From: Bacteroidales bacterium
GTDB taxonomy: Bacteria > Bacteroidota > Bacteroidia > Bacteroidales > UBA7960
Direction of reading: 5' to 3'
DNA: 39,657 nucleotides
Assembly (NCBI GenBank): GCA_007130125.1
Contig: SLSZ01000122.1
Location: 1-39,657 of the forward strand
The position numbers and the translations under genes are program-made. Shown here piece by piece: positions 1 to 39,657 of this stretch. The first letter of the stretch is position 1, and each line of letters opens with the position of its first letter. The notes under the pieces were generated by a model. That model was not told the DNA's origin and did no database searches. It saw only the letters and a program-made list of their open reading frames with translations.

Positions 1-50
1 AAAAAATTATATATAATTTTACTGTAATAAACAAACCAGATATTTTACTT

Positions 51-398
51 ATGAAAAAAGTAACTTTATTAAGACCGGTTATTTTAGTGTTGCTGTTTTT
101 GGCCGGTTGTAAGGGTGAGGAAAAATACAGTGATGTTTCAGGTGTTTGGGATACTGAGTGGGGAAAGATGACATTGACACAAAGCCAGTCAGGAGAAGTA
201 GCGGGAACATACGAACACATGAAAGGCAGGCTTAAAGGCACATTGAAAGACACGGTTCTGGCAGGGGATTGGAAACAAATAAACACAGAAGGCACTTTTG
301 TTTTTCACTTTGACAGAAAGTTTACGGAATTTGAAGGTAAGTGGGGCTACAATGATGAGGTTCCTTCAAGAGACTGGGACGGCACAAGGGCAGAGTAA
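51..398 (+). CDS. Small lipoprotein with Trp/Gly-rich beta-sandwich repeat
   Basis: This 115-residue protein begins with a lipoprotein signal: charged MKK, a hydrophobic stretch, then the lipobox LAGC with the lipidated Cys near residue 20. The mature part shows short alternating Gly and Trp motifs (GVWDTEWG, GTYEHMKG, LAGDWKQ, EGKWG, DWDGTR). These look like successive beta strands of a small barrel or sandwich, a pattern seen in many secreted bacterial proteins of unknown role. No catalytic motif is visible. It starts at an ATG after an AT-rich leader and is followed 107 bp later by another lipoprotein on the same strand. I cannot assign a function; attachment to a periplasm-facing or outer membrane surface is inferred from the lipobox. 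Confidence 0.75.
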   Translation: MKKVTLLRPVILVLLFLAGCKGEEKYSDVSGVWDTEWGKMTLTQSQSGEVAGTYEHMKGRLKGTLKDTVLAGDWKQINTEGTFVFHFDRKFTEFEGKWGYNDEVPSRDWDGTRAE

Positions 399-505
399 TC
401 CCTGAGAATTAATATGCAGGGAAACTAAAATAAGCGGGTAAAGATTTTTTTATTAATTTTTTAAGAATACCCAAAAATTAATAACACACATTTTGTGGAG
501 GGAAT

Positions 506-2023
506 ATGAATGTAAAAACTAAGGTATTTATATTGTTTGTGGGCCTGATGATAGGCTCATGTGCAGGCAAAAGCAATGAGTCTGCTGCGGAGGATGCCTA
601 CAATGAAACTGAAAGCCGGAAAACCAATGAAGAAGACAAGGAGGTATCATCTTTAGTAGCCAGCCAAAGCGTAGCAGATACTATTATTGATATTTACGTG
701 TCTGATGAGCAACATACAATATTTTATGATATACCAAATGAGAAAAGATTAACACTTAGACATGAAGAAAACCATGTATTTAGTATATTATATAAAACCA
801 GCGACAATAAGTGGCTGATTGTTGAAAAAGCACCGTCAGAACCTGGGGTGGGACGGATTGAAACGGAGCATGTGCTTTTTTGTACTCCTGAAGCCCGCCA
901 TATAGACATTGAGCTTCTTAATCCTGATCTACACAATCAAGGGATGCATTTCGCAATGGCGTTTAACGAATTACATTTAATAGCATACCTAAAAGGTTCG
1001 TTCGTGCCTGTACCTGTTTCGTTTAAAAGCCTGATAGAAGGCAGAGAACAAACTATACCCGATGTGTTTGAGTTTGATAATGTACCAAAGTCAACCGGAA
1101 ACGAAAAGGTGATAGTGGAGCTTATGCTTGGAAAGGGTGAAGACCAGATAGGGCAGGGGGTTACTTCATTGCAGTTGGAAGATGGAAGCATATATGCTGT
1201 TCCTTCTTTTGCAGCACATGGTAATATTTTATATATCGTTGATGCAATAAACTTTAGGGTGTTAATGTATGACTTCTCAGGGGATTTCATCAAAAGTATA
1301 ACTTATCCACAAAAAACAGATGATGGAAATACGGTTATAATTAAAGATATAGCTGTTGACAATGAATTTATTTACTTGCTTTCAAGCTCAGGAGCATATG
1401 TCGTAAATGCTGAAGCGGAAAAGATTATTGAAAAAATTGATAAGCCGGGCCCTTCATCAGAGAGCTTTCGATATCCGGATTATGTACAAGTGGGTTTAGA
1501 TGGTAACCTTTACGTTTTTGACTATGCAACAAACAAAATGTATACTTTCCAGAAGAGCAGGCAGTCTTTTAAATTCATTGAGTCAGAAAATTATCGGAAT
1601 GCTATTTCACATCTTGCTAATAAAGAATTCTCTGCTTCGGCTTATGGTGAGCACGAAGAGATTAATCTTGGCCGGTATTTTATGATCAGGCGCAATAACA
1701 ATAGTGCTATAGGGATATATGATTCCGGATATTCCAAATGCCAGGCCAATGTTTTTGCTACAGACCAGAAAGGTAACATTTATGTGGTTGTTGATGAGAT
1801 TGAACAATTAGGGGCTCAATTTCCAGGTGCAAGAACTTTAAGAGTTATTTCCCCGGAAGGGAACCCCCTTTATTCTCTTGAAGTGAAATCATGGCCGGGT
1901 GGCCCAATGAACAGGCATTTGATTGTTACAAAAACCGGTAAAATATTTGAAGCATTTTATGACCTGGAAACCGGTTTTGAGGAGGAGCCGGCATCTAAAC
2001 TAACCGTAAAAAAGATTAAATAA
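506..2023 (+). CDS. Lipoprotein with NHL/6-bladed beta-propeller-like C-terminal region
   Basis: This 505-residue protein has a lipoprotein signal with lipobox IGSC (Cys about residue 19). An acidic, Ser-rich linker follows to about residue 60. The region to about 200 is beta-rich and not recognised. From about 215 on, blades of the NHL/6-bladed propeller type are visible: GNILYIVDAINFRVLMYD, then GLDGNLYVFDYATNKMYTF, then DQKGNIYVVVDE with RVISPEG. Such Bacteroidota lipoproteins are usually sensors or binding proteins of unknown ligand. The ATG is preceded by a good purine-rich site (ggaggg at about 497-502), which is unusual for this window and supports the start. The gene converges on the next minus-strand gene with only 18 bp between stops and no obvious terminator hairpin. 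Confidence 0.7.
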   Translation: MNVKTKVFILFVGLMIGSCAGKSNESAAEDAYNETESRKTNEEDKEVSSLVASQSVADTIIDIYVSDEQHTIFYDIPNEKRLTLRHEENHVFSILYKTSDNKWLIVEKAPSEPGVGRIETEHVLFCTPEARHIDIELLNPDLHNQGMHFAMAFNELHLIAYLKGSFVPVPVSFKSLIEGREQTIPDVFEFDNVPKSTGNEKVIVELMLGKGEDQIGQGVTSLQLEDGSIYAVPSFAAHGNILYIVDAINFRVLMYDFSGDFIKSITYPQKTDDGNTVIIKDIAVDNEFIYLLSSSGAYVVNAEAEKIIEKIDKPGPSSESFRYPDYVQVGLDGNLYVFDYATNKMYTFQKSRQSFKFIESENYRNAISHLANKEFSASAYGEHEEINLGRYFMIRRNNNSAIGIYDSGYSKCQANVFATDQKGNIYVVVDEIEQLGAQFPGARTLRVISPEGNPLYSLEVKSWPGGPMNRHLIVTKTGKIFEAFYDLETGFEEEPASKLTVKKIK

Positions 2024-2041
2024 TATCTGTTAAACTAATAT

Positions 2042-2611
2042 TTACGGGCTCTTCTTTATCAGGCCGTTTAGGTTAATATGATCCCATACCCCTATTGAAT
2101 CACCTTGATAAAAGAAAACAACTCCATCTATCCAATCTCCATTGTATTCCCTTTGCAGTATGTTTTCTTTTAGCAATATGGTTGTGTTTTGCCCACCATA
2201 AGAGCCCTGGAAATAATCATACCAGCTTTGATAAGGTGGCAGTGAACCGGGGCCTGTGAATGCGCTATCTTCTTTTAGGCTTATGTTTGCAATTTTTCCG
2301 GCAGGGTCACTTGTATAAATTTCTGAAACTTCAATGTCAAGCTTGTTAAAATAGCTTTTTGACAATGTATCTGTTATTGTTTCAACCTTTTCTTTTACAG
2401 TTTTATTTTTATTAACAGCAATAGTCCTGTCTTTATGTGGCAGCATCTCATAAACATTTCTTTCTTCTAAAAAGGTGTCCTTGCCAACGTAAATTGTGAA
2501 CAATTCTGTTTTTTCCTCTACATCAACTTTTTCTTTCCTTTCTTTACATGCAAATAATATGACAGAAACGATTATGGATATAACTATTGTTTTCGTGCTT
2601 ATGGTTTTCAT
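2042..2611 (-). CDS. Hypothetical lipoprotein, possibly GerMN-like
   Basis: I place the start at the ATG at 2611 (189 residues). An in-frame TTG at 2653 would overlap the upstream methyltransferase and put a charged extension before the signal peptide. From the ATG the protein opens MKTISTKTIVIS, then a hydrophobic segment and lipobox LFAC (Cys about residue 22). The rest has a repeated beta-alpha look with VGKDTFLEE, VKEKVETITDTL, LDIEVSEIY and FTGPGSLPPYQSWYDYF. This order of segments faintly resembles the GerMN (sporulation/germination) domain, but I cannot confirm it. It is the last gene of a minus-strand run after the methyltransferase and DUF4837 genes. Function unknown. Confidence 0.6.
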   Translation of the reverse strand: MKTISTKTIVISIIVSVILFACKERKEKVDVEEKTELFTIYVGKDTFLEERNVYEMLPHKDRTIAVNKNKTVKEKVETITDTLSKSYFNKLDIEVSEIYTSDPAGKIANISLKEDSAFTGPGSLPPYQSWYDYFQGSYGGQNTTILLKENILQREYNGDWIDGVVFFYQGDSIGVWDHINLNGLIKKSP

Positions 2612-2639
2612 CTTAATTTTCAATAATATACTAAGGGTT

Positions 2640-3284
2640 TTAATGATCTTCAATTTTTTTTAGGGCGAAACTCAAATGTCTGTGCGTTTCGTGAGTCAGG
2701 AAAACGAACTCCCAATTATGTTTAAAGCAAAATTCATTTACAGCTTCCACTACACCGAAGGCTTTACCTTTTATGTAATGTCGTGGGGTGTAGTCATGTC
2801 CGGCAATAATGCCACCTGTTTTGACTTTTTGTAGGCAAAGCTCCAGCTCTGCCTTGGTAGTATAGTACGTGTGGTCGGTATCCAAATAAACCCAGTCGAA
2901 ATGTTTGTCAGGAAAACTATGCAGGATTTTTTCAGAATCTCCATGGTGAACTTCGATGATCCCAAGCTTGATCTGTTCTTCAAATCTTTTTTGAACGGCA
3001 GCTTTTGCTTTATTGTCAAACATTTTTGACTGCCAGTTGTCGATCAGGTGAAGTTTTTGCGGGCTTGTCAGATCAAGTATTTTTTCAGAAAACCTTCCTT
3101 TAGCGACACCTGCTTCAGCAATTACCGCATTTTTAGGTAATTGCTGAAGCAGGTCGAGCCTTGTTGGAACAACTACAATGTTTGTTAAATGCTTTTTTTG
3201 CAGTTGGTAATATGGTGGCTTTTCTTTTCCTGAAAGCCTTTGTTTAAGAATGTTTGATAAGAAATATTTGTTGCAGAAGCCCAT
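2640..3284 (-). CDS. Class I SAM-dependent methyltransferase (Methyltransf_24-like)
   Basis: The 214-residue protein carries a Rossmann-type SAM-binding core. Motif I is at about residues 54-63 (AVIAEAGVAKG), followed by the second strand with acidic end LHLIDNW. FDWVYLDTDHTYYTTKAELE holds the Asp/His of strand 4. The sequence ends with TGGIIAGHDYT, typical of the Methyltransf_24 group, which often modifies sugars or small metabolites. There is no signal peptide, so it should be cytosolic. The ATG at 3284 lies 24 bp after the DUF4837 stop on the same strand, suggesting cotranscription. The substrate cannot be read from the sequence. Confidence 0.8.
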   Translation of the reverse strand: MGFCNKYFLSNILKQRLSGKEKPPYYQLQKKHLTNIVVVPTRLDLLQQLPKNAVIAEAGVAKGRFSEKILDLTSPQKLHLIDNWQSKMFDNKAKAAVQKRFEEQIKLGIIEVHHGDSEKILHSFPDKHFDWVYLDTDHTYYTTKAELELCLQKVKTGGIIAGHDYTPRHYIKGKAFGVVEAVNEFCFKHNWEFVFLTHETHRHLSFALKKIEDH

Positions 3285-3308
3285 ATTTAGTTTTGATTCT
3301 AAGACTGA

Positions 3309-4352
3309 TCATTCTTCAGCAAGGTCAAACTCTTCCTGCTCTTCTTCCTCAAGATCTTGTTCGCCGGGAAACTCAAGAGTATATGCCAGGGCTTCCAGTT
3401 GTCTTAGATAGTCTCTTTTATCAAAAGGCGGAGCCCAGACAAAAACATCTATATTTATCAACCTTCCTGTAGTTTCGTCAACCATGGTATAATTTACGAA
3501 AGGGCCACCCATAAAGTCACCTTCCATTTTCCACAGGCCTCTTAATTCCACGGCATATCTTCCTTTAAAGTTAATTTCGCGATAGTTAGGTGGTATGTCT
3601 TCGTATGTGGTCATGTAGCTGTTGGGCAATTGCCCTGCTATATGTCTTTTGGTTATAGAGTCGCGGCGCGACCATATAACATCATAATCAAAATCTACAT
3701 CAGGATCTGTATATGGAAGTATTGTAAGCAACAGTCCCATGTCAAGGTCTTCTTTTGTGCCGGTTCTTCTTAGCCACGCGAAGTTTTCTTCTTCGATGGC
3801 GATAAAATAGCCTTCAGGTACAAGCAATTTCACATTGAACCTTTCTTCTATTGCGTTTCTTACTTGCGGATTGCTCATTAATCTATAGGCACTAATAAGC
3901 CTTTCACGTTCATTCTCAAGGTAAAGATCAATCAATTGACGGGCATTTCTTTCTAACGTTACTTCAAGAAGGCTGTCGTTGGGTGCATAAATTCTCACAA
4001 CTCTCTGAGGGCGTGACCATATATTGCTTCTGGATTCAAGCCTGGCCTTTTCCAGGGTTGGGTCAATCTCTACCATTAAAAGGTTACGGTGCGTTTCAAA
4101 CAGTGAAGTGAAGTTTGCCTTATCGATATGTCGCACATCAAACTTTGTCTCAGGCTGTGGCAGCATTTCCTGATAAGCACCAAAAGTATTTTTTACCATA
4201 TCTCCGGCCCTGCCTTCCCAATGGTTTTTATCCATTACTACAAGCAGCTCGCCTGTGCGCCCTGTTGCAGAAGCTTTGCGCTTTCTTTCTTCCGTGCCGC
4301 AAGAAGCAAAAATAAAAACCAATATTGCCGATAAAAGAAATAGTCGATTCAT
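3309..4352 (-). CDS. DUF4837 family lipoprotein
   Basis: This 347-residue protein starts MNRLFLLSAILVFIFASC, a lipoprotein signal with lipobox FASC (Cys 18). The mature sequence matches what I know of DUF4837, a family confined to Bacteroidota: early GRTGELLVVMDKNHWEG, a central LVPEGYFIAIEEENFAWLRR, and late FKGRYAVELRGLWKMEGDFMGGPFVNY. The C-terminus is a very acidic tail (EEEEQEEFDLAEE). Function of the family is not established; an envelope role is inferred from the lipid anchor and from lying directly after the cell-wall gene mltD on the same strand, with 100 bp between them. Confidence 0.8.
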   Translation of the reverse strand: MNRLFLLSAILVFIFASCGTEERKRKASATGRTGELLVVMDKNHWEGRAGDMVKNTFGAYQEMLPQPETKFDVRHIDKANFTSLFETHRNLLMVEIDPTLEKARLESRSNIWSRPQRVVRIYAPNDSLLEVTLERNARQLIDLYLENERERLISAYRLMSNPQVRNAIEERFNVKLLVPEGYFIAIEEENFAWLRRTGTKEDLDMGLLLTILPYTDPDVDFDYDVIWSRRDSITKRHIAGQLPNSYMTTYEDIPPNYREINFKGRYAVELRGLWKMEGDFMGGPFVNYTMVDETTGRLINIDVFVWAPPFDKRDYLRQLEALAYTLEFPGEQDLEEEEQEEFDLAEE

Positions 4353-4452
4353 TGTTATATAGTTTTGTTGATCAAAGTTTTAAGTTGTTTAGCTCTTAGT
4401 TTAATAAATCATATTATTAACAGTGTAATTAATTAATGAAATTTAGAGCGAA

Positions 4453-6120
4453 TTATTGTTCGTCCACTGAAACTTTTAATCTTTGTCCGGGTGTTAAAGT
4501 GCTTCCTATCAGGTTGTTAAGTTCACGAATCTGACTAATTGTAGCTCCGGGATATTTGTTAGCAATATCCCAGAGGGTGTCCCCTGCCTGAACCTGGTGA
4601 TAAATATAAGATACATCTTTTTTTTCTGACTCGGAAGAGCCTTCGGCCTTACTTATTGGTTTGGCTTCAGTATATCTGACTATTAAGTGCTGTCCCGGGT
4701 ATATTTTGTCTTCCGCAAGGTTGTTCCATGTTCTGAGGTAGTCAACAGAAACTCTGTATCTGTTTGCAATAATTCCTAGGCTTTCTCCTTCTCTGACAAC
4801 GTGAACATTGTTGTTGGCAGCTATGTTTGTTCTAGCCGGCTGAGGTTGCCTGACTACCAATCTTTGCCCTGGGCGAATTAATGTACCTCTCAGGTTGTTC
4901 CAGCGTTGTATTTCTCTTACTGTGCATCCATATCTTCTTGCAATTGTTCCAAGCACTTCTCCCTGTCTGACGACATGCACTGTAGTTTCCGCCAGTTGGG
5001 CTGAAAGCTCTTCCTGGCGAATTTCTTCGGGGGTTTTGTAGTTATATATTTCTTCTTCGTTAGCGACAAAAAGACCTGAGTATTTTTGTGGTATACGGAA
5101 AACGTAGGTTTTGTTTTCACTTCCCGGTATAATATTTTTTCTGAATGACGGGTTTAAGTATTGAAGGTGTTCAAGGGGGATATCCAATATTTTGCTTACA
5201 TTACGCAAACTAAGAAGTTTGTTTACATGCAGTGTGTCAATATCCTGGTCGATGTATGGAGTTGGTGCCGGATAAAGATTGTGGTTATCTGAATACTCCA
5301 TAACATAGGTTACTGCCATAAAAGCGGGGACGTAGTTACTGGTTTCGCGTGGCAGGAAACCTCGGATGCTCCAGAAGTCTTTAACTCCTCCTGAGCGTCT
5401 TATTGCCCTGTTTACATTTCCTGCCCCGGAGTTATATGCTGCTATTGCCAGAGCCCAATCACCATAGATGTTGTACAGATCAACGAAATGTTCACATGCA
5501 GCGATGGTAGACTTTATAACGTCTGAACGGTCATCTACATAGCTGTTTGCTTCAAGTCCGTAGATTCTGCCTGTGCCATACATAAATTGCCATATACCCG
5601 TTGCTCCTGCCCTGGAGCGCGCAACAGGGTTGAGTGCCGACTCAATAACAGCAACATATTTGAGTTCCAAAGGGAGATTATACCTGTCAAGCTGCTCCTC
5701 AAAATAAGGAAAGTAAAGCTCTGCCAGCCCCATTATTCTTTCTGTCAGATCTCTGCGGCGTTTGCCGTACAAATCAATAAAAGCTTTTACGGTTGCATTG
5801 TATTCGTATTCTATTGGCGATAAATTGTTAAGCTCTTTAAAACGTGCCTTATAAACGGAATCGCAATACTCAGGAACAAAGTCCGGGGGAAATTTTCCGG
5901 TTATTGGAGGAGTTGTATCTCGTCGCATGTCTAAGTTCCTGAATACTTTTAGATTTGCCAGGCTGTCAAGCATGGCTACAATCGGATCATCAGGTGAGAT
6001 AACAAAAGTTTCTTCTGAATTGTCTCCTTTTTTATCATTTCTTGACTCGTTGCCAAAAATAGTTTGCGAAATACAAAGCAGTATTAATACACAAAATGTG
6101 ATGGTAGTCTTATGATTCAT
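4453..6120 (-). CDS. mltD: Membrane-bound lytic murein transglycosylase D with three LysM domains
   Basis: The 555-residue protein cleaves the MurNAc-GlcNAc bond of peptidoglycan with formation of a 1,6-anhydro end. A signal peptide covers residues 1-23. The SLT catalytic domain lies around 130-275: the catalytic Glu is E160 in AVIESALNP, followed by AGATGIWQFM and the conserved AIAAYNSGAGNVNRAI. Three LysM modules for glycan binding follow near 381-424, 441-484 and 510-553, each with the (V/Q)VxxGxxLxxIAxxY and LxPGQ(R/H)L signatures. Three LysM copies is within the range for Bacteroidota MltD proteins. It lies 61 bp downstream of tatA on the same strand. All catalytic features look intact. 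Confidence 0.93.
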   Translation of the reverse strand: MNHKTTITFCVLILLCISQTIFGNESRNDKKGDNSEETFVISPDDPIVAMLDSLANLKVFRNLDMRRDTTPPITGKFPPDFVPEYCDSVYKARFKELNNLSPIEYEYNATVKAFIDLYGKRRRDLTERIMGLAELYFPYFEEQLDRYNLPLELKYVAVIESALNPVARSRAGATGIWQFMYGTGRIYGLEANSYVDDRSDVIKSTIAACEHFVDLYNIYGDWALAIAAYNSGAGNVNRAIRRSGGVKDFWSIRGFLPRETSNYVPAFMAVTYVMEYSDNHNLYPAPTPYIDQDIDTLHVNKLLSLRNVSKILDIPLEHLQYLNPSFRKNIIPGSENKTYVFRIPQKYSGLFVANEEEIYNYKTPEEIRQEELSAQLAETTVHVVRQGEVLGTIARRYGCTVREIQRWNNLRGTLIRPGQRLVVRQPQPARTNIAANNNVHVVREGESLGIIANRYRVSVDYLRTWNNLAEDKIYPGQHLIVRYTEAKPISKAEGSSESEKKDVSYIYHQVQAGDTLWDIANKYPGATISQIRELNNLIGSTLTPGQRLKVSVDEQ

Positions 6121-6181
6121 AGTTGCACTTACTTAATTGTTTAACCGAATAACGCAAAAACCATGAAAAGCATGATTTGTT

Positions 6182-6397
6182 TTACTCAGAGCTTTTTTTG
6201 GTATCTTCTTCTTTTGTTTCATCATTTTCCTCGGTTGCCTTTTGAGCATCTTTAAACTCTTTCATTCCTTTGCCAAGACCACGCATGAGTTCAGGGATTT
6301 TCCGGCCGCCAAAAAGAAGCACTACTATAAGTAAAATAATTATTATTTCTGTAGGACCTATTCCCCCAATTAACAGTATGAAGTTTATAAAGTTCAT
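6182..6397 (-). CDS. tatA: Sec-independent protein translocase TatA/E family
   Basis: This 71-residue protein has the full TatA plan: a single N-terminal membrane helix (about residues 6-28, [14 protein letters not shown]), the hinge [16 protein letters not shown] with the conserved FG and Pro, an amphipathic helix, and a highly charged C-tail ([16 protein letters not shown]). TatA oligomers form the pore for twin-arginine substrates with TatC. No tatC is present in this window, so the partner must be elsewhere. Its length is normal for TatA/E. It sits between mltD and the EnvC-like gene on the same strand, with a 157 bp gap upstream that may hold its own promoter. Confidence 0.92.
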
Positions 6398-6504
6398 GTT
6401 ATGAAGTTTTATTAATTATAAAATTAAGATCTTATTTTTTATTCTACGATTTGTCTAAAAATTTGTTCCGGTATTTATTGAATTACCAAAATGGACATTA
6501 GGTT

Positions 6505-6512
6505 CAAAGTTA
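6505..6512 (-). promoter_or_regulatory. Candidate Bacteroidota -7 box upstream of tatA
   Basis: Read on the minus strand this is TAACTTTG, a perfect match to the TAnnTTTG -7 consensus used by the Bacteroidota primary sigma factor. It is about 108 bp upstream of the tatA ATG. I see no clear TTTG at the -33 position 19-21 bp further upstream, so support is only partial. Confidence 0.35.
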
Positions 6513-6554
6513 CACAAAGATTTTTATGAAATACTAAAAATTAACATATAAACA

Positions 6555-7802
6555 TCATTGTCTTCTTGCTAACCATTCAGCCGGATTAAGCTTTTGCGTT
6601 CCCTTCCAAATTTGCAAATGAACTTCGGTTTTGTTGTCCCTGGGGTCAGTGCTTATCACTCCGATTTCCTGGTTTATATTTACTTTTTGGCCGTTGCTGA
6701 CAGTTACTTCAGCAAGGTTTGAATAGACTGTTAGGTATTCTCCATGTCTGATAATAATGGCGTTATTACCTCCCGGCACTGAAAAAACTCTCACTACGGT
6801 TCCTTCAAAAACAGCCCTGGCTTTTGCACCCTCGGTGGTTGAAATATTTATTCCATCGTTAGATATTCGTATGCCGGGCAGTACCGGGTGAGACTGTTCA
6901 CCAAAGGGCCTGGTAATAATTCCTCTTTCAGAAGGCCACGGCAATGAACCTTTATTTTCATAAAAGTTATCCGAGATGATCTGGTCTTCAGGGGTTAATT
7001 CAAAAACGGTTGCCGGAGCTTCTCTGCCTTCTGCTTTAGCTTTTTCGGCAGCTTTTCGCCGTTCTTCTTCTATAATTCTTTGTATTGCATTTGAAAGCTC
7101 TTCGGCTTCCTTTTCCTGTTGTTTTAACTGACTCATTAGAGAACGTTCTTTTCTGCGCAGTGATTGGACTGTATTACTTTGCTCTTCTCTTTCCGTGGTA
7201 AGTGTTTCGATCTCTTTTCTATGGTCTGCCAAAAGTTGTTGCTGTTCCTTTTTGCTCGATTCAAGTTCAGCAACTTGTTCATCAAGCTTTTGGGCAGTTT
7301 GTATGATTTTTTCTGCTTGTAATTGTCTGTCGCGTGCATACTGCTGCATGTATTTCATACGCATATACGCCTGGTTAAAGTCTTTAGAAGAAAACAAGAA
7401 CATTAACCTGTGATTTTTGTCGCGGTTTTTATAGGCATGTCTGATCATATTTGCATAAGAATCCTTCAACTCTTCCAACTCCTTGTTAAGGCTTTTAATT
7501 TCTTGAGTGAGGCTGTTTATCTGCCTGTTGATAAACGATATTTTATTGTTTATAGTTCTTAAAAGCTCTTCTCTCTGGCTTATTTGATTATTTAAAATTA
7601 CGAGTTGATTGATATTTGTTTCGGCTGATTTTTTTGTTTCTTCCAGAAGTTGATTTGTAAGATTTATCTCTTGCTGAATTCTTTGCCTTTCTTTTTCAAG
7701 ATTTTCTCTTGTCTGTGCAGCTATGTTTCCCGAAAGTATTGCTAAGAGCAATATCAGCAAACATTTGTTTTTAAAAACAGAGTCAATAATTTTTACAATC
7801 AT
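6555..7802 (-). CDS. EnvC-like murein hydrolase activator (coiled coil plus degenerate M23/LytM domain)
   Basis: From the ATG at 7802 the protein has 415 residues: signal peptide ending near NIAAQ, a long coiled coil rich in E/K/Q/L (about residues 30-260), a linker, then a LytM/M23-type domain at the C-terminus (GIITRPFGEQSHPVLPGI to NPAEWL). In active M23 peptidases zinc is held by HxxxD and HxH. Here the equivalents read GIRISNDGINI, YSNL instead of YAHL, and EVHLQI instead of HLHFEV. Most ligands are therefore missing, as in EnvC-type proteins that activate amidases rather than cut. An in-frame TTG at 7823 overlaps the upstream stop in the same 8-nt pattern as the preceding gene pair and is a possible alternative start. 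Likely periplasmic, acting in cell separation. Confidence 0.82.
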   Translation of the reverse strand: MIVKIIDSVFKNKCLLILLLAILSGNIAAQTRENLEKERQRIQQEINLTNQLLEETKKSAETNINQLVILNNQISQREELLRTINNKISFINRQINSLTQEIKSLNKELEELKDSYANMIRHAYKNRDKNHRLMFLFSSKDFNQAYMRMKYMQQYARDRQLQAEKIIQTAQKLDEQVAELESSKKEQQQLLADHRKEIETLTTEREEQSNTVQSLRRKERSLMSQLKQQEKEAEELSNAIQRIIEEERRKAAEKAKAEGREAPATVFELTPEDQIISDNFYENKGSLPWPSERGIITRPFGEQSHPVLPGIRISNDGINISTTEGAKARAVFEGTVVRVFSVPGGNNAIIIRHGEYLTVYSNLAEVTVSNGQKVNINQEIGVISTDPRDNKTEVHLQIWKGTQKLNPAEWLARRQ

Positions 7803-7815
7803 ACCCACAAGACGT

Positions 7816-8652
7816 TTATTCAAAATCTATAGGTTCGTACCTTGAAGGTACTGAAAAATTCATTTGCTGAGGTTCATTAAGGCTAATTCTCATGTACTGA
7901 AGAGACAGATCAGCATAACTTGACGGATCCGAAAACAAAAGGTTAAGTTTTACAGGTATTTTTTCATCTTTTATTTGTTCAAAGTTACTGTATTCGGCAC
8001 TTATTGAACGCTGTAGGCCAAGCTCGTTTATAATGTTCTTTTTAATTCTGTTATTTGTTGGATCTATCCAAAGATATTGGTTAAAGACCATTGACTTGCT
8101 TTCATGTGGGTTTTTCAGTGCATATCTTTCAGGGTCGTGAAGAATTATGTGGTTCTCATCTTCTACAATAACGAAAGAATCTTTGTTATATCCTTCAAAG
8201 TCGTTTCCTATAAGCAGGGCCTGTAATATTTCAAAGTCAAATGAAGTATTTAGCATAGAGTTCAAGAACCCTATATGTCCAATGTAATAACTTGACTCCA
8301 GTCTGTTTAGAAACTTTAATGAATCGGGAGTTATTATAGCTCTTGCTATTTCGATGCCTAAAACCGGAGCTAATGATATATAGATAGCCTCATCCTTTTT
8401 TATTCGTAATGTTCCGCTTATATTATGGTTTTGATTTTGCCACATAACTGTGCCGGCAAATCTTGCAGAGAACCAATCAAACTCCGATTGGTTGTTCTCG
8501 ATCTGCTCCATTACGGATTCAGGGGTATAATATGGTGTAACCGGTGTTGGAGCTATTTCCTTTACAGGGCCACAGCTTTTTACAAATAAAAGGATCAACG
8601 GAATTAATAATATTAATAGCCTTTTGCAAATATAATTTTGGTATTTATTCAT
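7816..8652 (-). CDS. DUF4292 family lipoprotein
   Basis: The 278-residue protein begins with a basic and hydrophobic signal and a probable lipobox VKSC at about residue 27. The body matches the DUF4292 pattern: DWFSARFAGTVMWQNQNHNISGTLRIKKDEAIYISLAPVLGIEIARAIITPDSLKFLNR. This fold is thought to be related to LolA/LolB-like beta-sheet lipid-handling proteins, but the role is not established. Its ATG overlaps the end of the TPR gene by 8 nt (ATGAATAA), which points to translational coupling. The EnvC-like gene follows directly. This order (TPR, DUF4292, EnvC-like) recurs in Bacteroidales as far as I recall, so an envelope-assembly role is a reasonable inference. Confidence 0.82.
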   Translation of the reverse strand: MNKYQNYICKRLLILLIPLILLFVKSCGPVKEIAPTPVTPYYTPESVMEQIENNQSEFDWFSARFAGTVMWQNQNHNISGTLRIKKDEAIYISLAPVLGIEIARAIITPDSLKFLNRLESSYYIGHIGFLNSMLNTSFDFEILQALLIGNDFEGYNKDSFVIVEDENHIILHDPERYALKNPHESKSMVFNQYLWIDPTNNRIKKNIINELGLQRSISAEYSNFEQIKDEKIPVKLNLLFSDPSSYADLSLQYMRISLNEPQQMNFSVPSRYEPIDFE

Positions 8653-10384
8653 ATAATTTTTTATCTCTTAGTTTCTTTTCTAAATATTCGGATCCGTTAC
8701 CTGCTTGCTTGGCTTTTTCCCAATACTTCAAAGCTTCATCTTTTTTATTTAACTTAAAAAGCACATCGCCATAATGTTCCAAAATAGTTGCATTATCCTC
8801 ACCGGAGTTTTCAATTGCTTTTTTTATCCATTTTTCAGACTCTTCGTATTTGCCCATTTTATATAATATCCAGCCATAAGTGTCAAGGTATGCGGAGTTT
8901 TTTTGTTCTAGCTTGTTGGCTTTTGCTGACATTTCCCTTGCATATTCCAGGTTTTCATTTCTTGTAGCCAAAAAATAGCTATAATTGTTTAATGCAAAAG
9001 TATTTTCAGGGTCAAGTTCAAGAGCTTTTTCGTAATATTTGTCGGACTTTTCATGTTCATCAAGGTTGTTGTAAGTGTCACCCATCAATGTATAAAACTG
9101 CCCTTTTAAGTCTTTATTGTCTACAACAAAATCAACGCCAAAAGTAAAAGAGTCAATGGCCTCTTCATAGTTTTCAAGTTGATAGTTGGCAATGCCATTG
9201 AAAAAGTAAAGTACAGGTTGCTCAAAAAAGTACTCAATAGCCTTTTCTGAATATTTAACAATAAATTCATAATCTTCGAGCTGCGAAGAGATGTAGATCA
9301 TTTGCTCCCAGACTGAATATTGGTCGGGGTTGATAGTTGCCGACTTCAGAAACATGTCTCGTGCTTGTTCTTTTTCATTTTCCCTGAAAAGAAAGTCACC
9401 ATACATTGCATACATTTCTGCATCTTCGGGATACATTTCAATCAGGATATCCATAAGCTTGAAAGCTTGGTCAAGGTATTCGGGGTTTTCTTCGGAAACC
9501 ATGTAAAATGCATACATTATCCGCCCTTTGCTTTCTTTCTCTAATCGCGGGTTTTTGAAGACTTTTTTAAGTTCTTCAAAGGACTTCTCAAGCTTTCCTT
9601 CGCGCTTGTAATTATCAGCCAGTTGTAATCGTGCAACAGCATTATCAGGATCCTTTTCCAGTATTTCGTGATATACTTCTATTGCTTTATCTCTTTTATC
9701 AGCTTTTGTATATATTTCTGCCAGAAATTCGAGGTAAATAACTTCGTCGGGGTAATAAGAAATAAGTTTTTTCGCCTCCTCAATAGCTTTGTCGTGCTTG
9801 CCAATCTCAAGAAACAATTGTGTTTTTTCGATGCTAAGATCTTCTGAAAATCCTATTTGTGTTTCTATATCATCCAGAACATTTGTTACTTTATCATAAT
9901 CGTCAATAAACATGTATGTTTTCAGCAGGTTGAAATAGAGAGATATATCCTCAGGGTGTTTTTCAACAATAAGCTTTTGAACCTCAATGGCTTCATCAAC
10001 CTGGCCTTTTGCCAGATGGATGTCGGCCAATAGCAGGTTATAGTGTTTGTTGTCGGGGTCAATTTTGGTGGCTTGTTTAGCATATTGGAAAGCATAATCG
10101 AGCTGGTCACTACCAGCGTAAATTCTGGCCAACTCATATGCTGCGGCATCATTTCTTGGGTTGTGTTTTAGTGCCTCTGAATAAAGAGTAGCAGCATTGA
10201 GCCAGTTTTCAAGCATCTTCTCCTTTGAAGCTTCGATTAACAAAGCTGAACTTTTAAGTTCATCACGCTCCGACACTTCCACGTCAATATCTTTGTGTTT
10301 TTCCTGTAAAGCCTGATCTGTTGTTTTACAACCGGCAAAACAGAAAAGAACTATTATAAAAAACAGGCTGTTGTAAACTTTCAT
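8645..10384 (-). CDS. Tetratricopeptide-repeat lipoprotein
   Basis: The 579-residue protein starts with a lipoprotein signal ending in lipobox FAGC (Cys about 19). The rest is a nearly continuous array of TPR units; examples with the A/Y/P pattern include AAAYELARIYAGSDQLDYAFQYA, AVARLQLADNYKREGKLEKSFEEL, YTLMGDTYNNLDEHEKSDKYYEKALELDPEN and AYLDTYGWILYKMGKYEESEKWI. About a dozen repeats fit. TPR arrays serve as protein-binding scaffolds. Being lipid-anchored and first in a tight run with DUF4292 and the EnvC-like activator, it probably organises an envelope complex. No enzymatic motif is seen. Confidence 0.85.
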   Translation of the reverse strand: MKVYNSLFFIIVLFCFAGCKTTDQALQEKHKDIDVEVSERDELKSSALLIEASKEKMLENWLNAATLYSEALKHNPRNDAAAYELARIYAGSDQLDYAFQYAKQATKIDPDNKHYNLLLADIHLAKGQVDEAIEVQKLIVEKHPEDISLYFNLLKTYMFIDDYDKVTNVLDDIETQIGFSEDLSIEKTQLFLEIGKHDKAIEEAKKLISYYPDEVIYLEFLAEIYTKADKRDKAIEVYHEILEKDPDNAVARLQLADNYKREGKLEKSFEELKKVFKNPRLEKESKGRIMYAFYMVSEENPEYLDQAFKLMDILIEMYPEDAEMYAMYGDFLFRENEKEQARDMFLKSATINPDQYSVWEQMIYISSQLEDYEFIVKYSEKAIEYFFEQPVLYFFNGIANYQLENYEEAIDSFTFGVDFVVDNKDLKGQFYTLMGDTYNNLDEHEKSDKYYEKALELDPENTFALNNYSYFLATRNENLEYAREMSAKANKLEQKNSAYLDTYGWILYKMGKYEESEKWIKKAIENSGEDNATILEHYGDVLFKLNKKDEALKYWEKAKQAGNGSEYLEKKLRDKKLYE

Positions 10385-10453
10385 TTGTTTGAGTTTTGAT
10401 AACGGCTAACATCAAAATTAAAAAACGATCATTTTCTTAATTGTTGTATGAAT

Positions 10454-10470
10454 TTGGCAAGTTGTGCCAA
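10454..10470. promoter_or_regulatory. Perfect inverted repeat TTGGCA-N5-TGCCAA upstream of the TPR operon
   Basis: Within the 259 bp gap 10385-10643 there is a 6-bp-arm palindrome with a 5-nt spacer, about 70-85 bp upstream of the TPR gene ATG. The size and symmetry fit a regulator-binding operator, but no cognate regulator is identified; it could also fold as a short hairpin. I see no good TAnnTTTG promoter in this gap. Confidence 0.3.
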
Positions 10471-10539
10471 GCTTTTATGTAATTACTGCTTCTTGTTAGT
10501 GTCCGTTATGTGATTTAAAAGACCTGAAAATCGATTTTT

Positions 10540-10563
10540 AAAACATAAACCGGCTAACGGTTT
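10540..10563 (-). terminator. Possible terminator after the sugar-nucleotidyltransferase gene
   Basis: On the minus strand, AAACCG-TTAGC-CGGTTT forms a 6-bp stem with a 5-nt loop, followed by ATGTTTT. The stem is GC-containing, but the U-rich tail is short and interrupted. It lies about 80 bp after the nucleotidyltransferase stop, consistent with a transcript end there. Confidence 0.35.
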
Positions 10564-10643
10564 GTTTATATTAAAAAATTTCCTAAAAATATAAAGTTAA
10601 TAAATAGGAGCAATATTGCTAAAAAATAAAAATACAAAAAATG

Positions 10644-11654
10644 TTAACCGTTTTGTTTTAAAGAGCAATAATCTCCAATACTAATATCAAGAACACTGCC
10701 CGAAAGGTTAACGTGGTTTCCTACCATTGAATTTTCCAAAACTGCATAACGCAGGCTTGACCGGCTTTGTATAATTGAGTTGCTTATCAGGCATCTTTTT
10801 ATGGTTGTGTTGTTACCGATAGAGGTGTAAGGACCAACTACAGAGTTTTCTATTGTAACGTTTTTTCCTATAAAACAAGGGTCTATAATTATGCTGTTTT
10901 TTATTATGGCTTCAGGGTCAATGAGTTTTTCATTGCGCGACAGATCCAGTATTCTTTGATTGGTATACACTGTAGCGTCTTTATTGCCGCAATCAAGCCA
11001 CTCTTTCACTTTGTCTGTGGTGAACCTTACACCTTTTTGCTTCATGTTTTCTAAAGCATCAGTGATTTGATACTCTTTGTTTTTTACAATATTGTTATCT
11101 GTAAGGAATTGCAGTTCTTTTTTTAAGTTTGCTCCGTTTCGGAAGTAGTAAATACCAATAATTGCTTTGTCAGAAACAAAAGTTTTTGGTTTTTCAAAGA
11201 AGTCAGTTATATATCCGTTATCATCTGTTTTGACCACTCCGAAGCTGGCAGGGTCTTTGACTTTATGAACCCACACTGTGGCGTCGTTCTCTTCATCAAG
11301 TTTAAAATCGGCATCAAACAGAGTATCTGCAAATGCAACAATAACTTTTCCTTCAAGTGCCTGCTCTGCACAAAGTACAGCGTGAGCTGTACCCAGAGCT
11401 TCTTCCTGGTAAAAGATCTTTCCTTTGGCACCATGCCTGGCAGCAATGTCCAGGAGATTCTTTTCAACATCTTCGCCAAACTCTCCTGTCACAAAAGCTA
11501 TTTGATCAACCTTTTCAGTAACAACTTTAACTATGCTTTCAACTAGTCTTTCAACAATAGGCTTGCCCGCAACCGGGATAAGAGGCTTGGGTATAGTCAG
11601 TGTATGCGGCCTCATCCGCTTGCCTATTCCTGCCATAGGTATTATGATGTTCAT
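10644..11654 (-). CDS. Sugar-nucleotidyltransferase (glucose-1-phosphate thymidylyl/uridylyltransferase type) with left-handed beta-helix tail
   Basis: The 336-residue protein opens with the nucleotide-binding signature of the NTP_transferase family: IIPMAGIGKRMRPHTLTIPK (residues 4-23), with K23 expected to contact phosphate. ALGTAHAVLCAEQAL, VIVAFADTLFDADF (metal-binding Asp), and FFEKPK follow. The C-terminal third (from about residue 245) has hexapeptide-like turns such as IIKNSIIIDPCFIGKNVTIENSVVGPYTSIGNNTTIK, typical of a left-handed beta-helix. It should activate a hexose-1-phosphate with NTP in the cytosol for surface polysaccharide or nucleotide-sugar synthesis; the exact sugar and base cannot be read. 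It follows dut on the same strand with a 117 bp gap. Confidence 0.85.
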   Translation of the reverse strand: MNIIIPMAGIGKRMRPHTLTIPKPLIPVAGKPIVERLVESIVKVVTEKVDQIAFVTGEFGEDVEKNLLDIAARHGAKGKIFYQEEALGTAHAVLCAEQALEGKVIVAFADTLFDADFKLDEENDATVWVHKVKDPASFGVVKTDDNGYITDFFEKPKTFVSDKAIIGIYYFRNGANLKKELQFLTDNNIVKNKEYQITDALENMKQKGVRFTTDKVKEWLDCGNKDATVYTNQRILDLSRNEKLIDPEAIIKNSIIIDPCFIGKNVTIENSVVGPYTSIGNNTTIKRCLISNSIIQSRSSLRYAVLENSMVGNHVNLSGSVLDISIGDYCSLKQNG

Positions 11655-11771
11655 TTGGCTTGTTTTATGTTTTTACTAATAATGTCAGATTAGAGTGTTC
11701 AAAGATAACAGTTTATTGTTTTATTAGGCTTACTGGTAAACTCTTAAACAGTTTGATTGTTTGCTTATTTT

Positions 11772-12206
11772 TTAATTTGTGCCGGTATGTCCAAATCCGC
11801 CTTCTCCCCTTTTTGTGTTGTTAAGGTTGTCAGTGGCTTCCAGCTCTGCTCTTTCGTGCTTTGAAATAATCATTTGAGCTATACGGTCGCCGTTTTTTAT
11901 AGTATACTCCTGGTTGGAGAGGTTTATTAATATAACTTTTATTTCTCCTCTGTAATCGGCATCAATAGTGCCGGGAGTGTTTAGTACTGAAATGCCGTGT
12001 TTGTGTGCCAGCCCACTACGTGGCCTTACCTGTGCCTCAAAACCTTCGGGAAGCTCAATGTGTAAACCGGTTGGAGTCAGATGTCGTTCCAGTGGCTTTA
12101 AAGTAATATCTTCCTTTAAGTTGGCTCGCAGGTCCATACCTGCTGATAAATCCGTTTCATATGAAGGGAGAGGATTGGATGAATTATTTATGATTCTGAC
12201 TTTCAT
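11772..12206 (-). CDS. dut: Deoxyuridine 5'-triphosphate nucleotidohydrolase (dUTPase)
   Basis: This 144-residue protein hydrolyses dUTP to dUMP and pyrophosphate, keeping uracil out of DNA. All five motifs of the trimeric dUTPase family are present: AGMDLRA (22-28), RPRSGLA (61-67), [10 protein letters not shown] (79-88, with the catalytic Asp), DRIAQM (107-112) and the glycine-rich C-terminal [10 protein letters not shown] (133-142). Length is normal. It starts at an ATG and precedes the nucleotidyltransferase on the same strand. A terminator candidate separates it from the frr gene upstream, so it probably starts a new transcript. Confidence 0.96.
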
Positions 12207-12370
12207 GTGATCAAAATTTATAAGTTTCTTATCTGGTTAGAAGTTTTAAATATTACACCGTTCTGAGTTTTTTGGATGTGTGATGAAATGTATTAATGCT
12301 TTCACCCGAGAGGCTTTGTTAAAAACCTTTTGTGGTTCAAAATAAACAGGACGGCAGATTATGATAAAAA

Positions 12371-12410
12371 TCTCAAAACAAAACAGGTTGAATCTCTAAT
12401 CGTTCAACCT
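12371..12410 (-). terminator. Rho-independent terminator after frr
   Basis: On the minus strand an 8-bp perfect stem (AGGTTGAA / TTCAACCT, positions 12385-12392 and 12403-12410, 10-nt loop) is followed by GTTTTGTTTTGAG. It lies about 50 bp after the frr stop and upstream of dut, matching the end of a pyrH-frr transcript. Confidence 0.6.
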
Positions 12411-12462
12411 ATTTGTAAATATTTTAATCTAAAAGGAAAAAGCATGAAGTTAACTGTTTTTG

Positions 12463-13026
12463 TCAGATGCTCATGATGTCTTCTTCCTTGTTTTTTAGCA
12501 GGTTGTCTACTTTTTCAGAGTATTTGTTGGTTAGGTCCTGCATCTCTTTCTCAAATGTTTTCACAACATCTTCCGGCACACCTTCTTTTTCAAGCTTTTT
12601 GGCTGAATCAATGGCTTCTCTGCGAACGTTTCTTATGCTAACCTTTGTTGATTCGCCTTCGGAGCGTACTTTTTTAACAAGGTCTCTGCGTCTTTCCTCA
12701 GTAAGAGGAGGAACAATGACCCGTATCACGGTACCGTCATTTTGAGGGTTAAATCCAAGGTTGGCAGCCATAATAGCTTTTTCAATTACTCCCAGCATGT
12801 TTTTTTCCCATGGTTGAATAACTATAGTTTTTGGGTCGGGAGTGTTAATGTTTGAAACTTGCGATAGTGGAGTCATAGTCCCGTAATACTCCACCATTAC
12901 ACTATCAAGCATTTGGGGATTGGCTTTACCAGCACGGATTTTTGAAAGCTCACGGGTCAAATGCGAAACGGCATTACCCATCTTTTCTTCAGCCTCGGCA
13001 AATAATAAGTCTATGTCGTCATTCAT
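12463..13026 (-). CDS. frr: Ribosome recycling factor
   Basis: The 187-residue protein matches RRF along its length: HLTRELSKIRAGKANPQMLD near the N-terminus, YYGTMTPLSQVSNI, PWEKNMLGVIEKAIMAANLGFNPQNDGTVIRVIVPPLTEERRRDLVKKV in the centre, and a C-terminal helix with EKEMQDLTNKYSEKVD. RRF and EF-G split the post-termination ribosome. It lies 144 bp downstream of pyrH on the same strand, the standard bacterial neighbourhood, and is followed by a terminator. Start ATG and length are normal for the family. Confidence 0.97.
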   Translation of the reverse strand: MNDDIDLLFAEAEEKMGNAVSHLTRELSKIRAGKANPQMLDSVMVEYYGTMTPLSQVSNINTPDPKTIVIQPWEKNMLGVIEKAIMAANLGFNPQNDGTVIRVIVPPLTEERRRDLVKKVRSEGESTKVSIRNVRREAIDSAKKLEKEGVPEDVVKTFEKEMQDLTNKYSEKVDNLLKNKEEDIMSI

Positions 13027-13102
13027 AATAAATATAGGTTGATTGTTTTGCAGTATTTGTAATTATTCTGGCTTACACATCAGACAAATTTATAACTTTT
13101 GT

Positions 13103-13110
13103 CAAATATA
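13103..13110 (-). promoter_or_regulatory. Candidate -7 box upstream of frr
   Basis: On the minus strand this reads TATATTTG, a match to TAnnTTTG, about 77 bp upstream of the frr start in the pyrH-frr gap. The -33 element is not obvious, so this could be an internal promoter or chance in AT-rich DNA. Confidence 0.3.
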
Positions 13111-13170
13111 ACATATATTTTTTGCTTCTTTTTTTACAGTAATACAGGCACATATGTCAAAACACCCCTT

Positions 13171-13884
13171 TTAGCCTTTCACTAAAGTTCCTGTATTTTT
13201 ACCTTCTAGAATTATTTTTGAAAGGTTTTTTTCTTTGTTCATGTTGAAAACTATTATTGGCATGTTGTTTTCGTAGCAAATTGTAAAAGCTGTCATATCC
13301 ATCACTTTAAGCTTTTTCTTATAGACATCATCAAAGGAGATTTTGTCAAACTTAACGGCTTCAGGGTTTTTTTCAGGGTCATCGGAATAAACTCCGTCAA
13401 CCCTGGTACCTTTGAGGATAACGTCTGCTTTAATTTCAACAGCTCTTAAAGCTGCTGCTGTATCTGTTGTAAAGAATGGGTTGCCCGTTCCTCCCGTTAT
13501 TATGACTATTTTGCCTTGTTCAAGCATCTCAATAGCATGTCTGCGGTTCATTTTATCACAAAGAGGATTTATCTCAATACCCGAAAGGATATGTGTTGGC
13601 ATATTAAGTTGTTCAAATGTTGACTGCATTGCCATTCCATTAATAACTGTTGCCAGCATGCCCATATAATCTCCCTGAACCCTGTCAAAGCCTTTTGATT
13701 TTCCTTCAAGGCCTCTGAAAATGTTGCCACCGCCAATTACGATAGCTATTTGTAAACCCTTCTTAAAAAGAGGCAAGATTTCGCCGGCAAAGTTGTCGAG
13801 TATCCTGGGGTCTATCCCGTTAGAACTATCGCCCCGCAATGATTCTCCGCTAAGTTTTAATAGTATGCGTTTGTATTGTGCCAT
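13171..13884 (-). CDS. pyrH: Uridylate (UMP) kinase
   Basis: The 237-residue protein phosphorylates UMP to UDP in pyrimidine nucleotide synthesis. It is an amino-acid-kinase-fold enzyme: KRILLKLSGESLRG (residues 5-18), IVIGGGNIFRG (48-58), DYMGMLATVINGMAMQ, and TGGTGNPFFTTDTAAALRAVEI with the nucleotide-binding Asp. The C-terminal end has VFNMNKEKNLSKIILEGKNTGT. Length is typical of the hexameric bacterial enzyme. Its ATG at 13884 faces the porZ gene across a 292 bp divergent region, and it is followed on the same strand by frr. Confidence 0.97.
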   Translation of the reverse strand: MAQYKRILLKLSGESLRGDSSNGIDPRILDNFAGEILPLFKKGLQIAIVIGGGNIFRGLEGKSKGFDRVQGDYMGMLATVINGMAMQSTFEQLNMPTHILSGIEINPLCDKMNRRHAIEMLEQGKIVIITGGTGNPFFTTDTAAALRAVEIKADVILKGTRVDGVYSDDPEKNPEAVKFDKISFDDVYKKKLKVMDMTAFTICYENNMPIIVFNMNKEKNLSKIILEGKNTGTLVKG

Positions 13885-14125
13885 ATCTGATTGGTTTTTT
13901 GTAAATGCTAATGGATGCTAATTTAAGCAAATATTTATTTGTTGAATGTAAATAAAGGAGTTTTTTTAGTGGGAATGAGATTATTCTGTCTATTCTACAA
14001 TTATTAAGTTACTGCAATTTAGCATGAAATGCTTTCTGGTTTGAAGGGTTTTATGTTTTAGAAGTTGTCGATGAGAAACTCTTATATCCTTATTCTTTTG
14101 TTATTTTTGCAATTATTTATTATTT

Positions 14126-14154
14126 TTTGTGTTATTCTTTATATGTTAATTTAG
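14126..14154 (+). promoter_or_regulatory. Candidate promoter for porZ-recO
   Basis: TTTG at 14126-14129 and TAATTTAG at 14147-14154 (one mismatch from TAnnTTTG) are separated by 17 bp, slightly short of the usual 19-21. It sits 22 bp before the porZ start in a very AT-rich leader. The rest of the 292 bp gap 13885-14176 shows nothing else I can name. Confidence 0.35.
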
Positions 14155-14176
14155 TTTTAACAAACAAAAGGTCATT

Positions 14177-16531
14177 GTGAGCAGTAAATCACATTTTTTT
14201 TTATTTCTGTTAACGCTTTGTTTATCAATTCTTCAGGTTGTTCCAACCAGCCTGTATTCGCAGGGTGTTCCAATTGGACAGTGGCGGCATCACCTGCCCA
14301 ACAACACAATAATAAGTATAGCTGAAAAACCCGGCCAAATAGTAGGGGCAAATCCGTACGGCCTGATTTTTTATAATAAAAACGATAACAGCGTTGAGAG
14401 GTTTAATAAGGTGCATGGACTTTCTGATTTTGGAATATCACAAGTAGTATATGTTTCAGGCAGTGACCTTTTGTTTATAGCATATGAAAACGGGAATATT
14501 GATATAAAACAAAATAGCACTGTTTATAACATACCTGATATAAAACGTGCTCCAATAATAGGCAGCAAAAGCATAAACAGTGTGGTTATAGAAGATAACA
14601 CTGCATACCTGGCCACGGGTTTTGGAATTGTTAAGCTCAACCTGTCGGACTTTACAGTTAGAGACACTTATTATATCGGGCCTGATGGCAGTCAAATAAA
14701 TGTCAATGACCTGCTTTTTACCGAGCAGTATATTTACGCGGCCACTGAGGGAGGTATTTTCCGGGCTGATGTTGATGCACCGAACCTTGCCGATTTTAAT
14801 TACTGGAATAGACTTGAGGATACACCTGTTGTTTCAGGAAATTATAATTTAATAACAGTTTTTGCCGGGCATATATTTACAAGCCTTGCTGTTGAAGGCA
14901 GCGAGCAGCCTGGTGATACGATATATTACAAAAATAATGGCCAATGGGAGGTCTTTGCCCCTGAAGGAGAAGATTATTTTTACACAATCAGGCAGCTGCG
15001 CGAAGACAGGGGAAAGCTTTTAGTTGTTACGCAGTCATTTGTTGATGTTTTTAATGATGACTTAGAGAGAATAATGCATATAGATGATTATTATGATGGA
15101 GTACCAAACCCTTATGATGCTATTATTGACTATCAGGATTTTTTGTGGATTGGTGATAATTATCATGGTATGGTAAAAATGACTTCAGCACAGTCATCTA
15201 ATAAGATAATGCTTCGTGGCCCTTCCAGCGCTAATTCTTTTGCCCTGGCGGCGTCAAAGGGTAATATATGGGTAGCTCCCGGCTCCAACCAGAATTGGCA
15301 AAACCATTGGAATTATGATGGGTTTTTCAGATTTTTCAACGAAAGGTGGGGTAGATACAGCAGGTTTGGATATGAAGAAATGGAAGGTGTTTTTGATATT
15401 GTCCATGTTGCTGTTAACCCGCGAAACCCGAATCATGTTGCAATAAGTTCATGGATCTCCGGAGTGCTTGTATTTAATGATTATGAGTTAGAGGGCCTTT
15501 ATGATGAAGCTAACAGTACGTTACAGCCTCGTGTAGGGCCTTTTGATAGGGTGTGGATAAGCAGCACTGCTTTTGACAGGCAAGGCAATTTATGGGTAGC
15601 TAATGCGCGGACCGAAGAGCCGCTTTCCGTCAAAAGGCCTAATGGCGAATGGCTGTCTTTTGACCTTAATGGACTGGTTTCTTCAGAATGGGTTACAGGA
15701 GAAATAATTATTGACGATTATGATCAAAAGTGGATGATCTTGCCGGAAGGCAACGGTGTTATTGTATTTAGGGAGAACACACTTAACAATAACAATGATT
15801 ATGAAGTTAGGAGGCTTACTACTGCCGAAGGAAGCGGGAGGTTGCCAAGCAACCATGTAACGGCTATTGCAAAAGATCATAATGGTTATGTATGGGTTGC
15901 AACAAATCAGGGGGTTGTAGTATTTTATTCTCCGCAAAGAGCATTAACAGGTGAACCTTTTAATGCTCAGCCAATAATACTGGAAGAAGATGGATTTGCC
16001 GGATTACTATTTGAAAACGAAACTATTAACTCTATTACTGTTGATGGTTCCAACAAGAAATGGTTTGGTACAGCACGAGCCGGTGCCTTTTTGATGGCTG
16101 CCGACGGAAGAGAGACTATACATCGTTTCAATGCTGATAACAGCCCTTTGCCTTCTGACAATGTAAGAGACATTGCTGTTGAACCTGAAACAGGAGAGGT
16201 GTTTTTTGCCACAGAAAAAGGGATTGCTTCGTTCCGGGGCTTTGCCACTGAAGGAGCTGAAAAACATACCGATGTGTTTGCTTTTCCCAACCCTGTTAAA
16301 CCCGGCTACAACGGTTATATAGCCGTCAATGGACTGGTGAGAAATGCAAATGTGAAAATTACAGATATCAACGGAAATCTAGTATATGAAACCGTTGCAG
16401 AAGGGGGACAAGCCGTTTGGAACGGCAGAGACATCAGGGGCAACAGGCCTGCCTCGGGAGTTTATCTCGTATATTCAACAAATGAAGATGGAAGCGAAAC
16501 AATAGTCACCAAGATATTGTTTTTGAATTGA
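14177..16531 (+). CDS. porZ: Type IX secretion system protein PorZ-like (beta-propellers plus C-terminal sorting domain)
   Basis: The 784-residue protein starts at a GTG preceded by aaaagg at 14166-14171, with a signal peptide to about residue 29 (SLYSQG). Residues about 30-690 hold two-component-regulator-type propeller repeats, for example DNTAYLATGFGIVKLNL, GYVWVATNQGVVVFYS, KKWFGTARAGAFLMA and GEVFFATEKGIASF. The last about 85 residues form a type A T9SS sorting domain: VFAFPNPVKPG, VKITDINGNLVYE, VWNGRDIRGNRPASGVYLV, TKILFLN. Length and order match PorZ, part of the surface attachment complex that processes T9SS cargo and binds A-LPS in Porphyromonas. It is followed by recO 78 bp on. Gene identity rests on domain order rather than alignment. 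Confidence 0.82.
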   Translation: MSSKSHFFLFLLTLCLSILQVVPTSLYSQGVPIGQWRHHLPNNTIISIAEKPGQIVGANPYGLIFYNKNDNSVERFNKVHGLSDFGISQVVYVSGSDLLFIAYENGNIDIKQNSTVYNIPDIKRAPIIGSKSINSVVIEDNTAYLATGFGIVKLNLSDFTVRDTYYIGPDGSQINVNDLLFTEQYIYAATEGGIFRADVDAPNLADFNYWNRLEDTPVVSGNYNLITVFAGHIFTSLAVEGSEQPGDTIYYKNNGQWEVFAPEGEDYFYTIRQLREDRGKLLVVTQSFVDVFNDDLERIMHIDDYYDGVPNPYDAIIDYQDFLWIGDNYHGMVKMTSAQSSNKIMLRGPSSANSFALAASKGNIWVAPGSNQNWQNHWNYDGFFRFFNERWGRYSRFGYEEMEGVFDIVHVAVNPRNPNHVAISSWISGVLVFNDYELEGLYDEANSTLQPRVGPFDRVWISSTAFDRQGNLWVANARTEEPLSVKRPNGEWLSFDLNGLVSSEWVTGEIIIDDYDQKWMILPEGNGVIVFRENTLNNNNDYEVRRLTTAEGSGRLPSNHVTAIAKDHNGYVWVATNQGVVVFYSPQRALTGEPFNAQPIILEEDGFAGLLFENETINSITVDGSNKKWFGTARAGAFLMAADGRETIHRFNADNSPLPSDNVRDIAVEPETGEVFFATEKGIASFRGFATEGAEKHTDVFAFPNPVKPGYNGYIAVNGLVRNANVKITDINGNLVYETVAEGGQAVWNGRDIRGNRPASGVYLVYSTNEDGSETIVTKILFLN

Positions 16532-16544
16532 CAACAGATATGCT

Positions 16545-16585
16545 AATTTGTAAATTCGTAAGAGTTTCGTAATTTGAGATTCGTA
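16545..16585. repeat. Short iterated TT(C/T)GTA(A/T) repeat between porZ and recO
   Basis: The 78 bp gap contains four spaced copies of a heptamer: TTTGTAA, TTCGTAA, TTCGTAA and TTCGTAT. The iteration leaves little of the gap unexplained. It may be a small dispersed intergenic repeat or a protein-binding array; only this instance is visible here. Confidence 0.45.
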
Positions 16586-16609
16586 TAATATCAGTTTGGG
16601 ATAGAGCAA

Positions 16610-17341
16610 ATGTCATCAAATATTAAAACAGAGGGTATAGTACTGCATAGTTTCAAGTATGGTGAGACTAGCATAATCTCGCGTATATACACTAAAGAGC
16701 TTGGGTTGCAATCCTACCTGGTTGCAGGTGTAAGGAAAAGAAAGACAACATTTAAATATAATTTGTTTCAACCATTATCAATGTTGGAAATGGTTGTGTA
16801 TCATAAAGAAAATAAAGGCCTTCAACGCATAAAAGAGATCAGCTCAATAAAACAATATAACAATATTCATTCGGATATAAGGAAAACAACCATTGCTATT
16901 TTTATAAGCGAAGTGCTTGTCAATTGCCTTAAAGAGGAAGAGTCGAATTTGAATTTATATGATTTTCTGAAGCAGTCACTATTTTTTTTGGATGATCTGA
17001 AGGAGAAGGTTGCTGATTTTCATTTGTTATTTCTTTTGCAACTGACAAGGTATCTGGGGTTTTATCCAAACCTTGGACAAGATATGGCCGGTTCAGCTTT
17101 TAATCTTAAGGAAGGTGTTTATCAGCAGTTTGATAAAGACTCACCATACTTTCTTGACAGGCATTTCAGTGACTACTTTTCAATGTTAAGCAAGATGGAC
17201 TACCAGGATCTTTTCAGTTTTTCTATGCCATCACAGTTAAGGAAACCTCTCCTGGAAAAGATTATAGATTACTACAAACTTCATATGGAAGGGTTCAGGG
17301 ATATTAAATCCTTAGTGGTTTTGGAAAACGTTTTTAATTAA
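16610..17341 (+). CDS. recO: DNA repair protein RecO
   Basis: The 243-residue protein fits RecO, which with RecR loads RecA at gaps. The N-terminal OB-fold start is characteristic: IKTEGIVLHSFKYGETSIISRIYTKELGLQSYLVAGVRKRK (residues 5-45). LFQPLSMLEMVVYHKENKGLQRIKEIS follows, and then an alpha-helical C-terminal domain (FISEVLVNCL, LLFLLQLTRYLGFYPNLG). The zinc-finger cysteines of some RecO proteins are absent, which is common in this phylum. It is the second gene after porZ on the plus strand and converges on the amylase gene 20 bp on. Confidence 0.88.
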   Translation: MSSNIKTEGIVLHSFKYGETSIISRIYTKELGLQSYLVAGVRKRKTTFKYNLFQPLSMLEMVVYHKENKGLQRIKEISSIKQYNNIHSDIRKTTIAIFISEVLVNCLKEEESNLNLYDFLKQSLFFLDDLKEKVADFHLLFLLQLTRYLGFYPNLGQDMAGSAFNLKEGVYQQFDKDSPYFLDRHFSDYFSMLSKMDYQDLFSFSMPSQLRKPLLEKIIDYYKLHMEGFRDIKSLVVLENVFN

Positions 17342-17361
17342 CCAGGGTATTATTTAAAATA

Positions 17362-19233
17362 TTAATACAGATCGAGCACCATTGGTGTTTTTGCCGGTAT
17401 TTCCCATGTTCCCTCCAGTTTATATGACCTGTTTGATATAATGTCGCTTCCACTTGAAAATCCGTTTATAGCTTCTGCAAATCTGGATAGTTCAATAACC
17501 TGATCCTGTTCACTGTTGTTAAGTACTACCATGATCGTTTCATTGTCGTTATACCTGAAATAAACATATACATTATTTTCAGGCACGAAATGCTTCAAAT
17601 AGCCGTAATGCAGCACTTCTCTTTGTTTACGGTAATTGAAAAGCATAGATATAAAGTCATGGGCTCTGTTTTGGATGTTTGAGCGTCCTGTTCTGTTAAA
17701 ACTATTTACCTTGTCATCTTCCCAGCCCCCCGGGAAATCTTCGCGAATATATCCATGGCCGGAACTTTCCAATCCTGTCATCAATATTTCGGTGCCGTAA
17801 TACATTAGTGGAATTCCACGCGTTGTAGCCAGGAAGGTTATTACAAGCTCCAGGCTGCGAATATTTTCGTTGAGTGAAGTAAATAGCCGGTCGGTATCGT
17901 GGTTGTCGCCAAAAACAACCAGGCTGTATGGGTCGGGATAGAGAAAGTCTTCTGCCAGGGCATCATACAGTTTTATCAAACCTTTATTCCAGCTGTGCTC
18001 TTCATTAAAGGCATTAATTACTGCATCGTAAAGCGGGAAATCAAACACACTTGGAATGTGTGAATTATAGCCATCGTGATTAAGCTTGCCGCCCTGGAAA
18101 TAGGATACTAAAGATGCTTTTGGTAACCAGGCCTCACCTACAATATTGAAATATGGGTATTCATACATTACTCTCCAGCCCCAGTCAGCCATAAAACGCT
18201 GGCAAGGATAAAACTGGGTGTCAACACGTATTCCGGATATTCCACTGTATTCTATCCACCACAGGCTATTCTGAATTAAATAATCAGCCAATAAGCGGTT
18301 TTCCTGATTAAGGTCGGGCATATGGCGGTCAAACCACCCTCTGTTCATAAGATCAAAATCTGCTTCAGCAGCATGTGGATCTACAATAGTTGTACCACGA
18401 TAGCTGGTTCGGGTAAACTCATCCCATTGGTTTATCCAGTCGGAAGTTGGCAGGTCATCCATCCACCAGTGTTTTGATCCGCAATGATTAAATATCATAT
18501 CCTTAATTATACCAACACCTCTTTCTTCTGCTTCACGGATAAGCCTCAGGTAATCTTCATTTGTTCCGAGCCGGGCATCAACTTTGTAAAAGTCTGTTAT
18601 TGCATAACCATGGTAAGAATAATTCGGTTGATTATTTTCCAGCACAGGATTATGCCAGATAGCTGTAAAGCCCATATCAGCAATATAATCAAGGTTGTCA
18701 ATAATACCCTGGATGTCACCTCCATGCCTGCCTACCGGATCGTTTCGGTCAGATTTTTCCAACATTCCGGCTACGTTATCAATCGCTGGATTGCCATTTG
18801 CAAATCGATCCGGCATTAATAGATAAATAGCATCGGAACTGTCAAACCCTTCATGGTAAAAAGCACCGGGGTCGCGTTGCTTTAGCTCATATTCAACCAC
18901 AAAGCTGCCGTTGTTCTTGTCCCTGAAAGTGATGTCCATAACACCCGGTTGAGCTTCGTGTGTGATATCCAAATAAATAAACAGATAATTTGGGCTTTCA
19001 ACGTTTACAACTTCTTTAAGCTTTACACCGGGATGGTCTAATGTTATTCTGTAATTAGAAATGTCTTCTCCATACAACAATAACTGTAGTTCATTAACTT
19101 TAAAGCCAGTCCACCAAAAAGGAGGCTCAATACGCTCAACATTTTGAGCATTAACGGAGCTTCCAGCTATGGCAACATAAGCAAACAGGCCTATAAACAT
19201 TGTTTTTATGGTGCTGAGCAGATTCTTGTTCAT
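17362..19233 (-). CDS. Secreted GH13 alpha-amylase / neopullulanase (SusA-like)
   Basis: The 623-residue protein has a signal peptide ending near SVNAQ (residue 30), then an N-terminal beta domain of the cyclomaltodextrinase type (about 31-120). The GH13 barrel follows. Catalytic regions are intact: DMIFNH (245-250), GIRVDTQF with nucleophile D338, VGEAW with acid/base E367, and DNHDTDR with H445-D446 as the third carboxylate region. A short C-terminal beta domain ends at MVLDLY. It should hydrolyse alpha-1,4 glucans such as maltodextrin or pullulan in the periplasm. No SusC/SusD pair or regulator lies nearby, so this is an isolated copy rather than a complete utilisation locus. No T9SS sorting tail is visible. 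Confidence 0.88.
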   Translation of the reverse strand: MNKNLLSTIKTMFIGLFAYVAIAGSSVNAQNVERIEPPFWWTGFKVNELQLLLYGEDISNYRITLDHPGVKLKEVVNVESPNYLFIYLDITHEAQPGVMDITFRDKNNGSFVVEYELKQRDPGAFYHEGFDSSDAIYLLMPDRFANGNPAIDNVAGMLEKSDRNDPVGRHGGDIQGIIDNLDYIADMGFTAIWHNPVLENNQPNYSYHGYAITDFYKVDARLGTNEDYLRLIREAEERGVGIIKDMIFNHCGSKHWWMDDLPTSDWINQWDEFTRTSYRGTTIVDPHAAEADFDLMNRGWFDRHMPDLNQENRLLADYLIQNSLWWIEYSGISGIRVDTQFYPCQRFMADWGWRVMYEYPYFNIVGEAWLPKASLVSYFQGGKLNHDGYNSHIPSVFDFPLYDAVINAFNEEHSWNKGLIKLYDALAEDFLYPDPYSLVVFGDNHDTDRLFTSLNENIRSLELVITFLATTRGIPLMYYGTEILMTGLESSGHGYIREDFPGGWEDDKVNSFNRTGRSNIQNRAHDFISMLFNYRKQREVLHYGYLKHFVPENNVYVYFRYNDNETIMVVLNNSEQDQVIELSRFAEAINGFSSGSDIISNRSYKLEGTWEIPAKTPMVLDLY

Positions 19234-19269
19234 CGTTTTTATATTTAGCGTTTGATGGCAAAAATAAGA

Positions 19270-19305
19270 AAAAACAATAAGTCCTGTTACGGTCTTATTG
19301 TTTTT
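19270..19305. promoter_or_regulatory. Perfect 12-bp-arm palindrome in the amylase/helicase divergent region
   Basis: Arms AAAAACAATAAG (19270-19281) and CTTATTGTTTTT (19294-19305) are exact complements with a 12-nt spacer. On the minus strand the structure is followed by a T-rich tract and lies 37-72 bp before the amylase ATG. A terminator shape in a divergent leader suggests an attenuator of the amylase mRNA, or else a dimeric operator. Apart from this and the promoter at 19455-19486, I see nothing in the 327 bp gap. Confidence 0.5.
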
Positions 19306-19454
19306 CGAATCTAAAAATTTTCAGTCTTTGAGCGTTTTACAAATTATGATTTAAATAAAATTCATACATGTTTTTAAGTTACACAAAAAAGCTGCCTGGT
19401 TTTATTATAATTATAGAACATAAAATATTTAGCAGGAAATTGCAGTTTTTCTTA

Positions 19455-19486
19455 TTGCTGTTGCTGTTAAAAAACCCCTATATTTG
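19455..19486 (+). promoter_or_regulatory. Candidate promoter for the AddA-like helicase gene
   Basis: TTG at 19455-19457 and the perfect -7 box TATATTTG at 19479-19486 are 21 bp apart, within the Bacteroidota sigma-A spacing. The ATG at 19561 lies about 75 bp downstream, leaving a leader of roughly 65-70 nt. Confidence 0.45.
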
Positions 19487-19560
19487 TTATGCTTATTTAG
19501 AAAAGAGGTATGGGTGCGTTTAGTTTCGCAAAAGGCATTATTCGAAAAAATGTACTTTAA

Positions 19561-22500
19561 ATGGAATCAAAAAACTTCGTTGTTTATAAATCTTCGGCCG
19601 GTAGCGGAAAAACATATACGCTGGTTAAGGAATACCTGAAGCTGGTGTTGGTTAATCCTTCAAGAGTACGCAACATTCTTGCCATAACATTCACCAATGC
19701 GGCTTCAGCCGAGATGAAAGAGCGTATTATCAAAGCTCTTGCGGAAGTCGTTAATTTTAAAAAAGGATATTTTGATAATGACACAAATGAGGCAGGAAAA
19801 ATAAAAGATCTCGTCGGTCAAATAATTTCCGAAACGTCGTTGGATGAAAACACTATTTATGATAATTCGGAGAAAGTCCTTTATAATATACTTCACAATT
19901 ACAATGACTTTAGTATAAGCACTATTGATAGCTTTACTCATCGTATTTTACGAACCTTTGCCTTTGATTTGCAAATTCCGGCAAATTTTGAAATTGAATT
20001 TGATGCACAAAAAACCATTGAACAAGCGGCAGATATCCTGGTAAGCCGCACAGGTGCGGGCAGCAACCCTGAACTTACAAATTTGCTGGTTAGGTTTGTC
20101 GAATCACGGGCTGATGAGGAACGCAGTTTTGCCATTGAAAGAGAAATAATACAAATGGCAGAAAAAATGCTTAACGAAGATAGCATTCATTACATCGCAA
20201 AGCTGAAAGATAAGGACATAGCTGACTTTATGAAAGCCTATGGCACAATGAAAAAAAAGCTTGACGATTTTCAAAATAAGCTTTGTGAACTGAGTGATAA
20301 GGGCTTAAGTCTTATTGAGAATGCCGGCATTAAAGTTAACTCTTTAGCATATGGTAAAAACGGAATTTATTCCTGGTTCAAGAAGCTTTCAGCAAAGCAG
20401 ATAGATAAAAGCTTACCACCAAACAAAAACATATGTAAAATCTTAAATGAAAACAAATGGCATAGTGCTAAAGCTAAAGAAGAAAATGATCTGGAAGCAA
20501 TAAACAACATAGCCTCTGAATTGCAATCAATATCCGATCAAATTGTTGATCTTTCCGAAAAAAAGCTCAGCGAATATTTTTTATTGGACAATGTCAGGAA
20601 CAACCTCTTTTCCCTTGCTTTGATAAATGAGATGGAAAAGATAATGGATGATATCAGGTGGGAGGAAAACATTCTGTTTATTGCTGATTTTAACAAGAAG
20701 ATATCGGATTTTATTGCACACGAGACGGTTCCTTTCATATATGAACGGGTAGGAGAGAAGTATCACAATTATATGATTGATGAGTTTCAGGATACATCAA
20801 TGCTTCAATGGCAGAATATGTTGCCATTGGTTGAAAACAGTCTGGCAACCGGCAACATGTCATTGCTGGTGGGCGATGCAAAACAGTCGATATACAGGTG
20901 GCGTGGAGGAGACGCACAGCAGTTCATAAAACTTCCTGAGTTAACGAATAAAATATATTCTGTAAATAAAGAGCAAGTTGAGAAGACCTTAAAAGCAAAC
21001 TACCGTCAAATACCTAAAAACCCTGAGGAAGGAACAGTCAATTACAGGTCTCTCGAAAACATTGTGAAATTCAATAATGACTTTTTTGAAACCATTAAAT
21101 CCTCACTGCCTGACCTGGTGCAGGAAGTGTATCACGGACACAAGCAGCAGGGCAACAAGCCCGGGTCAGGCGGGAGCGTGGAAGTTTCTTTTATTCCTGA
21201 AGTGAAAGGTGAGAAGGAGAAATTTGAAAAAGAAACGGTTGAGAAAGTGCAAAGTATAATAGAAGAGCTTGTCAGTAATAAATATACATATCAGGATATA
21301 GCTGTTTTGTGTAGGAAAAAACGCGAAGCTGCTGCAGTGGCGGAACATCTCACAAGAAAAGGTTTATACGTGGTGTCAGAAGAATCACTGTTGCTGACCG
21401 GTTCATCAAAAGTGAACTTTCTGATCGCACTTCTTAAAATAATAAACAACCCGGCGGATAATACCTCATTGACGGAATGTGTAGACTTTTTGATAAAAGC
21501 AAATTTGATAACACAACCCGGCAACCTTCACCTTTGTTTGAAAGAAGTTTTTCTTGCAAACAATGAAAACAAAAAATCAAATAAAGATAATTTTGAGAGA
21601 TTTATTGGACTTTTAGAAAAAAACAGTTTAAATCTTCCATCAACATTTTTCGCGGCAACAAATGTATATGAGTTATTAGAAGATGCGGTAAGACTGTTTT
21701 TCCCGTCACAAAAATCAATATGCCCCTATTTAACCTTCTTTTTTGATTATGTTCATGAATATCTTCAAACACGGCAAAACTCCATACCCGGCTTTTTGCG
21801 TTTCTGGGATGAAAAAAAGGATGATCTTTCGCTGGTAATGCCCGACAAGCTGAATGCCGTTAAGGTTATCACAATACATAAATCCAAGGGCTTGCAGTTT
21901 CCTGTGGTAATTTATCCTTTTGCGAGAGAGGCCTCAAGATCAAACATAGATGATGGATTCTGGATTGATTTTGAGGACAGGGATATGCCTGGACTAAAAG
22001 TTGCATATATCGCAGCCCGTAAAACCTTGCTTGAAACAAATTGCTCAGACTTGTATGCAGAGGAAGAGGATAACAAAATGCTTGACCTGATAAACCTTAC
22101 CTATGTTGCTTTTACACGCCCGCAAGAACGGTTGTTTGTAATTTCGGCAATGCCTGAAAACGGAGGCAACTTCCCTAAGAAAAGCCTTAACACGATCTTG
22201 TATGAATATCTTAAAACCAAGGGGCTTTGGAAAGAAGATAAGACGGTTTATACCTTCCCGGAGAAAATAAAGGAAGATGAAAAAGAAATTGACGAAACTA
22301 AAAAATCTTTGAAAGAAGATGAACCCGGGGTAAAATGGTTGGAGAAATATATTAATCAGCCCTGGAAAAACAAGGTTACTGCACGCATTATCGGCGAGCC
22401 TTATGAACAGGAAAAAATAAAGAGGGTTGCCCGGGGTAGTGCTGTACACAAAGCTATGGAAAACATTTTTACAGAAAAAGACATCCCTGTAGTAGTTAAC

Positions 22501-22851
22501 CAATTGGTGGCAGAAGGGCATATTTCCAGAGCCGAAAGCGAAAGCCTTGAAAAAAATCTTTCAGATCTGTTAAACAATTCGCTAATAAAATCGTTTTTTT
22601 CAGAAAACAGCATTATTAAAACAGAGCCTGGTATTTTTGATGATAATGGCAATTTTTACAGGCCCGACAGGATAGCTTTTTTGCCTGAACAAACTGCTGT
22701 GCTTGAGTATAAAACAGGAAAACCACAAGAAAAATACAAATATCAAATACGCCGGTATGGCAAATTGCTGGAAAAAATGAACTATAAAAGTTTAAGACTG
22801 TTTATTGTGTATATTGATCAGAACATTATCGAAGAAATAGAACACGGATGA
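19561..22851 (+). CDS. UvrD-family helicase with RecB-like nuclease domain (AddA-like)
   Basis: The 1096-residue protein has superfamily 1A helicase motifs in order: Walker A SSAGSGKTYT (11-20), motif Ia LAITFTNAASAEMKERI, Walker B YMIDEFQDTS, motif III VGDAKQSIYRWRGG, motif V VITIHKSKGLQFPVV and motif VI TYVAFTRPQERLFV. The C-terminal about 150 residues look like a PD-(D/E)XK nuclease: GSAVHKAM, YRPDRIAF, LEYKTGK and YQIRRYGKLL. This is the AddA/RecB-type end-processing enzyme for double-strand-break repair. In many Bacteroidota an AddB-like partner is adjacent; here the next gene is DsbD-like and the previous one faces away, so the partner is elsewhere or absent. The stop codon lies inside a dispersed repeat. 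Confidence 0.88.
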   Translation: MESKNFVVYKSSAGSGKTYTLVKEYLKLVLVNPSRVRNILAITFTNAASAEMKERIIKALAEVVNFKKGYFDNDTNEAGKIKDLVGQIISETSLDENTIYDNSEKVLYNILHNYNDFSISTIDSFTHRILRTFAFDLQIPANFEIEFDAQKTIEQAADILVSRTGAGSNPELTNLLVRFVESRADEERSFAIEREIIQMAEKMLNEDSIHYIAKLKDKDIADFMKAYGTMKKKLDDFQNKLCELSDKGLSLIENAGIKVNSLAYGKNGIYSWFKKLSAKQIDKSLPPNKNICKILNENKWHSAKAKEENDLEAINNIASELQSISDQIVDLSEKKLSEYFLLDNVRNNLFSLALINEMEKIMDDIRWEENILFIADFNKKISDFIAHETVPFIYERVGEKYHNYMIDEFQDTSMLQWQNMLPLVENSLATGNMSLLVGDAKQSIYRWRGGDAQQFIKLPELTNKIYSVNKEQVEKTLKANYRQIPKNPEEGTVNYRSLENIVKFNNDFFETIKSSLPDLVQEVYHGHKQQGNKPGSGGSVEVSFIPEVKGEKEKFEKETVEKVQSIIEELVSNKYTYQDIAVLCRKKREAAAVAEHLTRKGLYVVSEESLLLTGSSKVNFLIALLKIINNPADNTSLTECVDFLIKANLITQPGNLHLCLKEVFLANNENKKSNKDNFERFIGLLEKNSLNLPSTFFAATNVYELLEDAVRLFFPSQKSICPYLTFFFDYVHEYLQTRQNSIPGFLRFWDEKKDDLSLVMPDKLNAVKVITIHKSKGLQFPVVIYPFAREASRSNIDDGFWIDFEDRDMPGLKVAYIAARKTLLETNCSDLYAEEEDNKMLDLINLTYVAFTRPQERLFVISAMPENGGNFPKKSLNTILYEYLKTKGLWKEDKTVYTFPEKIKEDEKEIDETKKSLKEDEPGVKWLEKYINQPWKNKVTARIIGEPYEQEKIKRVARGSAVHKAMENIFTEKDIPVVVNQLVAEGHISRAESESLEKNLSDLLNNSLIKSFFSENSIIKTEPGIFDDNGNFYRPDRIAFLPEQTAVLEYKTGKPQEKYKYQIRRYGKLLEKMNYKSLRLFIVYIDQNIIEEIEHG

Positions 22852-22883
22852 CAAAGATAAGGCTGATTATCGGTGATCATAAA
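22840..22883. repeat. Half copy of a GAACACNGATGAC dispersed repeat overlapping the helicase stop
   Basis: The segment starts GAACACGGATGAC and shares a spaced pattern with the element at 30927: GAACAC-N-GATGAC-N3-GATA-N3-CTGAT-N6-TGAT. Here the inverted partner arm is missing. The TGA that ends the helicase gene (22849-22851) is part of the repeat, so the last codons of the protein (EHG) derive from it. Confidence 0.6.
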
Positions 22884-22902
22884 ACTACAGACAGTAGTAC
22901 CG

Positions 22903-22932
22903 TGAAGCCAAAGCATTCATGTAAAGGCTTCA
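22903..22932 (+). terminator. Weak hairpin between the helicase and dsbD-like genes
   Basis: A 7-bp perfect stem (TGAAGCC / GGCTTCA) with a 16-nt loop lies 52-81 bp after the helicase stop. There is no clean U-run after it, so it may be an RNA stem or a weak terminator only. Confidence 0.2.
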
Positions 22933-22979
22933 TCTGCATTTCATTAAGAAAATAAATAATAACATAACAATACTAAAGA

Positions 22980-25049
22980 ATGAATTTTAGAGCAAGTTTT
23001 ACAAAAGCAATTATTCTGATAACACTGGTGACAATCACCGGCAATTTGTATTCACAGATTCTGGATCCTGTCAGGTGGAGTTTTTCGAAAGAGAAGCTTG
23101 AAGACAACCGCTATGAGCTTATTTTTACTGCAAATATGGATGAAGGATGGTCTGTATATGGGTTTGAACTGGAGTCAGGCGGCCCGATACCTACCAGTAT
23201 TGAGTTTGAAGAGGATGAGGGTTATAATCTTGTTGGGGGTTTAGAGTATCCGGAACCGGAAGTTAAGTTTGATCCCAACTTTAATATGGATATTCCTATG
23301 CTTTCAGGCGATATTACTATCAGGCAGGTTGTGGAGGTTGTTTCTTCAGAGCCTGTGCTGGTTATGGGAGAATTGGTTTTTATGGCATGCGATGACACTC
23401 AATGTTTGCCTCCCGACTATTTGGATTTTTCATTCAGACTTTCAGGAGCAGATGATGAAATTATAGAAGAGAAGGTTTATGAGGAAGCTAAACCCGATAA
23501 AGAAGAGAAGATCCTTGAACCGGAGGTTGACATAACTGTACCATCTGATGAGGAAACAGTTGCTGAAGATGTTTTTTATGAGGTAGAGGATGCGGAGCGG
23601 GAAGGTTCTCCATGGTGGAATTTTGTTCTTGGCTTTATGGGTGGTTTGCTAGCTTTACTGACGCCTTGTGTTTTCCCTATGATACCTTTAACAGTGAGTT
23701 TTTTTCTGAGAAACGCTGGCAATCGCTCCAAAGCAATGCGTGATGCATTGTTTTACGGCTTTTCAATAATTTTTATTTATGTGGTTGTAGGCATACTTGT
23801 TTCGGTATTATTTGGAGCCGACAGGCTAAATGCTCTTGCTACGAGTCCCGGGTTCAACCTGTTTTTCTTTGCCTTACTTATATTTTTTGCTGTAGCTTTT
23901 TTCGGAGCTTTTGAGTTGCAGCTCCCATCGAGCTGGACTAACAAGCTTGACGCTAAAGCAGATCAAACAGGAGGCCTTGCTGGTGTTTTTCTTATGGGGC
24001 TGATATTCGTACTTGTTTCTTTCTCTTGCACAGGTCCCATAGTAGGCACTTTGCTTGTTGAGGCTGCGTTGAGCCGCAATGTGCTGGCTCCGGCACTTGG
24101 AATGACCGGCTTTTCCATTGCCCTGGCAATACCTTTTACTCTTTTTGCGATATTCCCAACGGCATTAAAGTCACTCCCAAAGTCAGGGGGATGGATGAAC
24201 GCAGTGAAAGTGGTGCTGGGATTCATAGTGCTTGCATTTGCAATGAAGTTTTTTGCTGTTGCAGATGCCGTAGGACAATGGAATATTCTTAGCAGAGAAG
24301 GATTTATTGTTATCTGGATGGCTATATTTTTGTTGTTAGGCTTTTACCTGCTCGGGAAAATCCGTTTTGCTCACGACAGCAAGCTTGAAACTGTGTCTGT
24401 GCCCAGGATAGTCCTTGCAATAATATCTTTCGCTTTTGTTTTTTACCTGCTTCCCGGCCTTTGGGGTGCACCTTTGAGAACGGTCAGTTCTTTTCTGCCT
24501 CCCATGACGGCTCAAAGTTTTAACATAACACAAACGGCTACTGCACCGGCTACTGCACAAATAGTCTATGAAGGTGAAAGCGTCCAGGAAGGCCCTCATG
24601 GGTTAATGGCTTTTACCGATTATTATGAGGGAATGGCATTTGCCGAAGAACAGGGGAAACCTGTTTTCCTGGATTTTACCGGGCTTGGATGTGCAAACTG
24701 CCGCAAAATGGAAGCTGCCGTATGGTCCGACCCGAGAGTTCAGGAGCGGTTGAGAAATAACTTTGTAAAAATATCCCTTTATGTTGATGAACGTACACGG
24801 TTGCCCGAAGATGAGCAATTCGTCTCAACAGTTACAGGCAGGGAAAGAAAGATACGTACCGTCGGGCAAAAATGGAGTGTGTTCCAGGCCGAAAACTATA
24901 ATATAAATACTCAGCCATATTATGTTATTTTGGATCACGACGAAAACATGCTGGCGGAGCCAAGAGGGTATAATACAAATATTGAGGAGTATATTGAGTT
25001 TCTGGATGAAGGTGTTGAGAATTTTAAAATTGCAGATTCTGCAGAGTGA
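22980..25049 (+). CDS. dsbD: DsbD-family thiol:disulfide reductase
   Basis: The 689-residue protein moves electrons from cytoplasmic thioredoxin across the membrane to periplasmic disulfides. Three modules are visible. The N-terminal DsbD-alpha-like domain (about 27-155) has the pair C137/C142 in MACDDTQCLPP. The membrane domain (about 212-500, eight or so segments) has C230 in LLTPCVFP and C350 in SFSCTGP. The C-terminal thioredoxin-like domain (about 540-680) has GLGCANCRKME with C571/C574. All six redox cysteines are present. The linker at 155-210 is very acidic. Signal peptide at 1-25. It follows the helicase gene with 128 bp between; the two functions are not obviously linked. Confidence 0.92.
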   Translation: MNFRASFTKAIILITLVTITGNLYSQILDPVRWSFSKEKLEDNRYELIFTANMDEGWSVYGFELESGGPIPTSIEFEEDEGYNLVGGLEYPEPEVKFDPNFNMDIPMLSGDITIRQVVEVVSSEPVLVMGELVFMACDDTQCLPPDYLDFSFRLSGADDEIIEEKVYEEAKPDKEEKILEPEVDITVPSDEETVAEDVFYEVEDAEREGSPWWNFVLGFMGGLLALLTPCVFPMIPLTVSFFLRNAGNRSKAMRDALFYGFSIIFIYVVVGILVSVLFGADRLNALATSPGFNLFFFALLIFFAVAFFGAFELQLPSSWTNKLDAKADQTGGLAGVFLMGLIFVLVSFSCTGPIVGTLLVEAALSRNVLAPALGMTGFSIALAIPFTLFAIFPTALKSLPKSGGWMNAVKVVLGFIVLAFAMKFFAVADAVGQWNILSREGFIVIWMAIFLLLGFYLLGKIRFAHDSKLETVSVPRIVLAIISFAFVFYLLPGLWGAPLRTVSSFLPPMTAQSFNITQTATAPATAQIVYEGESVQEGPHGLMAFTDYYEGMAFAEEQGKPVFLDFTGLGCANCRKMEAAVWSDPRVQERLRNNFVKISLYVDERTRLPEDEQFVSTVTGRERKIRTVGQKWSVFQAENYNINTQPYYVILDHDENMLAEPRGYNTNIEEYIEFLDEGVENFKIADSAE

Positions 25050-25156
25050 CGAGTAGTCTGCATTCCTCAACCTATAAACGCATAGGCATATTGGCACATT
25101 TACACATTAAATAATTCTTTATCAACATTCAACACATTGGGAAGTCTTGCTGGTTA

Positions 25157-26350
25157 TTATTTAAAACTCAGTTCATTCGCAGCTATCCATGCCATTAAAC
25201 CCATTCCTGTTTCAAGGGACTTTTCATCAATATTAAACGTTGATGTGTGCAGTGCTGAAGTGATTCCTTTTTCTTCATTTCTTATTCCCAGCCTGTAAAA
25301 GCAGGCAGGCACTTTTTGGGAGAAATATGCAAAATCTTCGGCTGTCATAGCCAGGTCAAGGTCTACAACATTTTCTTTACCCAGATATTCGGTGGCATAT
25401 TTTTTGAAACTTTCCGACAGTTTAATATCATTAACCAGATATGGGTATCCTTTAAAGATATCGACCTGACATTTGGCTCCCATTCCTTTTGCAGTATTAA
25501 CGGCAATATCTTTAATTTTCCGGTGAGCTTCATCACGCCAAGCTTCGTCGAATGTTCGGAAAGTTCCGTGCAGCTTAACCTGATCAGGAATTATATTGTT
25601 CCTGCCTGCAGCTTCTATTTTTCCAAAAGAGAGCACTGTTGGGGTGTCGGGTTTTGATAAGCGGCTGACCACCTGTTGCAGTGCTACGATAATGTGCGAA
25701 CTAATAAGTATTGGGTCAGTTACCAGGTGAGGTGTTGCGGCGTGGCCGCCCTTTCCTTTTACGGTAATATAAACTTCATCCGTGGAAGCCATATATTTAC
25801 CGCTTCTAACACCAACTTTGCCGCTTTTAAGCTGTGGTAGAACATGCTGTCCGAACATAGAGTCCGGCACAGGATTTTCCAATGCGCCCTCCTTAATCAT
25901 AATTTTTGCCCCTCCCGGGTAGGATTCTTCAGATGGCTGAAAAATTAGTTTAACAGTGCCTTCCAGTTCATCTCCCAGGCTTGTTAGAATCTTTGCAGCT
26001 CCCAACAGGCAGGCCATATGTGCATCGTGCCCGCAGGCATGCATAATGCCCTCGTTTTTTGAACGGTAATCTACATCGTTTGCTTCTTTTACGGGCAATG
26101 CATCCATATCTGCCCGCAAAGCAACGGTCTTGCTGTCAGGATTACGGAATTTTATCAATCCTACGATGCCTGTCCTGGCCACTTTTTGCTGATGAGGTAT
26201 CTGGTAACGGTCAAGCACGGAGGAAATGAATGCAGCAGTTTGAAGCTCCTCAAAAGACAACTCAGGAAAAGAATGAAAAAAGTTTCTGAACTCTACAACC
26301 TCAGCATAATTTGATGCAGCTAATTTTTGAATTTTTTCTTTTAACGACAT
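25157..26350 (-). CDS. M20 family metallo-amidohydrolase (HipO/N-acyl-amino-acid hydrolase type)
   Basis: The 397-residue protein has the two-domain M20D layout. Metal and catalytic motifs are in order: LRADMDALPV (about 78-87), MHACGHDAHMACLLGAA (about 103-119), FQPSEESYPGGAK (catalytic Glu and metal Glu), FGQHV and late MTAEDFAYFSQKVPACFYRLG. The dimerisation domain lies near 180-290 (KGKGGHAATPH). It should hydrolyse N-acyl or amide bonds of small amino-acid derivatives in the cytosol; no signal peptide is seen. Start ATG at 26350. It converges on the dsbD-like gene (107 bp gap) and is separated by 339 bp from the upstream GDPD gene, so it is probably transcribed alone. Confidence 0.92.
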   Translation of the reverse strand: MSLKEKIQKLAASNYAEVVEFRNFFHSFPELSFEELQTAAFISSVLDRYQIPHQQKVARTGIVGLIKFRNPDSKTVALRADMDALPVKEANDVDYRSKNEGIMHACGHDAHMACLLGAAKILTSLGDELEGTVKLIFQPSEESYPGGAKIMIKEGALENPVPDSMFGQHVLPQLKSGKVGVRSGKYMASTDEVYITVKGKGGHAATPHLVTDPILISSHIIVALQQVVSRLSKPDTPTVLSFGKIEAAGRNNIIPDQVKLHGTFRTFDEAWRDEAHRKIKDIAVNTAKGMGAKCQVDIFKGYPYLVNDIKLSESFKKYATEYLGKENVVDLDLAMTAEDFAYFSQKVPACFYRLGIRNEEKGITSALHTSTFNIDEKSLETGMGLMAWIAANELSFK

Positions 26351-26689
26351 TGAATTTTAATTTTCGCTATAATCTTCTTAATCTGTAATCTTTGATTTAT
26401 CTTTTTAGCGCAGCGCCAGGAAACTTATATAAGATATTACAAAAGTTTTATTGTTATTGCTGCACCTGTTAAGCAGGTTGTTTTAACCTCCCGGTTCCCG
26501 GACCAAGATGTGCAAACATCCTTATGATGTAAGAAAATAATGGCATAATTAACAAAGATAACAAAATATTATCTGTGCTCAGTTTTTTGTATAGATTGTT
26601 CCAATCCGGCTCTGTTTTTCAGATTAACTATTGTTTAAAGTATTAACAGTTATTGCTGCTTAAACAAGTTTTGTTTGATATCCATTACA
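26351..26689. other. 339 bp intergenic region with a hairpin
   Basis: Both neighbours are on the minus strand, so this gap should hold the end of the GDPD transcript and the start of the M20 transcript. I see a small perfect inverted repeat ACCTG-TTAAG-CAGGT at 26464-26478, overlapping a second possible stem AGGTT/AACCT just after it, in the more GC-rich middle. No TAnnTTTG box in the correct orientation and no coding potential were found. Confidence 0.4.
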
Positions 26690-27538
26690 TTATTTGTCAA
26701 TAAAAAACTTCCCCAGCTCTACATTTCCTGTTTGAATAAAATCAGGACCCCAGCTCAAAGCACGTTTAAAATCTTCTTCGGTGTAAATAGTCCACAATTG
26801 TATTTTTAGTCCTTTTTGCCGGGCTAATTTGATATTTTCAGCGGTCAGATCCTGATCGCCAAAATTGTAAGATATTCCATGATATGATTTGGTTAATGCG
26901 AGTTCCATTCTTTCTTTGAAGTTGCTATACCCAAGCAAAAAACATTTTGTTTGAGGCTCTAGTGAAATTATTTTATCAAGAAAATATGTATAATCTGTTT
27001 CAACCATAACACATTCATTCACATCATATTCGTTTAATAAGCCACTGAGGCTGTGAGCCAACATATCGAAATATTCTCTTGGAGCATTGTCGTTATCAAA
27101 GCAGTTGTTGGGAAAATGGCCTTTTACATCAAGTGACACAACGGGCTTTTTCTCCATTTGTGTAATCAGTTCAAATATTTCCTCAAGCTTTGTAAACGTA
27201 AAGAGTGTGTCTTGTTTGGCTATTTCTATAAGCTCTTCATCTGATGCTTGTGGTATGCATGTTAGTTTTAAATCATTTTCAGGCAGCCCGGCATCATGAT
27301 ACAGCCATATTGTGCCGTCTTTACTGCATTGAATGTCTATTTCGGCACCATGCAATTTTTGAAATGCATTTTTTACCGAATGGTAGGTGTTTTCCTGGTA
27401 GCCGGAGAAAGTATTAGCGCCACTTCCCCGATGGCCGAGTATTTTGGTTTCAGCCGGAGGGAGCTCTTCGTGTTGCTCCTCTGCACATGATGGAATAAAT
27501 AGCATCAAAACAATTAAATATTTGAGTTTTTTAATCAC
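26690..27538 (-). CDS. Glycerophosphodiester phosphodiesterase family lipoprotein
   Basis: The 282-residue protein has a lipoprotein signal with lipobox IPSC (C18). The GDPD TIM-barrel motifs are intact: GHRGSGANTF (H36, R37), YQENT (E49, N50), GAEIDIQCSKDGTIWLYHD (E66, D68, H81, D82), and late LKIQLWTIYTEEDFKRAL and GPDFIQTGN. These enzymes release an alcohol from glycerophosphodiesters, giving glycerol-3-phosphate. The start is a GTG that overlaps the LtaS-like stop by 8 nt (GTGATTAA), a strong sign of translational coupling. That places a periplasmic phosphodiesterase with a phosphoglycerol transferase-type enzyme in one operon. Substrate is inferred. Confidence 0.87.
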   Translation of the reverse strand: MIKKLKYLIVLMLFIPSCAEEQHEELPPAETKILGHRGSGANTFSGYQENTYHSVKNAFQKLHGAEIDIQCSKDGTIWLYHDAGLPENDLKLTCIPQASDEELIEIAKQDTLFTFTKLEEIFELITQMEKKPVVSLDVKGHFPNNCFDNDNAPREYFDMLAHSLSGLLNEYDVNECVMVETDYTYFLDKIISLEPQTKCFLLGYSNFKERMELALTKSYHGISYNFGDQDLTAENIKLARQKGLKIQLWTIYTEEDFKRALSWGPDFIQTGNVELGKFFIDK

Positions 27539-29549
27539 GGCTTCTTTGTGTCAAAGGTTTGTAAACAGAGTTGGAATGGCAAACATAGTCGTTAAGAATA
27601 TTAAAGTATTTAAGAGCCTTTTTCATTTTGGATAGTACTTTTTTGTTTGAATAAGGGGCGATGTTCATATTTTTGTTAACAACAAACAGTCTTCCCTCCG
27701 AAAGGAAGTATTTCCCCCAGAGCAGTTCATCTATATTTCGGTTAACACGCATTAATGGTATAAACCTATTGCTTTGAAATGCGCTGCTTGTATTGATTGG
27801 ATGGCCTAACCAATGAACCCATTGTGGTGTTTCCAGATTAAACTGCTTACTCATCATACTCAACAGGGTAGGGGTTATATCAGCAGTTGATGAAATTGAT
27901 GGAAATGTTTTGGATTCTTTCAGCATAGGCGAATAAATGATCAAAGGAACATGATATTTTTCTAAAGGATTATAACTGTGTAAAGGCATATGGTGGTCGC
28001 CATATATAAAAAAGATGGTGTTGTCAAATTCCGGCCTTTGCTTATAATTATAGAAAAATTGCCGAATAGCATCGTCAGCGTATAAAATAGTGGAGAACTG
28101 AGCTTTGCGATGCTGATAAAAACTTCTTTCTTCGTCAGAAATATTTAACAGCTCCAGGTGGTTGTAAAAAACTTCTTCCCAATGTTCCGGTGAAGGGGGC
28201 AAAAAGGGGTCATGCATGCTTAATGTCATATAAATGTCGAGCCGTGGTTGATAAGGCATAGAGTCAAGTATCTCCAAAGACCTCTGATATACGGCGTGGT
28301 CGGGATAGCCCCATGTGAAGCCATCTTCAAGGCTGTCAATCTTTGTGTACTCTTTTCCAAAACCATTGATATCAAGAATGAAGTCTACTCCTATTTCATT
28401 GAGAAAAACTTCTTTATAATCAAAATATGCCCATCCGCCATAAAAAAAGTTGTTGCGATAACCTGTGTGGCTTAAAAGTTCATGCAGTGAAAGGAAGTCG
28501 GGGTATGGCTCCTCCTCAATTATACTCATAAAGCCTTTGTCACCATAAGGTAAAGATGCAAAGGAAGAGGGTAAAACGTTAAATGTTCTTTCGGAAGTTG
28601 AAAGGAAATTGCTCCAGTATAGACTATTTTTTGCCAGGGAGTCCAAAAAAGGAGTAAAGCTGCCCCAGCCGGCATCTGGGCCGGAAAAGTTTCTGTCCAG
28701 GCTTTCAACGATCAAAAAAACAAAATTTGGTTTATCTTCATTGAAATCAAAATATTGGCCAATAACATCTGCATCATTGTTTGCTCTCATAAACGGAAGC
28801 TGGGGGTTGAGGTAATCATGATGGTCAACCAGCTCATGATACTTGCTTGCTATAGCCGTAATATCATAGTCGGAAAAGTGAAGGCCGTTTTTGTAGTTTA
28901 GTATAAGCTGTTTGGAAAGGTAAGAGGTCTTGTTTACGCGCTTATAAAAATCATGGTTTTGATCAAATTTTCTTATGTCGGGAGTGATGTTGTTAAAAAA
29001 GAGAACGAATACCAGGAATGGTAAAAACACCGGAATATTAGCCTTTGGAGGACAGTTTAATTTTTCTATTAAAACCAATGGTAGCGCAATGGATGTAAAA
29101 ACCACCAGCAAAAACTTTAAAATTTGCCCAATGCCTAAACCCGCAGATGAGCCAGCAATGTATAATATGTCGGAAACAGGATATATCAAAAGTGAATGAT
29201 CTAGTGGAATAAGGGTTACAAGATAGTATTCTGATAATGACAACGTCAGCAAAGAAAGAATTGCGACAGAGATAATTGAGAATATTAAAGCCGGCTTATG
29301 AAACTTGCGCGGTAATAATAAAAACAGCAGTATCAAAACTACGCCAATCAGTCCGGCAAATAAAAAATCATATCGTATACCTGAGAAATAATCGGAAAAA
29401 CCGGCAACTGTAAATTGTGATGAAAATGAAAAGTATTCAAAAGTCCTTATTAGTATGAAAACAAAGACTAATGACCATGTAATCTTTACGGGATATTCAA
29501 TTTTGTGTAAAAGGGATTCTGTTTTTTTTAAAAAACTTTCTTTTTTCAT
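27531..29549 (-). CDS. LtaS-like membrane sulfatase/phosphoglycerol transferase
   Basis: The 672-residue protein has about five N-terminal membrane segments (roughly 22-40, 62-79, 87-107, 118-140, 145-160, with one more near 172-187). A large alkaline-phosphatase-fold extracytoplasmic domain follows. Its metal and nucleophile sites match the LtaS/OpgB family: LIVESLDRN with E282, STSERTFNVLPSS with candidate nucleophile T322, and FFIYGDHHMPL late in the domain. Gram-positive LtaS builds lipoteichoic acid from phosphatidylglycerol; in Gram-negative bacteria relatives add phosphoglycerol or phosphoethanolamine to surface glycans. The exact acceptor is unknown. It lies 26 bp after tilS and overlaps the GDPD gene. 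Confidence 0.88.
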   Translation of the reverse strand: MKKESFLKKTESLLHKIEYPVKITWSLVFVFILIRTFEYFSFSSQFTVAGFSDYFSGIRYDFLFAGLIGVVLILLFLLLPRKFHKPALIFSIISVAILSLLTLSLSEYYLVTLIPLDHSLLIYPVSDILYIAGSSAGLGIGQILKFLLVVFTSIALPLVLIEKLNCPPKANIPVFLPFLVFVLFFNNITPDIRKFDQNHDFYKRVNKTSYLSKQLILNYKNGLHFSDYDITAIASKYHELVDHHDYLNPQLPFMRANNDADVIGQYFDFNEDKPNFVFLIVESLDRNFSGPDAGWGSFTPFLDSLAKNSLYWSNFLSTSERTFNVLPSSFASLPYGDKGFMSIIEEEPYPDFLSLHELLSHTGYRNNFFYGGWAYFDYKEVFLNEIGVDFILDINGFGKEYTKIDSLEDGFTWGYPDHAVYQRSLEILDSMPYQPRLDIYMTLSMHDPFLPPSPEHWEEVFYNHLELLNISDEERSFYQHRKAQFSTILYADDAIRQFFYNYKQRPEFDNTIFFIYGDHHMPLHSYNPLEKYHVPLIIYSPMLKESKTFPSISSTADITPTLLSMMSKQFNLETPQWVHWLGHPINTSSAFQSNRFIPLMRVNRNIDELLWGKYFLSEGRLFVVNKNMNIAPYSNKKVLSKMKKALKYFNILNDYVCHSNSVYKPLTQRSRD

Positions 29550-29575
29550 CTGGTAAAACTTTGACTACAAACTTC

Positions 29576-30910
29576 TTAAACTGCAAATTTAACATAAAAA
29601 CAACGTTTACTTGAATTATCAATTTTAAAACGTTCATCAATTCTGTATCCCGCAATCCAAACTATGTTTTCGCCCGAACACAGCACATAAATATTGTCTT
29701 TTTGATCTATTGAGACTTTTTTGTCAATCAAAAAGTCGCTTACTTTTTTCTTTCCACCCATACCAAGCGGCTGAAATATGTCTCCCTGCTCCCATTGTCT
29801 CAGCTTGAGCGGGAATTGCAGCTTGTCGTAGTCGAGAAAGGCACAATCTTCTGTTTTAGGAAAAGTTAGTTGATCTGTTATATCAAATACTTCTGTTTTT
29901 AAATATATGTTGTTTAGCTTATAACTGCCGGGCTCATTTCCAATAAATATGTTTTCAGGAAATGTTTTGCTTTTTTTTGGGAATAGAATAAAGCAATCAC
30001 GGTCTTTAACCAAACAATATTCTTTTGCATAAAATATTTTGCCGGGCTGTTTTTCAAAAGAAGCCACAATGTCTGTAGTTGTGGCGCTGTTGAATCCATA
30101 ATTTCTTAATAACTCAAAGAGAACTGTTTCAGGATGTTTTAGTTGCTTTAACTTCTTTAATGGTAATAAAAACCGTCCATGATCTTCAATTATAAGCCCT
30201 TTCTTTTTTTCTTCGATATATTTCATGAAGCATTGGTAAGGCAGTTCAATATTTTCGAAAAATTCTTTAAAGCTTTTCCTGAAGTCAGGGTTGATTTTTT
30301 CAAAAGCAGGGATAACTATATTTCTTAGCTGGTTACGGATGTATTTATTTTCTTTGTTGCTGAGGTCTTCACGGTAGGTTAACTTGTGTTTTTCAATATA
30401 TTGTTCAATATCGCATTTGGTTGCAAACAAAAGGGGACGTATAACATTCTTGTTCTTTACCGGTATTCCTTTTAAACCATGCACTCCTGTTCCCCTAAGC
30501 AAGTTAATAAGCAATGTTTCAATGTTGTCGTCATGATGGTGGGCGGTAGCTATGAGGTCGAAGTTGTTTTTTAACCTGACTTGTTCAAGCCATTCATACC
30601 GGATTCTTCTGGCAGTCATTTGAACAGACTCTCCGGCAGCTTCTGACTGTTCGGTTGTATTAAATGATTTTGAAAAGAATGGCACTGAAAGTTTTTCGGA
30701 TAGTTTTTTTACAAAAGCCTCATCTTTATCGGAGTCAGCCCCGCGCAGCTTAAAATTGCAATGAGCTATAGCAAATTTAAATCCTGCATCTTTAAACAGG
30801 TAAACCATAGCCACAGAATCCATCCCCCCGCTAACAGCCAGCAAAACACTTTGCCCTGGTTTTACCAGGTTTTGTTGTTCAATAAATGATATGAATTGTT
30901 TCTGTAGCAT
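29576..30910 (-). CDS. tilS: tRNA(Ile)-lysidine synthetase
   Basis: From the ATG at 30910 (an in-frame TTG sits one codon earlier) the protein has 444 residues. It converts C34 of the CAU-anticodon tRNA(Ile) to lysidine so that AUA is read as isoleucine. The PP-loop SGGMDS (27-32) lies in SVLLAVSGGMDSVAMVYLF. HCNFKLRGADSDKDEAFVKKL, ATAHHHDDNIETLLINLLRGTGVHGLKGIP and RNQLRNIVIPAFEKINP match the N-terminal ATPase domain. The C-terminal domain has the conserved LKLRQWEQGDIFQPLGMGGKKKVSDFLIDKK. The gene is followed by the LtaS-like gene. A palindromic repeat lies 17 bp upstream of the start. Confidence 0.95.
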   Translation of the reverse strand: MLQKQFISFIEQQNLVKPGQSVLLAVSGGMDSVAMVYLFKDAGFKFAIAHCNFKLRGADSDKDEAFVKKLSEKLSVPFFSKSFNTTEQSEAAGESVQMTARRIRYEWLEQVRLKNNFDLIATAHHHDDNIETLLINLLRGTGVHGLKGIPVKNKNVIRPLLFATKCDIEQYIEKHKLTYREDLSNKENKYIRNQLRNIVIPAFEKINPDFRKSFKEFFENIELPYQCFMKYIEEKKKGLIIEDHGRFLLPLKKLKQLKHPETVLFELLRNYGFNSATTTDIVASFEKQPGKIFYAKEYCLVKDRDCFILFPKKSKTFPENIFIGNEPGSYKLNNIYLKTEVFDITDQLTFPKTEDCAFLDYDKLQFPLKLRQWEQGDIFQPLGMGGKKKVSDFLIDKKVSIDQKDNIYVLCSGENIVWIAGYRIDERFKIDNSSKRCFYVKFAV

Positions 30911-30926
30911 CAAATAAGATTGATTG

Positions 30927-30997
30927 GAACACTGATGACGCGGATATAACTGATATACACTGATTTTTATCTGCGATTATCCGCCATATCCGTGTTC
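30927..30997. repeat. 71-bp imperfect palindromic repeat upstream of tilS
   Basis: The left end GAACACTGATGACGCGGATA is mirrored at the right end by a sequence whose reverse complement starts GAACACGGATATGGCGGATA, so the element is an inverted repeat of about 20-bp arms. Between them lie further TGAT/GATA steps. It nearly fills the gap between the unknown envelope gene stop (31006) and the tilS start. A half copy occurs at 22840. Similar GAACACGGATGAC elements are, as I recall, dispersed in many bacterial genomes. Confidence 0.7.
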
Positions 30998-31005
30998 TAT
31001 TAAAA

Positions 31006-33363
31006 TCAAAACTGCAACCTTATCCCCGGCCCAAAGATTGCAAAAAAGTCGCCTTCACTCAACAGGTATCCAACACCGAGGTATATTGGGAAGCTGAATT
31101 TTGCGCCTGTTCTTACCGGTTCCAGTGAGCCTATAACAACGACACCTATGTCGCGACGTATATCTGGTGATTCTCTGAAATTAAAGGCGTTCAACGCAAT
31201 AAATCCCGCACCAATTTTGTATGGCCTTTTTTGGCCTATTCTTTGCGGGTCATAAAAGCTTATTTCGGCAAGCACGCTGGTGCTTATGCCTGAAAGGTTT
31301 CCAATGCCGGGTTGTTTAAATTCTTTGACAAGCAAGCCTGTAGGGAAGCTTACCATAATATCAAAACTGCTTGTACGTTCAATGAAAATGTTAGCTTTTC
31401 TTTCCTGTACAGGAGCATTGTATCTGTTCTCGTTGTGTTTTACTGTTATTTGGATCTGTGAGAAAGCATCCAAAAGATAAGTGTTACGTAATAAGTGATC
31501 GTTAAGCCTTATAACATTTTGGTTACAATCATCTTGTGAGTAAAAAGCATGACGCGGAGAACTTTCTCCGGGGCAAACAACTATATTTGAAATGGTTTGT
31601 ATATCCAACAGGTTGTTGTTATCGTCAAGGATTCGCACTTCCATATTAATGTATTGTTTGCCATGAAGGCGCCCGTCTTTATCTATTTTATCAGCGTCAA
31701 AAAGAATGTTAACATCTTTAATGGTTTCAGAGTAAAACACCGGCCTGTTGAAGTGCTCGTTGGTTATGGGTATATCTTCTTCTCCATAGTTTATCAAAAC
31801 GAAGTCCAGGTCTGCCGGCCGCTGATATTCCCTGACCCTGAGCTGATGCTGGGTTATTTCATTGTTCAGGAATATCATTATTTGCCTTCGTGTTATGTTG
31901 ACAGGAACTTCAACTTCATAGAACTTTACCCTGTCGCTTATACGTTCACTGTCTTTTTCCTGTTGGCAGCCGTCAAACTTAATATCAACATCCAAAAGTC
32001 CATTGCCTTCTACTTTTACTTCAATTTTTTCTCCCGGGTATACGTTGAGGTTGGAAGTCCAGTCCTGGCCTTCGCGCATAATTTCTATGTTTGTAATCTC
32101 CGGCCTGCTGATGATGTTGAAGTTGGTCATTGCGAGTGTTTGCCGCCCATCTTTGATATACAAGTATCCGTCCGTAGTTCTGTGAAATTCATAAGGCCTG
32201 ATTTCAGCCAGTATTTTGTTGTCTGTGGTAAATGATTTTACGTGTAGTTCTGCAATAAGAGTGCCGCCCGGTTCTTGCTGGTTTTCTATGCGGTATGTTT
32301 GCCTGAGTTGCAGGCCGCTAAGATAGTCCATCCTGACATCTTCACCCCGCCTGCGCCCCTCATCATAGAAGATGTATTCTTTGTCAATATTTACAAACGG
32401 CAGGCGGCTGGGTTTAACATTGAACAGCAGATCAATAGTGTCAAGTTTATGTGTAACTTCACCTTCTTCATTTACCCATGGGCTAATAGTCTCAAGGGCT
32501 AACGGCAGCTTCTGGTCACCCGTGGATAAAGCTTTGACAAAAAGCCTCAGGTTTGAACCCGACCTTGTAATACGATATTCAAAATCGTCGTATGTCTTCC
32601 ACTCCCCGGTTGCTCGGATATTAAATATGTTATTGGCAGGAAGATCAACAGCTTTTTCTTCCCCCCGGAAAAGCTCAATGGGTTCACGATCATAAATGAC
32701 GGAAGGAATATAGTATGGATAAAGCTTTATCTCCCGGTTTTCAGTTTCTCCGGCAAAATTTTGAAAAGAGAGAATTAATGAAGGATATTCTATATCTCTC
32801 AGGTTGTTGAACCTGATGCGTGCCCTGTGGTATTCATTATTTAAAAACACCAGGGAGTCTATAATTTCAAAATCAGCTGAGGGAATAATCCTTAAATTTT
32901 CAAGCGGTAACCCTTCTTTCTCGGGATATATTCTTACCTCTGCAATGGGCTGGTCATGAGTTACACGAAAGAACAAGAATTTTTCATCGTCATATTCCAA
33001 TCCATCGCGTAAATAAAAATAATCTACGTTGTTGACCCTGAAAGCAACATCGTCAAAGTCAAAAGAAGTTGTTTGATAGTGCTCTTCTACCAAACTAGCT
33101 TCCCGGGCTATCTCTTCCAATAATTCAAAATCCTCTTCCTGCAAATCCAACTCAAAGAGAGGTTCTTTTTCCGGTTCATGAACTTCCCCGGCTTCAATCT
33201 TTTCTAAATCCTCTTCAGGTCCAACCTTCTCTATTGTGTCAGATATTGCAGTATTTTTATTGCTTTCATTATCTTGAACAATGCTGTTTTGAGAAAACAG
33301 TGCAATTGGAAACACTACAAGCAAAATAAAGGGTAAAAAGCTTCTGAGTTTGTTTTTATTCAT
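31006..33363 (-). CDS. Large unrecognised envelope protein with acidic N-terminus and possible C-terminal beta-barrel
   Basis: From the ATG at 33363 (a TTG three codons earlier is less likely) this is 785 residues. A signal peptide ends near IALFSQ. Residues about 25-90 are strongly acidic (runs such as GPEEDLEKIEAGEVHEPEKE). The middle, to about 650, is beta-rich with Ig-like stretches, including LNVYPGEKIEVKVEGNGLLDVDIKFDG and CPGESSPRHAFYSQDDCNQN. The last about 130 residues alternate polar and hydrophobic positions (FSFPIYLGVGYLLSEGDFFAIFGPGIRLQF) and end in Phe, as outer-membrane barrels do. I do not recognise a family. I considered the T9SS plug family (DUF5103), but the start pattern does not fit. 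An outer-membrane location is inferred. Confidence 0.7.
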   Translation of the reverse strand: MNKNKLRSFLPFILLVVFPIALFSQNSIVQDNESNKNTAISDTIEKVGPEEDLEKIEAGEVHEPEKEPLFELDLQEEDFELLEEIAREASLVEEHYQTTSFDFDDVAFRVNNVDYFYLRDGLEYDDEKFLFFRVTHDQPIAEVRIYPEKEGLPLENLRIIPSADFEIIDSLVFLNNEYHRARIRFNNLRDIEYPSLILSFQNFAGETENREIKLYPYYIPSVIYDREPIELFRGEEKAVDLPANNIFNIRATGEWKTYDDFEYRITRSGSNLRLFVKALSTGDQKLPLALETISPWVNEEGEVTHKLDTIDLLFNVKPSRLPFVNIDKEYIFYDEGRRRGEDVRMDYLSGLQLRQTYRIENQQEPGGTLIAELHVKSFTTDNKILAEIRPYEFHRTTDGYLYIKDGRQTLAMTNFNIISRPEITNIEIMREGQDWTSNLNVYPGEKIEVKVEGNGLLDVDIKFDGCQQEKDSERISDRVKFYEVEVPVNITRRQIMIFLNNEITQHQLRVREYQRPADLDFVLINYGEEDIPITNEHFNRPVFYSETIKDVNILFDADKIDKDGRLHGKQYINMEVRILDDNNNLLDIQTISNIVVCPGESSPRHAFYSQDDCNQNVIRLNDHLLRNTYLLDAFSQIQITVKHNENRYNAPVQERKANIFIERTSSFDIMVSFPTGLLVKEFKQPGIGNLSGISTSVLAEISFYDPQRIGQKRPYKIGAGFIALNAFNFRESPDIRRDIGVVVIGSLEPVRTGAKFSFPIYLGVGYLLSEGDFFAIFGPGIRLQF

Positions 33364-33605
33364 TTCGTACAAGTTTTAAATCAAAAACATAAATGTTATA
33401 TGGTATAAAATAGACGGTTTTTTGATATTGTTTATTATTAAACAAATTAAAACACAGTATGTGTATAACACCCTGGTGCAAAATTATTAAAATAGTTTTG
33501 TTTTTTACTGTAACAAATTTGCAGTATATCCGTCTTAGGTTTAACTAATCAGATGGAAACAAGAGAAATAAACAAATAATTGTAAATTAAAAAATCTTAA
33601 AAGCC

Positions 33606-33932
33606 ATGAAAACAAAAATGACCACTATTATTGCGATGCTCTTATTTGTTATGCCTTTGTCAGCCAATGGTGATAAACCGTTTTTTACAATGAAGATATC
33701 AACATTTGGAGAAAAAACCCTGGAGGTAATTGTATTGGTTGAGGAAACTGTTAATGATATTGACCTTGATCTGTCCGCAATATTTAAGGAGATTAAACAG
33801 GATGAAGAGAATATTGAAAGGCGTAATGTTGACATTACCGACATATATTATGAAGAACCGGTGGTTGATGATTTTGGCATTGATACAAGAGCTATTTATG
33901 AGGAGATTATTAAGGAAGAGAAAATAAAATGA
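33606..33932 (+). CDS. Small secreted acidic protein with an internal repeat
   Basis: This 108-residue protein starts with a type I signal peptide (MKTKMTTIIAMLLFVMPLSA, then NG). The mature part is very acidic. An internal repeat is visible: DLSAIFKEIKQDEE (about residues 57-70) and DTRAIYEEIIKEEK (about 93-106), both with the pattern D-x-x-A-I-(F/Y)-x-E-I-x-(K/Q)-(D/E)-E. No family is recognised. It stands alone between two minus-strand genes, divergent from the large envelope gene (233-242 bp gap in which I see no clear promoter) and convergent with the MocA-like gene (108 bp, no clear terminator). Confidence 0.6.
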   Translation: MKTKMTTIIAMLLFVMPLSANGDKPFFTMKISTFGEKTLEVIVLVEETVNDIDLDLSAIFKEIKQDEENIERRNVDITDIYYEEPVVDDFGIDTRAIYEEIIKEEKIK

Positions 33933-34040
33933 ATGATTTTTAAACCCCAGGCCTGAATCATAAAACCCCCGGCAAAAAAGTATTAAAACAGAAGCGAAAG
34001 AAGCTTTTCTCAAAGTTCCTGCCAAGCCGGCGCAACAATT

Positions 34041-34622
34041 TTAGAAATACTTATTGTAATCTTCCATGGTATTGATATTTGCCAGAATTTTTTGATTGTT
34101 CACGGGCAGGGTTCTTTTTTTAAAATTTTTGAGCAGGTCTCTTAAGACAAAATCTTTCTCTTCACGAACGAGGATTTCTTTAATAACATTATGTGAAATT
34201 AGAACCGGATGCCCTCCTTCACCTTGATATTGAGGTGAAACACAGTCATAATCTTTTAGGTTTTCTAACATTAGTTTTAATATATCGGTAGTTATAAATG
34301 GGTTATCAACATTTTGAATGAACACCTTTTCATTTCCCGGAATATGTTTTAAACCCAGTGAGATGGAATAAGACCTTCCCCGTTCCGGAAACATGTTAGT
34401 TATAACCATAACCTCATTTGATAAGTGAGGCAGGTTTTTTTGGAAAAACTTTACCCCTTCAGCGTTTAGTACTACAATGATTTTTTTACATCCAAGACTT
34501 TTGTATTGACTTACCAACCTTTCAACAAAAGTTGATTTTTCGTTAAATTTAAGTGCAAACTTATGTTTTCTAATGCGGCTTGAATAGCCCGCTGCAAGAA
34601 TTAGTACCGAAGGCTTATGCAT
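34041..34622 (-). CDS. MocA/MobA-like nucleotidyltransferase
   Basis: The 193-residue protein has the MobA-like NTP-transferase plan: ILAAGYSSRIRKHKFALKF (nucleotide-binding loop, about 8-26), VFIQNVDNPFITTDILKLM with the metal-binding Asp, GGHPVLIS, and C-terminal LANINTMEDYNKYF. The last two are typical of MocA/MobA, which attach CMP or GMP to molybdopterin. The loop differs from the LAAGxSxRMGxxK consensus: the usual MG after the Arg is IR here. It is divergent from the YgfK-type gene. In E. coli the mocA and ygfK genes belong to the same molybdenum-hydroxylase region, so the association supports the assignment. Whether it uses CTP cannot be decided here. Confidence 0.78.
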   Translation of the reverse strand: MHKPSVLILAAGYSSRIRKHKFALKFNEKSTFVERLVSQYKSLGCKKIIVVLNAEGVKFFQKNLPHLSNEVMVITNMFPERGRSYSISLGLKHIPGNEKVFIQNVDNPFITTDILKLMLENLKDYDCVSPQYQGEGGHPVLISHNVIKEILVREEKDFVLRDLLKNFKKRTLPVNNQKILANINTMEDYNKYF

Positions 34623-34960
34623 ACTGGTGGTTTTAAAGTTTGCAAGTTACTAAGAAATATTTATACCAATTTATACCAAAGCTCAAAATGCACCCTGTCA
34701 AAACAAAAACATTTAACAGAACAAGTTTTGGTTTTTTAGCTTTGAGTTTATTTTGAACCTGGGGTTTTGAGCTTTATCCAGGAAATTAAAACCACAGTTG
34801 CTCCCGGGCTATGCTTCCATTTTACCCTGACCTTTGTTTTAAGTCTTGTTGTAAAATCCGGCTATTACACTTTTATCAGATTAGTCGGTTCACGACGAGC
34901 AAAATTCGATTATTTTCCAAACTTTATTACCTTAGCTTTTAAAATTAAAATAAACAGAAT
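34623..34960. other. 338 bp divergent region between mocA-like and ygfK
   Basis: The region is AT-rich. It contains a 10-bp tandem repeat TTATACCAAT/TTATACCAAA at 34661-34680, near the mocA-like start, which could be a paired binding site. A -7-like box for ygfK lies at 34928. An open frame across 34767-35003 has no recognisable features and runs into ygfK in another frame; I do not count it as a gene. Confidence 0.4.
34928..34935 (+). promoter_or_regulatory. Candidate -7 box for ygfK
   Basis: TACCTTAG differs at one position from TAnnTTTG and lies 25 bp before the ygfK ATG. The -33 region (ATTCG near 34904) is a poor match, so this is tentative. Confidence 0.3.
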
Positions 34961-37900
34961 ATGTCTACAGATAAGTTTTATGTTACTCCATTGCGGCAGT
35001 TAATAGAGATTATATTTAAACAGCTTGATGTTAGTGGTGAGGTGTTTAACATTCCCCGGGAGCTTTTTTATTTTAACAAGGGTAATGAGTCATATGTTAG
35101 TGAGCGTTTCGGGCAGGTACTTGAAACACCGATTGGTGTTGCTGCCGGTCCGCACACTCAGCTAAGTCAAAACATTGTTGGCGCATGGCTTACAGGCTCA
35201 AGGTTTATTGAACTTAAGACAATACAAACGCTCGATGAGCTTGAAATAGCAAAACCTTGTATTGATATGCAGGACGAAGGTTATAACTGCGAGTGGTCGC
35301 AGGAGCTAAAAATCGAACAGTCATTCAGCCAGTACCTTGATGCCTGGATACTTATACACATACTTAAGGACAAACTCGGAGTTGGCCGTAAAGATCAGCC
35401 CGGCTTTATTTTCAATATGAGTGTTGGCTATGACCTGGAAGGGATTTTAAAACCTAATGTACAATGGTTTTTTGATAAAATGGCTGATGCTTCGCAAGAG
35501 TTGCAACAAAAGATTGATTCCATAAAAGATATTTACCCAAAGGTTGTGGATTTGAATATCAGCCCGAATCTTTCAGACAATGTCACCTTGTCAACAATGC
35601 ATGGATGCCCGCCCGGCGAAGTTGAAAAAATTGCTCTTTACTTATTACGGGAAAAGAAGCTTCATACCGCTGTAAAGTTTAATCCAACCTTGCTTGGAAA
35701 GAACGAGCTGCATGAGATTTTGGGCAAGTCAGGCTTTGACACCAAAGTTCCGGATCAGGCTTTTGAACACGATCTTAAATATAATGATGCTTTAAAAATC
35801 ATTAGTAACCTGAGAAAAGCTGCAACTGAGAACAATTTGCAATTCAGTTTAAAGCTCACAAACACTCTCGAAAGCATTAATCACAAAGAGGTTTTCCCCT
35901 CAGAGGTTGATATGATGTATAATAGCGGCAGGTCTGTTCATCCGGTTTCGGTTGCTCTTGCCAATAAATTGCAACAAGAGTATAATGGTGAACTTGACAT
36001 TTCTTTTTCCGGCGGAGCTCATGCTTTCAATATTGCGAAACTTGTTTCCTGCGGACTGGCACCGGTCACTGTGTGTACTGATTTGTTGAAGCCCGGAGGC
36101 TATGGTAGACAGCGTCAATATATAGAGGAGATTAATAGTGCATTTTTGCAGGCAGGAGCTAAAAGCGTTGAGGAATTTATAACAAAAACGGCAGGCAAGA
36201 ATGAGAAGTCTTTTAGTGAAAGCATATTGCAAAACCTGAAGAAATATTCTGAAGAAACTATACAAAGCGGATTTTATAAAAAAGAGGATCTTCATGATCC
36301 CAGCATAAAGACAGATCGACCATTGGGATTTTTTGACTGCATATATGCTCCTTGCGAGGATACCTGCTCAACAAACCAGGATATTCCCGGTTACAATTAT
36401 CATGCTTCGAAAGGCAACTTTGAAGAAGCCTCTAAGGTTGTTCTCCAAACAAATCCGTTTCCCCGCACTACCGGTATGATATGCGATCATTTATGCCAGA
36501 CAAAGTGTACAAGGATAAATTATGACAAGCCGGTATTAATAAGAGAGATAAAGCGGTTTATTGCTGAAAGGGCTGCACAGGAATTTCCCGGGCAAATACC
36601 TTCAGAGGTAAAATCAAAAGCTTCCAAAAAAGTGGCCATTATTGGGGCCGGGCCTTCGGGGTTTTCTGCCGCCTACTTCCTTGCTATGGCCGGATTTACG
36701 GTAGAGATTTTTGAAGGGAAGAACAAACACGGCGGAATGGTTTCGGGAGTTATCCCTGCATTTAGGCTTACGGATGAAGCAATAGACGATGATGTGAAAA
36801 GAATAAAAAGGCTTGGAGTGAAAGTTCATTTCGGCGTGGAAGTTAACAAACAAAAGTTTGAAGATTTAAAAAGCAAATTTGATTATGTCTATATAGCTGC
36901 CGGCGCACAGAAGTCAGCCCGTTTGAAAATAGAAGGGATAGATAGCAAAGGAGTCATTGATCCTCTCGAATTACTTGAGAAAGTTAGAAGCGGCACATAT
37001 CCAAATATTGGCAATACTGTTGCTGTAATCGGAGGAGGCAATACAGCTATGGATGTTGCCAGAACAGCTTACAGGCTGGTTGGAAAAAGCGGAAAGGTAA
37101 TTGTCATTTATCGCCGCACTGTGAAGCAGATGCCTGCTGATATAGGTGAGATCAAAGCAGTTATGGAGGAAGGCATAGATGTGATGGAGCTTACGGCTCC
37201 TGTAAAAATAAACACAGAAAAAGGTGCAGTAAAATCTGTTACTTGTAAAAAAATGAAGCTGGGAGATAAAGATGAGAGCGGAAGGCGAAGGCCGGTGGAA
37301 ATATCGGGTTCAGAGTTTGAAGTAAAGGTTGACACTGTTATACCTGCCATAGGCCAGGACATTGTTTTTGATTTTGGCGATGGTAACTCTTTAAAAGCTA
37401 AGGATGACAGTTATGAAACAAACCTAACAAACGTATTTATTGGTGGCGATGCTATGCGTGGGGCGGCCACTGCAATAAAAGCAATTGGAGATGGCAGGAA
37501 AACAGCTCAAATAATTATTGACAGAGAAGGCATTAGGTTTAACACAAAACCTGAAAATAAACGAACAGAACTTAGCAAAACAGAACACCTTCTGACCAGA
37601 GCTAAAAGAGTTTTCCCTGTTGAAAAGAAAGAAAAACCCATTAACAACAGGAAAAACTTTGACCTTATAGCTTCTTCAATTACCGAAAAAGAAGCTGTGG
37701 AAGAAGCAAAAAGATGTTTGCTGTGTGATGAGATATGCAACATATGTACAACGGTATGTCCTAATTTTGCCAACTATTCATACAAGGTTAAACCGGTTGC
37801 TTACAAGTTGAAAAAAGCTGTTAAGCCACCTGAAGGTGATCCTGATCTTATTGATGATGTTGATTTTGAGGTTAAACAGCAATACCAGATTTTAAATATA

Positions 37901-38269
37901 GTCAACTTCTGCAATGAGTGTGGCAACTGTAATACTTTTTGCCCCTCGGCAGGAGCGCCTTATAAAGAAAAACCAAAAGTACACCTGACTGTTGAATCAT
38001 TTAATGACGCACAGGAGGGGTATTACTTTGCAAATCTGCCCGATATAAAGAACCTTATATACAAGAATAACGGCAGTATTAGCACTCTTGGAGATACCGG
38101 AAGTGAGTATGTTTATGATAACGATAATGTTTTTGCACGCTTCAATAAAGAGAATTTTGAAATTAAAGAAATCAAGTTTCTGAATCCCGCCTTAGATAAA
38201 GCTGATTTTAGGGAAGCTGCATTTATGAGTGTTGTTATGAAAGGTGTGGAGGGCTTGGTGTTTGGGTGA
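34961..38269 (+). CDS. ygfK: YgfK-type iron-sulfur flavoprotein (putative selenate reductase subunit)
   Basis: The 1102-residue protein matches YgfK in length and order. Residues about 1-450 resemble the dihydroorotate-dehydrogenase-like barrel (TPIGVAAGPHTQLSQNIV, FNMSVGYDLEGI, LSTMHGCPP). Residues about 455-540 hold a GltD-like Fe-S domain (CIYAPCEDTC; ICDHLCQTKC). The NAD(P)H/FAD reductase part follows: AIIGAGPSGFSAAYF near 560, VAVIGGGNTAMDVARTA near 690, IPAIGQ, VFIGGDAMRGAATAIKAIGDG. Two ferredoxin-like clusters come next: CLLCDEICNICTTVC (about 919) and CNECGNCNTFC (about 984). In E. coli the homologue is tied to selenate reduction and to molybdenum hydroxylases. The last about 93 codons are duplicated downstream at 39076-39356. 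Confidence 0.88.
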   Translation: MSTDKFYVTPLRQLIEIIFKQLDVSGEVFNIPRELFYFNKGNESYVSERFGQVLETPIGVAAGPHTQLSQNIVGAWLTGSRFIELKTIQTLDELEIAKPCIDMQDEGYNCEWSQELKIEQSFSQYLDAWILIHILKDKLGVGRKDQPGFIFNMSVGYDLEGILKPNVQWFFDKMADASQELQQKIDSIKDIYPKVVDLNISPNLSDNVTLSTMHGCPPGEVEKIALYLLREKKLHTAVKFNPTLLGKNELHEILGKSGFDTKVPDQAFEHDLKYNDALKIISNLRKAATENNLQFSLKLTNTLESINHKEVFPSEVDMMYNSGRSVHPVSVALANKLQQEYNGELDISFSGGAHAFNIAKLVSCGLAPVTVCTDLLKPGGYGRQRQYIEEINSAFLQAGAKSVEEFITKTAGKNEKSFSESILQNLKKYSEETIQSGFYKKEDLHDPSIKTDRPLGFFDCIYAPCEDTCSTNQDIPGYNYHASKGNFEEASKVVLQTNPFPRTTGMICDHLCQTKCTRINYDKPVLIREIKRFIAERAAQEFPGQIPSEVKSKASKKVAIIGAGPSGFSAAYFLAMAGFTVEIFEGKNKHGGMVSGVIPAFRLTDEAIDDDVKRIKRLGVKVHFGVEVNKQKFEDLKSKFDYVYIAAGAQKSARLKIEGIDSKGVIDPLELLEKVRSGTYPNIGNTVAVIGGGNTAMDVARTAYRLVGKSGKVIVIYRRTVKQMPADIGEIKAVMEEGIDVMELTAPVKINTEKGAVKSVTCKKMKLGDKDESGRRRPVEISGSEFEVKVDTVIPAIGQDIVFDFGDGNSLKAKDDSYETNLTNVFIGGDAMRGAATAIKAIGDGRKTAQIIIDREGIRFNTKPENKRTELSKTEHLLTRAKRVFPVEKKEKPINNRKNFDLIASSITEKEAVEEAKRCLLCDEICNICTTVCPNFANYSYKVKPVAYKLKKAVKPPEGDPDLIDDVDFEVKQQYQILNIVNFCNECGNCNTFCPSAGAPYKEKPKVHLTVESFNDAQEGYYFANLPDIKNLIYKNNGSISTLGDTGSEYVYDNDNVFARFNKENFEIKEIKFLNPALDKADFREAAFMSVVMKGVEGLVFG
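37989..38269 (+). repeat. Upstream copy of a 281-bp duplicated ygfK 3' end
   Basis: The segment recurs at 39076-39356 with a constant offset of 1087 bp and no indels. Positions 37989-38108 (120 bp) differ from the downstream copy at one base (G38072 vs T39159). Positions 38109-38269 differ at about 23 of 161 positions. This copy ends the intact gene. Confidence 0.95.
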
Positions 38270-38271
38270 TA

Positions 38272-38721
38272 CTATTCTTTTTCCAATCTATTTCTTAGTT
38301 GCACCATTTCTGCTGTCGAAATTACAGATAAATAGCCATTTTCTTTTAGCCCTTTTATGAGTTTTTTATCACCTGTCCAAAGAATAGAATCCATATAATC
38401 ATTTAATGCTACAAACGCAACATCTTTATAATCAACATCCTTTACCAATTTTACGGCTTGTTTAAAATACTTCTCCGGTATCTGTTCTTCATTAACAAAT
38501 AGTATCTCGCTACAAACCAGGTATTCGATCTCAACTAATTCTTTATGTGTTTTTTGTGCCAATTCCATAAGCTTGTACCGGTGAGTTTCAATTTCATTCC
38601 TAAGATAATTGCAACTGTAAAACTTAAACAATTCGCCGGAGTTCAATAACAAATCTCCAATGGTACTATCTGTATTCAGAATGGCACTAAAAACAAGGTT
38701 TGTATCAACTACTATTCTCAT
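38272..38721 (-). CDS. PIN-domain ribonuclease toxin
   Basis: The 149-residue protein is a PIN-fold nuclease, the usual toxin of VapBC-like pairs that cleave RNA. The acidic metal-binding residues are in place: D6 in VVDTN, E43 in RNEIETH, D97/D100 in DVDYKDVAFVAL and D118 in WTGDKKL. The arrangement fits the COG2405/COG1569-type PIN group. The ATG overlaps the antitoxin stop by 4 nt, and the stop is only 2 bp from the ygfK stop on the other strand, so the gene is convergent with ygfK with no room for a terminator. It lies inside a pair of ygfK 3' repeats, so it is likely a later arrival. Confidence 0.87.
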   Translation of the reverse strand: MRIVVDTNLVFSAILNTDSTIGDLLLNSGELFKFYSCNYLRNEIETHRYKLMELAQKTHKELVEIEYLVCSEILFVNEEQIPEKYFKQAVKLVKDVDYKDVAFVALNDYMDSILWTGDKKLIKGLKENGYLSVISTAEMVQLRNRLEKE

Positions 38722-38921
38722 TTTATAAATCTATCCTTGTTCTTTAACCACCAGTTTTTATCGATTTTATTAGCAAGGTAATCAGCATCTTGTTGTTCTA
38801 CCTTTGACCCGGATGTTAATTCTTTGTATCTGATATAGTTGATAAACTTTTGAACACCTTCTATATCTACATTGCCTGGTATCCGAATAACTATTTCCTT
38901 ATCTGTTCTTTCAATAATCAT
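38718..38921 (-). CDS. Antitoxin partner of the PIN toxin
   Basis: The 67-residue protein precedes the PIN gene and overlaps it by 4 nt (ATGA), the standard toxin-antitoxin arrangement. The N-terminal half (IIERTDKEIVIRIPGNVDIEGVQ) reads as a short beta hairpin followed by a helix, as in small DNA-binding or dimerising antitoxins. The C-terminal tail (DADYLANKIDKNWWLKNKDRF) is the kind of segment that wraps into the PIN active site and is frequent in Bacteroidota and Cyanobacteria antitoxins. Assignment rests on position and size; I do not recognise a named family. Confidence 0.8.
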   Translation of the reverse strand: MIIERTDKEIVIRIPGNVDIEGVQKFINYIRYKELTSGSKVEQQDADYLANKIDKNWWLKNKDRFIK

Positions 38922-38938
38922 AACATAATTAGTTTATA

Positions 38939-38946
38939 CAAAGATA
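38939..38946 (-). promoter_or_regulatory. -7 box of the toxin-antitoxin operon
   Basis: On the minus strand this reads TATCTTTG, a perfect TAnnTTTG, 18 bp upstream of the antitoxin ATG. The leader would be only about 10 nt. A TTG lies 14 bp further upstream, closer than the usual 19-21 bp. Confidence 0.5.
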
Positions 38947-39035
38947 GTAATAATATTAATCAATTTTTGTAAGTAAAACTTGATAAGCATTTTGCATCTG
39001 ACGATATTTTAGCGCTTTTCAGCTCCTCACAGCCG

Positions 39036-39049
39036 GCTCCTGCCGGAGC
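39036..39049. repeat. Small GC-rich hairpin GCTCC-TGCC-GGAGC
   Basis: A perfect 5-bp stem with a 4-nt loop, in an unusually GC-rich patch between the toxin-antitoxin promoter and the broken ygfK copy. The patch (about 39021-39058) differs in composition from its surroundings and may be a dispersed repeat or part of an insertion end. Confidence 0.35.
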
Positions 39050-39075
39050 GTTTCGTGTTTACGTATTATCACGTC

Positions 39076-39356
39076 CTGTTGAATCATTTAATGACGCACA
39101 GGAGGGGTATTACTTTGCAAATCTGCCCGATATAAAGAACCTTATATACAAGAATAACTGCAGTATTAGCACTCTTGGAGATACCGGAAGTGAGTTTGTT
39201 TACGAAAACGATAATGTTTTTGCAAGGCTCAACAAAGAAGATTTTGACATTAAAGAAATCAAATTCCTGAATCCCGGTATAGAAACATCTGATTTTAGGG
39301 AAGCTGCAGTTATGAGCGTTATTATGAAAGGTGTGGAGGGTTTGGTGTTTGGATGA
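39076..39356 (+). pseudogene. Truncated second copy of the ygfK 3' end
   Basis: This segment encodes about 93 C-terminal residues of YgfK in frame (VESFNDAQEGYYFANLPDI to GVEGLVFG) and ends with TGA at 39354-39356. It lacks all Fe-S and flavin domains. The frame stays open upstream to about 38973, but no ATG, GTG or TTG start is found in it, so it is almost certainly not expressed. Differences from the intact copy in the last 161 bp give mostly conservative changes (YDNDNV to YENDNV, FNKENFEIKE to LNKEDFDIKE). That suggests it diverged as a functional allele before becoming a remnant. Confidence 0.9.
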
Positions 39357-39395
39357 TGAAAAATTTTAATTAATTTTATTCATAATCATAATAAT

Positions 39396-39407
39396 ATATC
39401 AATAGCC
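39396..39407. repeat. Direct repeat ATATCAATAGCC, copy 1
   Basis: The 12-mer recurs exactly at 39537-39548, 141 bp on, and similarity continues weakly after it (ATTC and following T positions align). In this copy it leads into the UUCG hairpin at 39406-39425; in the second copy the corresponding hairpin is degraded. The 300 bp after 39357 contain no gene. Confidence 0.55.
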
Positions 39408-39425
39408 GAAGCATTCGTGCTACGG
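39406..39425. repeat. REP-like hairpin with TTCG loop
   Basis: CCGAAGCA (39406-39413) pairs with TGCTACGG (39418-39425) with one mismatch around a TTCG tetraloop, a very stable RNA loop type. There is no U-run after it, so it looks like a REP-type element rather than a terminator. Confidence 0.5.
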
Positions 39426-39436
39426 ATTAAATGTTT

Positions 39437-39448
39437 CCCCCCGGGGGG
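39437..39448. repeat. Perfect palindrome CCCCCCGGGGGG
   Basis: Six C followed by six G in a strongly AT-rich stretch. It is self-complementary without a spacer. It could be a junction of an inserted element, a protein site, or a slippage-prone tract. Confidence 0.6.
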
Positions 39449-39466
39449 TATTGTCGGTAAATTATC

Positions 39467-39484
39467 CACCACACAAATGTGGTG
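39467..39484. terminator. Hairpin CACCACA-CAAA-TGTGGTG
   Basis: A perfect 7-bp stem with a 4-nt loop, followed on plus by TCTAATAATTTT. It may end a transcript entering from the left, but no active gene precedes it on that strand apart from the ygfK remnant. It is the third hairpin in 80 bp. Confidence 0.35.
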
Positions 39485-39536
39485 TCTAATAATTTTAAAA
39501 TATAATTTTTTGATGTTGATTTAATTACAATACGTC

Positions 39537-39548
39537 ATATCAATAGCC
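39537..39548. repeat. Direct repeat ATATCAATAGCC, copy 2
   Basis: Exact second copy of the 12-mer at 39396-39407. The sequence after it (ATGGTATTCATTATCTG) resembles the first copy's hairpin at several positions but no longer folds well. Confidence 0.55.
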
Positions 39549-39657
39549 ATGGTATTCATTATCTGTTTTCGTAAAGAAAAAGCAGGGTATAGATTTTAAA
39601 TCTTTATCTCAGTTCCTGTCTTTTTAATTTCAATAACGAAAGGGTTGTTTGAGTTAA

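Follow-up and report, generated by a model that had tools for sequence, protein, structure and literature searches.

The last 282 bp of ygfK, a gene for a putative selenate reductase subunit, occur twice in this stretch of Bacteroidales DNA, on either side of a probable toxin-antitoxin pair, and the two copies are almost identical for 120 bp before they diverge abruptly. We consider it probable that this step in identity, the insert between the copies and the edge at which the second copy begins all arose from a single integration of DNA from a close relative, involving a homologous crossover near position 38108 and an illegitimate joint (37989/39076). The window, the whole stretch of DNA that was analysed (39,657 nucleotides), is an entire contig (C28) of a metagenome-assembled genome (MAG) of 2.82 Mb in 261 contigs. 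The features on which the argument relies are listed here.

34961-38269, + strand: complete ygfK with tail A as its 3' end, encoding the putative selenate reductase subunit YgfK of 1102 aa (open reading frame and TIGR03315)
37989-38108, + strand: block, copy 1 (119/120 identical to 39076-39195)
38109-38270, + strand: tail A, the end of the intact ygfK (23/162 differences from tail B)
38272-38721, - strand: PIN-domain toxin (PIN_2), 149 aa, full length (PF10130)
38718-38921, - strand: probable antitoxin, 67 aa, overlapping the toxin start by 4 bp (open reading frame and gene order)
39027-39076, + strand: interspersed intergenic repeat with core GGCTCCTGCCGGAGCG, 5' half, broken off at ygfK copy 2 (other genomic copies)
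39073-39077, no strand: proposed illegitimate joint, with the repeat ending in CACGTC, a 1 nt overlap (C), then TGTTGAATC of ygfK (from the truncated repeat)
39076-39195, + strand: block, copy 2 (alignment to copy 1)
39196-39357, + strand: tail B, remnant of a second ygfK allele, with an open frame as far as its stop and no separate start codon seen
39388-39560, + strand: downstream intergenic repeats common to the genus (congener and same-genome matches)

The intact YgfK passes the TIGR03315 equivalog cut-off (925.4 vs 835.3 bits). In a direct alignment, positions 37989-38270 match 39076-39357 at an offset of 1087 with zero indels; identity sets in at 37989/39076, and similarity ends at 38270/39357, one base past the ygfK stop codon. 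This 282-bp direct repeat flanks an insert of 805 bp (38271-39075). A sequence-only reading of this DNA had described a two-phase identity without any indel, and our alignment bears this out. The block matches at 119 of 120 positions, in exact runs of 83 nt (37989-38071) and 36 nt (38073-38108), and is followed by 23 differences in the 162 bp of the tail (85.8% identity). The sole difference within the block, G/T at 38072/39159, replaces Gly with Cys in copy 2 and fits either a later mutation or a sequencing error. Block and tail differ in their rates of difference (Fisher p = 2e-5), and the maximum-likelihood change point falls at 38109, with 0 of 2000 permutations equally strong. If the block rate is taken as the rate since duplication, the 23 tail differences have a probability of ~2e-21, or 2e-6 when the upper 95% bound on the block rate is used instead. 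The same reading had contrasted this pattern with a simple tandem duplication; a simple tandem duplication it is not, but neither are the copies adjacent, as the toxin-antitoxin insert lies between them.

We found that copy 2 begins exactly where an interspersed repeat is broken off. The repeat with the core GGCTCCTGCCGGAGCG is present in seven copies in this genome, one in the window and six others (contigs C218, C134, C168, C170 and C188 of G000), and a search of three congeners for the 16-bp core with at most one mismatch found no copy. Other copies extend past the break point, for example with GTCCGTGAGTTTCACACACGGCTATTCACAGG; the copy in the window ends at GTCC, and ygfK follows. Because a repeat of this genome is truncated there with 1 nt of microhomology, we infer that the edge of copy 2 is an illegitimate joint formed in DNA of this species' lineage. 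The repeats further downstream (39388-39560) recur at unrelated intergenic places in two congeners (85% over 121 bp in G003, 78% in G002), and pieces of them are also found on contigs C4, C78 and C35 of this genome. Congener copies (L166, 3640-3800; L167, 4440-4640) adjoin GGGCTAAAGCCC / GGGCTTTAGCCC motifs, possibly terminal inverted repeats.

The joint also bears on whether the arrangement could be a product of assembly from a mixture of strains, in which the final ~580 bp, or else the connection of block to tail, would unite sequences from two naturally separate strains. The contig belongs to a MAG in many pieces, copy 2 lies less than 600 bp from the contig end, and the 83-bp exact repeat could mislead an assembler using short k-mers. 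We nevertheless regard such a chimaera as unlikely, because the overlap at the 39073/39076 junction is only 1 nt, and no k-mer overlap could therefore have created the joint. In addition, neither tail is present on any other contig of the bin, and mispairing at the block would swap which tail belongs to which copy while leaving two alleles and the joint intact.

The insert itself carries two genes. The PIN_2 toxin passes the PF10130 gathering score (81.7 vs 22.4 bits), its full-length relatives reach 57% identity, and it is convergent with ygfK, its stop codon lying 2 bp past that of ygfK. The 67-aa probable antitoxin gave no Pfam or NCBIfam match, and similar small open reading frames are found upstream of related PIN_2 toxins in other Bacteroidales (loci L139, L141, L145 and L150). 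Gene order and this conserved pairing suggest that the two genes are probably a toxin-antitoxin pair. Viral contigs contained no match to the ygfK end or the toxin, and the plasmids searched for the toxin yielded a sole match of 35%. When the surroundings of the pair were inspected by eye for integron-like attC arrays, no second repeat copy was seen on the far side of the toxin in this window. Another PIN_2 gene fragment, truncated where its contig ends, lies elsewhere in the genome (G000:C8:15960-16094; L218).

We propose that a recipient cell carrying ygfK with one 3' end would have taken up a short fragment from another species or a deeply diverged lineage of the genus, in which the alternative 3' end of ygfK was immediately followed by the PIN toxin-antitoxin pair. 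On one side, the fragment would have recombined homologously within ygfK, with the exchange ending near 38108. On the other side, a break inside the intergenic repeat would have been joined to ygfK at 37989 by near-blunt end joining (1 nt overlap). This would leave an intact ygfK ending in tail A, which came from the donor, then the toxin-antitoxin pair and the displaced recipient end (block and tail B), and the 120-bp block would represent the stretch from the illegitimate joint to the crossover. The window contains a homologous-exchange boundary, the sharp switch of alleles at 38108/38109, although a short conversion tract would look alike, and a nonhomologous boundary, the truncated interspersed repeat joined to ygfK. 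The sequence-only reading had mentioned neither the toxin-antitoxin insert nor the joint at 39076, and it is these that would make the step part of one integration event.

The near-identity of the block could be accounted for by two routes. First, both block copies could come from one parent, the recipient, through an exchange between sister chromosomes, in which case nothing further would be needed. Second, the fragment could have been circularised and integrated by a single crossover, with mismatch repair homogenising a short heteroduplex. The second route exposes a point against the one-event account, as a circle and a single crossover predict a block as diverged as the tail unless it was converted. 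Homologues of ComEC and DprA are encoded in the genome, which is compatible with DNA uptake but does not prove it. The species-level genomes searched yielded no empty site, donor allele or closer ygfK; we infer the direction of the exchange, its route of entry and its completion in a single event from what the sequence shows directly, namely the step, the two functional alleles, the truncated repeat and the insert. The same structure could have been built in two steps, with the 3' end of ygfK replaced together with the toxin-antitoxin pair in one strain, and an illegitimate exchange with a tail-B chromosome following later. This sequence of events requires only common processes, and identical blocks would be expected from it, since both strains would have the same ygfK as far as 38108, the edge of the replacement. 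It also needs one event more than the single integration, an extra event that no data demand, and we consider it quite unlikely.

A single integration between two lineages implies that the tails are alleles of different origin, and their present state is informative on this point. Both tails hold the reading frame to the stop codon, and against a profile built from 54 homologous YgfK C-termini, tail A scores 44.1 bits and tail B 45.9 bits. When 23 substitutions were placed at random, a stop was gained in 40-46% of trials, and 0 of 400 trials per direction attained the observed profile score. Between the tails, dN is 0.107 and dS is 0.416. Because the tails fit the profile equally well and random decay never matched that fit, their divergence is older than the duplication and than the reduction of copy 2 to a remnant, and both were functional alleles until recently. 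The profile simulation rules out neutral decay of copy 2 as the origin of the tail differences. Two earlier suggestions are thereby strengthened: that both tails had once been functional, and, with the synonymous sites described below in agreement, that two distinct alleles met near 38108/39195, either through crossing over or through conversion of a short tract.

The same results weigh against a scenario in which the 282-bp end was duplicated in full around the toxin-antitoxin insert at an earlier date and diverged evenly, until gene conversion recently made just the first 120 bp alike. Such a history would yield the same two-phase pattern, and the block does sit at one edge of the repeat. 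However, a copy 2 without a start codon would be expected to decay freely, yet tail B fits the family at least as well as tail A does and is the nearer of the two to 33 of the 54 homologues (tail A is nearer to 10), a fit that random decay fails to produce. We therefore hold this history to be very unlikely. That the step merely reflects stronger protein constraint on the block than on the tail is next to impossible: although the block is somewhat better conserved among homologues, synonymous sites show the same step (differences at 0 of 25.1 sites in the block and 10 of 32.3 in the tail), which rules out selection on the protein as its cause.

In phylogenetic trees, tails A and B pair with each other (support 0.83 for the tail and 0.97 for the block). 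Their next relatives are ~40-50% identical in the tail region. The relatives of this YgfK are mostly from Bacteroidales-type MAGs, and the nearest of them reaches only 55-59% protein identity. The sequence-only reading had looked to such trees to tell which tail is native; the pairing was recovered, but because the tails pair mutually and every other relative is so distant, naming the local tail is beyond the reach of the tree. That reading had also held that its two-allele account would be contradicted if the tails were mutual closest relatives with the same divergence as the block. They are indeed mutual closest relatives, but their divergence is far above that of the block.

The genes neighbouring ygfK are 66-76% identical in nucleotide sequence to their counterparts in same-genus genomes, mostly 73-76%. 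Because the tails (86%) differ less than this and pair in the tree, the donor of the second allele is apparently a close, unsampled relative. We found no close YgfK in three sampled congeners, though the neighbouring genes occur there; ygfK has therefore either been lost in these congeners (or missed in their drafts) or been gained here.

We also compared this locus with 67 related PIN_2 loci in other Bacteroidales (L131-L160 and L187-L225). Direct repeats lie on both sides within ~1.5 kb at 16 of the 67. Among control windows the figures are 19 of 352 for overlapping windows from the same genomes and 3 of 363 for windows placed around ygfK in different genomes. Most of these repeats are interspersed intergenic repeats (for instance at L145, L201, L214 and L223). 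Other loci include L191, with a 147-bp repeat pair whose last 41 bp match exactly and whose remainder has diverged; L139, with a 62-bp pair at 97% that lies inside an open frame at one end; and L141, with a 260-bp pair at 91%. Because toxin pairs sit in repeat-rich intergenic DNA, the enrichment is suggestive only, and as most of the repeats are interspersed, we set it aside as evidence for a dedicated mobility mechanism. It seems very doubtful that the PIN-type toxin-antitoxin pairs of Bacteroidales routinely spread by using the end of a neighbouring gene as a homology handle, leaving two-phase duplicated ends behind.

The duplicated ygfK end is better viewed as a well-preserved scar of a known and ordinary kind of bacterial recombination, resolved here to the single base, and it leaves general understanding unchanged. 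Its value is that one gene acquisition would be legible in it, with allele divergence marking the crossover and the truncated repeat marking the illegitimate joint, and that it shows a toxin-antitoxin pair settling behind a metabolic gene without disrupting it. In Helicobacter pylori, restriction-modification genes are inserted with long target duplications (Nobusato et al. 2000, as cited in PMC1643837). Those insertions resemble the present case in placing an addiction-type gene pair between long direct repeats of the target; they differ in that part of the ygfK repeat has diverged as a second allele, so that this is no pure target duplication. Both copies should come from the target in a long target duplication, but with 23 differences in 162 bp and both tails functional, one tail must stem from another allele.

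The same kind of recombination has been proposed for the displaced 3' ends seen in the T6SS immunity arrays and orphan Rhs tips of Vibrio cholerae (PMC5361080). There, as here, the old end gives way to a new 3' end and a small gene next to it, and is shifted downstream. Unlike those genes, ygfK encodes a metabolic oxidoreductase without a toxin tip or immunity gene, and its two tails are 86% alike, so that no new specificity is acquired. In pneumococcus, transformation induces merodiploids via exchange between sister chromosomes (PMC3784515), the type of exchange invoked in the first of our two routes to identical blocks. The closest parallel to the whole structure is the E. coli conjugation test for homology-facilitated illegitimate recombination. 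Its main product had 109-950 bp at the end of the homologous gene duplicated, which was explained by a single crossover of a circular molecule missing part of the homologous segment (PMC3240628). The ygfK locus shares with this by-product a homologous crossover in a gene end, an illegitimate joint, foreign DNA in between and a duplication of ~100-1000 bp. It differs in that the event is reconstructed from a natural genome, and in that the diverged alleles make the crossover visible.
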